From an uncultured Psychroserpens sp. (GTDB lineage: Bacteria; Bacteroidota; Bacteroidia; Flavobacteriales; Flavobacteriaceae), in contig CANKZZ010000002.1 in NCBI GenBank assembly GCA_947488655.1, positions 434,001 to 498,000 on the forward strand: a DNA stretch of 64,000 nt. Reading direction: 5' to 3'. Both the position numbers and the translations under genes were made by a program. Every line of letters starts with the position of its first letter. Positions within the stretch are counted from its first letter, which is position 1. Under the pieces are notes generated by a model that saw only the letters and a list, made by a program, of their open reading frames with translations, was not told where the DNA came from and did no database searches. Positions 1 through 64,000 of the stretch are shown one piece after another.

Positions 1-2
1 AC

Positions 3-134
3 TTAATTAGAGATCTAGATATTCATCTTCAATTTGTACTATTACTGGTTATTGGTACCACGTTATATTCTTCATTATTCTTTTATAATTGGCTGTTAGT
101 TAATAAGAGGTTACCTAAGTTTCTTCGTTTATAA
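3..134 (+). CDS. C-terminal end of an integral membrane protein (partial)
   Basis: The frame is open from the left edge to a TAA at 132-134, so only about 43 residues are visible. They hold one hydrophobic segment (core LLLVIGTTLYSSLFF) followed by a short basic tail ending KRLPKFLRL. That fits the last membrane helix and cytoplasmic tail of a polytopic inner-membrane protein. Because the next two genes export polysaccharide, a glycosyl-phosphate transferase of the MraY/WecA type or another polysaccharide membrane enzyme is a reasonable guess. The fragment alone cannot decide the family. Confidence 0.4.
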   Translation, partial: LIRDLDIHLQFVLLLVIGTTLYSSLFFYNWLLVNKRLPKFLRL

Positions 135-165
135 TTAGTTTGTGCCTTAAAATTGGCGTTAACTT

Positions 166-195
166 TTGTCAATCTTTTAATTGCGATTATATTTG
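166..195 (+). promoter_or_regulatory. Bacteroidota-type promoter for the polysaccharide export pair
   Basis: TTG at 166-168 and TATATTTG at 188-195 are separated by 19 bases, matching the Bacteroidota consensus TTG-N17-23-TAnnTTTG. The start codon at 219 lies 24 bases past the -7 box, leaving a short leader. This would let the export genes be transcribed apart from the upstream membrane-protein gene. Confidence 0.5.
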
Positions 196-218
196 CAGGT
201 GTTTTAATGCAATTGTAA

Positions 219-977
219 ATGAAAAAAATTCAGATTTTAGGTGTGCTTTTACTAATATTAAGCTCCTGTGCTTCAAAGAAAGAAATATTGTATTTGCAAG
301 ATTCTGCTAATTATAATGACACTGCATTAAATTATTCTATACCAAAAATACAGCCTAACGATATTTTAAAAATAGAAGTTAGTGCTTTAGTAGAAGAATC
401 TGCATTACCATACAATAAATCTACTTCTACAAATGGAGGTCAAAGTATAGAGTTTTTACAGTTACAAGGCTATATTGTTTCGCAAGATCAAACTATAAAT
501 TTTCCTATATTAGGGTTGATCTCTACCGAAAATAAAACCGTTAATGAACTAGAGGTTGAAATCAAAAACATACTTGTTGATGGTGGTCATTTAAAAAACC
601 CATCGGTTAGTGTGAGGTTAATTAATGCTAAAGTCACTGTACTTGGAGAGGTTAATAATCCTGGAGTATATACATTTACAGAGCAAAATATAACACTATT
701 ACAAGCGTTAGGTTATGCATCAGACTTAACAATAAATGGTAAACGTGAGGATATTAAACTTATAAGAGAATCTAATGGTAATCGTACTATAACACATGTT
801 GATATAACATCTACAGATTTTTTAAATAGTGAGTACAACCAAATAAGGCCTAATGATATCATCATAGTAGACCCAAATAGTCCTAAAATTAAAAGCGCAG
901 GATTTGTTGGTAACACATCTACAGTTATTTCTGTAATTTCTATTCTTTTAACAACAATTGTATTAATTACAAGATAA
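219..977 (+). CDS. Polysaccharide export lipoprotein, Wza/Poly_export family
   Basis: 252 residues. A lipoprotein signal (MKKIQILGVLLLILSSC) puts the modified cysteine at residue 17. The stretch IQPNDILKIEV opens a Poly_export (BexD/Wza) domain, followed by an SLBB-like segment around INAKVTVLGEVNNPGVYTF. The protein ends in a hydrophobic helix (about residues 233-250), like the outer-membrane-spanning helix of Wza-type exporters. It should form the outer-membrane channel for capsular or exopolysaccharide. The kinase gene starts directly after its stop codon with no spacer, so the two are surely co-transcribed and probably translationally coupled. The family assignment is strong; the exported polymer is unknown. 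Confidence 0.88.
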   Translation: MKKIQILGVLLLILSSCASKKEILYLQDSANYNDTALNYSIPKIQPNDILKIEVSALVEESALPYNKSTSTNGGQSIEFLQLQGYIVSQDQTINFPILGLISTENKTVNELEVEIKNILVDGGHLKNPSVSVRLINAKVTVLGEVNNPGVYTFTEQNITLLQALGYASDLTINGKREDIKLIRESNGNRTITHVDITSTDFLNSEYNQIRPNDIIIVDPNSPKIKSAGFVGNTSTVISVISILLTTIVLITR

Positions 978-3317
978 ATGGAAACTCCAATGCAAAACAC
1001 ATTTGGTCATAAAAAAAATGATCAGGGTGAAACAATAAAATCTGAAATTAGAAAATACCTACGCTACTGGTACTGGTTTGCTATTGGTATAGTCTTAGCT
1101 TTAATTGGTGGCTATTTATATTTAAGATATACGCCTAAAATATATAGTACTTCAGCAAAAATTAAAATTCTTAATAAGACTAAAGGATTAGAGTTACCGT
1201 CTGCTGCATTTGTATTTAATAGATCTAATATTAATCTCGAAAACGAAATTGAGATTCTTAAATCTTACCGTATTATAGAAGAAGTTGTTAAGAAATTAGA
1301 TTTAACAATGGAGTATTATGAAGAAGGAAATGTTCTAACAACCGAAATAGATAAATTTCCATTTAAGATTACTAAGACGCTTAGTAATGATAGTATTAGG
1401 TCATATAAACAATTTAGAATTACTGTTGCAGATAATGCTTTTGAAATAGCCAAAGGAGAAGATAATACATTAAATATTCCAAATTTTAATTCTTACAATG
1501 TTGAGCATAATTTGCCTTTTGAAATCGTTGCAGACGATAAGGAAGCTATGCGTGAAATCAAAGGCAAAACTTACATTTTAAAAATTATACCAGTTTCTAG
1601 CGCTACCAAAAAATTGAAAGGTGGTGTCATGGTTAATCTAGTAGGTAAGGGCAGCGATTTGTTAAAACTAAGTTATACTAGCCAAAGTAAATATAGGTCT
1701 GAAAAAACGCTTAATGCACTTATAGATGTTTTTAATACAGATGGTATAAATGATAGACAACAGATTTCTAAACGTACCATAGATTTTATTGATGAACGAT
1801 TTAAATTTTTAGCTCAAGAGCTAGATTCTATTGAAGTTGGAATTAAAGATTTTAAGAAATCAAACAATATTATAAATATAGAATCTGATGCCGAATTAGG
1901 ATTATCACAACGAACCATGTCTGAAGACCAGGTTTTTGAGATAGAAAATCAATTGGTAATATCTGACTTGATGAAACAAAATCTAGTTTCAGATGGGCTT
2001 AATACAGAATTACTTCCTGCAAATATTGGTATTAGTGATTCTAATATAAATGTATTAATTGCGCAACATAATGAGTTAGTATCTGAGAGAGCTAAGTTAA
2101 CCACTAGTGCTGCCGAAAATAATCCTACGGTAAAGATATTAGATTCTAAACTTAGAGGTGTTCAATCTAACATTAAGGCTTCTCTAAATGCTTACAATGC
2201 ACAACTTAAAGCTACTAGATCTCAAATGGTTAATCGTAATCAAAAGTATGCTTATCAAGTAGCTAGTTTGCCTTTAAAAGAAAAATTACTAAGATCTAGA
2301 GAGCGCCAACAAGCTATTAAGCAAAGTTTATATTTATTTTTATTACAAAAGAGAGAGGAAGCAGCCATTAACCTAGCTATTACAGAACCTTCTATAAAGG
2401 TCGTAGAATATGCAATTTCTGGAGGAGGACCAATTTCTCCAAATTCGAGAAGTATTTATATGATGGCACTTTTAGGAGGCTTATTAATACCTTTTGCTTC
2501 TATTTATATTTTAAACCTTATTGATACTAAAATTAAAGGTAAAGATGATATTAAATCTCTAGTTGGAAATATCCCAATTTTAGCCGAATTACCTAAAATT
2601 AAGAGTAACAATTTAGTTTTTGAAAATCCTACAGACAGGTCAGTACAATCTGAGGCCTTTAGAATATTAAGTGCTAACGTAGAGTATATTTTACCTTCAA
2701 AAGAAGATTTAGGTAATAAAGGTAGAGTGATATATTGTACTTCGACGATTAAGGGAGAGGGTAAAACTTACACCGCTTTAAACCTATCACTAGCCTTATC
2801 TAGTATAAACAAAAAGGTTTTATTAATAGGAGCCGATTTGAGAAATCCTCAAATACATAATTATGTTTCTAAAGATAAAAATGAAAAAGGCCTATCTAAT
2901 TATTTGTACGAAGATGGTTTTGATTGGAAAACTGTTACAGTAAAAGGTTTTGATAAACACCCAAACCACGATTTATTATTATCTGGTAGTATACCGCCAA
3001 ACCCTACTCAATTACTTACAAATGGAAGGTTTAAAGCACTTATTGAAGAGGCTAGAGAATTATACGATTATGTAATTATTGATACTGCGCCAACTATTTT
3101 AGTTACAGATACAATGCTCATATCTAGATTAGCAGATGCAACAATTTATTTATTACGAGCAGATTATACAGAGAAAAATTTATTAGAGTTTTCTAAGGGA
3201 TTAAGTGAAACTGGTAAGCTTAAAAACGTGGCTTATGTCATTAATGGCGTTGGAGCGAGTAGATCATACGGTTACACCTATAACTATGGTTATGGTTATG
3301 GCTACGGAAATGATTAA
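978..3317 (+). CDS. Wzc-like polysaccharide co-polymerase / BY-kinase
   Basis: 779 residues. The N-terminal Wzz domain lies between a first membrane helix (about 33-53) and a second one (about 492-512), with a long coiled-coil region between. The cytoplasmic C-terminal half is a bacterial tyrosine kinase: Walker A KGEGKT near residue 592, a Walker A'-like LLIGADLR, and Walker B YVIIDTAP near 697. The tail has seven tyrosines in its last 17 residues, the expected autophosphorylation cluster. It should control chain length and export together with the Wza-like protein encoded just upstream. The A' motif has Gly where LLIDADLR is usual, a small deviation that need not abolish activity. Confidence 0.9.
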   Translation: METPMQNTFGHKKNDQGETIKSEIRKYLRYWYWFAIGIVLALIGGYLYLRYTPKIYSTSAKIKILNKTKGLELPSAAFVFNRSNINLENEIEILKSYRIIEEVVKKLDLTMEYYEEGNVLTTEIDKFPFKITKTLSNDSIRSYKQFRITVADNAFEIAKGEDNTLNIPNFNSYNVEHNLPFEIVADDKEAMREIKGKTYILKIIPVSSATKKLKGGVMVNLVGKGSDLLKLSYTSQSKYRSEKTLNALIDVFNTDGINDRQQISKRTIDFIDERFKFLAQELDSIEVGIKDFKKSNNIINIESDAELGLSQRTMSEDQVFEIENQLVISDLMKQNLVSDGLNTELLPANIGISDSNINVLIAQHNELVSERAKLTTSAAENNPTVKILDSKLRGVQSNIKASLNAYNAQLKATRSQMVNRNQKYAYQVASLPLKEKLLRSRERQQAIKQSLYLFLLQKREEAAINLAITEPSIKVVEYAISGGGPISPNSRSIYMMALLGGLLIPFASIYILNLIDTKIKGKDDIKSLVGNIPILAELPKIKSNNLVFENPTDRSVQSEAFRILSANVEYILPSKEDLGNKGRVIYCTSTIKGEGKTYTALNLSLALSSINKKVLLIGADLRNPQIHNYVSKDKNEKGLSNYLYEDGFDWKTVTVKGFDKHPNHDLLLSGSIPPNPTQLLTNGRFKALIEEARELYDYVIIDTAPTILVTDTMLISRLADATIYLLRADYTEKNLLEFSKGLSETGKLKNVAYVINGVGASRSYGYTYNYGYGYGYGND

Positions 3318-3322
3318 GCAGT

Positions 3323-3985
3323 CTAGCTATTAGCTAAATCTTTTAATCGTTTAATAGTTTCTGTTTGGTTTTCACTTTTAAAAACGTGGCTTCCTGCAAC
3401 AAAGACATCTGCACCAGCTTCTACTAATTGTTTAATGTTTTTATCTGTAACACCACCATCAATTTCAATTTTAGTGTCTAAACCTTGCGCATCAATCATA
3501 GCACGTAGTTTCTTGACACGTTGATAAGTGATGTCTTCAAATTTTTGACCTCCAAAACCTGGGTTAATAGACATTAATAAAATCATATAACACTCTGGTA
3601 AAATATCTTCTAATACAGATACAGGTGTTGTTAAGTTAAGAACAATACCAGCTTTACACCCAGCATCTTTAATTTGCCTCAAAGTTCTATGAAGATGAAC
3701 TGTAGATTCGTGATGAACGGTAATTATATCTGCTCCAACTTTGGCAAATTCTTCAATATAGCGTTCTGGTTTTTCAATCATTAAATGCACATCTAATGGT
3801 TTTGTTGCATGTTTTTTCATCGCAGCAATTACAGGCATACCATATGATATATTTGGCACAAAATGGCCATCCATTACATCAATGTGAAACCAATCTGCAT
3901 CACTATTATTTACCATTTCGACATCGCGTTGCAGGTTACCAAAATCGGCAGCAAGCATTGAAGGTGCAATTAATTTTAAAGCCAT
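3323..3985 (-). CDS. rpe: Ribulose-phosphate 3-epimerase
   Basis: 220 residues from the Met at 3985. A longer frame reaches 4030, but the family begins at the MALKLIAPSMLAADF segment and the extension has no conserved features. TIM-barrel signatures are all present: HIDVMDGHFVPN, DVHLMIEKP, a HHE metal/active-site segment, SINPGFGGQKF, and EIDGGV near the end. It interconverts ribulose-5-phosphate and xylulose-5-phosphate in the pentose phosphate pathway, in the cytoplasm. A TATCTTTG box 25 bases upstream of the start supports the shorter start. The gene converges on the Wzc-like gene with a gap of only 5 bases. Confidence 0.95.
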   Translation of the reverse strand: MALKLIAPSMLAADFGNLQRDVEMVNNSDADWFHIDVMDGHFVPNISYGMPVIAAMKKHATKPLDVHLMIEKPERYIEEFAKVGADIITVHHESTVHLHRTLRQIKDAGCKAGIVLNLTTPVSVLEDILPECYMILLMSINPGFGGQKFEDITYQRVKKLRAMIDAQGLDTKIEIDGGVTDKNIKQLVEAGADVFVAGSHVFKSENQTETIKRLKDLANS

Positions 3986-4009
3986 TATGTTGTGTTGTGT
4001 TATTTGCGT

Positions 4010-4017
4010 CAAAGATA
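4010..4017 (-). promoter_or_regulatory. -7 box (TATCTTTG) of rpe
   Basis: On the minus strand this reads TATCTTTG, a full match to TAnnTTTG, 24 bases before the rpe ATG at 3985. No TTG is found at the ideal -33 distance. Confidence 0.4.
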
Positions 4018-4124
4018 AATAAAAAAACAAGTTAATTATTGTGGTGAGTTAATAAGATGAGGTGTTCTATTTGTTAAATTTCCGAAGTATTTAAAATGAG
4101 ATAAGTAACCCTTATAAATGAGTG

Positions 4125-4149
4125 AACCCAGAGTAATCAGCTCTGGGTT
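4125..4149 (-). terminator. Hairpin downstream of rpoD
   Basis: A perfect 9-bp inverted repeat, AACCCAGAG / CTCTGGGTT with a 7-base loop, lies about 130 bases past the sigma-factor stop. Neither strand has a long T-run after it, so it is a weak terminator candidate or another 3' structure. Confidence 0.35.
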
Positions 4150-4281
4150 CTTTCATCAATCAAAAAACGAACAGTTATGTTTTGTAACTGTTGTTGTCAT
4201 AATTTAGTCGTAATTTTAGTTATAAAATTACAAACTAAATAAATCATTTTAGATTAAAATCAACTAACTAAAAGTGTTGAT

Positions 4282-5145
4282 TTAACCTAAATAAGTTTTT
4301 AGTATTTTACTGCGAGACGTATGTTTTAATCTTCGAATCGCTTTTTCTTTAATTTGTCTAACACGCTCTCGGGTTAAATCAAACGTTTCTCCTATTTCTT
4401 CTAAAGTCATTGGGTGTTGATTACCAAGACCAAAATATAATCTAATAACGTCTGCTTCTCGAGGTGTTAAAGTTTCTAACGCGCGCTCAATTTCTGTACG
4501 TAATGATTCATGTAATAAATCTCTATCAGGATTTGGAGACTCGCCACTACGTAATACATCATAAAGGTTAGAATCTTCTCCTTGTACTAATGGCGCATCC
4601 ATTGATACATGACGACCAGAATTTTTTATAGACTCTTTAACTTCATTAATAGTCATGTCTAATTCTTTGGCAATCTCCTCTGCACTTGGAGGACGCTCAT
4701 GACTTTGTTCTAAAAAGGCAAATGTTTTATTTATCTTGTTTATAGATCCAATCTTATTTAAAGGTAAACGTACAATACGAGACTGCTCAGCTAATGCTTG
4801 TAGAATTGATTGACGTATCCACCATACTGCATAAGATATAAATTTAAATCCACGTGTTTCATCAAAACGTTGTGCAGCTTTTATTAATCCTAAGTTACCT
4901 TCATTAATTAAATCTGGTAGTGTTAAGCCTTGGTTTTGGTATTGTTTTGCAACAGATACAACAAAACGTAGGTTAGCCTTAGTTAGTTTTTCTAACGCTA
5001 ATTGATCTCCTGCTTTAATACGTTGTGCTAATTCAACTTCTTCATCTGCAGTAATTAAGTCAACCTTACCGATTTCCTGTAAATACTTGTCTAAAGAGGC
5101 GGTTTCCCTGTTGGTTACCTGCTTGGTGATTTTTAGCTGTCTCAT
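4282..5145 (-). CDS. rpoD: Primary sigma factor, RpoD/SigA type
   Basis: 287 residues, the short form usual in Bacteroidota, without the long region 1.1 of E. coli RpoD. Region 1.2 is [20 protein letters not shown]. Region 2 includes [17 protein letters not shown] and the -10 recognition part [18 protein letters not shown]. Region 3 follows, and region 4 ends with [20 protein letters not shown], a helix-turn-helix that contacts the -35/-33 element. It directs core RNA polymerase to housekeeping promoters, which in this group carry TAnnTTTG instead of TATAAT; such boxes recur through this window. It is transcribed alone, with about 250 bases before rpe. Confidence 0.96.
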
Positions 5146-5234
5146 TTATTTATACTTTAAATTTGGGTAAATGTATGTTACTATATAGTTATACGTAACA
5201 AGTGCTAAAAATGTTACAATAAAAACAAAATAAT

Positions 5235-5609
5235 TTAAATTTTGATTAATTTTTTATTGTTTAGGTTGATATCATCAAGCATTTCTGAAGTAAACTTGTA
5301 ATGACCTCTCGTAGTTATTAATCTGAAATGTGATGACTTTAAAGCTGTCAACGCATTAAGAAATAACCATTTAGATTTTAATAGTTTTGGCTTTTCACTT
5401 TTTAAGCTAATGTCAAAATAATGTTTGCGTCCTTCTTTTGTTGCAACAATATCTGGTGTGATAGAAATATCACTACCTCGTTTTGAGTAAGATTTTGGCG
5501 TTTCGTAACCATCGGTATCTGCCTTAATGTTTTCAAAACCGTGTTGCTCTAAGTACTCTACTGAGTTTTCTAAAATGTCCTTGTATTTATCTTTATCTGC
5601 ATGTATCAT
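5235..5609 (-). CDS. Conserved hypothetical protein, possible PD-(D/E)XK nuclease fold
   Basis: 124 residues, no signal peptide and no membrane segment, so cytoplasmic. I do not recognise a named family. The middle reads TPDIVATKEGRKHYFDISLKSE, whose spacing (PD, then a hydrophobic strand with D-I-S-L-K) resembles the catalytic core of restriction-like and Holliday-junction-resolvase-like folds, preceded by a helix with an acidic residue. The match is imperfect because the second motif is D-x-S-x-K instead of (D/E)-x-K. It stands alone between rpoD and a decayed gene. It could equally be a non-catalytic relative or an unrelated fold. Confidence 0.6.
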   Translation of the reverse strand: MIHADKDKYKDILENSVEYLEQHGFENIKADTDGYETPKSYSKRGSDISITPDIVATKEGRKHYFDISLKSEKPKLLKSKWLFLNALTALKSSHFRLITTRGHYKFTSEMLDDINLNNKKLIKI

Positions 5610-5736
5610 AGCTATTAGTATACTAAAATTCTACGAGAAATACAAATTTTTAAGCATTTAATTATTTTTAAATCTGTAATCTAAACCTGTACTAGTTGAA
5701 AAAATAAGGAGTGTAATCAATATTTTAAGCTATGGG

Positions 5737-5974
5737 TTATAGTTGATAATTAAAGTTAGACTCTAAGTTTATAAAAAATCTATCAACCAATTTGTGTTCA
5801 ATACCAACACCAAACTGGCTTTATAATTCGTCATACGATTCTACCAGCCTACAAAAGAGCCAGTAAATTTGTATGATTTGATTTTTCCAGATATGTCATG
5901 AAAGTAATCTTGCAAATTATCTTGTGCTACTTCTTTACTTCTACACTATTTTGAGCATAAAGCATATAAGTCAT
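5737..5974 (-). pseudogene. Decayed outer-membrane beta-barrel gene
   Basis: The minus strand holds protein-like fragments in different frames. The last (5740-5820) reads GVGIEHKLVDRFFINLES and ends NFNYQL before TAA at 5737-5739, a typical final pair of beta-barrel strands. The fragment before it (5844-5930) reads DNLQDYFHDISGKIKSYKF and then TGSFVGW, followed by an in-frame TAG and a frame change. A further piece starts at an ATG at 5974 (MTYMLYAQNSVEVKK). Together they look like the C-terminal part of a porin-like protein inactivated by a stop and at least two frameshifts. The remaining sequence at 5610-5736 and 5975-6147 is AT-rich, and I see no gene in it. Confidence 0.55.
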
Positions 5975-6147
5975 CTTTATAAATATTGTATAATTGACTT
6001 TACGCCTTTACGTATATTCGTCTTAAGGCTTTTATTGTTTTTAGTGAATCCAAATAGATTTTTTAATGTAAGACTCTGTTAGCTTATTAATTTAGAATTT
6101 ATATTTTTTGTTAAATTTTATTGGTGTAGCATAATCTACTGTGGTAA

Positions 6148-7218
6148 TTAATCACAAGAAACTGAAGATAAAGTGATTGTCACAAAATAAGATTCAGGTT
6201 CGTCATCTTCGTCAATATCTAAAATCTCGTTAATTCTTACATATATAACTTGATTTTCTTGAGTGTTTAAATAAATCTCATTCGACAATATTGGGTTAGT
6301 TTCTTGTTGAGCATCTTCGTCGGTCTCATAAAAAGATATAGGAAACGTTTCATCCAACTCTAGAGTGTCAAATATACATTCGGTATAATTATCTAATATA
6401 AATTCTGAGACGCCTTCACTCTCTAACAACTCACATTCTTCATAAATAAAATTTCCACAATCTGTAAAATTACTGTCGCACCTTTTGTTTAAAATTAGCT
6501 CTCTATCATTATTAGTAAGCAGCATTGTGTTCTCATCGAGATATGTAACCTTCCAGTCAAAGTTGAAAAATTCTCCAATTTGAGTATCATCTACAAGATT
6601 GATATTAAAATGTAATTCATTTTCGATAATTAATGGCGACCAAGAACCAAATAAAACCTCATTATCAACATTTAAAGACGTAAATCCATTGTCTTCATAA
6701 AAATAACCACCTAAGTAGGTGTTGTCATAATTATAACTATAGCCAATTTTTAAAGGGCAATTTTGAATAAAGATGTTACACTCAATTAGTTCTTCTTCAT
6801 TATGACAATTATCTATGGCCACTTTTAATTCTTCGGGTGTATCTATTATAATTTCTTCTCCAGACTCTAATGTGCCAGTTATAGGGAAACTTATACTAAT
6901 AGAGTGATTTGGATTGAGACCGTTTAATATTGAGCTAAATTGCTCATCATTAATAATAAAATTGGTAGATACGTATGTATCTGTATCATCAAAAATGAAT
7001 AAGGTTAGCGGATAAATAAAATCAATACAAGCAATACTTTTATCTGGTCGTTCTTCATCATTCGTAATATCTTTGATATCATCATATAAATCAGAATCTG
7101 AGCGAATTACTTCAACTGAGTTAATATCTATAGTTGCTGTTAGATTATCATCTTGGTCATAAGAGCAAGAAGTTAGTATAAATAGTAAAGTAATACATAT
7201 AAGTTGTAAAGATTTCAT
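6148..7218 (-). CDS. Hypothetical lipoprotein, acidic
   Basis: 356 residues from the Met at 7218, which gives a clean lipoprotein signal (MKSLQLICITLLFILTSC, modified Cys at 18). The extra residues available upstream to 7275 would bury it. The mature protein is strongly acidic and rich in Asp, Glu, Asn and Cys, and contains CIDFIYPLTLFIFDDTD, a segment shared by a recurrent family of flavobacterial surface lipoproteins. I do not know its function. It is probably anchored in the outer membrane. It stands as a single gene with the decayed outer-membrane gene downstream on the same strand. Confidence 0.75.
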   Translation of the reverse strand: MKSLQLICITLLFILTSCSYDQDDNLTATIDINSVEVIRSDSDLYDDIKDITNDEERPDKSIACIDFIYPLTLFIFDDTDTYVSTNFIINDEQFSSILNGLNPNHSISISFPITGTLESGEEIIIDTPEELKVAIDNCHNEEELIECNIFIQNCPLKIGYSYNYDNTYLGGYFYEDNGFTSLNVDNEVLFGSWSPLIIENELHFNINLVDDTQIGEFFNFDWKVTYLDENTMLLTNNDRELILNKRCDSNFTDCGNFIYEECELLESEGVSEFILDNYTECIFDTLELDETFPISFYETDEDAQQETNPILSNEIYLNTQENQVIYVRINEILDIDEDDEPESYFVTITLSSVSCD

Positions 7219-7299
7219 AATAGCTAGTTTCTTTATAGACTCATATAATGCCAATTGGTTGCGTAATAATCTCAATTATTTTTGATATAAATTATAAAA

Positions 7300-7328
7300 G
7301 CCTATTAAATTGTTACAATTTAATAGGC
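7300..7328 (-). terminator. Perfect 14-bp palindrome after the GT2 gene
   Basis: Arms at 7300-7313 and 7315-7328 are exact reverse complements around a single central base. It lies about 78 bases after the glycosyltransferase stop. The minus strand continues with a T-rich stretch (TTTTATAATTTATA), which supports termination on that strand. Confidence 0.6.
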
Positions 7329-7405
7329 CTATTATTTTATATTACTTCAGAAATTTTAATACTTGAGAAGTAGAATAATTATCATCATTTTATAGCTAAA
7401 TTAAC

Positions 7406-8860
7406 TTACGCTAATTTCTTTTCTGGGAGTCCACGTGTTAACCATCCACGTCTACTTGCGGTGGCAATTGCATATGGTGTAATCCAAAACAATCCAAACG
7501 TGTAGAGTATACTGTAAGAATAAGCCCAAATAGATTCTGAAATTTTATAACGATGAGAATAAAATAACACCGAAAAACTTGATAATATTAAGATACTCAT
7601 AAATGTAGATCCAAAAAATAACAAGGGATGAGTAGCTATAAAGAACATCATAATTAATAAAAATGGATAGCACATTAGCATTTCAAAAAACTGACTAATA
7701 AATAGTAATCTAATCCCAGATTTATCACCTTTTCTAAAATCTGTAAATACATACTTTGCCATTGCTAAATTTTCTCGCACATTACTTCGTCCCCAACGTA
7801 TAAACATTTTATATAACCCTGTATACTCTTCTGGTACATTTGTATAGGCTACAGCATTTTTTTGAAATAATACATGTTTACCTTGCTTTAAAATCATGTT
7901 TGTCATTGCACGGTCCTCACCAATGTCTGACGGTTTTCCCATAAACGTTTGGTTTATCCATTCTGGCAAACAGTTATGAACAGCTGTACTACGATAAGCA
8001 GCTAGTGCTCCAGGTGTACATAATACCGAGTTTAAACTACTCTCTGCAGATCGCACAAACTCAAAACTTAGTACAAAACTAACATCTAGCATTTTAGGCA
8101 ACATTGCCTTTTTATTATTTAAAACTCTAATGTTACCAGCAACTGCACCACAATTCTCGTCATTTACAAATGGGCTAACTAAATGTCTTAAGGTATCTGT
8201 GTTAACTATAGAGTCACTATCTACAGTTACAAAAATCTCACCAATGCCTAAATTAAAACCTCTGTATAAAGCATGACGCTTACCTTGGTTCTCTGGCTGC
8301 TGTAAAATAACTAAACGCTCACCTAATTGTACTTTAGCTTTTTTCATCCAATCCCAAGTGTCGTCTACACTACCATCATCAATAGAGAGTAATTCAAGCT
8401 TTTTATGAGGATAATCACTTTGAGCTAAGCTTATTAAGGTATCGTAAACTTGTTTACCTTCATTATAAGCAGGTACAATTACAGTAACTGTTGGCAATTC
8501 ATCATCGCTCACTGAGGCAACAGGCTTGTATTGAAAATACTTATAAAGCATAAACAAAAAAAGCAAGGCCTTATATATAAAGAGTATTGCAGTTGTGATT
8601 ACAAATATGGTTCCCCAAAATGAAGTTAAACGTTCTGTATTAAGTATATCAAAATCGCCACTAAAAACGCTAAAAAAATAAACGCCAATACTCATAAGAA
8701 TAAATGAGCTAAATATTACCGATAAATTTTGACGTGTAGTACGATCTTGAATATCAATATCAAATCGATTAAAAAATGAGTGAAATTTATTTGAGGTTTT
8801 GGTAGTGTTACTTTTAGCAGGTAAATCTACTATTTTTGGGTTGGTCTTTTTAGAGTTCAT
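7406..8860 (-). CDS. Processive family 2 glycosyltransferase
   Basis: 484 residues. Two membrane helices lie near the N-terminus (about 47-65 and 83-107). A GT-A catalytic domain follows, with TVIVPAYNEG, LSIDDGSVDDT, NQGKRHALYRG, TVDSDSIV (the DxD), GEDRAMT and the RWGRSN motif, which corresponds to the Q/RxxRW motif of hyaluronan/chitin/poly-GlcNAc synthases. At least three further helices fill the C-terminal third. This order is typical of inner-membrane processive synthases that polymerise and extrude a polysaccharide. Substrate and polymer cannot be read from the sequence. It is monocistronic, with a strong hairpin downstream. Confidence 0.85.
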   Translation of the reverse strand: MNSKKTNPKIVDLPAKSNTTKTSNKFHSFFNRFDIDIQDRTTRQNLSVIFSSFILMSIGVYFFSVFSGDFDILNTERLTSFWGTIFVITTAILFIYKALLFLFMLYKYFQYKPVASVSDDELPTVTVIVPAYNEGKQVYDTLISLAQSDYPHKKLELLSIDDGSVDDTWDWMKKAKVQLGERLVILQQPENQGKRHALYRGFNLGIGEIFVTVDSDSIVNTDTLRHLVSPFVNDENCGAVAGNIRVLNNKKAMLPKMLDVSFVLSFEFVRSAESSLNSVLCTPGALAAYRSTAVHNCLPEWINQTFMGKPSDIGEDRAMTNMILKQGKHVLFQKNAVAYTNVPEEYTGLYKMFIRWGRSNVRENLAMAKYVFTDFRKGDKSGIRLLFISQFFEMLMCYPFLLIMMFFIATHPLLFFGSTFMSILILSSFSVLFYSHRYKISESIWAYSYSILYTFGLFWITPYAIATASRRGWLTRGLPEKKLA

Positions 8861-8993
8861 TTGTATGTCTAGATATTTTAAGTGTTATGTTTCTAGATTT
8901 ACGTTCGTATTTTTGGTTTAGATTTTTTTTAATATTTATTTATGATTTTAAGTTGATTTTTTAACATTTCGGGATAAAAAATAGAGATAAAAA

Positions 8994-9025
8994 AAACCTG
9001 TCAAGTTTTATTACTTGACAGGTTT
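8994..9025 (-). terminator. Rho-independent terminator of pnp
   Basis: 12-bp stem AAACCTGTCAAG / CTTGACAGGTTT with an 8-base loop. On the minus strand it is followed by a run of T (complement of the A-run at 8986-8996). It starts 24 bases after the pnp stop. Confidence 0.85.
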
Positions 9026-9048
9026 ATATATTTAAAGATATTTAGAAA

Positions 9049-11301
9049 TTAATCTTCTTTCTTATCTTCTCTAGGCTTACGATCATCACGACGATTATCA
9101 CGTCCACGATTATCTCTTCCTCTATTATCACGTCCACCAGAACGTTTATCATCTCTTGGTGGTCTTTCTACATAACCTTCTGGTTTTGGTAAAATAGCTT
9201 TACGAGATACTTTCTCTTTACGCGTACGTTTGTCTATACCAAAGTATTTTACATCAAAAACGTCTCCCATATTAACAACATCGCTAACATTTTCTGTACG
9301 TTCCCAAGCTAATTCAGAAACATGTAATAAAACTTCGTTTCCTGGAGCTTCAACATACTCAACAACAGCACCAAAATCTAACATTTTGATTACTTTTACT
9401 TCGTATATACTACCAACTTCAGGCTTAAATAAAATAGCATCTATTTTTGCCATTACAGCTTCGATACCTTTTTTACCAACACCTAAAATTTCAACAATAC
9501 CTTCTTCAGTCACTGGATCTTCGTTAATAACGATAGTCGTCTCAGTTTCTTTTTGCATTTCTTGTATCACTTTTCCACCAGGTCCAATTAAGGCTCCAAT
9601 AAATTCGTTAGGAACACGTCTTGTAACCATTGTAGGAGCATGTTCTTTTACATCTGCATTAGGTGTTGCAATAGTATCGGTCAATTTCTCTAAGATATGT
9701 AAACGACCAGCACGAGCTTGTTTTAGAGCATTAACTAAAATCTCGTATGATAATCCTTTAACTTTAATATCCATTTGGCAAGCTGTGATACCATCTGCAG
9801 TACCAGTTACTTTAAAATCCATATCTCCTAAATGATCTTCATCACCTAAAATATCAGATAATACAGCGTATTTACCAGAGTCACCGTCTGAAATTAATCC
9901 CATTGCAATACCAGAAACTGGTTTAGTCATTTGAACTCCAGCGTCCATCAATGCCATAGTTCCTGCACAAACAGTTGCCATAGAAGACGAACCGTTAGAT
10001 TCTAAAACTTCAGATACAATTCTTACTGTGTAAGGACTATCATCTGGCACCATACCTTTTAATGCACGTTGTGCTAAGTTACCATGACCTACCTCTCTAC
10101 GAGATGTTCCACGAATTGGTCTAGCTTCTCCAGTACAAAAAGGAGGGAAGTTATAATGTAAATAGAAACGCTCTTCACCTTCTTGAGATGGCATATCTAT
10201 TTGGTTAGCATCTCTAGAGGTACCTAAAGTAACTGTAGCTAATGCTTGAGTTTCTCCACGTGTAAAAACTGCAGATCCATGTGTTGATGGTAAATAATCT
10301 ACCTCACACCAAATTGGTCTAATCTCGTCAGTTTGACGACCATCCAGACGCAACCCTTCGTTTAAGGTTAAATCTCTAATAGCAGCTTTTTCAGCTTTTC
10401 TATAATAGTCAGATACTAATCCACCGTAATCTTCTAATTCTTCTTCAGAAAACGTCGCCTTTATATCTTCTTTAATTTGTTGAAAAGCTGCGCTTCTTTC
10501 ATGTTTAGAAGATCCAGCTTTTGCAATAGCATACACTTTATCATATGCCATGTCATGAACTTTCTTCTCTAAATCCTTATCTTCTCTTTCTGGTTCGTAT
10601 TCACGAGTTTCTTTCTTTCCAAAGGCCTCAGCTAATCTTACTTGAGCAGCACATTGTACTTTAATAGCTTCGTGAGCAAACTTAATAGCTTCTGCCATTT
10701 CTTCTTCAGAAATCTCATCCATTTCACCTTCTACCATCATTACAGAATCTGCAGAAGCTCCAATCATCATATCGATGTCAGATTCTGCTAATTGAGCAAA
10801 TGTTGGGTTGATAATGAATTCACCATTTACACGACCAACTCTAGCTTCAGAAATAGCACACTCAAAAGGGAAATCTGATAATTGAATCGCTGCCGAAGCT
10901 GCTAATCCTGCCATTGCATCTGGCATAACTTCTGGGTCATGAGACATAAGTTGAATCATCACCTGAGTTTCAGAGTGATAATCTTTTGGGAATAATGGAC
11001 GTAAAACTCTATCCACTAAACGCATTGTTAAAACTTCTCCGTCACTTGGTCTAGCTTCTCTTTTAAAGAAACCTCCAGGATAACGACCTGCAGCAGCAAA
11101 TTTTTCTCTGTAATCTACTGTTAAAGGTAAAAAGTTAACATCTTTTTGTTCGTAATTGGAAACTACTGTACATAACAACATACATTTTCCTGATTGCACC
11201 ACAACGCTACCATGCGCTTGTTTTGCTAATTTTCCGGTTTCGATAGAAATTTCTCTACCGTCTCCTAGGTCAATGACCTCTTTAAAAACTTTTGGAATCA
11301 T
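9049..11301 (-). CDS. pnp: Polynucleotide phosphorylase
   Basis: 750 residues from the Met at 11301 ([18 protein letters not shown]). A frame reaching 11379 adds a Gln-rich, non-conserved stretch that I leave out. Domain order is standard: RNase PH 1, an all-helical linker, RNase PH 2 ([37 protein letters not shown]), a KH domain ([15 protein letters not shown]), and an S1 domain. The tail is a low-complexity Arg/Asp/Gly-rich segment ([16 protein letters not shown]) that is probably disordered and RNA-binding. The enzyme degrades RNA 3' to 5' by phosphorolysis. rpsO lies directly upstream on the same strand, the classical rpsO-pnp order, but a terminator stands between them. Confidence 0.96.
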
Positions 11302-11470
11302 AAATTTTTTAATTCTAATTAAACAATGGTCGTTGTGTTGTTGTAGTTGTTGTTGTGTGACAATTAATGTCGTGACCAATGAAAAACTATTTACCCTGAA
11401 TTCATTTTCAGGATATGCTTAATCAATTTCGATAGTTATACTCGTTCGAATCGAGTTTTTATGCAAAAAA

Positions 11471-11491
11471 AAAGAGGCACGAGGCCTCTTT
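11471..11491 (-). terminator. Terminator of rpsO
   Basis: 8-bp stem AAAGAGGC / GCCTCTTT with a 5-base loop, followed on the minus strand by a T-run (complement of the A-run at 11465-11473). It begins 4 bases after the rpsO stop and separates rpsO from pnp. Confidence 0.8.
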
Positions 11492-11495
11492 AATA

Positions 11496-11765
11496 TTATT
11501 TTCTTAATCCTAATTCTTTAACTATTGCACGATATCTTAAGACATCTTTCTTAGTTAAATAATCTAGTAAGCTTCTTCTTTTACCTACTAACTTTACTAA
11601 CGAACGCTCAGTATTATAATCTTTACGATTGTTTTTTAAATGCTCTGTAAGGTGGTTAATTCTGTAAGTAAATAATGCAATTTGACCTTCTGCAGTTCCA
11701 GTGTCTTGTGCATTTTTGCCATGTTTTTTAAAAATGGCTTCTTTTTCTTTTTGATCTAAATACAT
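11496..11765 (-). CDS. rpsO: 30S ribosomal protein S15
   Basis: 89 residues from the Met at 11765 (MYLDQKEKEAIFKKHG), exactly the usual S15 length. The frame extending to 11816 adds residues absent from the family. Conserved S15 segments DTGTAEGQIALFTYRINHLT and LVGKRRSLLDYL are present, ending YRAIVKELGLRK. It binds 16S rRNA early in 30S assembly. A TATATTTG box at 11821-11828 leaves a leader of about 50 nt; S15 autoregulates through its leader in other bacteria, but I could not identify a defined structure here. Confidence 0.97.
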   Translation of the reverse strand: MYLDQKEKEAIFKKHGKNAQDTGTAEGQIALFTYRINHLTEHLKNNRKDYNTERSLVKLVGKRRSLLDYLTKKDVLRYRAIVKELGLRK

Positions 11766-11820
11766 GCTAATATTATTGTAAATGATTTTTATGTACGTTG
11801 AAAGTCTATCTTTCAAGCTG

Positions 11821-11828
11821 CAAATATA
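11821..11828 (-). promoter_or_regulatory. -7 box (TATATTTG) of rpsO
   Basis: The minus strand reads TATATTTG, a full match to TAnnTTTG, 56 bases before the rpsO start codon. Confidence 0.45.
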
Positions 11829-11958
11829 CTAATATTATTAATATCTTTGAATCATAATTTGAACTTTTTTTAGATACTGTTTTTTAGGTGTATTTATAGG
11901 AATATTCGCATAGAATTATTATTTTTATTTGTTATTAATTATTTGATAATCAGTCCCA

Positions 11959-13056
11959 ATGTCTAAAAAACTTAGTTTAGTTAAAGAAGAGCTTTTTGAA
12001 AATATTTTCACCCATGCCCATGGTGGAATTGCTATAGTAAGTTTAGAAGGTAATTGGGTAAAAGTTAATAAGAGTGTTTGTAAACTTTTTGGTTACTCAG
12101 AAGAGGAGCTTTATAATTATTCTTTCCAAGAGTTAACCCATCGTGATGATTTAGATGCCGATTTAAATCATATGCAGCAATTGTTAGATGGTGATATTGA
12201 TAATTACCAAATAGAAAAACGTTATTTTCACAAAAACGGTCATGTCGTTTGGGCACTACTCTCGGTATCTTTAGTTAGAGATGTATTAAATAAGCCTTTA
12301 TATTTTATTTCTCAAATCATTGATATCTCGGCACAGAAATCTGCGAATTGGCATTTGCAATTTTTAGTAAATGTGGTTAAAGGTCAAAATGAAAAGCTTA
12401 ATGATTTTGCTCAAATTGCTACTCACGATATAAGAACCCATGCTGGCAACTTAAGTTCTATTACAGAATTTTTAGAAGAAGAGTTTGATACCATAAGCAC
12501 TAATGAAAACTATATTATGCTTAAAGAGTCTGTGTCTAATTTAATAGATACAATAGATCATCTCAATACGATAAGAGTAGATAAGCCTCAAAAGAGTAAT
12601 TCTTTAAACAACTTAAATTTATATAAGTACGTCAAAAATGCAATGTATAATATTAGTGCTATTGCAAAAAAAGAGGGTTGCGAGATTAAAAACAATGTTG
12701 ATAAAGACATTATGGTATTAGGTATTAAGGCTTATTTAGATAGCATTGTACTTAATTTTCTAACTAACGCTATAAAATATAAATCTCCTCTGCGAGAACC
12801 TGTAATTGAGCTTAACACGTTTATAAAAGACAATTTTATTGTTTTACAAATAAAAGATAATGGCCAGGGAATTGACTTAAAAGAAAATAGAAATAAATTA
12901 TTTAAACTTAAGGCAACATTTCATGACCATCATGATTCTAGAGGTGTTGGGTTATATATTACTAAAAATCATATTGAAAGTATTGGAGGACGTATAGAAG
13001 TAGAGAGTAAGGTAGGAGAAGGTACTTGTTTTAGTATCTATTTTTTAAAGGCTTAA
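11959..13056 (+). CDS. PAS-domain sensor histidine kinase
   Basis: 365 residues, soluble, with no membrane helix. An N-terminal PAS domain (about 10-130) carries GYSEEELYNYSFQELTHRDD and the PAC-like KRYFHKNGHVVWALLSVSLV. The likely phosphoacceptor is His156 in THDIRTH. The ATPase domain has an N box (LNFLTNAIKYKS), G1 (IKDNGQGID) and G2 (SRGVGLYITK). It is close in sequence to the kinase at 47232-48725, especially over the last 120 residues (FHDHHDSRGVGL against FHNHEDSRGLGL), so the two are paralogs. It has no adjacent response regulator (orphan kinase). The ligand or signal is unknown. Confidence 0.88.
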   Translation: MSKKLSLVKEELFENIFTHAHGGIAIVSLEGNWVKVNKSVCKLFGYSEEELYNYSFQELTHRDDLDADLNHMQQLLDGDIDNYQIEKRYFHKNGHVVWALLSVSLVRDVLNKPLYFISQIIDISAQKSANWHLQFLVNVVKGQNEKLNDFAQIATHDIRTHAGNLSSITEFLEEEFDTISTNENYIMLKESVSNLIDTIDHLNTIRVDKPQKSNSLNNLNLYKYVKNAMYNISAIAKKEGCEIKNNVDKDIMVLGIKAYLDSIVLNFLTNAIKYKSPLREPVIELNTFIKDNFIVLQIKDNGQGIDLKENRNKLFKLKATFHDHHDSRGVGLYITKNHIESIGGRIEVESKVGEGTCFSIYFLKA

Positions 13057-13130
13057 TTTTCTTCGGAAATGGGAAAATGTAATTTAACTAAGCTTTTAAT
13101 TAGAATATTCTTTTACTATGTAAACATAAA

Positions 13131-13161
13131 AAAACCTCACAAGTGTAATTTGTGAGGTTTT
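13131..13161. terminator. Bidirectional terminator between the kinase and accD
   Basis: 12-bp stem AAAACCTCACAA / TTGTGAGGTTTT with a 7-base loop, with T-runs on the exit side of both strands. It lies between two convergent genes (plus gene ends 13056, minus gene ends 13180). Confidence 0.85.
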
Positions 13162-13179
13162 TTTATTGCATTAATTCTT

Positions 13180-14037
13180 TTATGCTCTTATAGGTTGATT
13201 TGTAATTAAATCTATATATAAGTTGATTTTATCTTTTAATTTGCTTCGTTGTGTAATGAAATCTAAGAAACCATGTTCTAATAAAAACTCTGAAGTTTGA
13301 AAATCTTCAGGTAAATCTTGTCCTGTAGTATCTTTTACAACACGAGGTCCTGCAAAACCTATTAAGGCTCCAGGCTCACTAATATTAATATCCCCTAACA
13401 TAGCAAATGATGCTGTTGTACCTCCAGTTGTAGGATCTGTAGCTAAAGATATATAAGGAATACCTGCATCTGCTAATTGAGCAAGTCTTACTGATGTTTT
13501 TGCGAGTTGCATTAATGATAATGCTGCTTCCATCATACGCGCACCTCCAGATTTGGAGATAATCATAAAAGGAATTTTCTTATCTAATGAGTACTTTGCT
13601 GCTCTCGCAATTTTTTCTCCAACAACACTTCCCATAGATCCTCCAATAAAGGTGAAATCCATACAGGCAATCACTAGGTCGTTACCTTTAGATTTACCTA
13701 CAGCTGTTCTAACTGCATCTTTAAGTTTGGTTTTATCTTGTGCTGCTTTTAAGCGATCTGGATATTTTTTAGTATCCTCAAATTTTAAGGGATCTTTAGA
13801 GGTAAGATTTGCATCTAACTCTTTATACTTATTGTCGTCAAATAAAATTTCAAAATATTCTTTACTTCCAATTCTTACGTGGTAACCGTCTTCTGGACTA
13901 ACGTAGAAATTCTTTTCTAGTTCTTCTGTATCTATTATTTTACCCGTTGGAGATTTATACCACAGCCCTTTGGGTGTGTCTTTTTTCTCTTCGGTAGAGG
14001 TTGTGATTCCTTTTTCTTTTCTTTTAAACCAAGACAT
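13180..14037 (-). CDS. accD: Acetyl-CoA carboxylase carboxyltransferase, beta subunit
   Basis: 285 residues. The crotonase-like carboxyltransferase core is intact: [57 protein letters not shown] and [14 protein letters not shown]. With AccA it transfers the carboxyl group from carboxybiotin to acetyl-CoA, giving malonyl-CoA for fatty-acid synthesis. The N-terminal four-cysteine zinc ribbon of E. coli AccD is replaced: the two Cys pairs align with YKSPTG and VSPEDG, and there is no cysteine in the first 65 residues. As far as I recall this is shared by flavobacterial AccD, so it is not a sign of decay. Confidence 0.94.
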
Positions 14038-14112
14038 ATATCTATGTGATTTTAAATTCTTATTAAGTTAAGAATTATTTTCGAAAGCCAAAAATTGTAT
14101 CAATTAAGACTA

Positions 14113-14244
14113 CGCGTTAGGGATTGTAGCGACATCCTTTTTTACACTTGTTTTTTTGCTTGTCAAAAATCAAATGTAAAAAAGATATAGCGAAAAGCCC
14201 GACCACAAAATTAAAATTTTGTTTTTAATTTTGTGGTAACGCCC
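14113..14244. ncRNA. Structured intergenic element, Flavo-1-like candidate
   Basis: The 215 bases between accD and fbaA hold nested inverted repeats. An outer stem pairs GCGTTA (14114-14119) with TAACGC (14237-14242). GGG (14120-14122) can pair with the CCC at 14198-14200. An inner arm pairs ATC-c-TTTTTTACA with TGTAAAAAAGAT. A third arm is CCACAAAATTAAAA against TTTTAATTTTGTGG. This looks like a multi-branch RNA, not a simple terminator. I recall similar sequences (GTTAGGGATTG...AGCCC...AACGCCC) scattered in flavobacterial intergenic regions, and the Flavo-1 RNA class (Weinberg et al.) is a candidate identity. Strand and class are unproven. Confidence 0.5.
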
Positions 14245-14252
14245 AAAAAAAA

Positions 14253-15320
14253 TTATAAAGTATTTACGTTGTTAAGATCTTCGAATGCTTTTTTAAGTCT
14301 TTCTACAAAGGCATCTTCGCCTTTACGTAACCAAACACGAGGATCGTAATATTTTTTATTTGGAGAGGCTGGACCATCTGGCGATCCTAATTGTGTTTTG
14401 AGGTAATCGCTCTTTTCTCCCATGTAATCACGAATACCACTCATGAATGCATATTGCATATCTGTGTCAATATTCATTTTAATTACACCGTAACCAATAG
14501 CTTCTTGGATTTCTTCTTCTGTAGAACCAGATCCACCATGAAAAACAAAATCTATATGGTTATGTGGCAGGTTATGTTTTTTAGATAAAAACTCTTGAGA
14601 ATTTTTAAGAATCTTTGGTGTTAATTTTACGTTTCCTGGTTTGTAAACGCCATGTACGTTTCCAAAAGCTGCAGCTATAGTAAACTGGTCGCTAATTTTA
14701 CTCAACTCTTCATAAGCATATGCAACTTCTTCTGGTTGTGTGTAAAGTTTAGACTCGTCTACATCACTATTATCTACACCATCTTCTTCTCCTCCTGTGA
14801 TACCTAATTCTATTTCTAAAGTCATACCCATTTTGCTCATGCGTTTTAGGTATGTTTTGCAAATTTCTATGTTTTCTTCTATTGGCTCTTCAGATAAATC
14901 AATCATGTGAGAGCTGTATAATGATTTACCAGTTTCGGCAAAATGTTTTTCACTGGCATCTAATAAACCATCAATCCATGGTAATAATTTTTTTGCGCAA
15001 TGGTCTGTATGTAAAATTACAGGAACACCATATGCCTCTGCCATTAAATGAACGTGCTTTGCTCCAGCAATAGAACCTGCAATTGCAGCTTTTTGATCTT
15101 CGTTACTTAGTCCTTTTCCTGCATTAAATTGTGCACCACCATTTGAAAATTGAATAATTACAGGTGCATTTAATGCTTTTGCTGTTTCTAAAACTCCATT
15201 AATGGTATTAGAACCAATTACGTTAACTGCTGGTAAAGCAAAGCCTTTTTCTTTTGCTAGTTTAAAAATTGCTTGAACTTCTTTTCCTGTAGCTACTCCT
15301 GGTTTTATGTTATGACCCAT
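14253..15320 (-). CDS. fbaA: Class II fructose-bisphosphate aldolase
   Basis: 355 residues, the length of the E. coli FbaA-type subgroup. It has the VILHTDHCAKKLLPW zinc-binding segment, LEIELGITGGEEDGVDN, a glycine-rich NVHGVYKPGNVKLTP, the zinc ligand HGGSGS, and NIDTDMQYAF near the C-terminus. It cleaves fructose-1,6-bisphosphate to glyceraldehyde-3-phosphate and dihydroxyacetone phosphate in glycolysis and the reverse in gluconeogenesis, using Zn2+. Only 9 bases separate its stop from the structured element between it and accD, which could therefore act as its 3' end. A TACTTTTG box lies 27 bases upstream of the start. Confidence 0.96.
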   Translation of the reverse strand: MGHNIKPGVATGKEVQAIFKLAKEKGFALPAVNVIGSNTINGVLETAKALNAPVIIQFSNGGAQFNAGKGLSNEDQKAAIAGSIAGAKHVHLMAEAYGVPVILHTDHCAKKLLPWIDGLLDASEKHFAETGKSLYSSHMIDLSEEPIEENIEICKTYLKRMSKMGMTLEIELGITGGEEDGVDNSDVDESKLYTQPEEVAYAYEELSKISDQFTIAAAFGNVHGVYKPGNVKLTPKILKNSQEFLSKKHNLPHNHIDFVFHGGSGSTEEEIQEAIGYGVIKMNIDTDMQYAFMSGIRDYMGEKSDYLKTQLGSPDGPASPNKKYYDPRVWLRKGEDAFVERLKKAFEDLNNVNTL

Positions 15321-15347
15321 GATTTATTTTAGTTGAATGTTAAGTTT

Positions 15348-15355
15348 CAAAAGTA
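15348..15355 (-). promoter_or_regulatory. -7 box (TACTTTTG) of fbaA
   Basis: The minus strand reads TACTTTTG, a full match to TAnnTTTG, 27 bases upstream of the fbaA ATG. Confidence 0.4.
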
Positions 15356-15468
15356 CATAATTTTTGAATAATCTTAAGGGTTTTTAAGAGTTTCATTGTA
15401 TAGTTTTTAACGAAAACGTTATAGCTTAAGTGCCTAATTAATACTATTAAATGTGAAGAAATATGTAA

Positions 15469-18036
15469 TTAAAAAGGGTAGTTAACTCCAATATTATATA
15501 CCGCATTACCAAAGTTATAATCCTTAAACCAGCGATTGCCAATTTCTCTAGAAGGGTCATAAGTTTTAAAGCCAATATCACCTCTTAAAACGAAGAAACT
15601 AAAATCATAACGAATACCAAAACCAGAGCCTATAGCGATATCTTGTAGTGATGAAAAATCGTTAAAGGTTGCAGCATCATCTTCTACGTCATCAAAAACG
15701 TTCCAAATATTTCCTGCATCTACAAAAACAGCACCATTAAAACGTCCCAATATATTAAAACGCTGTTCTGCACTTAGCGTAATTTTTAAATTTGCCTCAT
15801 TAAATTCATTAGTAGATAGTGAGCTTCCAGGACCTAGGTTATATGCAGACCATGCTCTAATGTCATTTGGGCCACCTGCAAAAAAACTTTTTGCAAAGGG
15901 AATGTTATCTGAGTTACCGTATGGTATGGCGATGCCAAAATAGGTTCTAATAGCAAATTCATTTTGGCGACCTAAATCCCAGTGTTTTACATAATCAATT
16001 TCTGCTTTTACAAATTGAGAAAATGGTACTCCAAAAACTTCATATTTATTGTCTAAATTTCTTTCAAAATTAAATGCGCTCGAAACTCCAGATAGTAAAT
16101 TACCTGCCAATTCTAACCTTAACCTTACGATAGAAAAATCATTATCTAATAAATTTTCGCGTCGGTTTTTAACATAATTAAAACTAGAAGAAAATATGAG
16201 GTTGTCTTCGGTAAGACGGTCTTTTCGTTGTTTAATATTATTTACAGTTATAAAATCATCGTCTGCAGCAGTGAGTGACGTGTCACCATTAATTACATCT
16301 GCTATAAACATATCTGCAGGAGCAAATGAACCTCCCAGATTTGGTGGGTCTCTTAATACTTCTTCATCACCAATATAACCTATATTTTGAGCAATTGTAT
16401 TTAAGCTCTCAAACGAGTTTTGGTAGACTCCAAAATAGTTGCCAGTATTCAGGTTTTTTACAAATTGTAAATTAAAGAGGTCAAAATTATTAGTTACTTT
16501 GGTCGTAGGATACCAGTTATAGTTTAACGTTCCTGTAAAGGCTTGTTTGTCTAAGCCAATATTACGTTGGCTAGTCGCACTTAAGTTAATTCTTGTGCTT
16601 GGCGACATATATTTAGGAATAATCTTTTCGGTTTTAAAAGGCAAGAAAAACCGAGGTATGTTTAATCTAATATTACCACCTATTTCATTAATATCAAAAA
16701 ATTGGTCATTGGTATTAGAGGCATCTTTTGAAGATCCAATAGCTCCCAATCCCGAAATTTCTAAAGTCTCTGCTCCTCTAAAAATGTTTCTAATTAATAA
16801 ACCAGTATTAAAGGCAAAACCAACCGTTTGGATATTACTTTGCGAAATTTCAAAACTTGTTGTGAGTTCGAATTTTTTCTTCGGAATAAGATATACATTA
16901 GCTATTAACGTTGAGTCTTCTTCATTTGGGATGTAGTCTATACGAGGATATCTAAAAGCTTGCAGCTCACTTAAATATCGATAAGTTCTTGTTCTATCTA
17001 TATCCTTAAAAACATCTCCTTTGGTAATAAATACAGCATCTGTGATTGCTTTTGGTCTATATTTTAATTTATTAAAACTGTATAAATTATAGTTTTTAAA
17101 ATTAACAGAGTCTGTGATTGTAGAGTCTCTATATTCATTTTTAAAATCTGTAAAAATGTTTACATCTTTTATTTTATATACTTTAAATGGAAGTCGAGCA
17201 ACAGAATCTTCTGTTCTAATTGCTCTATTAGATATAATTAAATCTGTATTTATTTTTTTGTTTGTTCCAACCGTATCAATATCAAACATGATATAGTCTT
17301 GTCCAAAATAATAAAATCCAGAGTTTCTTAATTTTGTTGTTAATCTATCTCGCTCATTTGCATAATTGACCTCATCGTATTGTTGCCCTTTTTTAATTAA
17401 AGACCCATTTTCTAATTGGGTTTTGTATAAAGAGTCTATAGCTGGTGTTTTAATATTTGACCTAATAGAATCTAAAATATATGGATCTCCTGTTGTAACA
17501 TTATAAGTTACTCTTGCTTTTTGAGAGCTGTCTTTGGCAGTATTAAACGAGGTTTCTACATCAAACCAACCTTTACTAAAATAATATTTTTTTAAAGCCA
17601 AAGCAGTTTTTTCGGCTCTTGTTTCGTTATAAATTGCTGGTGCTTCACCAGTTTTTTTAAGCCAGTTATTAAAGTTTTTTCTTGATTGTAACTCTTTATA
17701 AAATTGTTTTTTAGAGAGTAGTTTTGTTTTCCAAGCTACTTTTCTTGGGTTGTCTAAAACTTTAGCATTTATAATAGAATCTATATTAGGTCTCGCTAAA
17801 TTATAAATATGAATACGCAGAGGAATCCCTAAAAGCGTTGCATTTGGCTTTTGGTACTGAAGATTTTCTATAGTTTCTGTAGACGTTGTTTTATCGTTAA
17901 CTAAAACAGTATTGCTCACTAATAAGTGTTCATCTTTTTTTACACGCTTCATAACATTACACGAAAAAGTAGTGCATATCATTGAAAAGATTAATAATCT
18001 TAAAACGTTATATTTCAAAAGAGAGGATGTTTGCAT
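15469..18036 (-). CDS. Omp85-family outer-membrane lipoprotein, TamL/BamA-like
   Basis: 855 residues. The N-terminus (MQTSSLLKYNVLRLLIFSMI, then CTTFSC) reads as a lipoprotein signal with Cys26, followed by a basic VMKRVKKDE. The first half is made of POTRA-like repeats (for example around NLARPNIDSI and PYILDSIRS). The second half is a 16-strand-type Omp85 barrel, with the conserved FFAGGPNDIRAWSAYNLGPG loop and a final strand ending in Phe (YNIGVNYPF). Bacteroidota carry a lipidated TamA relative, TamL, that fits this layout; it works in outer-membrane protein biogenesis. Divergent from the SpoU methyltransferase gene. Confidence 0.85.
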   Translation of the reverse strand: MQTSSLLKYNVLRLLIFSMICTTFSCNVMKRVKKDEHLLVSNTVLVNDKTTSTETIENLQYQKPNATLLGIPLRIHIYNLARPNIDSIINAKVLDNPRKVAWKTKLLSKKQFYKELQSRKNFNNWLKKTGEAPAIYNETRAEKTALALKKYYFSKGWFDVETSFNTAKDSSQKARVTYNVTTGDPYILDSIRSNIKTPAIDSLYKTQLENGSLIKKGQQYDEVNYANERDRLTTKLRNSGFYYFGQDYIMFDIDTVGTNKKINTDLIISNRAIRTEDSVARLPFKVYKIKDVNIFTDFKNEYRDSTITDSVNFKNYNLYSFNKLKYRPKAITDAVFITKGDVFKDIDRTRTYRYLSELQAFRYPRIDYIPNEEDSTLIANVYLIPKKKFELTTSFEISQSNIQTVGFAFNTGLLIRNIFRGAETLEISGLGAIGSSKDASNTNDQFFDINEIGGNIRLNIPRFFLPFKTEKIIPKYMSPSTRINLSATSQRNIGLDKQAFTGTLNYNWYPTTKVTNNFDLFNLQFVKNLNTGNYFGVYQNSFESLNTIAQNIGYIGDEEVLRDPPNLGGSFAPADMFIADVINGDTSLTAADDDFITVNNIKQRKDRLTEDNLIFSSSFNYVKNRRENLLDNDFSIVRLRLELAGNLLSGVSSAFNFERNLDNKYEVFGVPFSQFVKAEIDYVKHWDLGRQNEFAIRTYFGIAIPYGNSDNIPFAKSFFAGGPNDIRAWSAYNLGPGSSLSTNEFNEANLKITLSAEQRFNILGRFNGAVFVDAGNIWNVFDDVEDDAATFNDFSSLQDIAIGSGFGIRYDFSFFVLRGDIGFKTYDPSREIGNRWFKDYNFGNAVYNIGVNYPF

Positions 18037-18157
18037 TTAAAATGTACCCAAATTTACAGTTTTTATTATCTTCTTATCGTCTTAACATAACAAATAATAG
18101 ACCAAAAAAGTATTACTTTGTAATTTAATAGTTGTAACACAAAAATACTATCAATTA

Positions 18158-18871
18158 ATGTTAACCAAAAGCCATATAAAATTAATTACGAGCCTAAAAC
18201 AAAAAAAGTTTAGACAGCAAGAGCAATTATTCGTGGTTGAAGGTGTAAAGGGAATTAAAGAGTTTTTAAATTCAGATTTTAAGCTTCATCTGTTATTTTC
18301 TACCGAAACTGTTTTTGATGCCGAAATGATAGTTGTTACAGATAAAGAGCTTCAAAAAATTAGTAATTTAAAGACGCCTAATACTGCTGTCGCAGTGTTT
18401 CATATTCCGAAGAAAAAAACAATAGAATCTAACGGTTTGCTTTTAGCCTTAGATGATGTTCGAGATCCTGGAAACTTAGGAACCATCATTAGGCTTTGTG
18501 ATTGGTTTGGTATAAAAAATTTAATATGTAGTACAGCAACTGTAGATTGTTATAATTCTAAGGTTGTACAAGCTACAATGGGCTCATTAACTAGAGTTGC
18601 TATCGAGTATGTAGATTTGTATGCGTATTTAGATACTTGTGAAAATGATGTTTTTGGTACATTTATGGACGGAAACAACATTTATAAAGAGACGCTACCA
18701 GAGAAAGGAATAATTGTTATGGGAAACGAAGCTAACGGAATTTCTAAACCAATTGAAAATTTGGTTACCAAAAAATTAAGTATTCCTCGATTTGGAGCTT
18801 TAAAAGCCACTGAGAGTTTAAACGTTGCAACTGCAGCTTCTATTGTTTTGAGTGAGTTTAGGAGAACTTAA
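18158..18871 (+). CDS. TrmH/SpoU-family rRNA 2'-O-methyltransferase
   Basis: 237 residues. An N-terminal substrate-binding domain (HIKLITSLKQKKFRQQEQLF, VEGVKGIKEF) is followed by a SPOUT knot domain with the three motifs: DVRDPGNLGTIIRLCDWFG (motif 1, with the catalytic Arg), IIVMGNEANGIS (motif 2) and IPRFGALKATESLNVATAAS (motif 3). It methylates a ribose 2'-OH in rRNA or tRNA using S-adenosylmethionine. The precise target (RlmB-like or other) cannot be fixed from sequence. It is divergent from the TamL-like gene across a 121-base gap, and ends 11 bases before the convergent porT. Confidence 0.9.
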   Translation: MLTKSHIKLITSLKQKKFRQQEQLFVVEGVKGIKEFLNSDFKLHLLFSTETVFDAEMIVVTDKELQKISNLKTPNTAVAVFHIPKKKTIESNGLLLALDDVRDPGNLGTIIRLCDWFGIKNLICSTATVDCYNSKVVQATMGSLTRVAIEYVDLYAYLDTCENDVFGTFMDGNNIYKETLPEKGIIVMGNEANGISKPIENLVTKKLSIPRFGALKATESLNVATAASIVLSEFRRT

Positions 18872-18881
18872 TCTCTTTTTT

Positions 18882-19595
18882 TTACTGAAATGTAAAGTTT
18901 AAGAAAACTCCTCGCGTTTTCATTGTAGTTACATTACCTGTCCATGGACTATTTGGGTCCTCATCTCTTACTAACTCATCATTAAGCGCAAAAACACCAC
19001 GAATAGATGGCGTAAATTTAAACCATTGGTTGTAGAAATCTATCCCAAAACCTAACTCATAAAATAAGACATTTTTTTTAGTTCTAAATTGTCCTGCTGC
19101 ATTATCATCTGGATTTTCTTCGTTACTAGAAAGATTTAATGCTGTAGAAAAACCACCAATAATAAATGGTTTAATATTGTTAAATCGTTTGGTTGAAACT
19201 TTTAATAAAAGAGGAAAATGTACATAGGTAGATTTAACTTCTCTCATTAAATCTGAGCTTGTAGACTCTATGCCATTAAAATATGAAGGATCATATTGTA
19301 AATTTCTCGTGGTTATAAATAAACCAGGTTCAAAACGTAAATCAAAATAATCGTTAAGTCTTAAATTAGAAACTAGACCAACACTAAAACCTGTACTGGT
19401 TTCTACTAAAATATCTGGTTGGTCTTCTTCATAATTAAATTGATAATCATAACTATTAAGACCAAGGTAAAATCCCCAGGATACTCTTTGCTTATCAAAA
19501 TTTTCTATGTTTTTTATTTTTTCCTTACTAAACAATTGAGCAGACACAGTTTGTGACGCTATTAATAAGATTAAAATTATAAGTATTCTCTTCAT
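18882..19595 (-). CDS. porT: Type IX secretion / gliding protein PorT (SprT)
   Basis: 237 residues with a signal peptide (MKRILIILILLIASQTVSA, cleaved before QLFSKEKI). The rest is a small outer-membrane-type beta-barrel: alternating amphipathic strands such as WGFYLGLNSYDYQFNY and FDLRFEPGLFITTRNLQY, ending FLNFTFQ with a terminal aromatic-rich strand. The LFSKEKIKNIENFDKQRVSW start and the position next to menG/ubiE match flavobacterial PorT/SprT, a protein needed for type IX secretion and gliding. It would be co-transcribed with the methyltransferase, which is 25 bases upstream on the same strand. Confidence 0.8.
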   Translation of the reverse strand: MKRILIILILLIASQTVSAQLFSKEKIKNIENFDKQRVSWGFYLGLNSYDYQFNYEEDQPDILVETSTGFSVGLVSNLRLNDYFDLRFEPGLFITTRNLQYDPSYFNGIESTSSDLMREVKSTYVHFPLLLKVSTKRFNNIKPFIIGGFSTALNLSSNEENPDDNAAGQFRTKKNVLFYELGFGIDFYNQWFKFTPSIRGVFALNDELVRDEDPNSPWTGNVTTMKTRGVFLNFTFQ

Positions 19596-19620
19596 AAATT
19601 ACGATAATGACGTGATAGCA

Positions 19621-20352
19621 TTAAGCTTTAGACGCTGTATAAATTGTAGCAACTCCTAAAGTTTGAGGTTTGTCTTGCACGTTAATAAACCCAATTTTAC
19701 GTAAAATATTGTTTAAAACCTCGCCATAAGGAAAAACAGATGCAGATTCTTGTAAATAACTGTAAGCAGATTGATCTTTAGAAAAGATTTTTCCAATGGT
19801 AGACATTACATATTTTGTGTAGAACTTATAGCCCTGTTTAAATGGCGTTTTTGTAGGTACAGAAGTTTCTAGAATTACAAAAGTTCCGTTTGGCTTTAAA
19901 ACTCTTAATATTTCAGCTAAACCTTTTTCTAGAGTTTCAAAATTTCTAACACCAAAGGCTACAGTAATGGCGTCAAAAGTATTGTCTGCAAATGGTAAGT
20001 CTTCAGAATCTCCAACAACCATTGATATAAGATTACTTAAATTTTTATTCTTTATTTTCTTTCTACCGACTTCTAACATGCCATCACTAATGTCTAAACC
20101 AATAATTTCTTTTGCATTAGTTTTTGCAAGACTTATAGCTAAATCACCAGTGCCTGTAGCAATGTCTAGAATGCGCTCTGGATTATTTTTTGAAACTATA
20201 TCTACAACTTTATTGCGCCATTTAATATCAATACCAAAAGAGATAACACGATTTAAACCATCGTATTCTTTTGAGATATTATCAAACATTTTAGCGACTT
20301 GTTGCTTTTTATTCAAATCACTATCCTTATATGGAGTAACTTTTGATGACAT
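19621..20352 (-). CDS. ubiE: Demethylmenaquinone / ubiquinone C-methyltransferase
   Basis: 243 residues from the Met at 20352 ([18 protein letters not shown]). The 8 residues available upstream to 20376 run across the -7 box and are unlikely to be translated. Class I methyltransferase motifs: [16 protein letters not shown] (SAM-binding), [38 protein letters not shown] and [20 protein letters not shown], the last being the UbiE/MenG signature region. In Bacteroidota, which use menaquinone, it should catalyse the last step of menaquinone synthesis, so menG would be an equally good symbol. It leads a two-gene unit with porT. Confidence 0.93.
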
Positions 20353-20363
20353 TTCTTTTTTTG

Positions 20364-20371
20364 CAAATATA
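20364..20371 (-). promoter_or_regulatory. -7 box (TATATTTG) of ubiE-porT
   Basis: The minus strand reads TATATTTG, a full TAnnTTTG match, 11 bases before the chosen ubiE start. This supports that start over the one at 20376, which lies upstream of the box. Confidence 0.45.
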
Positions 20372-20439
20372 CTCAAATCAAATAGCTTAAAATAATATCT
20401 GTATTAATTTACATCCTTAACTATGACATAATAAAGTAG

Positions 20440-20447
20440 TATATTTG
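20440..20447 (+). promoter_or_regulatory. -7 box (TATATTTG) of trkA-trkH
   Basis: Full TAnnTTTG match ending 25 bases before the trkA ATG. No clear TTG is found at the -33 distance. Confidence 0.4.
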
Positions 20448-20472
20448 TATGTTTTTTTGAATAAAAATTTCC

Positions 20473-21822
20473 ATGAAAATAATTATTGCAGGAGCAGGAG
20501 AGGTAGGTTTTCATTTAGCCAAGCTATTATCTTATGAATCTCAAGAGATTACTTTAATTGATACAGATAAAAATAGTTTGTCTTATGCGAGTGACCATCT
20601 AGATATTAGAGTGATAAAGGGTGATGTAACATCAATTTCGATATTAAAGGAAGCTAGAATTAATACTTCAGAATTATTTATAGCAGTAACATCCTCAGAA
20701 ACAACAAATATTACAGCCTGTGTACTTGCTAAACAATTAGGAGCAAAACAAACTATTGCAAGAATATCAAATTCAGAATTTATAGATCAAAAAGATGATG
20801 TAGGTTTTACCAAATTTGGAATAGATGAATTAATTTCTCCAGAAACCTTGGCAGCAGCCGAAATAGAACTTCTTTTAAATCAATATGGTTTTAATGACAC
20901 TTATGAGTTTGAAGAAGGTAAACTTACAATGCTTAGTTTACGATTATCAAGAACCGCGAGTTTTATTGGTAAAACAGTGCGAGAAGCTGCAGAGGTGTTT
21001 CCTGAGTTACACTTTGTGCCAATTGCGATACAACGTTTTGGGACACAGTATACAATTATACCTAGAGGAGATACCGAGTTTAAAGAAGGAGATAAAGTTG
21101 TTTTTATGACTTCAAAAGGTGGAGATGAAGAACTTTTTGAATTATCAGGAAAAGTAAAAACCGAGCTTAAAAATATTATGATTTTAGGCGGAAGTAAAAT
21201 AGGGTATAAAACAGCTAAAGATCTCTGTGCAAGTAAATTTAAAGTTAAACTTATTGAGAGCGATAGCGAAGTGGCTTTTGAGTGTGCAGATGATTTGCCA
21301 AAAGCGTTGGTAATTAATGGAGATGGTAGAAATGTAGAGCTGTTAGATGAGGAAAACATTGGTGATATGGACGCCTTTATATCTGTTACAGGAAACTCTG
21401 AAACTAATATAATGTCTTGCCTTGTAGCAAAATCTAAAGGTGTGAAAAAAACCATTGCCCTAGTAGAAAATATGGATTATTATCAATTGTCCCAGTCTAT
21501 TGGTATTGATACTTTAATTAATAAAAAGCTACTAGCAGCAAATAATATATTTAGATACATTAGAAGAGGGGAAGTTGTAGCAATGACCAAACTTACTAAT
21601 ATGAATGCAGAGTTGCTTGAATTTCAGGTTAACACCCAATCTAAAATCACGAAAAAGAAAATTAAAGATTTAGATTTTCCGCGATCTGCGATAATAGGTG
21701 GAGTTATTAGAGATGATATTGGCATTATTCCTTTAGGCGACTTTCAAATAGAAATGGGAGACAAAGTAGTAGTATGTTGCTTGCCTAGATCAATAACTCA
21801 AGTTGAAAAATTCTTTTTTTAA
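20473..21822 (+). CDS. trkA: Trk potassium uptake regulatory subunit TrkA
   Basis: 449 residues, in two tandem RCK units as in classical TrkA. Each has a Rossmann NAD-binding domain (IIIAGAGEVGFHLAKLL at the N-terminus; IMILGGSKIGYKTAKDL near residue 236) followed by a TrkA-C domain. The NAD/ATP-binding peripheral protein gates the TrkH channel at the inner face of the membrane. trkH follows after 9 bases on the same strand, so they are one operon. Conserved segments ITLIDTDKNSLSYASDHLDI and VTSSETTNITACVLAKQLGA leave little doubt. Confidence 0.95.
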   Translation: MKIIIAGAGEVGFHLAKLLSYESQEITLIDTDKNSLSYASDHLDIRVIKGDVTSISILKEARINTSELFIAVTSSETTNITACVLAKQLGAKQTIARISNSEFIDQKDDVGFTKFGIDELISPETLAAAEIELLLNQYGFNDTYEFEEGKLTMLSLRLSRTASFIGKTVREAAEVFPELHFVPIAIQRFGTQYTIIPRGDTEFKEGDKVVFMTSKGGDEELFELSGKVKTELKNIMILGGSKIGYKTAKDLCASKFKVKLIESDSEVAFECADDLPKALVINGDGRNVELLDEENIGDMDAFISVTGNSETNIMSCLVAKSKGVKKTIALVENMDYYQLSQSIGIDTLINKKLLAANNIFRYIRRGEVVAMTKLTNMNAELLEFQVNTQSKITKKKIKDLDFPRSAIIGGVIRDDIGIIPLGDFQIEMGDKVVVCCLPRSITQVEKFFF

Positions 21823-21831
21823 GTCTTAATA

Positions 21832-23325
21832 ATGAAGCTCAACTACAAAATTATTTTTCATTTCTTTGGTTTGTTATGCCTGTTCAATGGTGGTTTTATG
21901 CTATTGTCTACCTTAATAAGTCTCATTTATAAAGATGGTGTAACTGTAGAGTTATTAACCTCTGGACTATTTGTGGTTTTATTGGGCTGCATCTTAATGA
22001 TTGCTACCAAAAAACATAAGAAAGAACTAAATAAAAGAGACGGTTATATTGTTGTTGCCTTTGGCTGGATAGTTATGGCTTTAACAGGCACTTTACCTTA
22101 TTTAATATCTGGTTCTATACCTGATTTTACAAATGCTTTTTTCGAAACCATGTCTGGTTATACTACAACAGGAGCAAGTATTTTAAATGATATTGAGGCG
22201 ATACCAAAAGGTGTTTTGTTTTGGCGCAGTATGACTCATTGGATAGGAGGAATGGGAATTATCGTTTTAGCCATAGCAATATTACCATTATTAGGTATTG
22301 GTGGTATGCAACTTTTTGCTGCAGAAGCTCCTGGACCAAACGCAGATAAACTACATCCCAGAATTACAGATACAGCAAAACGATTATGGCTCATTTATGT
22401 TGGCTATACAGCTGCCGAAACAATCTTGTTACAAGTTGCAGGAATGACGTTTTTTGATGCTATTAATCATTCGCTTTGTACATTGTCTACTGGAGGTTTC
22501 TCAACAAAAAATGCTAGTGTGGCCTATTGGAATGGGCAACCAGTGATACAATACATTATCATTGTGTTTATGTTTTTAGCAGGAACAAATTTTGTGCTAA
22601 GTTACTTTGCATTTAAAGGTAAGGTGCAAAAAGCTATACGAGATGAAGAGTTTAAACTCTATTTTAAGTTTATAGCTTTCTTCACAATAATTGCTGCATG
22701 CATTATTTACTTTAGAGCAGATTTTTCTATCTCATCTATAGATCATCCAATGGTTTTTGGTAAAGCAGAGGCTGCATTTAGACATGCTTTATTTCAAGTT
22801 TTAGCCATAGTAACAACTACAGGTTTTGTAACTGCCGATTATACTTTATGGACACCATTTCTCGTCGTTTTCTTTTTTGGTCTTATGTTTTTAGGAGGCT
22901 CAGCAGGTAGTACTTCTGGAGGTGTAAAAGTAGTACGTCATATGATTATGATTAAAAATGCTTTTCTAGAATTTAAGCGTGCGTTGCACCCAAATGCTAT
23001 ATTACCCGTGAGATATAATAAAAAAGCTGTAACAGGTAATATCGTTTTTAACATATTAGGTTTCTTTATACTATATATGTTATCCTTTATTGTTGGAGCT
23101 TTGGTGTTTTCTATGTTTCAAATAGATTTTGAATCTGCTATTGGATTATCTGCTTCAAGTTTAGGTAATGTTGGTCCTGCATTAGGTAATTTTGGACCTG
23201 TTAATAATTATGCAGAGTTGCCAACTTTAGGCAAATGGTGGTCTGCGTTTTTGATGCTAATTGGAAGATTAGAACTCTTTACAGTTTTAATACTATTAAC
23301 TCCTTTCTTTTGGCGAAATCGATAA
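21832..23325 (+). CDS. trkH: Trk potassium transporter membrane subunit TrkH
   Basis: 497 residues, very hydrophobic, with about ten membrane helices and four selectivity-filter repeats: TMSGYTTTGASIL, LSTGGFSTKNAS, VTTTGFVTADY and ASSLGNVGPALGNFGP. Each places the filter glycine after a pore helix, as in the SKT (Trk/Ktr/HKT) superfamily. It conducts K+ into the cell under control of TrkA, encoded immediately upstream. A TTCTTCGGAA word lies 30 bases past its stop, and no obvious terminator is seen. Confidence 0.95.
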   Translation: MKLNYKIIFHFFGLLCLFNGGFMLLSTLISLIYKDGVTVELLTSGLFVVLLGCILMIATKKHKKELNKRDGYIVVAFGWIVMALTGTLPYLISGSIPDFTNAFFETMSGYTTTGASILNDIEAIPKGVLFWRSMTHWIGGMGIIVLAIAILPLLGIGGMQLFAAEAPGPNADKLHPRITDTAKRLWLIYVGYTAAETILLQVAGMTFFDAINHSLCTLSTGGFSTKNASVAYWNGQPVIQYIIIVFMFLAGTNFVLSYFAFKGKVQKAIRDEEFKLYFKFIAFFTIIAACIIYFRADFSISSIDHPMVFGKAEAAFRHALFQVLAIVTTTGFVTADYTLWTPFLVVFFFGLMFLGGSAGSTSGGVKVVRHMIMIKNAFLEFKRALHPNAILPVRYNKKAVTGNIVFNILGFFILYMLSFIVGALVFSMFQIDFESAIGLSASSLGNVGPALGNFGPVNNYAELPTLGKWWSAFLMLIGRLELFTVLILLTPFFWRNR

Positions 23326-23488
23326 TGTATTTTAAAATATTTTAAAAATTTTCTTTCTTCGGAAATATTAATATTTATAGGTATTTCGAGAATTTTATAC
23401 TGGTTTTTAAGCGGTTATAAAATTTTTTAATTGTAACATTTTATTGATATATACGTCATATAGGTGTAATCAATTAAATTAATCAATC

Positions 23489-23743
23489 ATGGAATTAGTA
23501 TTAATATCGCAAAAATTAGAACCTTCACCCAAACCTAGATTAGTATCTCAATTTACGAGACCAGAAGGCTTATTAAATTCAAATTACAAATCTATTGTAA
23601 AGTGTAATTTAAACAACACAAATTCACAATCAATTTTTGGCATTAAGCAACGCGTAAAAAGCAGACAGTACCAAATTACTTCAAGTATCGATACACTTTT
23701 AAAGCTGTCTATTTTTGCTACAGTATTAGCTTTTATACTTTAA
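23489..23743 (+). CDS. Small hypothetical protein with C-terminal membrane segment
   Basis: 84 residues, unrecognised. The first 65 residues are polar and basic (SQKLEPSPKPRLVSQF; FGIKQRVKSRQYQ). The last about 17 (LLKLSIFATVLAFIL) form one hydrophobic helix ending exactly at the stop, the layout of a tail-anchored protein. The frame is clean, starts with ATG, and is preceded by a typical AT-rich upstream region. It sits between trkH and another small protein of the same layout. No function can be given. Real gene likely but not certain, given its length. Confidence 0.55.
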   Translation: MELVLISQKLEPSPKPRLVSQFTRPEGLLNSNYKSIVKCNLNNTNSQSIFGIKQRVKSRQYQITSSIDTLLKLSIFATVLAFIL

Positions 23744-23914
23744 GCTATTACAATTAGACATTTTAACTGGTACGATTGAGTTCTCACTCAAGATTATCTT
23801 TTATAACTTAATTAATACATTTCTCGATACATATTTTGTTATCGACTGGTATTATATACTTCAATTTTAACGGTTGAACTTCTGGACTCTAGTTTCAGGA
23901 AAAAAAAGGATATT

Positions 23915-24187
23915 ATGGGAATCTCATCAATGAATATTACAATAAATAATAATAGGAAATTATTAAAAAATGGTAAGAGGATTCCGTTTACTAAGATGAA
24001 TGGAGGCTCAAGTAAAAAATCAAGTTATAAACAGTATGTAATGCCAGAGGTGCCTCCTCATATTTTAAGACGTGTTAGATTACGAACTAAAAGAGACAAT
24101 AGACGCATATTTATTAAGCAGGTTATTACTGGTGTTATTGTAGGGTCTATAGTCGTGTACTGGCTATATAAGATACAATTTGGATAA
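23915..24187 (+). CDS. Small basic hypothetical protein with C-terminal membrane segment
   Basis: 90 residues, unrecognised and strongly basic. The middle reads PEVPPHILRRVRLRTKRDNR followed by RIFIKQ, and a single hydrophobic helix (about residues 69-86, VITGVIVGSIVVYWLYKI) sits near the C-terminus. A Met at residue 6 is an alternative start (MNITINNNRK). GGAAAAAAAAGG lies ahead of the ATG, purine-rich enough to help initiation. The arginine-rich face could bind nucleic acid or phospholipid at the membrane, but that is speculation. A hairpin terminator follows immediately. Confidence 0.6.
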   Translation: MGISSMNITINNNRKLLKNGKRIPFTKMNGGSSKKSSYKQYVMPEVPPHILRRVRLRTKRDNRRIFIKQVITGVIVGSIVVYWLYKIQFG

Positions 24188-24191
24188 AATA

Positions 24192-24227
24192 AAAGACCTT
24201 TCGTTTTTAAAAAGCAGAAAGGTCTTT
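24192..24227. terminator. Bidirectional terminator before the aminotransferase
   Basis: 11-bp stem AAAGACCTTTC / GAAAGGTCTTT around a 14-base loop, between the convergent small gene (ends 24187) and the aminotransferase (ends 24254). The T-run is clearer on the minus strand. Confidence 0.7.
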
Positions 24228-24253
24228 AATATGTAATACGTAAATTTTTAAAA

Positions 24254-25438
24254 TTAACTCACAGCGTTTTTAATTCGCTTTATTGCTTCAATAATTTGTT
24301 CTTGAGATGCTGCGTAAGAAATACGAATACAATCTGGATTACCAAATGCTGCACCTGTAACTGTTGCAACGTTTGCATGTTCTAGAAGATATAACGAGAA
24401 ATCTGTTGCATTTTCTATTTTTTGTCCTTTAAGTACTTTTCCGAAGAAAAAAGAAATATTTGGAAACACATAAAAGGCACCTTCTGGTGTGTTGGTTTTA
24501 AAACCTTCAATATCATTGAGCAACCCAAGTATTAATTCTCGTCTTACTTTAAACTCGTCTATCATATAATGTACGCGAGAAGGCGACTCATTTAATGCAG
24601 TTATTACAGCACGTTGAGCTATACAATTAGCTCCACTAGTAATTTGACCTTGCATCTTGTTGCATGCTCGAGCAATTGCCTCTGGAGCGCCAATGTAACC
24701 AATTCTCCAACCGGTCATTGCAAATGCTTTTGATACGCCATTTACAGTTACGGTTCTATCAAACATATCATCAAATTGAGCTATGCTTGCATGTCCTCCA
24801 ATAAAGTTGATATGCTCATAGATCTCATCTGATACAACAATGATTTTTGGGTGTTTTTGCAATACATCTGCTAAAGCTCTTAACTCATCTTTGCTGTAAA
24901 CCGACCCGCTAGGATTACAAGGAGAGCTGTACCAAATCATCTTAGTTTTTGGAGTTATTGCAGCTTCTAATTGTTGAGGTGTAAGTTTAAAATCGTTCTC
25001 TATAGATGTTTTCACTTCTACAGGCACACCTTCATTAAGTTTTACTATATCGCTATAACTTACCCAATATGGGCAAGGTAATATTACTTCATCTCCTTTA
25101 TTAAGTAGTACTGCTGCAATGTTGGCAAGAGATTGTTTTGCTCCTGTAGAGACTACAATTTGAGAGGATTTATAATTGAGATTATTGTCTCTTTTAAATT
25201 TATTAATAATGGCATCTTTTAATTCTACATAGCCATCAACTGGCGTGTAAGAATTATAGTTATCATTTATAGCTTGGATGGCTGCATCTTTAATAAAATC
25301 TGGTGTATTAAAATCTGGTTCTCCTAAACTTAAGCCAATAATATCTTTTCCTTCTGCTTTTAGTTCTCTTGCTTTGGCTGCCATTGCTAATGTGGCAGAT
25401 GTTGCCATATTAAGAACTCTGTCTGAAAGTTGTGTCAT
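24254..25438 (-). CDS. Class I PLP-dependent aminotransferase, aspartate-type
   Basis: 394 residues, the usual length for subgroup I-gamma aspartate aminotransferases. Fold-type I features: SLGEPDFNTPDFI at the substrate-binding N-terminus, STGAKQSLANIAAVLL (phosphate binding), CPYWVSYSDI, SSPCNPSGSVYSKDEL, SDEIYEHINF, and the Schiff-base lysine Lys237 in GVSKAFAMTGWRIGY. The C-terminal Arg is in CIRISYA. It should interconvert aspartate and oxaloacetate with 2-oxoglutarate, though related enzymes also use prephenate, so I leave the symbol empty. The desaturase gene starts 23 bases upstream on the same strand and may share a transcript. Confidence 0.88.
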   Translation of the reverse strand: MTQLSDRVLNMATSATLAMAAKARELKAEGKDIIGLSLGEPDFNTPDFIKDAAIQAINDNYNSYTPVDGYVELKDAIINKFKRDNNLNYKSSQIVVSTGAKQSLANIAAVLLNKGDEVILPCPYWVSYSDIVKLNEGVPVEVKTSIENDFKLTPQQLEAAITPKTKMIWYSSPCNPSGSVYSKDELRALADVLQKHPKIIVVSDEIYEHINFIGGHASIAQFDDMFDRTVTVNGVSKAFAMTGWRIGYIGAPEAIARACNKMQGQITSGANCIAQRAVITALNESPSRVHYMIDEFKVRRELILGLLNDIEGFKTNTPEGAFYVFPNISFFFGKVLKGQKIENATDFSLYLLEHANVATVTGAAFGNPDCIRISYAASQEQIIEAIKRIKNAVS

Positions 25439-25461
25439 TTAATAAATAGTTGATTTTGGTG

Positions 25462-26559
25462 TTAACTAATTGCAGGTTTCATTCCCATTTGTTTTAGGAA
25501 TCTAAAATGAGCTGCAATAGCTTTTCTAGTGGTTTCGTATTCTTTGTATGGTAAATTAAATTCTTTAGCTGTATCTCTCACAATTTTAGATATTTTACCA
25601 TAATGAATATGACTAATGTGAGGAAAAATATGATGCTCTACTTGATGATTGAGACCGCCTGTATACCAGTTAATGATTTTATTTTTAGCTCCAAAATTTA
25701 CAGTAGTTTTTAATTGGTGAATTGCCCAAGTGTTTTTCATCGTACCGCTCTCTTCTGGTAATGGCATTTCAGCCTCATCCATTACATGTGCTAATTGAAA
25801 TGTAATACTAAGTATTAATCCTGCTACGTAATGCATAATGAAAAAGCCTAATAAAATTTTCCACCATGCTATATCTAATACAAGCATAGGGATGACAATC
25901 CATATAGAAATATATACTATTTTAGAAATAACTAATTTACTCCAATTAACAACTGGATTTGGCAATTTACCATAAGATAACTTGCGCTTCATGTATCGAT
26001 ACATTTGCTGAAAATCTGTAGTTATTGCCCAATTTATAGTTAATAATCCATAAAGTAATACTGAGTAATAATGTTGAAATCTGTGATGATTTCTCCACTC
26101 AGAATGTTGTGAGAATCGTAAAACACGACCTGCTTCTAAATCTTCATCATGTCCATGAATGTTTGTATATGTGTGGTGCAATACATTATGTTGTACCTTC
26201 CAATTGTAAACATTACCAGCAAGAATATAAATGCTACTTCCCATTAAGCGATTAACCCAATCTTTGTTAGAAAAAGACCCATGATTACCGTCATGCATTA
26301 CATTCATTCCTACACCTGCCATACCAATACCCATGATAACTGTTAATATTAACTGCAACCAACCTGGTATATCTAATGTTAAAATTAAAAAATAAGGAAG
26401 TAGAAAAATGGTAAACATGATAACTGTTTTTAACCAAATTTTCCAATTACCTGTACGCTTTAAATTATTCTCTTTAAAATAAGTATTAACACGTTTGTTA
26501 AGCGTTCTAAAGAATTTTGCTGAATCTGTTCTTGAAAAAGACAACGTTTGTGGAGTCAT
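25462..26559 (-). CDS. Membrane fatty-acid desaturase, front-end (linoleoyl-CoA) type
   Basis: 365 residues. The three histidine boxes of di-iron membrane desaturases are present: HDGNHGS (box 1), HNVLHHTYTN (box 2) and HQVEHHIFPH (box 3). A Gln replacing His at the start of box 3 is typical of front-end (delta-5/delta-6) desaturases, and here the box reads H-Q-V-E-H-H. Membrane helices flank the boxes (about 45-85 and 190-245). There is no fused cytochrome b5 domain, so an external electron donor would be needed. It would introduce a double bond into membrane acyl chains, useful for cold adaptation. Substrate and position are inferred only. Confidence 0.85.
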   Translation of the reverse strand: MTPQTLSFSRTDSAKFFRTLNKRVNTYFKENNLKRTGNWKIWLKTVIMFTIFLLPYFLILTLDIPGWLQLILTVIMGIGMAGVGMNVMHDGNHGSFSNKDWVNRLMGSSIYILAGNVYNWKVQHNVLHHTYTNIHGHDEDLEAGRVLRFSQHSEWRNHHRFQHYYSVLLYGLLTINWAITTDFQQMYRYMKRKLSYGKLPNPVVNWSKLVISKIVYISIWIVIPMLVLDIAWWKILLGFFIMHYVAGLILSITFQLAHVMDEAEMPLPEESGTMKNTWAIHQLKTTVNFGAKNKIINWYTGGLNHQVEHHIFPHISHIHYGKISKIVRDTAKEFNLPYKEYETTRKAIAAHFRFLKQMGMKPAIS

Positions 26560-26609
26560 GCTATTAATTTTTCAATATAACGTTATAAATCACGTTTTCA
26601 TATTAAGAA

Positions 26610-26617
26610 CAAAGATA
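26610..26617 (-). promoter_or_regulatory. -7 box (TATCTTTG) of the desaturase
   Basis: The minus strand reads TATCTTTG, a full TAnnTTTG match, about 50 bases before the desaturase start. Confidence 0.35.
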
Positions 26618-26675
26618 AATAATAAATGTTGGGCTATTGATAATTATATCTTAAAAATATCCACATAAAAAGACA

Positions 26676-26683
26676 TACTTTTG
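26676..26683 (+). promoter_or_regulatory. -7 box (TACTTTTG) of rsmG
   Basis: Full TAnnTTTG match 15 bases before the rsmG ATG, implying a very short leader. Confidence 0.4.
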
Positions 26684-26698
26684 TCAAAATCTTAAAAT

Positions 26699-27328
26699 AT
26701 GGAGCTCATTCAACATTATTTTCCTGATTTGACCGAAGAACAGATTCTTCAGTTTAAAAAATTGGAAGACCTTTATAAAGACTGGAATTTAAAAATCAAC
26801 GTCGTGTCTAGAAAGGATATAGACGAGTTATACCTTCGTCATGTTTTACATTCATTAGGCATTGCAAAAGTAATGCGTTTTGCGCCAAATTCTAATATTT
26901 TGGATGTGGGAACAGGTGGTGGTTTTCCAGGTATCCCACTTGCAATATTACATCCAGACTGTCAATTTCATTTGGTAGATAGTATTGCCAAAAAATTAAA
27001 AGTCGTAAATGAGGTTGTAGAAGGACTAGGACTTACCAATGTGAGAACAACTCACAGTAGAGTAGAGGATATAAAAGAACAATTTGATTTTATTGTAAGT
27101 AGAGCGGTTGCTGCTATGCCAACCTTTGTGCATTGGGTAAAAGGTAAAATTGCTAAACAACAAAATAACGAACTTAAAAATGGTATTTTATATCTCAAAG
27201 GTGGTGATCTCTCTGAAGAGTTAGAGCCTTATAAAACTACGACCATATATAATTTGGAAGATTTTTTCAAAGAAGAATTTTTTGAGACTAAAAAGGTTGT
27301 GCATTTACCACTAAAGTATCGTGGATAA
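26699..27328 (+). CDS. rsmG: 16S rRNA (guanine-527-N7)-methyltransferase
   Basis: 209 residues, the normal length for RsmG (GidB). Characteristic segments are LYKDWNLKINVVSRKDI, ELYLRHVLHSLGIAKV, the SAM-binding ILDVGTGGGFPGIPLAI, FHLVDSIAKKLKVVNEV and DFIVSRAVAAMPTF. It methylates N7 of G527 in 16S rRNA. It is a single gene divergent from the desaturase and closed by a strong terminator just 3 bases after its stop. Confidence 0.95.
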   Translation: MELIQHYFPDLTEEQILQFKKLEDLYKDWNLKINVVSRKDIDELYLRHVLHSLGIAKVMRFAPNSNILDVGTGGGFPGIPLAILHPDCQFHLVDSIAKKLKVVNEVVEGLGLTNVRTTHSRVEDIKEQFDFIVSRAVAAMPTFVHWVKGKIAKQQNNELKNGILYLKGGDLSEELEPYKTTTIYNLEDFFKEEFFETKKVVHLPLKYRG

Positions 27329-27330
27329 AA

Positions 27331-27359
27331 AAAAGCTTCATGATTATCATGAAGCTTTT
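27331..27359. terminator. Bidirectional terminator, rsmG / DUF6029
   Basis: 13-bp stem AAAAGCTTCATGA / TCATGAAGCTTTT with a TTA loop and T-runs on both exit sides, between convergent genes ending at 27328 and 27378. Confidence 0.9.
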
Positions 27360-27377
27360 TTTATTAAATCGTATATC

Positions 27378-29051
27378 TTAAAATGATGTTGATATGCTCA
27401 ATGAAAATCCAGTATTCTCTGGGACAAATCTACAAATACCGCCAACACAAACTAAGCCTCCACGTTGTCTGCCATAACTCGCCATAACTCGCGTTGCTCC
27501 TTTAGTAAAGCTTCCGCCTGCGGTATAATAATGTATTTGGCGATCTTCGTCTGGATTACCGTAATTCCAAATATCTGTGGCGTAGATACTAAATCTTGGA
27601 CTAAAATTATATTCTATAGTTCCTCCTGCCCAATTTTTGGCACGCTCAGATGTTTCGTCATCTGAAAATAAATGTGATAGCTCAGCTCTAATTGATTTTC
27701 CTGATCCTAATTTACGGGTAACCTCTCCAACTATAGCTGTTGCATTTATTTCGCCAATTCTGTCTTCTACAAAACGTGCGTTATAAAATGTTTGCACAAC
27801 CGAAAACATTGATGACCATTTTGGGCTCCATTTTTTCTTAATATCTAGGCTAAATTCTTCAAAGTATTTATCTCCAAAACCAAATAAATCTGTATCTTCA
27901 TAGGTTCGATTACTAATATCAAAATCTCCTTTGAGCCCAGACCAAGTTGCGTAATTAAATGCTAATTTTGTACCATATTTACCACCTAACTTAGTATCTT
28001 TTTTAATGTTGTAATAAATATCTACCTGGCCACCAATCTCTCCAGATTTAAAAATTGGATTAAACGATAATCTTGGCTGCGCTTGGTATACAAATATGTT
28101 TGTTAAACCATAATCATGTTGTTTTGTTAAGGCAGGAATAAAATTGATGAAATTTTGGTTAAAGACGTTTGCAGATTGATCTCTTTGAGAGAAAAATGCC
28201 ATGTTTTCCATTCGTCTAAAGGTTGCATCAATACCTAAGCCAGATTTGGCATATCCAATATTAAAAAGTAAAGCGCTACCATCAAAGTATTTATCTTCTA
28301 TAATATTACCAAGTTCGGCATAAACATCTTCACCTTTTTTTATGTATTCAATAGATGAGTAGATATTACCTTCGGAAAAGTCTAAACGTGCAGAAAATGA
28401 ATTTGTAAGCGATTCAAATTCAGGGTTTTCTATATCTAAATCCTCATCTCTTCCAACGTAACTTAAACCTAAATTTAAATTTGACTCTTCCAATTTAAAG
28501 AGTGATGAAAGGCCTATTTCGGCATCAAATCCATATATGGTTCCGTCAGAAACAGAAAACCCATCACGTTGTCTTCCATATAATGCAGATAATTCTACCT
28601 CATTGGTTGGTCTATATTTTACATTAGCACCTCTTATAGAATTGTTGATACCTAATTGTCTGTCTTCCCAAGATCGTAATATTAAACCACTTCCAAATTG
28701 CTCATAAAAGTTACCAAGAGTAGTCTCAAACTTTTCAGATTTATAACCTACAGCAAATGTACCTAAATCTGTACCTTGATATTTTGGATAAAAGTTTAAG
28801 ATAGCGTTTGGCTCGTAAGATTCTATTTGTACATGAGCAAACCAGTTTTTGTAAGTATAGTTGAGCCTTAAATAATTGTTAGACCTAAAATGGTCTTCTT
28901 CTTCAAAATCACCAGTTTTGGCATCATCAACATAGTATTGAGAATTAGACTCAATACCTCCACTTAAATTTCCATAATCTTTAGGTTCTTCTTGGGCAAA
29001 TGTAAATAAAGGTGCGCATATCAATAGCGCTATTGATTTGTATAAATTCAT
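27378..29051 (-). CDS. DUF6029-type outer-membrane beta-barrel protein
   Basis: 557 residues from the Met at 29051, which gives a clear signal peptide (MNLYKSIALLICAPLFTFAQ). The frame upstream to 29123 overlaps the preceding gene. The mature protein starts GNLSGGIESNSQYYVDD and consists of many amphipathic strands with short turns, ending GFSLSISTSF, a terminal Phe typical of outer-membrane barrels. I recall this opening from the flavobacterial DUF6029 family; function unknown. It is downstream of a TlpA-like thiol oxidoreductase, 25 bases away, in the same operon, which may point to a periplasmic redox or metal link. Confidence 0.75.
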   Translation of the reverse strand: MNLYKSIALLICAPLFTFAQEEPKDYGNLSGGIESNSQYYVDDAKTGDFEEEDHFRSNNYLRLNYTYKNWFAHVQIESYEPNAILNFYPKYQGTDLGTFAVGYKSEKFETTLGNFYEQFGSGLILRSWEDRQLGINNSIRGANVKYRPTNEVELSALYGRQRDGFSVSDGTIYGFDAEIGLSSLFKLEESNLNLGLSYVGRDEDLDIENPEFESLTNSFSARLDFSEGNIYSSIEYIKKGEDVYAELGNIIEDKYFDGSALLFNIGYAKSGLGIDATFRRMENMAFFSQRDQSANVFNQNFINFIPALTKQHDYGLTNIFVYQAQPRLSFNPIFKSGEIGGQVDIYYNIKKDTKLGGKYGTKLAFNYATWSGLKGDFDISNRTYEDTDLFGFGDKYFEEFSLDIKKKWSPKWSSMFSVVQTFYNARFVEDRIGEINATAIVGEVTRKLGSGKSIRAELSHLFSDDETSERAKNWAGGTIEYNFSPRFSIYATDIWNYGNPDEDRQIHYYTAGGSFTKGATRVMASYGRQRGGLVCVGGICRFVPENTGFSLSISTSF

Positions 29052-29076
29052 TTGGTTATAGTTAGTAGTTAGTTGT

Positions 29077-29562
29077 TTATTTAGAGAATTCTTGAATTTT
29101 TTCATACAACTCATCCTCTGCACCAGGTGTATAACCCGAATGTCTATATAAAATTTTATTATTTTTAACGAGTAACGTTAAGGGTATTGTTGGTGCATTA
29201 AGTTGTCTTTTTAGATCGCTATTAGTATCTAATAAAATTTCATATTCCCATCCTTTCCCACTAACTAATGGTTTTACACGTTTTACAGTTCTAGAATCAT
29301 CTACAGATATCGCATATAGTTTTACGTTTGTTTCATCAATCCAATCATCATATACTTCACTTATAGCATCTAACTCATTTTTACATGGGACACACCATGT
29401 AGCCCATAGTGAGATTACCACTAATTGGTCGTCTTTTGAGATATCTTCTAATTGAATGTTGTTTCCATCTAAAGTTTTCATCTGCATATTTGGTAAAACA
29501 TCTTGAGCGAAAGACAAACTTGAAATAGATAGCGTAAGAAATAATGTAATTAGGGTTTTCAT
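29077..29562 (-). CDS. TlpA-family periplasmic thiol:disulfide oxidoreductase
   Basis: 161 residues with a signal peptide (MKTLITLFLTLSISSLSFAQ). A thioredoxin-fold domain follows with the WATWCVPCKNEL active site (CxxC), an AISVDDSRTVKRV strand, and the cis-proline segment LNAPTIPLTLLV. It should reduce or exchange disulfides in the periplasm, as in cytochrome c maturation or protein repair; which one is not visible. It is the first gene of a pair with the DUF6029 barrel protein, so it may serve that protein. Confidence 0.88.
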   Translation of the reverse strand: MKTLITLFLTLSISSLSFAQDVLPNMQMKTLDGNNIQLEDISKDDQLVVISLWATWCVPCKNELDAISEVYDDWIDETNVKLYAISVDDSRTVKRVKPLVSGKGWEYEILLDTNSDLKRQLNAPTIPLTLLVKNNKILYRHSGYTPGAEDELYEKIQEFSK

Positions 29563-29741
29563 AGTTTAATTTTTTTATAAATATATTAAAGAAAGTTAAT
29601 TTATTGAGAATAACATGTACAATTAACCGTATAATTAGAAAACTTTGCAAAACCTATACCAATTATGTTAAAAAAAACAAAAAAAATATTTATCTTCGGA
29701 AATCTTAAAAATTTATTTATTAAATAATCCAATTTATTATT

Positions 29742-31046
29742 ATGAAAATCAAAAATTTTACTAAAGTTTTTCTTTTTGTTGCAGTGGCTGCGTTATTTTC
29801 TTGTAGCTCTTCTGAAGACAATGGAAATGTAGATGGAGGAGGAGACGGAGGACCTACTTCTATTACGATAACTGCAAGCTCATTGTTTGTAGATATCGGT
29901 ACAGATGTTGTCTTCACTGTTAAAACTAACGATGGTACAGATGTAACCACTGATGCTTCAATTTTAATTGATGGCGCAGCTATTAGTGGTAATATTCATA
30001 ATGCTGGTCAAACAGGTGAATATGACGTTAAAGCAACTTATGAAGATCTTACAAGTTCTCAAATTACTGTAAATGTATTGCCAGTAATTACATCTATTAC
30101 GGTAGAGACTGCTGATGCAACATATAATATTGGTGATAGAATTGATTATGAAGTAATTGCTACAGATACTAACGGATTAACTAATACTATTACTAGTGCT
30201 GTTGAATTTTATGTAGACGGTGAAGAGTCATTTACTGGTAGTACAGTTATTCCTGGTAGTACAGGCGCTATAGAAGTTTATGCTACTTTTGGAGAGCATG
30301 TGTCAAATACTAAAACAGTAATGGTAGAAGACAATGCTGCTACTCCTGGAGCTTTTCAGAGTAAAGCTTTAATTGAAGATTATACAGGTACTTGGTGTGG
30401 ATATTGCCCAAGAGTTTCTTATGGTATTGAATTGTCTCAAGATGCTTCAGATAATGTTGTTGCAGTTGCAATTCATAATGGTGATGCGATGGCTAATAAC
30501 TACGGTTCACAAATGGAGAGTGCTGTAAATATTCAAGGTTTCCCAACTGCATGGATTAATAGAGCTCAAGAGTGGACTTACCCAGAGCCAAACAATGTAA
30601 ATCAAGTTACTAATCTTGCTACAGGAACAAAATCAAATGGTTTAGCAATTAATACAGCTATAAAAGGCGATAACTTATCGTTTATTGTTAGTGTAGGTTT
30701 TGGTGAAAATGTTAGTGGCGCTAAACTAGTAGTATTCTTATTAGAGAATGGATTAGTTTATGATCAAGTTAACTATACCTCTTATTATGGAGGAGGCGCT
30801 ACAATTAATGGTTTTGTACATGATCATGTATTACGTCATTCTTTTACAAGTGTATTAGGTGATGCAATACCTGCTGGAGAGGCTACTGCTGGAAATTCTT
30901 ACAGGATGCATATGAACTATACAATTCCTTCTGGATTAGCTCAAAATAACACAAATACAGAAATTGTTGCAATGTTACTAAATTCTAATGGAGAGGTAAT
31001 TAATGTTAACAAGGCTTCTGCAGGAGCATTTGCCGATTTTAATTAA
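29742..31046 (+). CDS. Omp28-related lipoprotein with thioredoxin-like domain
   Basis: 434 residues. The lipoprotein signal ends LFSC with Cys21, followed by a Ser/Asp/Gly-rich linker (SSSEDNGNVDGGGDGG). Two Ig-like repeats follow (about 40-110 and 115-195, each with a VFTVKTNDGTDV / YEVIATDTNGLT type strand). The C-terminal half is an Omp28-like domain starting KALIEDYTGTWCGYCPRVSY, with a WCGYC redox motif of the thioredoxin type. It is probably a surface or outer-membrane lipoprotein. Omp28 of Porphyromonas is described as an outer-membrane adhesin-like protein; the role here is unknown. Confidence 0.82.
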   Translation: MKIKNFTKVFLFVAVAALFSCSSSEDNGNVDGGGDGGPTSITITASSLFVDIGTDVVFTVKTNDGTDVTTDASILIDGAAISGNIHNAGQTGEYDVKATYEDLTSSQITVNVLPVITSITVETADATYNIGDRIDYEVIATDTNGLTNTITSAVEFYVDGEESFTGSTVIPGSTGAIEVYATFGEHVSNTKTVMVEDNAATPGAFQSKALIEDYTGTWCGYCPRVSYGIELSQDASDNVVAVAIHNGDAMANNYGSQMESAVNIQGFPTAWINRAQEWTYPEPNNVNQVTNLATGTKSNGLAINTAIKGDNLSFIVSVGFGENVSGAKLVVFLLENGLVYDQVNYTSYYGGGATINGFVHDHVLRHSFTSVLGDAIPAGEATAGNSYRMHMNYTIPSGLAQNNTNTEIVAMLLNSNGEVINVNKASAGAFADFN

Positions 31047-31066
31047 TAAAGAACGACATAAATAAG

Positions 31067-31095
31067 AAAAAGCTAGATTTTAAATCTAGCTTTTT
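31067..31095 (+). terminator. Terminator of the Omp28-like gene
   Basis: Perfect 14-bp stem AAAAAGCTAGATTT / AAATCTAGCTTTTT around one base, continuing into a T-run, 20 bases after the stop. Confidence 0.9.
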
Positions 31096-31321
31096 TTTGC
31101 TTTATAGTTTAATAATTAGGCTTTAATCCTATATTTACGAACGATAGAAATCTTATTCTATTCTAATAGTATATAGCTATAGATATAAAAAGTAATACCT
31201 TATAAATGATGACTTAAAAGGTTATAGTTATATAGATAATGTGTTTAACTGTAATAAGAGAAACTTCTACCTTAAGTATAAATTTTATAGACCTATTAGC
31301 TTTAGGTGAGGCATAAAAAAA
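31096..31321. other. Intergenic AT-rich stretch without a visible gene
   Basis: The 322 bases between the Omp28-like gene and the lipase-like gene are bounded by the two terminators. Between them I see no open frame with coding character, no repeat and no RNA-like fold. Confidence 0.6.
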
Positions 31322-31343
31322 AGTCTTAAGTAAACTTAAGACT
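31322..31343 (-). terminator. Terminator of the T9SS lipase-like gene
   Basis: 10-bp stem AGTCTTAAGT / ACTTAAGACT with an AA loop. The minus strand continues with eight T (complement of the A-run at 31314-31322). Confidence 0.8.
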
Positions 31344-31368
31344 CTCTTTGTTTTTAAAATAGGCTATT

Positions 31369-33156
31369 TTACTTAACAATAATCTTGATTCTATACTTAA
31401 AGTTATCCTTTGTCTCTACGTTTAAAACATAAAGTCCAGAATCTAAGTTTAGTGGTATCGTTAGTCTATTCTCAAGAGTATGGATGGTTTGAAAAACCGA
31501 TTTACCTGTAATATCTATAATAGAAATTTTAGCATCGTTAACTATTTTATTGCTCAAAATAGTTAATTCATGATCTATTGGGTTTTTTTCTATTTTTAAT
31601 GATACAATGTTTTCGAAAGCTACATTAGACAATGTCTCTGGCATAATTTCGCTTAGAGCAAAAGCGACATTTTGCTCTGTTAATTGTACATGATTTTCAT
31701 TTTCATCAGGCATATACCAATTAACAAAAGGAGTTTCGTTAAGTGTGTCTCCATTGCTCCCAGGACTTCCTAAATTAATGTCGTGGTACCAATTATCTTC
31801 TCCAACAGGATTAGAATTAAGTGCCATACTACTAACAGATGGTATAAAGCTGAACTTATCTAGAGTTAAAGCAGATAAAAAACTATCAATTAAAGGGTCT
31901 CCTCCTAGACCTTGTGTAAATCCCCCAAGATCAAACAATCCTCCAGATGCTGCATCAACACCATCTGTGTAAGTAGGTGCTTGTGCATTAACTTCAACAT
32001 CAATTAGAGTGATTGGGAATATAAAAAATCCTTCTACGCGTAATTTGCTTATTAATTGAGAACCATCAGTGGTTGCAGGTGTTAGATTTATATTTATAGT
32101 AGCATTCACATTTGACAATGGCGGAACATCTGGAAGCGCTAAATTTTGAAGATTTAATGCCTGAAACCCAGGTGTCACTGGTGTATTTGCAATAGATTGA
32201 TAAGGTGAGCCAATTCCACTTCCATTAATCATTGATACATTTCGAGTGTTTTGTGGGTAACCACCTAAGTTACTTAAAAAAACATTTCTATAAGGATGTG
32301 CTTCTGGTAGAAGCTTTGTTGGGTCAAATACAACATCACTTCCACTTTGTAAATGAGATTCAAAGTGATCAATTAATAATTGTCTTGCAGCAGGAGATTT
32401 TAAAAGACCATCAACTACAGGTTGTAATTCTACCACATTTAAATCGTCTCCTAAACCAAAAGCTAAAAAGTTAAATTGGTGTTGAAATCCTAATGGTACA
32501 TTTGCTCCCAAATGTGGAGAGTCAAAAGAAATCCATAATCTTGTTTGATGATCTAAAGAGTTACTCTCCATATAATTTAACGCATGTCTAGAAATTAATC
32601 CTCCCATACTTGGACCAATAATAACTAAGTCTTCATCTCCAACTTTATCTGCATTAAGAACATTAATTAGATCAACAAGCAACATTGAGTTACGCTCAAT
32701 AAAATCTGCACCACCATTTATAAGTGTACTTCCAGCGTAATCTAACTCATCAATTACTAAATCTGCATTTGTATCTGTTGCATCGTCAATGTTTAATAAT
32801 GTATTGTCGCTTAATCTTAAATATGATGGAAAATTTAAAACTACCACATCAAAACCTTGAGCTCTTACTAAGTCTCCTAAATTTTGATTGCCTTGCGAGC
32901 CAGTAAAATCTAACAAATCATACAGTCCAGTAATTGTTCTTGTATCTCCAGGATCAAATCCATCAATAAGTATAATTGGCTTATCTAAAACACCATTATT
33001 TGTGTCTAAAAATATTTCATACTCACCTAAACCTGCAAATTCATCGATTCCTGTATAGCCAGATAAATCTGCGGTAGTAGAAGATTCAAACTCAATTGTT
33101 TGACCTTGACTTAAAAGAGGGAGTATTAATAAAAGTAATAAGTAATGTTTTTTCAT
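31369..33156 (-). CDS. Secreted alpha/beta-hydrolase (lipase-like) with type IX sorting domain
   Basis: 595 residues. Signal peptide MKKHYLLLLLILPLLSQGQ. An alpha/beta-hydrolase core (about 55-260) has a strand KPIILIDGFDPGD, the nucleophile elbow VIIGPSMGGLISRHAL (G-x-S-x-G) and a downstream SFDSPHLGANVPLG, as in PGAP1-like and triacylglycerol lipases. The last about 75 residues (IDHELTILSNKIVNDAKISI ... GLYVLNVETKDNFKYRIKII) form a type A sorting domain of the type IX secretion system. The protein should therefore cross the outer membrane and be attached or released at the surface. Substrate unknown; ester or lipid is likely. Confidence 0.83.
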   Translation of the reverse strand: MKKHYLLLLLILPLLSQGQTIEFESSTTADLSGYTGIDEFAGLGEYEIFLDTNNGVLDKPIILIDGFDPGDTRTITGLYDLLDFTGSQGNQNLGDLVRAQGFDVVVLNFPSYLRLSDNTLLNIDDATDTNADLVIDELDYAGSTLINGGADFIERNSMLLVDLINVLNADKVGDEDLVIIGPSMGGLISRHALNYMESNSLDHQTRLWISFDSPHLGANVPLGFQHQFNFLAFGLGDDLNVVELQPVVDGLLKSPAARQLLIDHFESHLQSGSDVVFDPTKLLPEAHPYRNVFLSNLGGYPQNTRNVSMINGSGIGSPYQSIANTPVTPGFQALNLQNLALPDVPPLSNVNATININLTPATTDGSQLISKLRVEGFFIFPITLIDVEVNAQAPTYTDGVDAASGGLFDLGGFTQGLGGDPLIDSFLSALTLDKFSFIPSVSSMALNSNPVGEDNWYHDINLGSPGSNGDTLNETPFVNWYMPDENENHVQLTEQNVAFALSEIMPETLSNVAFENIVSLKIEKNPIDHELTILSNKIVNDAKISIIDITGKSVFQTIHTLENRLTIPLNLDSGLYVLNVETKDNFKYRIKIIVK

Positions 33157-33246
33157 AATGGATTATTTAAGTGATATTGAGCACCAATATACAAAGTTTC
33201 GTTAAGTTAATTAGGTGTTATTTAATGTTTTAGGTTTAAAGGCAAA

Positions 33247-33280
33247 AAAAATCCTCAAACTGTTAAGTTTGAGGATTTTT
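33247..33280 (-). terminator. Terminator of pruA
   Basis: 14-bp stem AAAAATCCTCAAAC / GTTTGAGGATTTTT with a 6-base loop, T-run on both sides, 20 bases past the pruA stop. Confidence 0.85.
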
Positions 33281-33299
33281 AAATAATCTTAGTACTCTT

Positions 33300-34925
33300 T
33301 TAACCTAAAAAAGGATAACGATAATCTGTAGGTGTTACAAATGTTTCCTTTATCATTCTAGGAGATACCCAACGTAATAAGTTTAAGGCACTACCTGCTT
33401 TATCATTTGTTCCAGAAGCTCTAGCGCCACCAAATGGTTGCTGACCTACTACTGCTCCTGTTGGCTTGTCATTAATATAGAAATTTCCTGCACAGTTTTG
33501 TAATGCTTTTGTAGCTTCCTGTATTGCATATCTATCTGTAGATAAAATGGCACCAGTTAATGCGTAATCACTTGTTTCATCTACAAGTTGCAATGTTTCA
33601 GCATATTTATCTTCATCATAAACATAAATAGTAATTACAGGTCCAAATAACTCTGTACACATTGTTGTGTATTTAGGATTGCTAGTCACTATTACAGTTG
33701 GTTCTATGAAGTAACCTTTGCTTTTGTCATAATTACCACCAACAATAATTTCAGCATCAGCATCATTTTTGGCTTGGTCAATAAACTTTGCTAATTTATC
33801 AAAAGATCCTTCATGAATTACTGCAGTAATGAAATTGCCTAAATCTTCAGGAGAACCCATTTTAAAAGATTTTACATCCTCTATCACACGATTTTTTACA
33901 GTGTCCCACATATTTGAAGGTACGTAAGCTCTAGACGCTGCACTACATTTTTGACCTTGAAATTCAAATGCGCCTCTAGAAATAGCTGTAGCTACTTGAA
34001 TAGGGTTAGCACTTTTATGAGCTACAATAAAATCTTTACCTCCAGTCTCTCCAACTATTCTTGGATAGGTTTTATAGTTATGAATATTGTTACCAATCTT
34101 TTTCCAAAGTTCTTTAAAGATATATGTTGATCCTGTAAAATGTAAACCAGAAAAATCTGGGCTATCCATAACAGTATCTGTTATCATTTCTGGATCACCA
34201 AAAACAACATTAATAACACCATCTGGTACACCTGCCTCTTTAAATACGTCCATAATAACTTTTGCCGAGTAGATTTGACTATCACTAGGTTTCCAAACTA
34301 CAACATTACCCATCATTGCCATACAAGCTGGTAGATTTCCAGCAATAGCAGTAAAATTAAAAGGCGTTACTGCATAAACAAACCCTTCTAAAGGGCGGTA
34401 TTCTAGCCTGTTCCAAGCATCACTTGTGCTTTCTGGCTGCTCATGATAGATATCGGTCATAAATTGCACATTAAACCTTAAAAAATCTATCAATTCACAT
34501 GCAGCATCTATTTCTGCCTGATGTACTGTTTTTGATTGCGCAATCATGGTTGCAGCATTTATCTTCGCTCTATAAGGTCCAGCTATTAACTCTGCAGCTT
34601 TTAAGAAAATACCAGCACGTTGCTCCCATGGTAATTGAGACCAATTTTTTCTTGCTTCTAAAGCAGTTGCGATAGCGTCATCTACATGAGATTTTTCAGC
34701 TAAATGGTAAGTTCCAACAACATGTTGATGATCATGAGGTGCAGACATAGTTTTTGTATTTCCTGTCTTTACATCTTTACCATTAATATACATTGGTACA
34801 TCAATAGTTTCATTAAACATTTTTTTATAAGCCTTTAAAACTGCTTCACGCTCAGGAGATCCTGGAGCATAAGATTTAACAGGCTCATTTATAGCTACTG
34901 GTACGTTAAAAAATCCTTTTCCCAT
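33300..34925 (-). CDS. pruA: L-glutamate gamma-semialdehyde (1-pyrroline-5-carboxylate) dehydrogenase
   Basis: 541 residues, the length of the stand-alone (group 1, human ALDH4A1-like) enzyme. Aldehyde-dehydrogenase motifs: TPFNFTAIAGNLPACMAMMG, VVWKPSDSQIYSAKV, FTGSTYIFKELWKKI, the general-base Glu in RIVGETGGKDF, the catalytic Cys in GQKCSAASRAY, and ELFGPVITIYVY. It oxidises glutamate semialdehyde to glutamate with NAD+, the last step of proline (and part of arginine) breakdown. No proline dehydrogenase gene lies next to it in this window. A TAACTTTG box lies 42 bases upstream. Confidence 0.93.
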   Translation of the reverse strand: MGKGFFNVPVAINEPVKSYAPGSPEREAVLKAYKKMFNETIDVPMYINGKDVKTGNTKTMSAPHDHQHVVGTYHLAEKSHVDDAIATALEARKNWSQLPWEQRAGIFLKAAELIAGPYRAKINAATMIAQSKTVHQAEIDAACELIDFLRFNVQFMTDIYHEQPESTSDAWNRLEYRPLEGFVYAVTPFNFTAIAGNLPACMAMMGNVVVWKPSDSQIYSAKVIMDVFKEAGVPDGVINVVFGDPEMITDTVMDSPDFSGLHFTGSTYIFKELWKKIGNNIHNYKTYPRIVGETGGKDFIVAHKSANPIQVATAISRGAFEFQGQKCSAASRAYVPSNMWDTVKNRVIEDVKSFKMGSPEDLGNFITAVIHEGSFDKLAKFIDQAKNDADAEIIVGGNYDKSKGYFIEPTVIVTSNPKYTTMCTELFGPVITIYVYDEDKYAETLQLVDETSDYALTGAILSTDRYAIQEATKALQNCAGNFYINDKPTGAVVGQQPFGGARASGTNDKAGSALNLLRWVSPRMIKETFVTPTDYRYPFLG

Positions 34926-34966
34926 CTTAGATATATATTTATAATTTGGTTATTATTTTGAAGCTG

Positions 34967-34974
34967 CAAAGTTA
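34967..34974 (-). promoter_or_regulatory. -7 box (TAACTTTG) of pruA
   Basis: The minus strand reads TAACTTTG, a full TAnnTTTG match, 42 bases before the pruA ATG. Confidence 0.4.
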
Positions 34975-35059
34975 CGATTTTTTGACGACTAATAGATTGC
35001 TAAGTATTAAAACAAGGTTAAAATAATGGGTAATTTTTTGTAAGTTGCCAACTTTAATA

Positions 35060-36067
35060 ATGTATATGAATGACGGAATAATCCTAACACTCGCTTACCC
35101 AGAAACCATAGTCTCTCATGCCGAAGAATGGTACTCTAAGTTTTTAAGATTCTTTTTTATTGGAAGTAAAAAGCACGTAAGAGCAGGTCATGCAGCTTTG
35201 GTGTTAATTGATAAATCGACTGGTGTTTTAGAATATCATGATTTTGGACGCTACATCACGCCATCTCCAAATGGAAGAGTTCGAGGAAGAGAGACCGATT
35301 TTGAATTGAATTTCCCTATAGTTGCTCATATACAAAATAGTGAAATCACTAACCTAAATGAAATACTTAAATTTTTAGCAACCCATCCTAAATTAACTCA
35401 TGGAGACGGTAATTTGTATGCTTCAGTATGTAGTGAAATTGATTATAAAAACGCAAGAGCTCATATTACCTTTATGCAAAATAAAGGATTTATACGGTAT
35501 GCAGCTTTTGCTAAAGTAGCTTGTAATTGTGCTCGTTTTGTTACAGATGCTCTTATTGCAAGTGTTACAAATCAAACTATAAAATCTAAACTTATTAAGT
35601 CTAAAAGTTTTACACCAAGTACAATTGGAAATGTGATTATTGCAGATACCGAAAATGATGTTTATATAGTGTCTGATACTGGTGAAATAAGTGAGTTTAA
35701 ATCATCGGTGAATAGAGAGAATAGACGCTTATTTTTAGACGTACTTAAAGGGTATAATCCAAGCTTAGTTGGTACAATTAAGCCAAGAGATAATGATGAA
35801 AAAGTTGAACATGCACAATGGTTAGGTGGTATTGCTGCTGGCGCGTGGTTTGAAATCTATGATATTGGAAGTAAAACGCAATACAGGTATAGACGTATTT
35901 CTCCCTACGGAAATGTTGATTGTGATGGCATTTATGAAATTAATAAAAAAGGTTTTGATATCTCTTTAGAGTATAAATTTATACAATATTCTAATTGTAA
36001 ATACTTTCATATCCTCCAAAAGGATTATACGTATAGGTTTGATTATATTAAAGATTACAAGTCTTAG
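35060..36067 (+). CDS. DUF6695-like protein, possible permuted papain-fold enzyme
   Basis: 335 residues from the ATG at 35060; another ATG lies at 35066, and the frame runs up to a TTG at 35045. No signal peptide or membrane helix, so cytoplasmic. I recall the opening (IILTLAYPETIVSHAEEWYS) from a flavobacterial family annotated DUF6695. His44 in RAGHAALVLID and Cys155/Cys157 in VACNCARFVTDAL have the His-before-Cys order of circularly permuted NlpC/P60 (YiiX/LRAT-like) folds, where both are catalytic. The C-terminal third has beta-rich YRRISPYGNVDCDGIYEI, possibly a separate domain. A cysteine hydrolase or acyltransferase is therefore possible but unproven. Single gene. Confidence 0.65.
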   Translation: MYMNDGIILTLAYPETIVSHAEEWYSKFLRFFFIGSKKHVRAGHAALVLIDKSTGVLEYHDFGRYITPSPNGRVRGRETDFELNFPIVAHIQNSEITNLNEILKFLATHPKLTHGDGNLYASVCSEIDYKNARAHITFMQNKGFIRYAAFAKVACNCARFVTDALIASVTNQTIKSKLIKSKSFTPSTIGNVIIADTENDVYIVSDTGEISEFKSSVNRENRRLFLDVLKGYNPSLVGTIKPRDNDEKVEHAQWLGGIAAGAWFEIYDIGSKTQYRYRRISPYGNVDCDGIYEINKKGFDISLEYKFIQYSNCKYFHILQKDYTYRFDYIKDYKS

Positions 36068-36220
36068 TAGCAAGTACTAAACTTAAAAAGTTGATAAGTA
36101 TAAAGTTGATGATTATTATTAGGGTCATAAATAAATTGTGTACCACTATTAAACTTTAGAGAATGCGAAATAGATAAAAGTTTAAAATAATAAATCTAGA
36201 TTTTGTAATAAAAACTAAAC

Positions 36221-36607
36221 TTAGTTAAGAGCAAATGGAGCGCTTAATTTAAATGAAGGAATAATTACCTTAAATTTATTAGTGTTTGTGAAGTTTACCA
36301 TATTATAATGACCTTGCATTGCGCCAAAAGGAGATGTGAGTAAACAACCAGAGTTGTACGTGTGAGATTCTCCTGGCTTTAAAACTGGCTTTTTGCCAAT
36401 TACGCCTTCGCCATCTACAATCTCTTCATTATTAAGAGCGTCGAGTATTCTCCAATGTCTAGAATTTAATTGAACAGAATCTTTACTTTGGTTTTCTATT
36501 GTTACCTTATATCCAAAAGCAAAATGCACTTTATAATTTTTATAAAATGTGCCTTCGAAAGAAGTTTCGACAGAAATTTTTATTCCACTTGTAACTTGTT
36601 GTACCAT
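36221..36607 (-). CDS. apaG: ApaG/CorD-family protein
   Basis: 128 residues, the usual ApaG size. Family signatures: VQQVTSGIKISVETSFEG, HFAFGYKVTIENQSKDSVQL, SRHWRILDALNNEEIVDGEG, VIGKKPVLKPGESHTYNSG and the terminal FGAMQGHYNMV. The fold is a fibronectin type III-like domain; the biochemical role is uncertain (linked in some bacteria to Co2+ resistance and Mg2+ efflux, and related to a polymerase-interacting domain in eukaryotes). Transcribed as a single gene. Confidence 0.92.
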   Translation of the reverse strand: MVQQVTSGIKISVETSFEGTFYKNYKVHFAFGYKVTIENQSKDSVQLNSRHWRILDALNNEEIVDGEGVIGKKPVLKPGESHTYNSGCLLTSPFGAMQGHYNMVNFTNTNKFKVIIPSFKLSAPFALN

Positions 36608-36731
36608 TCAATTTTAACAATAGCTTACAAAAATAAGCTAATTATTCTACTAAAATGGCGACTTTTTAGGAATTAAGCAAATTTTTAACATTTTTAGACT
36701 GCTCTATCGATTAATAGAATTATAAATCGGT

Positions 36732-38081
36732 TTAAATTGGAAAATTTTCAATGGTAGTAAAGAAATTGACGATATCCTTTTCTTGTAATTGGCTATTTAT
36801 TGTTACCATTCTTACAAATTCTTTATTATTAAAATTTCCGAAGCCAACCATAAGTTGTGCATCTTCATAAAGCGCAGTGCATAATTTATTGGCAGGAATG
36901 TTTTTGTAATTAAAACATACCGAAATAGAATCTTCAAAACTATAAAGCGTATAATCTGGATGTTGGTTTATATAATCTCTAGCAAATTTAGCTAGGTTAA
37001 ATTGATGGTTAACAATAGTTTTTAGGCCTTTGTGTCCTATAGATTTCCATAAGGTCCAAAATTTCAACGCATCGTTTCTTCTACCACATTGCAAAGAGGT
37101 TTTACCTAAATTGAAGTCATCATCATTGGTTTGGTAAAGATACTCTGCATCATTAGAAAATGATTGGTGTAGGTGTTTTTTTTCTTTGGTAACAATAATA
37201 GAGCAGCTAAGTGGTGTGCCTAGCATTTTATGTGCGTTAACGCTAAAAGAGTTAGTGTGTTCTATCCCTTTTACTAAGTGTTTGTAATCATCACTAAAAA
37301 TAACAGCACCACAATATGCACCATCCAAATGCAGCCAGAGATCATGTTTTTTGCAAACCTTGCTTATCTGTTCTACATCATCAAAAGCACCCAACACTGT
37401 CGTACCTGCTGTGGCATTTACAAAAAAGGGTTGGAAGCCTAGATCAATATCTTTAGCTATTTGTTGATCTAAATCTTTAGCTTGCATTTGACCTTTATCA
37501 TTTGTTTTAATAGCTCTTACTTGGTCTCTGCCAACACCTATAAATGATGCATTTTTTGCAATAGAGTAGTGAGATGCTGCAGATGTGTATAACGTCATTT
37601 TATTAGATATACCTTCGTTTCTAGCCTTTGGGTTGTATTTGTCTCGAGCCATCAAAACAGCCATGTAATTACTCATTGAGCCACCAGGAGCAAAAGTACC
37701 ATCGGCAGTATCTGGATAACCAATCATATTGCAAATAGTATGAAGTATAGTTTTTTCTATCCCAACTTGTGGACCTGCTACTTTATAAGTATACATGCTG
37801 TTATTTAGCATAACCGCTAATAAATCTCCAAGTGTGGCTCTATCAATTCGACCGCCAAATAATTGATTAAAAAAAGAAGTAGAGGCAGTTTTAGGCGTGC
37901 TTTTAATTATACCTTTTAATGCTGCGATGAAGTCTTGGTCGATCGTTGGGTTTTCATTTAGACTAATATCTAGTGTTTCATAAAGTTTAGAAGTATCTAT
38001 TGGTGTTGCAACTGGATTGTTTTTTTCTTCGGAAATTAGATATTCCGCAAGTTCTGTAAACAATTTAAGGTCTTTGAGCAT
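36732..38081 (-). CDS. Group II PLP decarboxylase, probable cysteinesulfinate decarboxylase
   Basis: 449 residues, somewhat shorter than animal CSAD/GAD because the N-terminus is reduced. Fold-type I decarboxylase motifs: DGTFAPGGSMSNYMAVLMAR, SAASHYSIAKNASFIGVG, NATAGTTVLGAFDDVEQI, LHLDGAYCGAVIF, the Schiff-base Lys285 in NAHKMLGTPLSCS, and SLQCGRRNDALKFWTLWKS. The last closely follows the animal GAD/CSAD pattern (QCGRxxDxxKxWxxWK). It would remove the alpha-carboxyl of an acidic amino acid. The divergent neighbour is a cysteine dioxygenase whose product is cysteinesulfinate, so CSAD activity giving hypotaurine is the best guess. Glutamate or aspartate decarboxylation cannot be excluded. Confidence 0.82.
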   Translation of the reverse strand: MLKDLKLFTELAEYLISEEKNNPVATPIDTSKLYETLDISLNENPTIDQDFIAALKGIIKSTPKTASTSFFNQLFGGRIDRATLGDLLAVMLNNSMYTYKVAGPQVGIEKTILHTICNMIGYPDTADGTFAPGGSMSNYMAVLMARDKYNPKARNEGISNKMTLYTSAASHYSIAKNASFIGVGRDQVRAIKTNDKGQMQAKDLDQQIAKDIDLGFQPFFVNATAGTTVLGAFDDVEQISKVCKKHDLWLHLDGAYCGAVIFSDDYKHLVKGIEHTNSFSVNAHKMLGTPLSCSIIVTKEKKHLHQSFSNDAEYLYQTNDDDFNLGKTSLQCGRRNDALKFWTLWKSIGHKGLKTIVNHQFNLAKFARDYINQHPDYTLYSFEDSISVCFNYKNIPANKLCTALYEDAQLMVGFGNFNNKEFVRMVTINSQLQEKDIVNFFTTIENFPI

Positions 38082-38174
38082 TTGTTAAGTTGGTTCTTTA
38101 ATTTTGGCTTTTGTAAATTTATCCCTATTTTCTCAAAAAATTAGAATAAACCCTTTATTAAATTAAAACGTCTA

Positions 38175-38705
38175 TTGAAATCTCCTGAGTCTATTCAGAA
38201 ATTAATACAACTATTGTCGGTATCTTCTAAGGAAGATTACAATAAAATTTTAAATAATTTTGATTTTAAGTCTATAGACTTGGCTCTAAATGAAAGTTGG
38301 TCTAGCCAACATTACACAAGAAATTGTTTGTACAGAGATGCTTATTTTGAATTAATTTTATTGTGTTGGGAGCAAGGTCAGGAAACTGCGGTTCATGGTC
38401 ATGATGGAGAGGATTGCTGGGTGTATTTATTAGAAGGAGAAATGGAAGAAGTGTTTTTCTCGCTAAACGATAACAACTCGCTGTTAGAGGTAGGGTCTAA
38501 AAAAGTTATTGCAAATGAGCTTACGTTTATGAATGATAAGATAGGATTTCATAAGCTAAAAAATAATTTTACAGGTCGATCATTAAGTTTACATTTATAT
38601 GCAAAACCAATTGAGAATTGTGTGTTTTATGATCATGTAACGCAATCTTTTAAGGATAAGATTTTACATTATGATACGTTTAAGGAAGTTGCGGTAAAAA
38701 GTTAA
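38175..38705 (+). CDS. Cysteine dioxygenase
   Basis: 176 residues from a TTG start: the frame has no ATG before residue 118, and a stop lies 33 bases upstream. It is a cupin with iron ligands His74, His76 (HGHDGEDC) and His126 (GFHKL). Cys81 is five residues after the second ligand, and Tyr142 is in SLHLYAKP, matching the Cys93-Tyr157 pair that crosslinks in mammalian enzymes. It would oxidise L-cysteine to cysteinesulfinate with O2. The divergent decarboxylase gene across a 93-base gap suggests a joint hypotaurine/taurine route. Its last 4 bases overlap the convergent plug gene. An upstream TAAATTTA may be a weak -7 box. Confidence 0.85.
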   Translation: MKSPESIQKLIQLLSVSSKEDYNKILNNFDFKSIDLALNESWSSQHYTRNCLYRDAYFELILLCWEQGQETAVHGHDGEDCWVYLLEGEMEEVFFSLNDNNSLLEVGSKKVIANELTFMNDKIGFHKLKNNFTGRSLSLHLYAKPIENCVFYDHVTQSFKDKILHYDTFKEVAVKS

Positions 38706-39955
38706 TTAGAAATATCTACAGAGTTTGCCTCGCCAAATCCTATAAGTTCATCGTATCTAGCGCCCAAATCTCTATAGTAAACTAATACTTTATAGTTATT
38801 TTCTGTCTGCCAAAAATCTCCACTAATTCTACCTTCGTCCAAATTGCCTTTGGCATCAACTACTACATATTTGTAATTGTAAAATCCTTGCTTTAGTTTT
38901 ATAGTGGTTTGATATAATTTTTCGGTTTTATCAAAAGTTAATTTGTTCCCGTCTGTAAGTGCGTAATTGTTAAAATTTCCGAAGACATAAATTTCACTAC
39001 CATCTGTTAATTGAGGGTATTGCAGTGCAAAATGAACATTAGTATAATCTGCCTCAATATCTACATTTTCTGTGTCTAACGCAGTAATTAAAAAATTACC
39101 ATTAATATCTGGATTATAAGTGTAAGGTTGTTTATCTCGAGGTGCGTTTATAAAAAGATAACTCTCGTAAATATCTTTTAAATCAATAAATTGAACACCT
39201 ACATTAGCACCTCTTACATCTTTAGTTTCAAAAAAACGAAATTCATTACTTGCCCAAAATGCAGTCTCGTTTGTATATCTATATATAAGTTCTTTACCAA
39301 TTGTATATTGTGGCTTTACATTTCTAATTGCTGTATTAAGATTATTGTTTTGAATGATAAGTGTTTTAACTGTGTTTTTAGGATTATTTAGGTTTAAGCC
39401 ACCCGAGTTTATTACAATATCAACGCTTTGTTTGCTATCTATAAATTTTACATCTCTTAGTCGTTTTATAGATACACCAACACCTAATTTCTCTTCGTAA
39501 ATCATAAATTTTCTGGTAAAAACTATGTCTTCATCTTCATTATAAATTGATATGATGTAATTGCCAGATTTTGTTAGACCTCGGGTTTGCTCATTAGGAA
39601 TTTGTAAATCATAATGAGAATAAAGCTGATAAGCATTAAATGAGTTTTGGTAATTTACAATTCTATAATTATCAAAACCGTTCATGTATTCCATTTTAAC
39701 AAGATTAGATTTTGTCCAATCATAATTATAATGCTCGATTGTGTAGTAAAAATCTGGCTCATCGGTAGTGAGTACATCAAATTCTAAATGAAAGGCTTCG
39801 CCTAAACGTATTATTGGTAATTGGCCTTGGGATGATGTGCGACTTCTAAACGTAATGGTTTTTACATAATCTGGAGGGTTGATTTCTTGTGTTTGAGAAA
39901 ACCCTTGTGCAGAAATTAAAGCGGTAAGTACTAAAAAGTAGATATTCTTAATCAT
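38702..39955 (-). CDS. Type IX secretion system plug protein (DUF5103)
   Basis: 417 residues with a signal peptide (MIKNIYFLVLTALISAQGFS). The mature part opens NPPDYVKTITFRSRTSSQGQ and shows the DUF5103 pattern GEAFHLEFDVLTTDEPDFYY and IEHYNYDWTKSNL. The C-terminal end (EIYVFGNFNNYALTDGNKLT) resembles a carbohydrate-binding-module/Ig-like fold. In Flavobacterium johnsoniae this family is the Plug subunit that closes the SprA translocon barrel of the type IX system from the periplasmic side. It fits the presence of porT and a T9SS cargo in this window. The stop codon overlaps the convergent dioxygenase stop. Confidence 0.83.
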   Translation of the reverse strand: MIKNIYFLVLTALISAQGFSQTQEINPPDYVKTITFRSRTSSQGQLPIIRLGEAFHLEFDVLTTDEPDFYYTIEHYNYDWTKSNLVKMEYMNGFDNYRIVNYQNSFNAYQLYSHYDLQIPNEQTRGLTKSGNYIISIYNEDEDIVFTRKFMIYEEKLGVGVSIKRLRDVKFIDSKQSVDIVINSGGLNLNNPKNTVKTLIIQNNNLNTAIRNVKPQYTIGKELIYRYTNETAFWASNEFRFFETKDVRGANVGVQFIDLKDIYESYLFINAPRDKQPYTYNPDINGNFLITALDTENVDIEADYTNVHFALQYPQLTDGSEIYVFGNFNNYALTDGNKLTFDKTEKLYQTTIKLKQGFYNYKYVVVDAKGNLDEGRISGDFWQTENNYKVLVYYRDLGARYDELIGFGEANSVDISN

Positions 39956-40000
39956 TAATAAAATAGTTTACATGTAAAGATAAACAAAATCTGTGCCTTA

Positions 40001-40366
40001 TTATTGTTCTATAATTAGGACTTCACGTTTTGTTATTGTTTTTAGTCTTTTTAGAAAGTAAGAGGTGATCATTTGTTTTGATTTATATATACTTGTGTCC
40101 TTATCATGAATGATATATAATGCTTCTATATCATTTAGATATGTTTTAAATTCTTTATCATCCCATGTTTTGCCAAACCCAAACATAACGTATCTCTTTT
40201 CATTTGGAGGCACTTTAAGTGTTACTGTATCATTGCTTTTACTGTAATATTTATAAGTAATAGTCTGGTCGCTGTTATTTTTCACAGAAATCTTTCCTGG
40301 TCTATCACAATTTAGCACGAGTGACAATAGAATTGATGTAAAAAATAGTTTTAAGCAGTTTTTCAT
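40001..40366 (-). CDS. Small hypothetical lipoprotein
   Basis: 121 residues from the Met at 40366 (the frame extends to 40417, but this start gives the proper signal). Lipoprotein signal MKNCLKLFFTSILLSLVLNC with Cys20. The rest is rich in beta-type strands (KISVKNNSDQTITYKYYSK, VTLKVPPNEKRYVMFGFG) and basic residues at the C-terminus. I do not recognise the family. It is alone, between the plug gene and the nqr operon on the opposite strand. Confidence 0.65.
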   Translation of the reverse strand: MKNCLKLFFTSILLSLVLNCDRPGKISVKNNSDQTITYKYYSKSNDTVTLKVPPNEKRYVMFGFGKTWDDKEFKTYLNDIEALYIIHDKDTSIYKSKQMITSYFLKRLKTITKREVLIIEQ

Positions 40367-40497
40367 GTGTGTAATAAGATTTGGTTTAATTAAGGCGAAA
40401 ACGATTGAGCAATCCATTTTTCTATTAATAAGTTATTTAGAATCCTTAAAAATAATAAACTTAAAAAAGCACACTATAATATTACTCAATAAATTCG

Positions 40498-40505
40498 TAT
40501 TTTTG
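40498..40505 (+). promoter_or_regulatory. -7 box (TATTTTTG) of the nqr operon
   Basis: Full TAnnTTTG match 37 bases before the nqrA ATG; no other candidate lies closer. The -33 TTG is not evident. Confidence 0.45.
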
Positions 40506-40542
40506 CACCGATTTTTAGACAACTAATTTCAATATAAAGCGT

Positions 40543-41892
40543 ATGTCAAAAGACATTAAGATTAAAAAAGGTCTGGATATAAAACTTGTTGGTGAAGCTG
40601 ATAAAACAGTTGAACAAGCCATTATAAGTAATTTCTGCACTATCAGACCCGAAGATTTTCATAGCGTTATTCCAAAACTTATAGCCAAAGAAGGCACTCG
40701 TGTACAAGCTGGTGACGTACTTTTTCATAATAAGGATATAGAAGCTATGAAATTTGTTTCACCTGTTTCTGGAGAAGTGGTTGAAATAGAAAGAGGACCA
40801 AGACGTCGTATCGATGCTATTAAGATTAAAGCAGATAAGCCACAGGTTTTTAAAGACTTTGGTAAATTTGATATGACATCTGACGCAGCAGCAACAAAAG
40901 CACATTTATTAGCTTCAGGATGTTGGGCTTTCATTAAGCAGAGACCATATGATGTCATTGCTAATCCAGAGAAATCGCCAAAATCAATATTTATTTCGGC
41001 AAATTCTACTGCACCATTAGCAGCAGATTTAGATTTTGTACTCTCAGGTAAAGAGCAAGCATTGCAAGCAGCTGTTTCTGCATTAGCAAAATTAACAGAA
41101 GGTAAAGTTCATATTGGTGTTGGGTCTAACAACTCACCATTAGCAAGTATGAATGATGCTACAATACATAAAGTATCAGGTCCGCATCCAGCGGGAAATG
41201 TTGGTACACACATTAATAAGTTAGATCCTATTAATAAAGGAGAAACAGTTTGGACGGTTAATGCACAAGATCTTGTGATAATTGGAGAATTGTTACTTAC
41301 TGGTAAATTTAATGCAGAGCGTATTGTTGCACTTGCAGGATCATCAGTAAAAAAACCAAGATATTTTAAAACAATTATTGGTAGTGAAGTATCAACAATG
41401 GTTTATGATAATGGTGTAGATAAAGATGGTAATGATCGTATTATCTCCGGAAATGTGCTGTCAGGAAAACAGTTAAAACCAGATGGTAGCTTAGGCTTTT
41501 ATCACAACGTAATTACTGTAATACCTGAAGGTGATGATTATGAATTCTTTGGTTGGAACAAACCAGTTTTTAATAAGATTTCTACATCTAGAGCATTTAC
41601 TTTTTCTTGGTTAAATCCTAAGAAAAAATATGCATTAAACACCAATACAAATGGTGAGCATCGTGCTTTTGTTGTTACAGGATCTTATGAAGAGGTGTTT
41701 CCTTTAGATATATTTCCAATGCAAATATTAAAAGCTTGCATGTATCAGGATTTAGACGAAATGGAAGCTTTAGGAATGTATGAAGTTGCACCAGAAGATT
41801 TTGCTTTGACAGAATTTATATGTGTGTCTAAACAACCACACCAAGATATTATTAGAAAAGGATTAGACTTAATGCTTAAAGAAATTGGATAA
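40543..41892 (+). CDS. nqrA: Na+-translocating NADH:quinone reductase subunit A
   Basis: 449 residues, standard NqrA length. It opens IKIKKGLDIKLVGEADKTVE and has FHSVIPKLIAKEGTRVQAGD, a lipoyl/biotinyl-like beta hammerhead, then VSPVSGEVVEIERGPRRRID. The C-terminal part has EEVFPLDIFPMQILKACMYQ and DLDEMEALGMYEVAPEDFAL. It is a cytoplasmic peripheral subunit that takes part in quinone binding. First gene of a complete six-gene operon. Na+-NQR oxidises NADH, reduces menaquinone and pumps Na+, typical for marine Bacteroidota. Confidence 0.96.
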   Translation: MSKDIKIKKGLDIKLVGEADKTVEQAIISNFCTIRPEDFHSVIPKLIAKEGTRVQAGDVLFHNKDIEAMKFVSPVSGEVVEIERGPRRRIDAIKIKADKPQVFKDFGKFDMTSDAAATKAHLLASGCWAFIKQRPYDVIANPEKSPKSIFISANSTAPLAADLDFVLSGKEQALQAAVSALAKLTEGKVHIGVGSNNSPLASMNDATIHKVSGPHPAGNVGTHINKLDPINKGETVWTVNAQDLVIIGELLLTGKFNAERIVALAGSSVKKPRYFKTIIGSEVSTMVYDNGVDKDGNDRIISGNVLSGKQLKPDGSLGFYHNVITVIPEGDDYEFFGWNKPVFNKISTSRAFTFSWLNPKKKYALNTNTNGEHRAFVVTGSYEEVFPLDIFPMQILKACMYQDLDEMEALGMYEVAPEDFALTEFICVSKQPHQDIIRKGLDLMLKEIG

Positions 41893-41928
41893 TTATTCAT
41901 TGAGAAACGAAATGAAAAATATTACAAA

Positions 41929-43164
41929 ATGGGTTTAAAAAGTAATTTACATAATTTTAGACAAAAGAATAAAGACAAAAAATGGTTGCCAGCATTTTCT
42001 GCAATACATACGTTTTTATACTTGCCTAACGAGACCACTCATAACGGAACTCACATAAAAGCAGCCGATGATTTAAAGCGTACCATGAACATTGTAATTA
42101 TGGCAATGGTGCCATGTTTACTTTTTGGTATGTTTAATGCTGGTTATCAGCATCACGTGGCATTTGGTGAAATAGAAAGAGCAGCAGGAGGTTTCTTTAG
42201 TTTAGATTCAACATTCTGGACGATGGATAACTTCATGGTTGGCTTCTGGAAAGTTATACCATTAGTTATTGTATCATATGGAGTAGGTCTTATCATTGAG
42301 ATCTTATTCGCAATGAAAAATAAACACGAAGTAGAAGAAGGATACTTAGTAACAGGAATGCTAGTGCCATTAATTGTACCAATTGATATTCCTTTATGGA
42401 TGTTAGCAGTTGCAGTTGCATTTGGTGTAGTAATAGGTAAAGAAGTATTTGGAGGTACAGGAATGAATATCTTAAATCCTGCTTTAACAATTAGAGCATT
42501 TTTATTCTTTGCATATCCTACATGGATGTCTGGAGATAAAGTATGGGTTCATGGAGCTGTAGAACGTGATCAAATGATTGCTAACGGTTCTAATCTAGAT
42601 GCCATTTCTGGAGAAACAATTTTAGGTAGTTACGCTCAAGGTAATACTAATGTCGTCTATGATTATTGGGATATGTTTTGGGGAATAATACCAGGATCCG
42701 TTGGTGAGACATCTAAGTTTTTAATCATAATTGGAGCCTTATTTTTAATCTTTACAAAGGTAGGAAGCTGGAGAATTATTTTCTCTACATTAATTGGTGC
42801 TATTACAATGGGATTAATCTTTAATGGTGTTGTAAACGCAGGATGGATTCCTGAAACAAGTAAATTTTACGGTTTAATGAATGTACCATTTTGGCAACAT
42901 TTAATTATTGGTAGTATTCTATTTGGTGCTGTTTATATGGCAACAGACCCTGTAACTGCATCACAAACAAATAAAGGAAAATGGATTTACGGTTTCTTAA
43001 TTGGTTTCATATCAATTATGATACGTGTATTTAATCCTGCTTATCCAGAAGGTGTATTCTTAGCAATTTTATTAATGAATGTATTTGCACCTACTATAGA
43101 TCATTATGTAGTACAAGGTAATGTTAAGAGAAGAATGAAACGTCTAAAAGTTAAAACTGCTTAA
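41929..43164 (+). CDS. nqrB: Na+-translocating NADH:quinone reductase subunit B
   Basis: 411 residues with about nine to ten membrane helices. The probable FMN attachment site is Thr230 in DAISGETILGSYA; the family motif is S/T-G-A-T, so this one has Glu at the third position. Conserved IGKEVFGGTGMNILNPALTI and YMATDPVTASQTNKGKW are present. It holds covalent FMN and riboflavin and forms part of the Na+ path. It starts 36 bases after nqrA, and nqrC starts 2 bases after its stop. Confidence 0.96.
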   Translation: MGLKSNLHNFRQKNKDKKWLPAFSAIHTFLYLPNETTHNGTHIKAADDLKRTMNIVIMAMVPCLLFGMFNAGYQHHVAFGEIERAAGGFFSLDSTFWTMDNFMVGFWKVIPLVIVSYGVGLIIEILFAMKNKHEVEEGYLVTGMLVPLIVPIDIPLWMLAVAVAFGVVIGKEVFGGTGMNILNPALTIRAFLFFAYPTWMSGDKVWVHGAVERDQMIANGSNLDAISGETILGSYAQGNTNVVYDYWDMFWGIIPGSVGETSKFLIIIGALFLIFTKVGSWRIIFSTLIGAITMGLIFNGVVNAGWIPETSKFYGLMNVPFWQHLIIGSILFGAVYMATDPVTASQTNKGKWIYGFLIGFISIMIRVFNPAYPEGVFLAILLMNVFAPTIDHYVVQGNVKRRMKRLKVKTA

Positions 43165-43166
43165 CT

Positions 43167-43970
43167 ATGGAAAAGAGAACAGATAAAAACGTATATACTA
43201 TCATTTTTGCAATTGTAATGGTTGTAGTTGTTGGGTCCTTATTGGCATTTACAGCATCTAAATTAAAGCCTGCAATTACTGAAAATGAAAGAATTGAAAA
43301 ACAACAAAATATTCTTTATGCTTTAGGCGTAAATGAGAATGAAGGCACAGGAGATATTGCATTTGTTTCAAAGGCAGAAGTAGCCGATTTATTTAAGACT
43401 AAAGTAACAGAGCAATTAGTTTTAGAATCTAAAGATGGTAAAATCATCAAAACGATGACACGTCAAGAATATTTAGATTCAGACGAGAAAGCAAAGGAGC
43501 CTTATTTGATTGATGTTAAAAAGCAACAAGCAAATGCAAAAGCAGGAGAATCTCGCATGTTACCACTTTTTGTTGGTACATCAGAGGAAGGTGATACGTA
43601 TTATGTAGCTCCTATTAGAGGTAAAGGTCTTTGGGATGCAATTTGGGGTTATGTTGCTTTAGATAAAGACATGATTGTAAGAGGAGCCTTTTTTGATCAT
43701 GCAGGTGAAACTCCAGGATTAGGAGCAAATATAAAGCAACGTTATTTTATGGATGATTTTTATGGTGAGCATCTATTAACCGAGGCTGGTGCTTTTAAAG
43801 GTATCACAGTTGCTAAAGGTAACGCAGATCCTAAAAACAATGATAAAACAGATTATGAAGTAGATGCTTTAGCAGGAGCAACTATTACAGGAGATGGTGT
43901 AGCTGCAATGATAAAAGCAGATTTGAAATTGTATCTACCTTATTTTCAATCACTAAAAACAGCTAATTAA
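43167..43970 (+). CDS. nqrC: Na+-translocating NADH:quinone reductase subunit C
   Basis: 267 residues: one N-terminal membrane helix (IIFAIVMVVVVGSLLAFTAS) and a periplasmic FMN-binding domain. The covalent flavin threonine is Thr239 in DALAGATITGDGV. Family segments MLPLFVGTSEEGDTYYVAPI, GKGLWDAIWGYVAL and DHAGETPGLGANIKQRYF are present. It carries covalent FMN and passes electrons within the complex. Flavinylation needs an ApbE-type enzyme; an apbE gene is encoded at 50919. Separated by 2-3 bases from its neighbours. Confidence 0.96.
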   Translation: MEKRTDKNVYTIIFAIVMVVVVGSLLAFTASKLKPAITENERIEKQQNILYALGVNENEGTGDIAFVSKAEVADLFKTKVTEQLVLESKDGKIIKTMTRQEYLDSDEKAKEPYLIDVKKQQANAKAGESRMLPLFVGTSEEGDTYYVAPIRGKGLWDAIWGYVALDKDMIVRGAFFDHAGETPGLGANIKQRYFMDDFYGEHLLTEAGAFKGITVAKGNADPKNNDKTDYEVDALAGATITGDGVAAMIKADLKLYLPYFQSLKTAN

Positions 43971-43973
43971 ATT

Positions 43974-44618
43974 ATGGGACTATTTTCAAAAAAAGACGCT
44001 AAGTTAATTACAGATCCATTAGCAGATAATAACCCAATTACTATTCAAGTACTTGGTATTTGTTCTGCATTAGCAATTACTGCAGAGTTAAAAGCATCTT
44101 TAGTAATGGCAATTGCAGTAATCTTTGTACTTGGTGTTGGTAATGTTGTGATATCATTGATGCGTAATATTATACCATCAAAAATTAGAATTATTGTACA
44201 ACTTATTGTTGTAGCAACTTTGGTAATTATAGTTGACCAAGTACTTAAGGCATTTGCTTACGAATTGAGTAAGACGCTTTCAGTATTTATTGGTTTAATT
44301 ATTACAAACTGTATCATTATGGGACGTTTTGAGGCTTTTGCCCTCGGAAATGGTCCTTGGAAAGCTTTCCTTGACGGTATTGGAAATGCTTTAGGATATG
44401 GTGTAATTTTAATAATCGTTGGATTCTTTAGAGAATTATTAGGTTCAGGAACTTTATTTGGTATTCCTGTTCTAGGTGATGCTATAGAGAAGACGGGAGT
44501 TTATAAGTACGGTTACGAAAACAACGGGTTTATGCTAATGCCTCCTATGGCTTTAATTATTGTAGGGTTATTAATTTGGGCACAGCGTAGTAAGAACAAA
44601 GATTTAATAGAAGACTAA
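43974..44618 (+). CDS. nqrD: Na+-translocating NADH:quinone reductase subunit D
   Basis: 214 residues, six membrane helices, homologous to RnfE and to the paralogous NqrE. Conserved cysteines involved in the intramembrane iron centre occur in LGICSALAIT and LIITNCIIMGRFEAFAL. GNGPWKAFLDGIGNALGYG and GFFRELLGSGTLFG are family signatures. A 77-base gap before nqrE is the largest in the operon, but no terminator or promoter box is visible in it. Confidence 0.96.
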   Translation: MGLFSKKDAKLITDPLADNNPITIQVLGICSALAITAELKASLVMAIAVIFVLGVGNVVISLMRNIIPSKIRIIVQLIVVATLVIIVDQVLKAFAYELSKTLSVFIGLIITNCIIMGRFEAFALGNGPWKAFLDGIGNALGYGVILIIVGFFRELLGSGTLFGIPVLGDAIEKTGVYKYGYENNGFMLMPPMALIIVGLLIWAQRSKNKDLIED

Positions 44619-44695
44619 AAAAGTTTCAGTTATACGATCTAATTTACATTTTAAATTAAACGCGTTAGAACTGAAAACACATAAAATATAAGACA

Positions 44696-45421
44696 ATGAT
44701 AGAACACATCGAACTATTTTTTAAGTCCATTTTTATTGATAATATGGTATTTGCGGTATTCTTAGGTATGTGCTCATACTTAGCAGTATCTAAAAAAGTA
44801 TCAACAGCAGTTGGACTTGGTGCAGCAGTAATATTCGTACTAGCAATTACAGTACCTTTAAACTGGTTATTAGATCAATATCTGTTACAGCCAGGAGCAT
44901 TATCATGGTTAGGAGCAGAATATGCAGATTATGATTTAGGTTTCTTATCTTTTATCATGTTCATTGCAACAATTGCTACCATGGTACAATTGGTAGAAAT
45001 TGTAGTTGAGAAATTCTCACCTTCATTATATAATTCACTTGGTATTTTCTTACCATTAATTGCAGTAAACTGTGCTATCCTTGGTGGCTCATTATTTATG
45101 CAAGCTCGTGAGATTGAAACTTTAGGTTTAGCATTAAACTATGGAGTATCTTCTGGGATTGGGTGGTTCTTAGCAATTTTAGCAATTGCAGCTATTCGAG
45201 AAAAAATTAGATATTCTAATGTGCCAGCACCTTTGAGAGGTTTAGGAATTACTTTTATCATTACAGGTTTAATGGGAATTGGATTTTTAAGTTTTGGAGG
45301 TATGTTAACAGGTGGAGATGAAGAAGGAGAACCAACTACAGAGCCTAGAGCACAAATAGAAACAACACAAACTGATGAGAAAGCTAAGATATTAGCTGAG
45401 AACACTAAAATAATTGAGTAG
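44696..45421 (+). CDS. nqrE: Na+-translocating NADH:quinone reductase subunit E
   Basis: 241 residues. The membrane core (about 200 residues, six helices) has FLGMCSYLAVSKKVSTAVGL and LIAVNCAILGGSLFMQ with the two iron-centre cysteines. After the usual family end (GIGFLSFGGMLTGG) the protein continues for about 35 residues as a polar, acidic, Thr/Glu-rich tail (EEGEPTTEPRAQIETTQTDE). Tails of this kind occur, as far as I recall, in other flavobacterial NqrE. The tail is probably disordered and cytoplasmic. nqrF begins one base after its stop. Confidence 0.95.
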   Translation: MIEHIELFFKSIFIDNMVFAVFLGMCSYLAVSKKVSTAVGLGAAVIFVLAITVPLNWLLDQYLLQPGALSWLGAEYADYDLGFLSFIMFIATIATMVQLVEIVVEKFSPSLYNSLGIFLPLIAVNCAILGGSLFMQAREIETLGLALNYGVSSGIGWFLAILAIAAIREKIRYSNVPAPLRGLGITFIITGLMGIGFLSFGGMLTGGDEEGEPTTEPRAQIETTQTDEKAKILAENTKIIE

Positions 45422-45422
45422 T

Positions 45423-46739
45423 ATGATAGTTTTAGAAGCAGGAACAATAGGAACAGTAGTAGCAACTGTAGCAGCGTTTTTAGTCATATCGCTAATACTT
45501 ATAAGTCTATTATTGTTTGTAAAACAAAAATTATCACCATCTGGTCCAGTAAAGATTAAGATTAATGGTGAACGTGAAATCGAAGTAGCATCAGGAAGTA
45601 CGTTATTATCTACTTTAGGAGCCGAAAAAATATTCTTACCATCTGCCTGTGGTGGTGGAGGTACGTGTATACAATGTGAGTGTCATGTATTATCTGGTGG
45701 TGGAGAAGCTTTACCTACAGAAACACCACATTTTAGCAGAAAAGAACTTGCTCATGGTGCACGTTTATCTTGCCAGGTCAAAGTAAAGCAGGATATGGAA
45801 ATTACAATTCCTGAAGAAGTCTTCGGAATTAAAAAATGGGAAGCGACAGTTGTATCTAACTACAACGTAGCTACATTTATTAAAGAATTTGTGGTGGAGA
45901 TTCCTGAAGATATGAACTATAAAGCAGGTGGATATATTCAAATTGAAATTCCTAACTGTGAGGTGAAGTATTCTGATATGGATGTAACCGCTCATCCAGA
46001 AGATCACCCAGGAGAACCTGATAAGTTTAAAGCAGATTGGGAGAAATTTGGTTTATGGCCTTTAGTTATGAAAAACGATGAACTCGTTGAAAGAGCATAC
46101 TCAATGGCTTCTTATCCTGCAGAAGGAAGAAGAATCATGCTAAATGTACGTGTGGCAACACCTCCTTTTGATCGTGCGAAAGGCGGTTGGATGGATGTAA
46201 ATCCTGGAATAGCTTCATCTTATATTTTCAATCAGAAAATTGGTGATAAAGTGACGATTTCTGGTCCGTATGGAGAATTCTTTATAAATGAGTCTGACTC
46301 TGAAATGTTATACGTTGGAGGTGGAGCAGGAATGGCGCCAATGCGTTCTCACTTATATGAATTATTTAGAACCTTAAAAACAGGACGTAAAGTGACTTAC
46401 TGGTATGGAGGACGTTCTAAGGCAGAGTTATTTTATATCCATTACTTTAGAGCGTTAGAAAAAGATTTTCCAAACTTTAATTTCTATTTAGCGTTATCTG
46501 AACCTATGGAACAAGATAACTGGAAAGTTAAATCAGATATCAATGATGAAGCTGGAGATGGATTTGTTGGTTTTATTCATCAAGTAGTAATAGACCAATA
46601 CTTATCCAAACATGATGCTCCAGAAGACATAGAATTATACTTCTGTGGACCTCCTTTAATGAACCAAGCAGTTCAAAAAATGGGAGAGGATTATGGTATT
46701 CCAGATGAGCATATTAGATTCGACGACTTTGGTGGTTAA
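45423..46739 (+). CDS. nqrF: Na+-translocating NADH:quinone reductase subunit F
   Basis: 438 residues from the ATG at 45423; a TTG at 45414 inside nqrE would add only three residues. One N-terminal membrane helix (VATVAAFLVISLILISLLLF). A ferredoxin domain has [2Fe-2S] ligands Cys76, Cys82, Cys85 (ACGGGGTCIQC) and Cys117 (LSCQV). An FAD/NADH reductase domain follows with RAYSMASYPAEGRR (FAD), VGGGAGMAPMRSHL (NADH) and YFCGPPLMNQAV. This is the electron entry subunit, which takes hydride from NADH. Last gene of the operon; a strong terminator lies 57 bases downstream. Confidence 0.97.
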   Translation: MIVLEAGTIGTVVATVAAFLVISLILISLLLFVKQKLSPSGPVKIKINGEREIEVASGSTLLSTLGAEKIFLPSACGGGGTCIQCECHVLSGGGEALPTETPHFSRKELAHGARLSCQVKVKQDMEITIPEEVFGIKKWEATVVSNYNVATFIKEFVVEIPEDMNYKAGGYIQIEIPNCEVKYSDMDVTAHPEDHPGEPDKFKADWEKFGLWPLVMKNDELVERAYSMASYPAEGRRIMLNVRVATPPFDRAKGGWMDVNPGIASSYIFNQKIGDKVTISGPYGEFFINESDSEMLYVGGGAGMAPMRSHLYELFRTLKTGRKVTYWYGGRSKAELFYIHYFRALEKDFPNFNFYLALSEPMEQDNWKVKSDINDEAGDGFVGFIHQVVIDQYLSKHDAPEDIELYFCGPPLMNQAVQKMGEDYGIPDEHIRFDDFGG

Positions 46740-46795
46740 TTCTATTAGACATCTCTTTTTAATAGTGAATTAATTTGAGAGATATATACAAAAAA

Positions 46796-46821
46796 AAAAC
46801 CAACTCATTAGAGTTGGTTTT
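46796..46821. terminator. Bidirectional terminator after nqrF
   Basis: 11-bp stem AAAACCAACTC / GAGTTGGTTTT with an ATTA loop and T-runs on both exit sides, between nqrF and the convergent response-regulator remnant. Confidence 0.9.
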
Positions 46822-46838
46822 TTTTGTTTTGTATTACT

Positions 46839-47239
46839 TTAACTTAATGCATAATCACGCATAATTGTTTTTAATTTTTTAATTGTTATTGGCTTTACAA
46901 TATAGTTTGAGATGTTTTGATATTTTTTAGCACGTTTAATGTCTTGAGGGTCAATTGATGAACTCACAATATAGATGGTTATTAATTTATGTGATTCTAT
47001 TTTTACAAACTCATCAAGAAATTGCCATCCATCCATTATAGGCATATTAATATCTAATAATATTATATCTGGCAAGTTTTCTCCAGCTAGCATAATTGGT
47101 TTTAAATTATTGATAGCCAATGACCATTTTTAAATATCATAAATGAATTACAGAAATCTGCTAGCTCCATCATTCTTTTAGCTCCAAAAACATAAATTGG
47201 ATCGTCATCAATAATACACGCTATATCAATTTTACTCAT
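46839..47239 (-). pseudogene. Frameshifted response regulator receiver
   Basis: Starting from an ATG at 47239 (overlapping the kinase stop by 8 bases), the minus strand reads MSKIDIACIIDDDPIYVFG, then GAKRMMELADFC and FKNG, and hits TAA after HWLSII. From about 47120 a second frame continues as AINNLKPIMLAGENLPDIIL, with the phospho-acceptor Asp in LLDINMPIMDGWQFL and the conserved Lys in IVKPITIKKL. The two halves join into a normal single-domain receiver if one base is restored between GGT and GCT, where five bases stand instead of six. So the gene is either a fresh pseudogene or carries a sequencing error. It would be the partner of the kinase just upstream. Confidence 0.8.
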
Positions 47240-48725
47240 CTTTTCTTAAATATATATAAAAGGATGTACCTTTATTAACCTTGCTTTTAACTTTTATTTT
47301 TCCACCAATAGCCTCTACTTGATTTTTAGTGATAAATAGTCCTAAACCTCGTGAATCTTCATGATTATGAAATGTTTTATACATTCCAAATAGTTTATCT
47401 CCATTTTTGTCTAAATCAATTCCTAATCCACAATCTTTTACTTCTAAAATAATATAATCTTTTTTAACAGTGGTTCTTAGTTTTATTTTAGCAGGCTCAT
47501 TTGGTTTTTTGTATTTAATAGCATTAGTTAAGAAGTTTAATAAAATGCTATCTATATATGCTGGAATTCCTCTAACATTAATATTAGAATCTATATCTAT
47601 ATCAATTAATGTTTTTTCTTCTAATATGAGTGCATTAATGCTAGAAAAGACTTTATTAAAACTGTCTAATAAATTAATAGATTCTATATTTATTTCATCT
47701 TTAATATTTATAGACGCTACCTCATTTAGATTTTCTACAGTTTCACCTAAGTGTTTTACAGCATCTTCTATTAAAGGGAAAATTTCGTTTTTAGTAGTTT
47801 CAGGCATATCCATTTTAACAATATCTAATAACATATCTAGATTGCTATAGTGAGATCTTAAATTATGAGAAACTATATGCGCAAAATTTAATAAACGTTT
47901 ATTTTGTCTCTCTGTAGTTTCTAAAAGTTTTGAAATTTTATTAGTACTCTTTTTTATTTGAGTAAGGTCATTAATTTGTGCTACAAAATGAATAGGTTCG
48001 CCACTATCATCTTTAACAATTGAAGTAGATAAAAGTGCCCAAATAACCTTACCACTTTTACTGACGTAACGTTTTTCAGTCTCAAAAAAGTTGATTTTAC
48101 CATTTACCATTTCTATAATAGCTTTATGGCCTATTCTCGAATCTTCAGGATGGGTGAGATCTAAAAATGTTAGTTTTTTAAACTCTGCCTTACTATATCC
48201 AAAAATTTTACAAAGACTCTTGTTTACATCAATCCATCTACCATCAAAATCTACTATAGCCATACCAACTAGTGCATTTTCGAAAGTTAACCTAAGTTGC
48301 TCCTCTTTAAAAGCTAACGCTTTAGAGTTTCTCGTTTTTTCATCAATGTCTTGAAACAATCCTTGAATTTTGACACACTCATTATTTACTATTATTGGCT
48401 TACCAATAGCTCTTACCCATTTCTCTTTGCCAGTTGCGGTAATAATTTGAAGTTCTACATCGTACTCTTCGAGATTAATTACACAATTGGTAAAAAGTTC
48501 TGTAATTTTAGTCCTACTATAACCCGGTTTATAAAACGATATACCAGTATCAATACATGGTTTATAATCTAAAGATACCTCATGGATTAATTTTGTTTGA
48601 TTACTCCAGGTAAGAGAGTTTGATTCTAAATCAAATTCCCATGTGCCAATTACTGCTTGCTCTTGAATAAAATTTAATAGGGACGAATCGGTTTTTTTGC
48701 TATTATTAATATGTAAAGCTGTCAA
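47232..48725 (-). CDS. PAS-PAS sensor histidine kinase
   Basis: 497 residues, soluble. The start appears to be TTG at 48725 (no ATG in frame; a stop lies 18 bases upstream). Two PAS domains: one at about 15-125 (IGTWEFDLESNSLTWSNQ) and one at about 140-260 (GYSKAEFKKLTFLDLTHPED, KRYVSKSGKVIWALLST). His287 in VSHNLRSHYSNLD is the likely phosphoacceptor. The ATPase domain has LNFLTNAIKYKK, VKDCGLGID and SRGLGLFITK. Paralog of the kinase at 11959-13056. Its stop overlaps the ATG of the response regulator, which indicates translational coupling, but that regulator is frameshifted. Confidence 0.87.
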   Translation of the reverse strand: MTALHINNSKKTDSSLLNFIQEQAVIGTWEFDLESNSLTWSNQTKLIHEVSLDYKPCIDTGISFYKPGYSRTKITELFTNCVINLEEYDVELQIITATGKEKWVRAIGKPIIVNNECVKIQGLFQDIDEKTRNSKALAFKEEQLRLTFENALVGMAIVDFDGRWIDVNKSLCKIFGYSKAEFKKLTFLDLTHPEDSRIGHKAIIEMVNGKINFFETEKRYVSKSGKVIWALLSTSIVKDDSGEPIHFVAQINDLTQIKKSTNKISKLLETTERQNKRLLNFAHIVSHNLRSHYSNLDMLLDIVKMDMPETTKNEIFPLIEDAVKHLGETVENLNEVASINIKDEINIESINLLDSFNKVFSSINALILEEKTLIDIDIDSNINVRGIPAYIDSILLNFLTNAIKYKKPNEPAKIKLRTTVKKDYIILEVKDCGLGIDLDKNGDKLFGMYKTFHNHEDSRGLGLFITKNQVEAIGGKIKVKSKVNKGTSFYIYLRKDE

Positions 48726-48973
48726 AATTATTAAGTTAGGTTAATGGTTAAATATAAAACTTATAAATTAAAACCTTATTAAAGTACATATTTTTACGAT
48801 AAAGAGTAATAAAATGAAAGTTTTATCTCACATATAAGTAAATTTTGATGAAATTTCCATGCAGGTATAGAATTATGATTGAAATTTATCGTTTCTATTT
48901 TGCTATAATTTTGCTTAATATTTTCTCTAAGACTTAGTTAAGCCATAACTAAAATGGTAAACTTGATAAACCA

Positions 48974-49372
48974 TTATTTGTATTCTACTATTAAAAATAC
49001 TGCTGTACTATCTCCAATATTAAGAACTTCATGAGTGGAAATTTTATCTTTACTAAAGCTGTAACCTGTTGGTACATTTACTTCTCTCGTACCAGTTGTA
49101 TCTTTTATTTTAAATTTACTGCCAGCAATAGTGTATCCATAATGCGGATTATGGAAATGCTCTTCATGACCAACTCCAGGTTCAAACGTGCATTTTAAAA
49201 CCCGTATAGCATCATTATCTTCTACAACCTCACAAACTGCTTTATTATTCCAACCAGCCTCTAAAGGGTCTGGTAAATTAGGTTTATCTGTACAGCTTAT
49301 TAAAAGTAAAGCAAATAATATTGTACATGTGTTTTTTGGCCTAGAGATGAATTGTATTATTGTTTTATGCAT
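48974..49372 (-). CDS. Cupin-domain lipoprotein
   Basis: 132 residues. A signal with a rather long n-region ends at a lipobox (TILFALLLISC, modified Cys27). One cupin barrel follows: GHEEHFHNPHYGYTIAGSKF supplies metal-ligand-type histidines (motif 1) and ISTHEVLNIGDSTAVFLIVE the second motif. It is probably a periplasmic or outer-membrane-anchored small-molecule or metal-binding protein; enzymatic activity is unclear. The next gene on the other strand begins 64 bases away (divergent), with no link in function that I can see. Confidence 0.75.
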   Translation of the reverse strand: MHKTIIQFISRPKNTCTILFALLLISCTDKPNLPDPLEAGWNNKAVCEVVEDNDAIRVLKCTFEPGVGHEEHFHNPHYGYTIAGSKFKIKDTTGTREVNVPTGYSFSKDKISTHEVLNIGDSTAVFLIVEYK

Positions 49373-49435
49373 ATTTAAAATTACACTTTTAAATTCTAAT
49401 ATAACAAAACGTATATGTTTTACGTTTTTAATTGT

Positions 49436-50302
49436 ATGACAAAAAAGTTACTCATATTCTTAATATTTACATCAGTTGCAGTATTAGCATTTCAATTAAA
49501 GCCATTAAAACAACGGTTGACTAAAGTTGCAACAAGTATTCAAACTCCTAATCTTATCAATAAAGATAGTCTAACCATTGCCTCTCGAGTAGATATACCT
49601 GTGGGTTATAAGCGTGTTTTTTATAAAAGTGGTAGTTATGAGGATTATCTTCGTAATTATAGCTTAAAACCCTTTGGGAGTAAAATTATTAATTATGACA
49701 ATACCGAATATTTCTGGCAAGGTGGTCATATAGGTATATTGGAAATTCCTGTACCAAAAAACGGATTGCAACAATGCGCAGATGCGCTCATTAGAATACG
49801 AAGTGAGTATCTTTGGGCAAACAATCGTAAAAGTGAGATAGGTTTTAATTTTACTTCTGGTCATTATTGCTCTTGGAAAAAATATGCCGAAGGGTATCGT
49901 CCTAAAATTAATGGTAATAAAGTGACTTTTAATAAAACAGCAAATGCTAATTCTTCCGAAGAAAACTTTTATAAATACCTCAATTTAATTTACATGTACT
50001 CTGGCACACTATCACTTTATAACGAATTACAACCCATAAAAGCAAAACATCTAAAAATTGGAGATATGTTAATTAAAGGTGGCTCTCCAGGTCATATTGT
50101 TATGATTTGTGACGAAATTGTTAATGATAAAGGTGATAAGTTGTTTTTGTTATTTCAAGGCAACACACCTGCTCAAAGTGTGCATTTAGTTAAAAATTTA
50201 GAGAATGATGCAATTTCTCCTTGGTATCAATTAAAAGATGACGCTGTAATACCTGTTTCTAATTACACTTTTAGTAGCTCTAAGTATGTGAGATTTAAAT
50301 AA
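49436..50302 (+). CDS. DUF4846 family protein
   Basis: 288 residues from the ATG at 49436 (MTKKLLIFLIFTSVAVLAFQ), which gives a signal or anchor sequence; an ATG at 49415 adds 7 residues and is less likely. DUF4846 features: VDIPVGYKRVFYKSGSYEDY, LRNYSLKPFGS, LQQCADALIRIRSEYLWA, IGFNFTSGHYCSWKKYAEGY and GDMLIKGGSPGHIVMICDE. The last segment, with PGH before a hydrophobic strand, resembles the His part of NlpC/CHAP-like cysteine peptidases, but I do not see a matching catalytic Cys with certainty. Exported; function unknown. Confidence 0.75.
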   Translation: MTKKLLIFLIFTSVAVLAFQLKPLKQRLTKVATSIQTPNLINKDSLTIASRVDIPVGYKRVFYKSGSYEDYLRNYSLKPFGSKIINYDNTEYFWQGGHIGILEIPVPKNGLQQCADALIRIRSEYLWANNRKSEIGFNFTSGHYCSWKKYAEGYRPKINGNKVTFNKTANANSSEENFYKYLNLIYMYSGTLSLYNELQPIKAKHLKIGDMLIKGGSPGHIVMICDEIVNDKGDKLFLLFQGNTPAQSVHLVKNLENDAISPWYQLKDDAVIPVSNYTFSSSKYVRFK

Positions 50303-50528
50303 ACTTAGAGGCTCGTGAGCATTTTTAATCGAGTAAATATATGTTAATGGTTACATGGTTTAGATTATTAGATCAGGTTTTTAATGGTTGATTACCCATT
50401 TACAAAATCGCTTTTATATAATGAAACAATTACAATTTTAATCATGGTTATGGTGTTTTAATAACAATAAATTCTCATCGTAATTTTTTCTTCGGAAAAA
50501 TAATATCAGTCATTTATAACCAACTTCG

Positions 50529-50536
50529 TATCTTTG
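50529..50536 (+). promoter_or_regulatory. -7 box (TATCTTTG) right before the apbE operon
   Basis: Full TAnnTTTG match ending 4 bases before the ATG at 50541. Transcription would begin at or just beyond the start codon, suggesting a leaderless or nearly leaderless mRNA. Confidence 0.45.
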
Positions 50537-50540
50537 CAAC

Positions 50541-50918
50541 ATGAGTAAAATCTTAACAAAACAAGAACTTCACAACTTGGCTATGAATCATGTTGGGAAA
50601 GATTTAGAGGAGCGTGGTTTTGAGTTTGTAGCCATTAATAGTAAACTAAAAAAGCATCCGCAGTTTGTTTGCATAGATAAAAATAGTCAATACTTTTTTG
50701 TGATTGTTAGAGCTGTTAAACTTCCAGAAAATCCTAACAATTATGATGTGGTTTGGATGGAGACTTTTAAAAAGCATGCTTATGATAAAGATGCTAAAGT
50801 ATTGTATGCAGGAGTAGGTTTAGGAAATCCAAAAGGAGAAGATTTACCAATATTTCTAAATGAAGAGTATCTTATTGAATATAACGGAATTCAAGTTTTA
50901 GAACCAAATTTAAATTAA
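50541..50918 (+). CDS. Small conserved protein in operon with apbE
   Basis: 125 residues, soluble. It starts MSKILTKQELHNLAMNHVGK and continues EERGFEFVAINSKLKKHPQF and YFFVIVRAVKLPENPNNYDV. The fold looks alpha-beta and vaguely restriction-nuclease-like, but no catalytic set is evident. Relatives in flavobacteria are, as I recall, sometimes labelled Na+-translocating NADH-quinone reductase subunit F; the sequence has no ferredoxin or flavin motif, so that label would be wrong as a structural claim. Its stop is directly followed by the apbE ATG, so the two are co-translated. A role near flavinylation of NQR is a context guess only. Confidence 0.6.
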   Translation: MSKILTKQELHNLAMNHVGKDLEERGFEFVAINSKLKKHPQFVCIDKNSQYFFVIVRAVKLPENPNNYDVVWMETFKKHAYDKDAKVLYAGVGLGNPKGEDLPIFLNEEYLIEYNGIQVLEPNLN

Positions 50919-51920
50919 ATGAAAAAACTTTTAATTCTTGCATTTTTATGTAGTGCGTTATCCTGCAAAAATGATAAAAACAGCAATGCACAAACAATAA
51001 ACACAAAATTATCTGGACCTGTTTTTGGGACCTCTTACTCTATCATTTATGCTTCAAAAATAGATTATACTAAACAAATTGATAGCTTGTTTGAAATTGT
51101 AAATCAATCCATGTCAACGTATTTGACAAACTCTAAAATTTCAAAATTAAATAGAAATGAGGAGGTTATTTTAGATGAGCATTTTAAAAATGTATTTCTA
51201 GCTTCAAAAGAAATTTACCAGCAAACTGATGGAGCATTTGATCCAACAATTGGTAATGTGGTTAACGCATGGAGTTTTGGAGCAGATAAAAATAAGTTTA
51301 TAACAGATAGTACTACAATAGACAGCTTGATGCGCTTTGTTGGCTTTAACAATCTTGCATTAAGTGGAGAAAACGCTAATAGGGTGAAAAAGCAACATCC
51401 CAATACGTATATAGAGTTTAATGCTATTGCTAAAGGTTATGGAGTAGATGTTATTGGAAAATTTTTAGAGCGTAAGGGTTTAAAAAACTATCTCGTTGAA
51501 ATAGGAGGAGAGATAAGAGCAAGAGGAGAAAATAAAGATAAAAAGTCTCAATGGAGAGTTGGCTTAGATGAGCCTCGATTTGATGGAGAACAATCTGTTT
51601 ATAAAGCTATAAGTTTAGAGGATGTGTCTATGGCAACTTCTGGTACATATCGTAAATTTAAAGTAGATGAAACTGGTAATCGTTTTGCTCATATTATCGA
51701 TACAAAAACAGGGTATCCATCAAAAACAAATATTCTTAGTGTTTCAGTTATTGCAGAAGATTGTATGATTGCAGATGCTTATGCAACTGCCTTTCAGGCA
51801 ATGGGAATAGAAAAGATAAAACTATTTGCGCAATCTCATCCCGAAATTAAAGCGTTTATCATTTTTGAGAATAATGAAAATGAATTTGAGACTTTAAGTT
51901 TAAATAATTTTCCTGACTAG
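50919..51920 (+). CDS. apbE: FAD:protein FMN transferase (ApbE)
   Basis: 333 residues. Lipoprotein signal MKKLLILAFLCSALSC with Cys16, so periplasmic. ApbE motifs: GPVFGTSYSIIYASK, MSTYLTNSKISKLNR, TDGAFDPTIGNVVNAWSFG, EFNAIAKGYGVDVIGKFLER (FAD site), LVEIGGEIRARG, AHIIDTKTGYPSKTNILSVS and the Mg2+ Asp segment MIADAYATAFQAMG. It attaches FMN by a phosphoester to a threonine of target proteins. The obvious targets in this window are NqrB and NqrC, about 4-9 kb upstream. Organised with the 125-residue protein upstream. Confidence 0.94.
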   Translation: MKKLLILAFLCSALSCKNDKNSNAQTINTKLSGPVFGTSYSIIYASKIDYTKQIDSLFEIVNQSMSTYLTNSKISKLNRNEEVILDEHFKNVFLASKEIYQQTDGAFDPTIGNVVNAWSFGADKNKFITDSTTIDSLMRFVGFNNLALSGENANRVKKQHPNTYIEFNAIAKGYGVDVIGKFLERKGLKNYLVEIGGEIRARGENKDKKSQWRVGLDEPRFDGEQSVYKAISLEDVSMATSGTYRKFKVDETGNRFAHIIDTKTGYPSKTNILSVSVIAEDCMIADAYATAFQAMGIEKIKLFAQSHPEIKAFIIFENNENEFETLSLNNFPD

Positions 51921-52206
51921 TAGTAATTCCATCCATAAATTAAGTGCCTAGTAATTGCTAATAATCGCTTATCAATATAAAGTTGTTCTTATTTAAGATA
52001 AGATGAGTTTATTCATTTTTAGACATTATTTTATAGTGTTGATTATTAATACTATACCATTTAAAGTCATAATAATGCTTTTTGCCGAAAATAAAGGCGT
52101 TTAGTGGTTTTTCCTACAATAGTTTATTTAATTTATAATCTAACTAGCTGTAAAATACCACTTAAAGGGTATGGCGTGATTTTATCTAATCAACTTAATT
52201 TACAAT

Positions 52207-53499
52207 ATGAAAACCTTTATATCCTCTCTACTATTAGTTTTATGCTTTACAATCTCAAATGCACAATCAGATCTAGAAATTGGTGCTGTATATATGGATA
52301 GAGCAGAACAAGATTATTTAGATAATGACATGAGATCTGCCAGGTCAAATTTTGATAAAGCTATTTTCTATATCAAAGAAATTAATGATAAACGCATAGC
52401 ACGATTGGGTACATTGTTGAGTTATGATATAAAAGATTATACCAAAGCAAAAATTTTAGCGCAACGATATTTTGATTTAGAACCAGAAAAAGGCACTGCA
52501 GAATATGAAGAAATGCTCATTTTATCTGTAACTATAAGAGAAGATATTATAGCAAAAGATAAGGAGAATGAACGTTTACGTATTGAGGCAATTGCAAAGG
52601 CCAAAAAAGAAAGAAAATTAGACTCTCTTACCAATCTTTGGGAGCAAAAGTCTCAAGCATTTTATGTCTCAATTGATAGTGTTGGGTCTTTTAATGACAA
52701 AAATATAGCTATTTATAAGTCCGCAGGTAAATTTGGTATCATAGATGACTTTGGTAACATAATATTTAATGCAGATACTTTTGAGAATGTCATAGAAAAT
52801 GAAGGTTATATTCTTTTTATAGACGATTTAAAGAGACCATCGAGCATTTATTGTTTTAATACAAATACACAAAAAGGCTATATTTTACCAGATGTAAGCC
52901 AATTTGATTCTCAAGCGTATGATTACGGAAAACTAATGCTGCCACGAGAAAATGGATTATTAGTTACTTATCCAAATAAGCTAGGAGACGTTATTGTCTT
53001 TGATTTAAACGCAAAAGAGTTTCAAACTAAAGAAGATAAAAAAGAGCTGTTAAAAACACTCAAAAAAAATGATATAATAGATAAATATGATAAGGATTTA
53101 AAAATTAGGTTAGAAAAAGAATGGTTTAGTATTGGTAGTACAATTGGAGGAGGTTTTTACCCACTGTTTAATGAGGATAAATCTATTTATGCATACTTGA
53201 GCACATCAAATGGGAGATTGTATACCGCAGATTATTACAGCCATTTTGGAGCATTTTGCGATAATACATTTCAAATTATAGAAAACAATAGAAGTAGTTT
53301 TATGGATGCCGAAGGTGTAAAGCAAGAGCTACAATTAAAATTAAAACCCGTTAAAACATACGCAGGTTCTAATAGATATGTGAAAAGTAAAAACGGAAAA
53401 TTTCAAATTTTGAAAACTGAAAATGGTAAAGAAGTTTTAATAAAAGGTAATCAAAAATTGAAACTCTTACCAGATTACATAAACGAGCATACCAACTAA
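52207..53499 (+). CDS. Secreted protein with TPR-like N-terminus and WG-like repeats
   Basis: 430 residues with a signal peptide (MKTFISSLLLVLCFTISNAQ). The first half is helical, with a TPR-like YMDRAEQDYLDNDMRSARSN, followed by a charged coiled-coil (NERLRIEAIAKAKKERKLDS). The second half contains short repeats such as KSAGKFGIIDDFGNIIF, reminiscent of WG (KWGxID) beta-hairpin repeats. I do not recognise a named family. It probably works in the periplasm or at the outer membrane. The 286 bases upstream contain no other gene; the short frame at 52104 has no coding character. It converges on the methyltransferase with one base between stops. Confidence 0.7.
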   Translation: MKTFISSLLLVLCFTISNAQSDLEIGAVYMDRAEQDYLDNDMRSARSNFDKAIFYIKEINDKRIARLGTLLSYDIKDYTKAKILAQRYFDLEPEKGTAEYEEMLILSVTIREDIIAKDKENERLRIEAIAKAKKERKLDSLTNLWEQKSQAFYVSIDSVGSFNDKNIAIYKSAGKFGIIDDFGNIIFNADTFENVIENEGYILFIDDLKRPSSIYCFNTNTQKGYILPDVSQFDSQAYDYGKLMLPRENGLLVTYPNKLGDVIVFDLNAKEFQTKEDKKELLKTLKKNDIIDKYDKDLKIRLEKEWFSIGSTIGGGFYPLFNEDKSIYAYLSTSNGRLYTADYYSHFGAFCDNTFQIIENNRSSFMDAEGVKQELQLKLKPVKTYAGSNRYVKSKNGKFQILKTENGKEVLIKGNQKLKLLPDYINEHTN

Positions 53500-53500
53500 T

Positions 53501-54283
53501 TTATTTATAAACAACAGGTATAATTTCTCCTTTAGCTAAGCAGAATCTTTTAATGTTTTCTTCGGAAATTTTAGATGTATAGTCTACTTCGTCTACCTTA
53601 AAACCAATAGATCTCAGTTTATCAAAATAATCTAAACCGTAGACTCTAACATGATCGTATTGCCCAAAAATTTTGGCGCGTTCTTTTTGATCTGTAATGC
53701 TATCATCTTCAAAAGTATGTTCTCTAGATAAGTCCTGCGGAATTTGAAATATTCCAAATCCACCAGGTTTCATAACCCTATATAATTCTTGCATTGCTTT
53801 GGTATCATCTGGGATATGTTCGAGCACATGATTACAAAGTATTATATCATAGCTATCATCTTTAAAGGGAAGATTACAAATATCTGCTTTAACATCTGCA
53901 ATAGGAGATAAAAGATCTGTAGTGGTATAATCTATTGTTTTTAATTCTTTGAAGCGTTTTAAAAAGCACTGCTCAGGTGCAAAATGAAGCAATTTTTTCT
54001 TGTGTGTTAAACTTTCCGAAGAAGAAAATAAACTAGTTTCATTTTGAAGGTATAACCATAACAATCTATGACGTTCTAAACTTAATGTAGAAGGAGAGAG
54101 TACATTATTACGCTGATTTCCGTAGCCATAAGGCAAAAAGGATTTAAAACTTTTGTCGTCAATTGGGTCTGTATATGTATCGCCTTTCAGAAAAAAAGCT
54201 AATATTGGTCGCACAATATAACTCAACCTAATTAGAAGAGGTCTTGGTACGATATTTAATATGAGTTTGAAAAGTTTTTTCAA
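53501..54283 (-). CDS. SAM-dependent methyltransferase, class I
   Basis: 260 residues. The start appears to be TTG at 54283 (MKKLFKLILNIVPRPLLIRL); no ATG is in frame, and the DUF3050 stop lies 7 bases upstream. A basic, hydrophobic N-terminus (about 1-40) could attach to the membrane. The methyltransferase core has KLLHFAPEQCFLKRFKEL, TTDLLSPIADVKADICNLPF, SYDIILCNHVLEHIPDDTKA and ELYRVMKPGGFGIFQIP (Methyltransf_11 pattern). The substrate is unknown; small molecule, lipid or sugar are all possible. It is the last gene of a minus-strand run with DUF3050 and map. Confidence 0.82.
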   Translation of the reverse strand: MKKLFKLILNIVPRPLLIRLSYIVRPILAFFLKGDTYTDPIDDKSFKSFLPYGYGNQRNNVLSPSTLSLERHRLLWLYLQNETSLFSSSESLTHKKKLLHFAPEQCFLKRFKELKTIDYTTTDLLSPIADVKADICNLPFKDDSYDIILCNHVLEHIPDDTKAMQELYRVMKPGGFGIFQIPQDLSREHTFEDDSITDQKERAKIFGQYDHVRVYGLDYFDKLRSIGFKVDEVDYTSKISEENIKRFCLAKGEIIPVVYK

Positions 54284-54289
54284 AATAGA

Positions 54290-55072
54290 TTAGGCTCCAA
54301 TACAGTTTTTCTCATTTATAAGATTGTAGATGCCATCCCATAACGTAATTCTTTGCTGCAATGCGTTTTGAGCAATGTCTAGCACTTCATTCCATTTTTG
54401 TTGGTTTTCACCACATAATTCTTCAATCATTTTTAATGATAATGGTCCATGCTCATCTCCATCTAATTCTATATGTCTCTTTAAATAATAGGTTAGTTTG
54501 CTATAACTGTTCTCATCACCCTGAGATTTATTAATAATTTGAAAAAACATATCTGGTATTAAGTCTTCTCTACCAAAAGTAAAAGCTGAAGCTATTTTGT
54601 GAGGCTCATTAGCTGCTATAATTTTAAAGGTAAAATTTACAAATTGTTGAGTTGCATTTTGCACATCTACATTTTGTACTGCAGTTGATACCGATAAATT
54701 ATTATAAAGCGAGTTTATAAATGCATTTATTTGAGTTTTATTTGCACCAATTTGGTCCATAGCATCTAAGTACATTTCAAAATGACTTTTCGGCTCTCCT
54801 AATTCGTTGACATCACTTTCTTCTCCTAGTACTATCTCATTGATAAATCTAGACGTAGCAGGATTTTGTGGTGGTGTCCAAGGTACTGTAGTTGTTGTTA
54901 AGTGATTTTGTAGCGCTTTTAATAACGACATAAAATCCCAAACTGCAAAAACGTGTTGCTCCATAAATAATTGAATATCTTCAATTGAGGTAAGAGCATT
55001 GTATAGTCTATGGTTTTTTAATTCTTCTCTTAGTGGTTGTAAGCTGGTTTCAATTTTATTTATGTAATTCAT
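54290..55072 (-). CDS. DUF3050 family protein (heme-oxygenase-like fold)
   Basis: 260 residues, all-alpha, soluble. It opens INKIETSLQPLREELKNHRL and YNALTSIEDIQLFMEQHVFA, then VWDFMSLLKALQNHLTTTTV. DUF3050 proteins belong to the heme-oxygenase-like di-metal or TenA-like superfamily; possible metal ligands are His39 in MEQHVFA, Glu in NEIVLGEESD, His in RHIELDGDEHGP. The segment HIELDGDEHGPLSLKMIEEL matches the family's last helix. Function unknown; an oxidase or oxygenase is plausible. It sits between map and a methyltransferase with gaps of 6-9 bases, so likely co-transcribed with both. Confidence 0.8.
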   Translation of the reverse strand: MNYINKIETSLQPLREELKNHRLYNALTSIEDIQLFMEQHVFAVWDFMSLLKALQNHLTTTTVPWTPPQNPATSRFINEIVLGEESDVNELGEPKSHFEMYLDAMDQIGANKTQINAFINSLYNNLSVSTAVQNVDVQNATQQFVNFTFKIIAANEPHKIASAFTFGREDLIPDMFFQIINKSQGDENSYSKLTYYLKRHIELDGDEHGPLSLKMIEELCGENQQKWNEVLDIAQNALQQRITLWDGIYNLINEKNCIGA

Positions 55073-55081
55073 ACAAGATAA

Positions 55082-55900
55082 TTAAAGCACTAATGCTTCT
55101 TTTCTAAATTCATCTTCCTCATTTGAGGTAATACCTAATGCTTTATGTACGTAAGCAAACGTAGAAAGGATTTCTGGTTTACCATCTATAAGAGCAACAT
55201 CATGCTCAAAATGTACGCTTGGTTTACCATCTTGTGTTACAATGGTCCAGCCATCTTTTAGTTGTCTTACTTTATGAGTTCCTCCATTTATCATTGGTTC
55301 AATGGCTACCACCATACCATCAATAAATTTTTTACCACGACCTCTTCTACCATAGTTTGGCATTTCTGGATCTTCGTGCATTTTACGACCTAAACCATGA
55401 CCTACAAGTTCTCTTACAACGCCATAACCTTGAGCTTCACAATACTGTTGAATAGCATAACCAACATCACCAACGCGATTACCTACCTTAAATTCTCTAA
55501 TACCTTCGTATAAAGATTCTTTAGTTATTTGAACAAGCTTTTTAGTCTCTGGAGCAACTTCGCCAATTTCAAAAGTATAGGCATGATCTCCATAAAATCC
55601 GTTCATTAATGCACCACAATCTATAGAAACAATATCTCCATCTTTGAGAGGAGTATTAGTTGGTAATCCATGAACTACTGCTTCATTAACACTACATAAT
55701 AGTGTTGACGGACAATCATACAATCCTAAAAAACCTGGTAAAGCACCTTGAGCTCTTATAAAGTCTTCGGCTAATTTGTCTAATTGCATGGTTGTAACAC
55801 CTTCTTTTGTCTCTTTAGCTAGCATACCTAACGTTTTTGAGACAACTAATGCACTTTGACGCATTAACTCAATTTCTTCTCTTGTTTTAACTATAATCAT
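55082..55900 (-). CDS. map: Methionine aminopeptidase, type I
   Basis: 272 residues. Type I features: KTREEIELMRQSALVVSKTL, SVNEAVVHGLPTNTPLKDGD (with the conserved His), GDIVSIDCGALMNGFYGDHA (metal-binding Asp pair), RELVGHGLGRKMHEDPEMPN (metal His), VVAIEPMINGGT and the final Glu in SVHFEHDVAL. It removes the initiator methionine from nascent proteins. The C-terminus is about 15 residues longer than E. coli MAP. Follows the HAD gene directly (1 base between). Confidence 0.96.
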   Translation of the reverse strand: MIIVKTREEIELMRQSALVVSKTLGMLAKETKEGVTTMQLDKLAEDFIRAQGALPGFLGLYDCPSTLLCSVNEAVVHGLPTNTPLKDGDIVSIDCGALMNGFYGDHAYTFEIGEVAPETKKLVQITKESLYEGIREFKVGNRVGDVGYAIQQYCEAQGYGVVRELVGHGLGRKMHEDPEMPNYGRRGRGKKFIDGMVVAIEPMINGGTHKVRQLKDGWTIVTQDGKPSVHFEHDVALIDGKPEILSTFAYVHKALGITSNEEDEFRKEALVL

Positions 55901-55901
55901 G

Positions 55902-56315
55902 TTATTTCTTTAAAAATGAAAAGAACCCTTTTTTTTGCTTCGAGGCTTTCATATCTGGTTCTTCATTGGTAATAAGTTGGTAAACTTCTCCCCAGCCTAA
56001 TATGCCACCAATATTTCTATCATCTATATAAATATCGGCATAGATTTTTCTACTAACTGAGTTATCATACTTTTCTTCAGGAAAACTTTGGTTAACCGCA
56101 TAAAATGTAATGTCATTGTCTTTGCAAAACGCCACAGCCTCATCTAATTTTGAACCACTTCTATATGTCCATAAAATAATTCTATGACCATCTTGTTGAA
56201 GTCGTTTCATAGTCTCAAAAGCAAAAATGCGAGGTTTCCCTATTTTTGGATAGGCATCTTCTACAATTGTACCATCAAAATCAATGGCTATAACAAGTTT
56301 ATCTTGAAAATTCAT
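55902..56315 (-). CDS. HAD-superfamily phosphatase, BT0820-like
   Basis: 137 residues from the Met at 56315 (MNFQDKLVIAIDFDGTIVED); the frame extends to 56339, but the added residues are not conserved. HAD motif I is DFDGTIVED, motif II IILWTYRSG, and motif IV YIDDRNIGG (DD). There is no large cap domain, as in small cap-less HADs such as BT0820 of Bacteroides. It probably dephosphorylates a small sugar or nucleotide. The tail KQKKGFFSFLKK is basic and could touch membrane or RNA. First gene of the run followed by map, DUF3050 and the methyltransferase. Confidence 0.82.
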   Translation of the reverse strand: MNFQDKLVIAIDFDGTIVEDAYPKIGKPRIFAFETMKRLQQDGHRIILWTYRSGSKLDEAVAFCKDNDITFYAVNQSFPEEKYDNSVSRKIYADIYIDDRNIGGILGWGEVYQLITNEEPDMKASKQKKGFFSFLKK

Positions 56316-56361
56316 TAGTGAGTTTTTGTTAAGCTGCAAAAATACAATTTTTCAATTTTAA

Positions 56362-57879
56362 TTACACTAAAGAATGTCGTGTCATCACTTCTGGTTGCTC
56401 AACACCCATTAATTTTAAAATTGTAGGTGCAATATCTCCAAGAATACCATCTTTAATTGTAAGCTTTTGGTTATCAATTAAAATTACTGGAACAGGGTTG
56501 GTTGTGTGCGCAGTGTTAGGTGATCCATCTGGATTTATCATTGTTTCGCAATTACCATGATCGGCTATTAAAATTGTAGTGTAATCGTTATCTAAAGCAG
56601 TTTCAATTACTTTTTTTGCACAAATGTCTACAGCTTCGCAAGCTTTTATTGCAGCACCCATAACTCCTGTGTGACCTACCATGTCTCCATTTGCAAAATT
56701 TAAACATACAAAATCTACGTCACCTTCTTTAAGTTTGGGTACTAATGCATCGGTTAATTCAAATGCGCTCATTTCTGGTTTTAAATCGTACGTAGCTACT
56801 TTTGGAGAGTTTCTTAAAAGACGTGTTTCTCCCTCAAATGGTTTTTCTTGTCCGCCAGAAAAGAAAAAGGTCACGTGAGGATACTTTTCAGTTTCGGCAA
56901 TTCTAATTTGAGTTTTATTATTACGCGCTAAAATTTCACCAAGAGTCTCTGTAAGATTGTCTTTATTAAATACTACATTAATGCCTTTGTAAGAGTCATC
57001 ATAGTTAGTTAGCGTTACATAATGTAAATCTAATTTATGCATATTTTGTTCATGAAAATCGTTTTGAGACAGTGCCTCTGTCAATTCACGACCACGATCT
57101 GTTCTAAAATTAAAAAACACAACAACATCACCATCTTTTATTGTGGCAATAGGTTGATTGTTAGTATCTACGTTAATAATAGGTTTTATAAACTCATCTG
57201 TTATATTATTATAATAGTTGTTTTCTATACTTTGTGTTATGTTATGAGATGGTTCTCCCTGCCCATTTACTAAAGCATCATAAACAAATTTAATACGCTC
57301 CCAACGTTTGTCTCTATCCATAGCATAGTAACGTCCAGATACGGTTGCAAGTTTTGTATTTGTATTTTTTATATGTGTTTCTAGAGAAGTAATAAATCCA
57401 AAACCAGATTTAGGATCTACATCTCTACCATCTGTAAAAGCATGAATGAAAGAGTTTTTTATTCCGAAGTTATTAGCAGCATCTACCAAACCAAATAAAT
57501 GATTGATATGAGAATGTACGCCTCCATCACTTACAAGACCTAAAAAATGAACTGGCTTGTCATTATCCTTTGCATATTGAAAAGCATTTATAAGTGTTTG
57601 TTCATCTTTTAATGTGTCATTTTGCACAGCTAGATTAATCTTTACCAAATCTTGGTAAACAATGCGTCCAGCTCCAAGATTCATGTGACCTACTTCGCTA
57701 TTACCCATTTGTCCTTCTGGTAAGCCTACGTGCAGCCCATCGGTTCTTAGGGTTGCATGAGAATAATTGTGATAAAGAGAATCAATAAATGGTGTTTGTG
57801 CATTATCAATGGCAGATACTTTTGGGTCTGGAGACATGCCCCAACCATCTAGAATCATTAAAATAACTTTCTTGTTCAT
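56362..57879 (-). CDS. gpmI: 2,3-bisphosphoglycerate-independent phosphoglycerate mutase
   Basis: 505 residues, the usual length. Alkaline-phosphatase superfamily signatures: ILMILDGWGMSPD, GLPEGQMGNSEVGHMNLGAG (phospho-serine motif with Ser in NSEVGH), RIVYQDLVKIN, HAFTDGRDVDPKSG, SGRYYAMDRDKRWERI, FFFSGGQEKPFEGE, NFANGDMVGHTG and the metal-binding IADHGNCETM. It interconverts 3- and 2-phosphoglycerate using two Mn2+ ions. A TATCTTTG box lies 19 bases upstream. Single gene or head of the HAD-map run (46 bases to the HAD gene). Confidence 0.96.
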   Translation of the reverse strand: MNKKVILMILDGWGMSPDPKVSAIDNAQTPFIDSLYHNYSHATLRTDGLHVGLPEGQMGNSEVGHMNLGAGRIVYQDLVKINLAVQNDTLKDEQTLINAFQYAKDNDKPVHFLGLVSDGGVHSHINHLFGLVDAANNFGIKNSFIHAFTDGRDVDPKSGFGFITSLETHIKNTNTKLATVSGRYYAMDRDKRWERIKFVYDALVNGQGEPSHNITQSIENNYYNNITDEFIKPIINVDTNNQPIATIKDGDVVVFFNFRTDRGRELTEALSQNDFHEQNMHKLDLHYVTLTNYDDSYKGINVVFNKDNLTETLGEILARNNKTQIRIAETEKYPHVTFFFSGGQEKPFEGETRLLRNSPKVATYDLKPEMSAFELTDALVPKLKEGDVDFVCLNFANGDMVGHTGVMGAAIKACEAVDICAKKVIETALDNDYTTILIADHGNCETMINPDGSPNTAHTTNPVPVILIDNQKLTIKDGILGDIAPTILKLMGVEQPEVMTRHSLV

Positions 57880-57898
57880 TTTGAGTGTTTTATAATAT

Positions 57899-57906
57899 CA
57901 AAGATA
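57899..57906 (-). promoter_or_regulatory. -7 box (TATCTTTG) of gpmI
   Basis: The minus strand reads TATCTTTG, a full TAnnTTTG match, 19 bases before the gpmI ATG. Confidence 0.4.
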
Positions 57907-58144
57907 AAAGTTAATAGTAGTTATCTAAAATTTAAGATTGCAAAATATTAATAATTAATAATTAATGGTGTTATTGTTTAGCTAGTGTTATTGCTAAGGT
58001 ATTGTTTAATAATTTGTTAACAGTTTTGTTTACAAAGAGTTAAATAAATGTTATTAAATATTTTTTAGTGTAACACTTTGAGAATTATGTCGTCTCTTTA
58101 GTATAATCAAAAAACATAAATCAATTAATTTAAAATCTTTCATC

Positions 58145-58528
58145 ATGAAAAAATCAGCAGTAATTATTGCAATCGCATTAGGGTTTTCATTTACAACCTT
58201 ACATGCTGCAAATGACATTTTAGCAACTTCAACTTACGAAACAGTAACTACGAGAGTGGTAGATCCATTTTGTATTTCTATTGTAAAAGGTGATTTGGAT
58301 ACCGTAAAGAAGCTTATTGAATTAGGTCAAGACGTTAATAAAAAATCTAATGGGTTAACTCCAGCAATGTATGCAGCAAAGTATAACAGATTAGACATTT
58401 TAAAACTGTTAGTAGAAAAAGGAGCTAAGTTAAATGTAAAGTCTGCAAAAGGAATGACAGCACAAAAATATGCCGAAGCTTCTAATGCTAAAGATGCTTT
58501 AGCATATATAAAAGGCTTAGAATCTTAA
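58145..58528 (+). CDS. Exported ankyrin-repeat protein
   Basis: 127 residues with a signal peptide (MKKSAVIIAIALGFSFTTLHA). After about 20 residues come two and a half ankyrin repeats: SIVKGDLDTVKKLIELGQDV, NKKSNGLTPAMYAAKYNRLD and ILKLLVEKGAKLNVKSAKGM, the last capped by TAQKYAEASNAKDALAYIKG. Ankyrin repeats bind other proteins, so this is probably a periplasmic interaction partner of unknown target. A hairpin terminator follows. Confidence 0.85.
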   Translation: MKKSAVIIAIALGFSFTTLHAANDILATSTYETVTTRVVDPFCISIVKGDLDTVKKLIELGQDVNKKSNGLTPAMYAAKYNRLDILKLLVEKGAKLNVKSAKGMTAQKYAEASNAKDALAYIKGLES

Positions 58529-58575
58529 TAAAAAAAGCTTCAATTAAGAAGCAATTATTTGAGTTAGTTAGTTTA

Positions 58576-58601
58576 AAAACGCGTCAATTATGACGCGTTT
58601 T
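58576..58601 (+). terminator. Terminator hairpin overlapping the stop codon of the M48 gene
   Basis: 11-bp stem AAAACGCGTCA / TGACGCGTTTT with an ATTA loop and a T-run on the plus strand, 47 bases after the ankyrin gene. The minus-strand M48 gene's stop codon (58588-58590) lies in the loop, so its last codons form one arm. Confidence 0.75.
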
Positions 58602-59358
58602 TATATTTTTGAATAGATTCTCTAATTTTTTCTTTTCTATTATCTGGATCTGGGTGTGTACTCATTCTTTCTGGCACTCTATTTGGTCCAGATGCTGCCT
58701 TTAATATTTCCATGACACCAATCATTTCTTCTGCGTCATAACCAGCATTAAGCATAAATTTAACACCTAAATCATCACTTTCTAATTCATCATCACGACC
58801 ATTAGTTAATAATGTATTTTGACCAACACTACTTACAATACCTCCTGCGTCTGCACCAACAGACCCAGCTGTTGCAAGTCCTTGCCAATATTCACTCTCG
58901 GCAATACGCTCTGCGCTATGACGACCTAATACATGACCTATTTCGTGACCTAAAACACCAGCGAGTTGGTCTTCATTTTCTAATTTAGCAAAAAGAGCAT
59001 AAGTGATAAATATTTGTCCGCCAGGAAGAGCAAAGGCATTTATTGTATTTGGATCTGCTAATAAGTGAAATTCATATTTATAAGGAGTGCTTTTGGCTAT
59101 ACTATTGTTAACTAGTTTATTTCCAACATTATCAACCATTGCTTGGTATTGGTTATTTGGATGTAAACCACCATGCTGTTGCGCCATTTGTGGAGCACTT
59201 GCAAGTCCAATATTAATTTCTTCGGTAGAGGTCATAGATATAGTTTGCATACGACCAGTATATGGGTTTTCTTCTCTTTGACTACATCTCTTAACTATAA
59301 AAAATAAGGCAATTGCTGCACCTATTAGTAATCTAATTTTAAAATTTTTTCCTCTCAT
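58588..59358 (-). CDS. M48-family zinc metalloprotease
   Basis: 256 residues. One N-terminal hydrophobic segment (LLIGAAIALFFIVKR) followed by a Cys at 25 could be an anchor or a lipobox-like site. The catalytic motif is HEIGHVLGRH with His138, Glu139 and His142; the third zinc ligand is the Glu in NGRDDELESDDLG. FALPGGQIFITYALFAKLEN is a strong family signature. It resembles BepA/LoiP-type periplasmic proteases that degrade misfolded outer-membrane proteins. It follows the VanY-type carboxypeptidase gene in the same direction with a 26-base gap. Confidence 0.9.
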   Translation of the reverse strand: MRGKNFKIRLLIGAAIALFFIVKRCSQREENPYTGRMQTISMTSTEEINIGLASAPQMAQQHGGLHPNNQYQAMVDNVGNKLVNNSIAKSTPYKYEFHLLADPNTINAFALPGGQIFITYALFAKLENEDQLAGVLGHEIGHVLGRHSAERIAESEYWQGLATAGSVGADAGGIVSSVGQNTLLTNGRDDELESDDLGVKFMLNAGYDAEEMIGVMEILKAASGPNRVPERMSTHPDPDNRKEKIRESIQKYKNAS

Positions 59359-59384
59359 GATTGTGATAATTAGTTGTTATAAAT

Positions 59385-60119
59385 TTACAAAAGTTCTGGA
59401 TTTATGTCCAAAATATTTTGATTGAGGTAATTAGTAATAAATTCTTCGGAAAAATGCTCACACCCAATTAATTGCTCAGAAACTATAATATCTCTCAAAT
59501 CTAATTTTTGATAGGCTTGCAAATACGGTTTTGAAAGCGGTTGATAACTGTAGTGCCAAGGCTCATATTTAAAACCTTTTCTATTTGCCTTGTTCGTATA
59601 AGCTAAATAAAACCCAAAGGTATTTGCGTTAGCATCCATCCAGTATTTAAATTTTGAAAAACAACCTTCGCTTTCAAAATGTCTTGGGTTTAAAACGTTA
59701 CTTGGTTGGGTAACATTACCATCTATAATATCTATATCTGTAGCCCAATGATGTCTTGAAGTACCTGGTATGGTTGAGTATTCTATGATTTTTTTAATAC
59801 TTTGTTTTGGACTTAATCCTTTGTTAATATTGGTGTTGTATTTGCGTTCCCAAATTCTGTTTTGATGAGCAAAGTTCCTATAACTAGACACTACTTTTAT
59901 ATTAATGTCACTTTTAAGAGCCTCTTTTTTCATTTTTAAAAACGCATCATAAGCTTCTTTCCTTAATTTGTAGCCATTACCAAATACCTCTGGATTGCCT
60001 TTGCCAATTAACTCATCATAAGAAATTATAGAAATAGGATCTTGAAATGCAATTTGAGGAAAAACCGCTAATCCTAACCCTAGAGCTGCAGTACTTTTTA
60101 TAAATGATCGTCTTTTCAT
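59385..60119 (-). CDS. M15B (VanY/DacB-type) D-alanyl-D-alanine carboxypeptidase, Tat-like signal
   Basis: 244 residues. The N-terminus MKRRSFIKSTAALGLGLAVF is a twin-arginine-type signal (RRSFIK). The M15 core has VVSSYRNFAHQNRIWERKY, GTSRHHWATDIDI (zinc His and Asp) and KYEPWHYSY (zinc His in EPWH). It should trim the terminal D-Ala from peptidoglycan peptides in the periplasm. Its ATG overlaps the stop codon of the GNAT gene upstream by 4 bases, so translation is coupled. Tat-routed M15 enzymes are less usual than Sec-routed ones, though the signal may also work with Sec. Confidence 0.87.
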   Translation of the reverse strand: MKRRSFIKSTAALGLGLAVFPQIAFQDPISIISYDELIGKGNPEVFGNGYKLRKEAYDAFLKMKKEALKSDINIKVVSSYRNFAHQNRIWERKYNTNINKGLSPKQSIKKIIEYSTIPGTSRHHWATDIDIIDGNVTQPSNVLNPRHFESEGCFSKFKYWMDANANTFGFYLAYTNKANRKGFKYEPWHYSYQPLSKPYLQAYQKLDLRDIIVSEQLIGCEHFSEEFITNYLNQNILDINPELL

Positions 60120-60577
60120 AGTACTTTTGTCATAACATAATGTGTGCCAATTTCATTTATTTCAAATGGTTGCCCTACGATTACATAATTATTGTTTTTA
60201 TAAAAATTTATAGCGGTTTCTCTAGCATTAAACCAAAGTCTTGTAATATTAATTTGTTTTAGGAGTTGCTCGCCATACTTTAATAATTGCGCACCTAATT
60301 GTTGACCTTGAAAGTTTTCTAAAACTGCCATGCCACGAAGTTGATATTGTTTATCTTCATTAAAGAGTGGATTAGTAGTTTTTAATAACGTTGCAACACC
60401 TACAAGTTGATTAGCTTTAAATATGCCTAGATGGATGGTGGTGTTTAGCTCGTCATTTTCAAATTTGCAGTCTGCTATTGGTCGACCCTTACGTAAAATC
60501 GGATGTCTTACTGCGTAAGTTTCTTCTGCAGAAATCTCTAAGATGTTAAATGAGCCAGATTGATACTTTGTTTTCAT
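60116..60577 (-). CDS. GNAT-family N-acetyltransferase
   Basis: 153 residues, soluble. It has VRHPILRKGRPIADC and a central strand HLGIFKANQLVGVATLL. The acetyl-CoA-binding motif A is LRGMAVLENFQGQQLGAQLL (Q/RxxGxG/A type), followed by WFNARETAINFYKNNNYVIV, with the family's N/F-Y pattern. The substrate is unknown. It heads a minus-strand run (GNAT, M15, M48), with a 4-base overlap into the M15 gene, and is divergent from another GNAT gene. Confidence 0.87.
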   Translation of the reverse strand: MKTKYQSGSFNILEISAEETYAVRHPILRKGRPIADCKFENDELNTTIHLGIFKANQLVGVATLLKTTNPLFNEDKQYQLRGMAVLENFQGQQLGAQLLKYGEQLLKQINITRLWFNARETAINFYKNNNYVIVGQPFEINEIGTHYVMTKVL

Positions 60578-60630
60578 GTATTTTACTATATCGCAGAACC
60601 AAACTTAATCAAATTTATTTATCTTCACTT

Positions 60631-60638
60631 TAAATTTG
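60631..60638 (+). promoter_or_regulatory. -7 box (TAAATTTG) at the start of the second GNAT gene
   Basis: Full TAnnTTTG match ending 5 bases before the ATG at 60644, again implying a leaderless or nearly leaderless mRNA. It supports that start over an earlier ATG in the frame. Confidence 0.45.
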
Positions 60639-60643
60639 CTAAC

Positions 60644-61069
60644 ATGTCTTTTCAATTTAAAATTTTAGAAAAATCTCGTATTATAGAGATTATTCCTTTA
60701 GTGCAAGAGCTTACAAGTTATAAAGTTTCCGAAGAGCTTCTAAAAGAGCGTTTTGCAGAAATGGTAACTCAAAATTATGAGTGTGCGGTGATTTTTGATG
60801 GAGAACAAATTATTGGAGTTAGTGGTTTATGGTTTTGTACAAGACATTATATGGGTAAAACGGTAGAATTAGATCATGTGTATATTGACGATGCTTATCG
60901 TAACAAAGGACTTGGAAAAAACTTTTTAAATTGGATTTATGAGTATGTAAAATCTAAGGGTTGTAATAGTGCAGAGTTAAATACTTATGTGCACAATTAT
61001 GCGTCTCATAAATTTTATTATAATGAAGGTTTTGAAATTTTAGGATATCATTTTTTAAAGAAGTTTTAA
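60644..61069 (+). CDS. GNAT-family N-acetyltransferase
   Basis: 141 residues from the ATG at 60644; the frame opens at 60560 inside the opposite gene, and the extra 28 residues are not GNAT-like. It has MSFQFKILEKSRIIEIIPLV, SGLWFCTRHYMGKTVELDHV, then motif A YIDDAYRNKGLGKNFLNWIY (R/QxxGxG/A) and HNYASHKFYYNEGFEI with the conserved Tyr. Different from the divergent GNAT neighbour. Substrate unknown. Followed within 8 bases by the tRNA-Gly promoter. Confidence 0.87.
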   Translation: MSFQFKILEKSRIIEIIPLVQELTSYKVSEELLKERFAEMVTQNYECAVIFDGEQIIGVSGLWFCTRHYMGKTVELDHVYIDDAYRNKGLGKNFLNWIYEYVKSKGCNSAELNTYVHNYASHKFYYNEGFEILGYHFLKKF

Positions 61070-61076
61070 TTTTAGG

Positions 61077-61106
61077 TTGCTAAAATGCAAAGTTATTTTA
61101 TATTTG
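61077..61106 (+). promoter_or_regulatory. Promoter of tRNA-Gly
   Basis: TTG at 61077-61079 and TATATTTG at 61099-61106 are spaced by 19 bases, a full match to the Bacteroidota consensus. The tRNA starts 11 bases further on. Confidence 0.7.
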
Positions 61107-61116
61107 CGCCCGGAAT

Positions 61117-61189
61117 GCGAGAGTAGCTCAGTTGGTAGAGCGTCAGCCTTCCAAGCTGAATGTCGCCAGTTCGAACCTGGTCTCTCGCT
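61117..61189 (+). tRNA. tRNA-Gly (anticodon TCC)
   Basis: 73 nt. Acceptor arms GCGAGAG (61117-61123) and CTCTCGC (61182-61188) pair perfectly. The D-arm contains AGCTCAGTTGGTAGAGC. The anticodon arm is TCAGC / GCTGA with loop CTTCCAA, anticodon TCC at 61150-61152. The T-arm has GTTCGAA. The 3' CCA is not encoded. Confidence 0.97.
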
Positions 61190-61190
61190 C

Positions 61191-61222
61191 AAAGAGCCTT
61201 ATCTAAGTTGATAAGGCTCTTT
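61191..61222 (+). terminator. Terminator of tRNA-Gly
   Basis: 13-bp stem AAAGAGCCTTATC / GATAAGGCTCTTT with a 6-base loop, then a T-run, starting 2 bases past the tRNA. It could also serve the convergent pepE (ends 61250). Confidence 0.88.
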
Positions 61223-61249
61223 TTTTATTGCTAATTTTTAATAAATAAG

Positions 61250-61957
61250 CTATTTGAGATTACTTAATAAAGTCCCTGTCTCTATCTCGTAAGGTGATTT
61301 ATTATACTCAAATATACGTGCATCAAGTGTGCCTTTTAATGTAATTGTATCGCCTTTTACTTCTAACCAACTACCTTCTCTAATCCCAACCACAGGTTGA
61401 GTATTAAATTTATGAAATTCTTTAATTCTGGTTTCTCTGGTCTCTCCCATATGTTTGCTTGTTGGGTCTGGATCTAAGTAATGAGGATTTATATTAAACG
61501 GTACAAAGCCAAAGGTTTTAAAACTTGGAGGATATACAATTGGCATATCATTGGTAGTGTTTATTGTAAGTCCGCAAATATTACTTCCAGCACTAGTGCC
61601 AAGGTAAGGTGTGCCATTTTTAACTGCAGATTTTATAGGGTCTATTATATCATTTTTATAGAGTTGGTTAACTAATACAAATGTATTACCTCCACCTGTA
61701 AAAATGCCTTTAGCATTTTTAATAGCTTCTTTAGGGTTTTCAAATTCATGAATACCCACCACTTTTTTATCTATTTTATTAAAAGCAGTATTAACTTTGG
61801 CAGTGTATTCGTTGTGTGTTATTCCGCTAGGTCTTGCATAAGGAATAAATAAAATTTCATTTGTATTTTTAAAAAACTCACGTAGCTCGTCTAATAAATA
61901 ATCTAAAGATTCGCCTCCATGAATTGTTGAGGTACTTGCTATAATAATATTTTTCAT
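61250..61957 (-). CDS. pepE: Dipeptidase E (alpha-aspartyl dipeptidase, S51)
   Basis: 235 residues. S51 features: IFTGGGNTFVLVNQLYKNDI, and YLGTSAGSNICGLTINTTND with the nucleophile Ser in GTSAGSN; the catalytic His is probably in NPHYLDPDP and the acid nearby. The ending IVGIREGSWLEVKGDTITLK-like segment (here VGIREGSWLEV) is typical. It hydrolyses dipeptides with N-terminal aspartate (Asp-X), in the cytoplasm. Single gene. Confidence 0.93.
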   Translation of the reverse strand: MKNIIIASTSTIHGGESLDYLLDELREFFKNTNEILFIPYARPSGITHNEYTAKVNTAFNKIDKKVVGIHEFENPKEAIKNAKGIFTGGGNTFVLVNQLYKNDIIDPIKSAVKNGTPYLGTSAGSNICGLTINTTNDMPIVYPPSFKTFGFVPFNINPHYLDPDPTSKHMGETRETRIKEFHKFNTQPVVGIREGSWLEVKGDTITLKGTLDARIFEYNKSPYEIETGTLLSNLK

Positions 61958-62124
61958 TGGTCTTATTTTATTGTAAATTTATGTAATACGATTTATATGC
62001 AAATCTTATTAAAATTGTAATACGTTTTAAATTGATGTCTTTGTTAATTTAACAAAAATTTAGACAGGCTTTATTACAAAATTAAGGTTTCAAATCTTTT
62101 ATTTACTTATCTAAAAAACTAAAT

Positions 62125-62937
62125 ATGAAAAAAGCACTACTCTTACTTTTAATACTTACTTCAATACATACGTATTCGCAAACCTTTAAGCGAGTAGAAG
62201 TACAAGGAAAAATTATTGTAGAAGGCGATGATGTAGAAGGCATAACTGTTTTTAATACATCATCAAATAAAGGTGTTATTACCAATAAGGAAGGAGAATT
62301 TACCATTGCAGTGGCTTTAAATGATTTTATAGAGTTTAGAGCTTTACAATATCAAAATTTTGATATGCAAATCAATGAAGCCATCTTACAATCAAAACGC
62401 ATGCGTGTTTTCTTAATTGAAGAAATTAATAAATTAGATGAGATTTTAGTACTCACAAAAGGTTTAACAGGCGAGTTAAAGACAGATGTTGGTACTGTTA
62501 AAACTTTTAATCCTAAGTTAGATGCACTCTATTTTGGTGTTAAAAAAAGTGATGAGTATGAGTTCACAGATGACCCAAGATCTGGCATAAAAAATGAAGC
62601 CATGCACTCACAATCTACAACCATGGTTAATGGATTAAATATTGTAAATGTCGTAGACCAATTATTACTGCCACTTTTTAGATCTAAAGTTAAAGACAAG
62701 GAGGCAGCTGGTGTACCAGACGTACCGGTAAGCTCTGTGAAATATTATTTTGGATCTGAGTTTATTATAGATAATTTTAAAATCCCTGCTCATCGTGTAG
62801 AAGAATTTATAGACTATGTAGAGGATGATAAAGATTTTGATGTCACCCTTTTAAAATATGGTAAAGAGTTAGAATTTTTAGAATTACTCTATGAAAAAAG
62901 TCAAGAATTTTTAAATGAGAGTAGTGTTAAAGATTAA
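62125..62937 (+). CDS. Exported carboxypeptidase-regulatory-like protein, paralog 1
   Basis: 270 residues with a signal peptide (MKKALLLLLILTSIHTYSQ). It begins VEVQGKIIVEGDDVEGITVF, then NTSSNKGVITNKEGEFTIAV, a beta-sandwich of the CarboxypepD_reg-like type found at the start of many outer-membrane transporters. The core strand EEINKLDEILVL is followed by a variable C-terminal region (about 115-270). It lacks a TonB-dependent barrel. First of three tandem paralogs. The stretch 62915-62937 overlaps the next gene. Function unknown. Confidence 0.75.
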   Translation: MKKALLLLLILTSIHTYSQTFKRVEVQGKIIVEGDDVEGITVFNTSSNKGVITNKEGEFTIAVALNDFIEFRALQYQNFDMQINEAILQSKRMRVFLIEEINKLDEILVLTKGLTGELKTDVGTVKTFNPKLDALYFGVKKSDEYEFTDDPRSGIKNEAMHSQSTTMVNGLNIVNVVDQLLLPLFRSKVKDKEAAGVPDVPVSSVKYYFGSEFIIDNFKIPAHRVEEFIDYVEDDKDFDVTLLKYGKELEFLELLYEKSQEFLNESSVKD

Positions 62938-63691
62938 ACATCTTATTATTTTACTTGTTCTTATTTTTTCTTCGGAAATATCTGCTCAAACATATGAAAT
63001 AAAAGGAAAAATTATAGCTAAAGGAGATCTCGTTGGGATTCATATAATTAATAAAACAGCCAGTAAATTTACAATTTCAAATGATTTAGGAGAGTTTGTA
63101 ATTCCTGCAAAAATGCATGATACAATTTTAATTTCGGGAGTACAGTATGTGCCAAAAGAGATTGTAATTACAGATATAATTATGCAAACTAAAGCAGTTA
63201 ATGTAAACTTAGATGAGAACATTAACCAATTAGACCAGGTAGTAGTAGGTAAAATATTAACTGGTAATTTAATGACTGATATTGAAAACAGTGAATCTAA
63301 AAGAGAACTTAATTTTTACGATCTTGGTATACCAGGTTATACAGGACCACAACCAACTCAAACCGAACGACGTTTATATGAGGCGCAATCTGGAGGAGGT
63401 CTCGTACCTTTGAATCCTTTAATAAACTGGATAACTGGTCGCACAAAACGCTTAAAAGAACAAATTGAAAGAGAAGAGTTAACAATAGCAATTGCAGAGG
63501 TTAAGGCAAAATATTCTAAATTACTATTTGAAAACGAATCTTTTAGTGAAATTATGCAAAATGAATATTTCTATTTTTGTGGAGATGATTCTAATTTTAT
63601 GACGGTTTATAATGTAGGTAACCAAATTAGAACTTTACAATTTTTAAAAGATAAACTAGTAGCTTTTAAATTACATATTGAAAAAGATTAA
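62915..63691 (+). CDS. Exported carboxypeptidase-regulatory-like protein, paralog 2
   Basis: 258 residues from the ATG at 62915, overlapping the previous gene by 23 bases in another frame; a GTG at 62927 (leaving a shorter signal) is an alternative. Signal peptide with LIILLVLIFSSEISAQ. The domain pattern repeats that of paralog 1: YEIKGKIIAKGDLVGIHI, NKTASKFTISNDLGEFVIPA, ENINQLDQVVVGKILTGNL. A variable C-terminal part includes GPQPTQTERRLYEAQSGGGL. The overlaps on both sides point to translational coupling through the cluster. Confidence 0.75.
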   Translation: MRVVLKIKHLIILLVLIFSSEISAQTYEIKGKIIAKGDLVGIHIINKTASKFTISNDLGEFVIPAKMHDTILISGVQYVPKEIVITDIIMQTKAVNVNLDENINQLDQVVVGKILTGNLMTDIENSESKRELNFYDLGIPGYTGPQPTQTERRLYEAQSGGGLVPLNPLINWITGRTKRLKEQIEREELTIAIAEVKAKYSKLLFENESFSEIMQNEYFYFCGDDSNFMTVYNVGNQIRTLQFLKDKLVAFKLHIEKD

Positions 63692-64000
63692 AAACATAGT
63701 AGTAATACAGCTCATATTCTTGGTGAGTCTATTAAGCAATTCTCAAACAGTTGATTTAAGAGGTCAGGTCAACGCAAGTTCAGACTTGGGTAGCATTCAT
63801 ATCTTAAATATAACAGCTCAACAATTTACAATTACCAACGATAAAGGTGCATTTATTGTTCCTGCCAAATTACACGATACAATTCTAGTATCTAGTATTC
63901 AATACATACCACAAAATATAGTAGTTACTCAAACTATTTTAGACCTCGAGTTTCTCTCAATACAACTAGAAGATCGAGTTAATGAGTTAGATGAGGTTGT
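63678..64000 (+). CDS. Exported carboxypeptidase-regulatory-like protein, paralog 3 (partial)
   Basis: Cut by the right edge; about 107 residues visible. No ATG lies in frame; TTG at 63678 gives the right signal peptide (MKKIKNIVVIQLIFLVSLLS) and overlaps paralog 2 by 14 bases. The mature part VDLRGQVNASSDLGSIHILN, then QQFTITNDKGAFIVPAKLHD and DRVNELDEVV follow paralog 2 almost segment by segment, so this is a recent tandem duplicate. The C-terminal, variable region is outside the window. Confidence 0.7.
   Translation, partial: MKKIKNIVVIQLIFLVSLLSNSQTVDLRGQVNASSDLGSIHILNITAQQFTITNDKGAFIVPAKLHDTILVSSIQYIPQNIVVTQTILDLEFLSIQLEDRVNELDEV

Follow-up and report, generated by a model that had tools for sequence, protein, structure and literature searches.

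The window analysed in this study, i.e., the whole stretch of 64,000 nucleotides (G000:C2:434001-498000 of a 3.6-Mb genome), carries a divergent gene pair whose neighbours are genes for a T9SS plug protein and for ApaG. The minus-strand gene (36732..38081) encodes a CSAD-like group II PLP decarboxylase of 449 aa, which matches Pyridoxal_deC at E 2.7e-79 and has 2jis as its best PDB match. The plus-strand gene (38175..38705) encodes a cysteine dioxygenase type I (CDO) of 176 aa, which matches CDO_I at E 3.8e-19 and the PDB at E 1.4e-21, and starts with TTG, a start column conserved across 17 aligned loci. The two divergent start codons are separated by an intergenic region of 93 bp (38082..38174), in which we identified a conserved 20-bp block, AAAATAGGRATAAATTTACA (38112..38131, minus strand), situated about 50 bp before the decarboxylase and considered a candidate regulatory element after its conservation in CDO-bearing loci. 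Among the best 80 of 531 named relatives, the nearest decarboxylases are those of Arcticiflavibacter luteus (89% identity) and Psychroserpens burtonensis (88%).

The CDO scored 69.3 bits against the CDO_I cut-off of 23, and its best PDB match was mammalian CDO1, ahead of the solved bacterial CDOs at about E 3e-8. The residues listed in the preliminary description were all found in place (HGHDGEDC starting at 74, Cys81, His126, and SLHLY at 138-142 with Tyr142), and its placing of Cys81, five residues after the second His, at the Cys of the animal enzyme was confirmed by alignment with 2b5h. The curated family together with three histidines, His74 and His76 as the HxH iron ligands (38394..38402, plus strand) and His126, identifies the protein as a type I CDO. 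The aligned chain 2b5h, which we take to be rat CDO1, carries the same residues as the window CDO at Arg49, His74, His76, Cys81, His126, Ser138, His140, Tyr142 and Cys149, which presumably correspond to Arg60, His86, His88, Cys93, His140, Ser153, His155, Tyr157 and Cys164 in the rat numbering. Arg60 of the rat enzyme presumably serves to bind the carboxylate; Arg at this position marks the cysteine type, from which the 3-mercaptopropionate type differs. The window CDO has Arg49 there (38319..38321, plus strand), opposite the Arg in the YTRN segment of 2b5h, as in the cysteine type. The animal-type pair of Cys93, the thioether partner, and Tyr157 is also present, as Cys81 (38415..38417, plus strand) and Tyr142 (38598..38600, plus strand), and the thioether itself is predicted from these residues.

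The columns of Arg60, the His pair, Cys93 and Tyr157 are kept in the 18 CDOs of the family sample (except at two positions outside the Cys93 column, where G129 has undetermined residues) and in the 37 CDOs of the named loci, save where L145, with a CDO match spanning 95 residues only, leaves them uncovered. The Cys81 column is Cys in 18/18 family CDOs and 37/37 named-locus CDOs, two sets that overlap in part. Other positions are more variable: of the 37 named CDOs, 29 have Cys at the Cys149 column, five Ser and one Asn, with two leaving it uncovered, and the Ser153 position is Thr in 6 of the 18 family CDOs. For comparison we took seven further CDO-family proteins from bacteria (four of the 17 plasmid matches and three weak Bacteroidota matches), in which the Cys93 position is Gly in three, Trp in two and Cys in two, one of the latter hinging on an alignment gap. 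The presence of Cys in other bacterial CDO-family proteins indicates that this residue is not unique to these flavobacteria.

In the whole genome, the window decarboxylase is the only protein above the PF00282 (Pyridoxal_deC) cut-off. Its ranking against all PDB chains was headed by CSAD 2jis (E 3.5e-77), followed by CSAD 6zek, GADL1, GAD1 and GAD2, and the GAD/CSAD-like motif pointed out earlier for the minus-strand gene is indeed there as QCGRRNDALKFWTLWKS, beginning at residue 331. The PLP lysine is Lys285 of NAHK (37227..37229, minus strand), aligned with NPHK of CSAD. The selectivity of GAD and CSAD is set by three active-site positions, as stated in a portion of PMC8153620, and the CSAD motif is given as F-aa19-S-aa-Y in a passage of PMC4754659, where it is credited to Agnello et al. 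2013; the same passage describes a flounder enzyme with F/N/F as slower than a trout enzyme with F/S/Y. The window decarboxylase agrees exactly with the CSAD motif, as Phe75 (37857..37859), the 19-residue spacing, Ser95 (37797..37799) and Tyr97 (37791..37793), all on the minus strand and placed by alignment. It therefore carries F/S/Y and not the S/N/F that marks GAD65/67 (S/N/F in GAD67 itself) or the Y/S/Y of GADL1. The triad is widespread among the relatives, being found in 29 of the 31 family members of full length (the other two have Y/S/Y and both are CDO-less) and in 76 of the 80 named loci, including 36/37 with CDO and 40/43 without a neighbouring CDO; the GADL1-like Y/S/Y accounts for the remaining 4/80 (3/43 without and 1/37 with a neighbouring CDO). 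On these grounds, the minus-strand gene product is a CSAD-like group II PLP decarboxylase with a predicted preference for CSA.

Curated NCBIfam decarboxylase models were matched by this protein only far under their cut-offs. The diaminobutyrate decarboxylase model NF052646 gave 196.1 bits against a cut-off of 900, so the diaminobutyrate identity that had been named as an alternative gained no support, and the model of PanP, an aspartate 1-decarboxylase (TIGR03799), gave 135.6 bits against 606.1. For the CDO, no NCBIfam model matched at E 0.01. That curated models missed both proteins counts against a cysteine-to-hypotaurine assignment, as does the occurrence of F/S/Y in the G231 and G133 decarboxylases, which are only 33% identical and come from genomes in which a CDO match is absent.

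In a quick tree of 117 rows, which included three animal references, gave long-branch warnings and was built without a characterised diaminobutyrate enzyme, the flavobacterial decarboxylases formed a clade (branch value 100) outside the animal CSAD/GADL1/GAD67 group (branch value 99). The phylogeny called for in the preliminary description therefore gave no clustering with glutamate enzymes and placed the proteins in a clade of their own. This tree did not recover a shared ancestry with animal CSAD that leaves GAD out, a feature that defines the animal CSAD enzyme and not the activity. Since the decarboxylase lies outside the animal group, ancestry cannot assign it to CSAD over GAD, and the argument rests on the motif; the tree position shows only that the decarboxylase is not nested in GAD, and special kinship with CSAD is not implied.

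As for the co-occurrence of the two genes, we searched a family sample of 249 genomes, with a threshold of E 1e-20 for the decarboxylase. Some decarboxylase match was found in 186 genomes, with a drop in identity from 57% to 33%, and the close clade (at least 57%) is present in 32 of the 249, G129 carrying it in two pieces (63% and 54%). CDO was identified in 18 of the 249 genomes, all 18 with the close decarboxylase (Fisher p 4e-19, ignoring relatedness), and adjoins it in 17; the exception is G178, whose assembly is fragmented and places the two genes on separate contigs. The 17 pairs are divergent in 14 cases, and in G212, G027 and G148 the genes lie on the same strand with CDO first. A nineteenth genome, G196, gave a weak, divergent CDO-family match and is without the close decarboxylase. 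Since the CDO_I family search over whole assemblies gave matches in these same 19 genomes only, 14 of the 32 close-decarboxylase genomes (assemblies 89-100% complete) show no CDO. In a draw from the whole phylum, the CDO profile matched 8 of 395 genomes, six of them strongly.

A similar pattern was observed in the named genomes, of which the best 80 of 531 relatives were scanned, hence with a bias to close ones. CDO is adjacent in 37 of these 80 loci, always divergent, and no neighbouring CDO was found in the other 43, where only the flank was looked at. Within the same 80, a neighbouring CDO is present in 11/11 loci titled Psychroserpens and 7/29 titled Winogradskyella, and the divergent pair recurs in more distant loci (Salibacter, a Saprospiraceae MAG and a Fluviicola MAG). 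The absence of CDO from 14/32 family genomes and from the flank of 43/80 named loci (best 80 of 531) counts against the cysteine-to-hypotaurine interpretation. The conservation of the pair, which had been suggested as a genome-wide check, is thus strong but one-sided: in the family sample this CDO is always accompanied by the decarboxylase (18/18), and the converse does not hold (14/32 without CDO).

Carriage of the pair by mobile elements found no support. The 26 pattern matches in viral contigs include no relative of the CDO, and the 301 plasmid records matching the decarboxylase and the 17 matching the CDO all stay below 60% identity, with at most 31% among the plasmid matches listed (25 for the decarboxylase and 17 for the CDO).

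The distribution of CDO requires 14 changes on the 117-row tree, at least seven of which are forced by well-supported branches, and 8 changes on an 81-row tree. The T9SS plug gene, found in 27 of the 37 CDO-bearing and 42 of the 43 CDO-less named loci, provides a landmark at the locus. It lies 607-1103 bp from the decarboxylase at 26 of the 27 CDO-bearing loci (L176 has the plug in another place) and 43-175 bp from it at 40 of the 42 CDO-less loci, the exceptions being L148 and L118. The 528-bp gap of L148 was searched for a relic of CDO and none was found (best E 0.005). The 332-bp gap of L118, a MAG contig whose title gives a low coverage of 3.9 and which therefore calls for caution, holds degraded fragments similar to the CDO of a close relative and broken by stops and gaps, beside an uninterrupted decarboxylase; this relic points to loss rather than original absence in the L118 lineage. 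CDO has been lost repeatedly at a shared locus while the decarboxylase stays intact.

The decarboxylase reading frame is uninterrupted in 80/80 named loci. Its median dN/dS, calculated for pairs with unsaturated synonymous sites only, pairs that are not independent of one another, was 0.078 (0.050-0.099) for 13 CDO-bearing pairs, 0.060 (0.034-0.264) for 15 CDO-less pairs and 0.178 for 4 mixed pairs. Intact frames, low dN/dS and the kept F/S/Y together suggest that the decarboxylase is of use even where CDO is missing. Of the 32 close-decarboxylase genomes, 30 have a classic PanD, including all 14 CDO-less ones and the window genome; a PanD match was absent from G205 and from the 64%-complete G129, both CDO-bearing. 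With PanD present no aspartate decarboxylase is needed for CoA, and aspartate decarboxylation for CoA as the main role of the enzyme is set back accordingly.

The 20-bp block in the intergenic region was examined in the same loci. At up to two mismatches, AAAATAGGRATAAATTTACA is present in 26 of the 37 CDO-bearing loci and in 1 of the 43 named loci without a neighbouring CDO, and 400 shuffled controls never came below five mismatches. That sole CDO-less locus is L118, the one with the CDO relic. All seven CDO-bearing Winogradskyella carry the block; it is missing from 11 CDO-bearing loci, namely L122 and those of more distant relatives. An independent-pairs test of block against CDO, with few independent pairs available, gave a median p of 0.25, and shared ancestry could be the cause of the association. 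The simplest reading is that the block is a candidate regulatory element that goes when CDO goes. The block gives a single match in the window and is exact only at the pair locus in G000, G005 and G158; the remaining matches, including all 8 in the CDO-less G174, have three mismatches. As an element of a wider regulon it was rejected, because 30 matches at up to three mismatches in four genomes compare with 33 for a reversed-pattern control (in G158 alone, 10 against 6). Flavobacterial promoters have the consensus TAnnTTTG; this was found in the CDO direction in 4/17 loci and in the decarboxylase direction in 2/17, giving no consistent site.

Taken together, homology, active-site residues, selectivity motif, adjacency and conservation make the conversion of cysteine through cysteinesulfinate to hypotaurine the best reading of the pair, and we put at roughly 0.84 the probability that the window genes represent an animal-type cysteine-to-hypotaurine route in a Psychroserpens-like marine flavobacterium, the activities being deduced from the protein sequences. 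CDO would oxidize L-cysteine with O2 to cysteinesulfinate at the three-histidine iron site, probably aided by a putative Cys81-Tyr142 thioether cross-link. Cysteinesulfinate would then pass from CDO to the PLP decarboxylase, which, presumably CSA-selective through Phe75, Ser95 and Tyr97, would convert it to hypotaurine. Oxidation of hypotaurine by an FMO was considered and dropped. The single PF00743 match in the window genome scores 31.6 bits against a cut-off of 22 and spans some 130 of 532 positions. Among the 32 genomes, 12 have a match, 11 of them above the cut-off, and only that of G042 is strong (189.7 bits); no FMO is evidently common to the 32 genomes.

What the product serves is a separate matter, and an osmolyte role of hypotaurine or taurine is a guess. 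The same chemistry could instead dispose of excess cysteine or balance sulfur, with hypotaurine excreted and no purpose as a compatible solute, an alternative to which we give somewhat less than an even chance. The weak and partial nature of the lone FMO-like match in the genome would agree with excretion, and the repeated loss of CDO suggests a dispensable, condition-dependent role. On the other side, a sodium/solute symporter adjoins the pair in 5 of the 32 family genomes, all five CDO-bearing, and in four of them it comes immediately downstream of the decarboxylase, an arrangement that would be equally compatible with an osmolyte role; the two symporters scanned of these five exceed the SSS superfamily cut-off and fall below that of PutP.

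The orphan decarboxylases lead to another possibility. Since CDO is missing in many relatives, the decarboxylase there must take its substrate from another source, and orphan CSADs might act on cysteate, or on cysteinesulfinate from elsewhere, to form taurine or hypotaurine directly, with CDO as one of several suppliers. We regard this as tentative and rather unlikely, in spite of the uninterrupted frames and of a median dN/dS at least as low without CDO as with it in those non-independent pairs. Chryseobacterium gleum, which we take to belong to the same phylum, offers a possible precedent. It has a cysteate synthase for sulfonolipids according to an excerpt of PMC11211663, and passages of PMC9304779 do not mention taurine. 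The search of the 32 genomes with the cysteate synthase model TIGR03844 gave no match at the cut-off and no alternative supplier was found, but this model reaches its cut-off in only 1/14 control genomes and may miss the flavobacterial enzyme, so that the negative result carries little weight. It is equally speculative that CSAD is the core and CDO the optional member of the system, so that after repeated deletion of CDO the orphan CSAD draws cysteate or cysteinesulfinate from a second source and sustains a CDO-independent route to taurine or hypotaurine, with the 20-bp block as a CDO-linked control element.

That the decarboxylase is instead a broad, GADL1-like enzyme for acidic amino acids (Asp to beta-alanine, Glu to GABA), with cysteinesulfinate as a side substrate where CDO is present, is improbable, for its persistence without CDO in 14 of the 32 family genomes and the Y/S/Y of 4/80 named loci and 2/31 family members are set against the F/S/Y, neither Y/S/Y nor S/N/F, kept in the window and in 40/43 CDO-less named loci, the PanD in all 14 CDO-less family genomes and the absence of any CDO without decarboxylase in the family sample (18/18).

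Taurine and hypotaurine are part of the marine organic sulfur pool. Under the cysteine-to-hypotaurine reading, the conserved CDO-CSAD pair marks Psychroserpens and its relatives as candidate producers of (hypo)taurine, and the recurrent loss of CDO beside an intact CSAD, apparently under selection, would be a natural experiment on a second bacterial way into taurine. The orphan decarboxylases and the 20-bp block that tracks CDO are therefore worth following. There is weak evidence that these two observations are new, in that neither recurrent CDO loss nor the intergenic block is described in the titles or abstract openings of the openly licensed papers listed.

In comparison with the animal enzymes, the window decarboxylase shares the F/S/Y motif and the QCGRR segment with the CSAD structures 2jis and 6zek, presumably from human and mouse, which are its best solved matches, but it is only 36% identical to the 6zek segment, has NAHK instead of NPHK and belongs to a separate clade; its N-terminus is shorter, with residue 31 aligned to residue 72 of 2jis. 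GADL1 (6enz) and GAD67 (3vp6) belong to the same family and can be aligned over the core, but differ at the selectivity positions (Y/S/Y and S/N/F, respectively). The window CDO has the equivalents of the three His, Arg60, Cys93, Tyr157 and Cys164 of mammalian CDO1 and matches 2b5h at E 5e-21 over 145 residues, being shorter (176 against 200 residues). The other bacterial CDO-family proteins have HxH in common with it, but vary at the Cys93 position (Gly in three, Trp in two, Cys in two).

The closest precedent is bacterial. Agnello et al. 2013 (ACS Chem Biol), working with Synechococcus sp. PCC 7335, reportedly found CSAD genes in operons with CDO. In the part of PMC8153620 concerned, a taurine pathway is said to occur in bacteria, and the CSAD of Synechococcus sp. 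PCC 7335 is named as an enzyme that has been expressed and purified; according to an excerpt of PMC10356861, taurine synthesis is within reach of bacteria and microalgae, if sporadically, and a passage of PMC12585060 lists the cysteine route for marine cyanobacteria and marine flavobacteria. The cysteine-to-hypotaurine idea is therefore not new and matches the published prokaryotic CSAD route: what the preliminary description proposed for this pair is supported in part, by the motif, the CSAD match and the adjacency in 17/18 genomes and not in its step to taurine, and as a concept it was already in print. The prokaryotic CSAD/CDO route of Synechococcus sp. PCC 7335, as described in citing papers, has the same two enzymes, the same predicted reactions and F/S/Y. 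The flavobacterial system differs in that 14 of the 17 adjacent pairs of the family sample are divergent, with a shared 93-bp intergenic region in the window, and in that CDO is missing from many members of the set.

The divergent intergenic region between the gene for type I cysteine dioxygenase (CDO; plus strand, 38175-38705) and that for the CSAD-like group II PLP decarboxylase (minus strand, 36732-38081) carries on the minus strand a 20-bp block, AAAATAGGRATAAATTTACA (38112-38131), and across relatives the presence of this block goes with that of CDO. The CDO gene begins with TTG (position 38175), and this column is conserved in all 17 of the aligned divergent loci.

On the plus strand at 35045-36067, Pfam identified a protein with a TseH-like domain, the name of which derives from a type VI secretion effector, together with a C-terminal DUF6695 domain; 14 genomes, the window genome included, carry relatives of this protein at the corresponding locus. 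The plus-strand gene run at 40543-46739, recognised by eye, looks like a Na+-translocating NADH:quinone reductase operon, and many of the 32 genomes with a close decarboxylase retain it next to the pair. A sodium/solute symporter adjoins the pair in five of these 32 (L075, L077, L078, L079 and L080; two scanned).

Among the best 80 of 531 relatives, locus L118, from an Algicola MAG of low coverage that lies near Psychroserpens, carries a decaying CDO remnant within about 330 bp upstream of an uninterrupted decarboxylase gene (5001-6341 of that locus). Genome G205 (2.2 Mb, 99% complete) possesses the CDO-decarboxylase pair and gives no match to PanD, the classic aspartate decarboxylase; its beta-alanine may be taken from outside or made by other means.

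In Mangrovimonas sp. TPBH4, the orphan decarboxylase protein is present in two identical copies (L150 and L151), encoded on one contig with about 74 kb between them. At the three CSAD selectivity positions, these orphan decarboxylases share with GADL1 the residues Y/S/Y.
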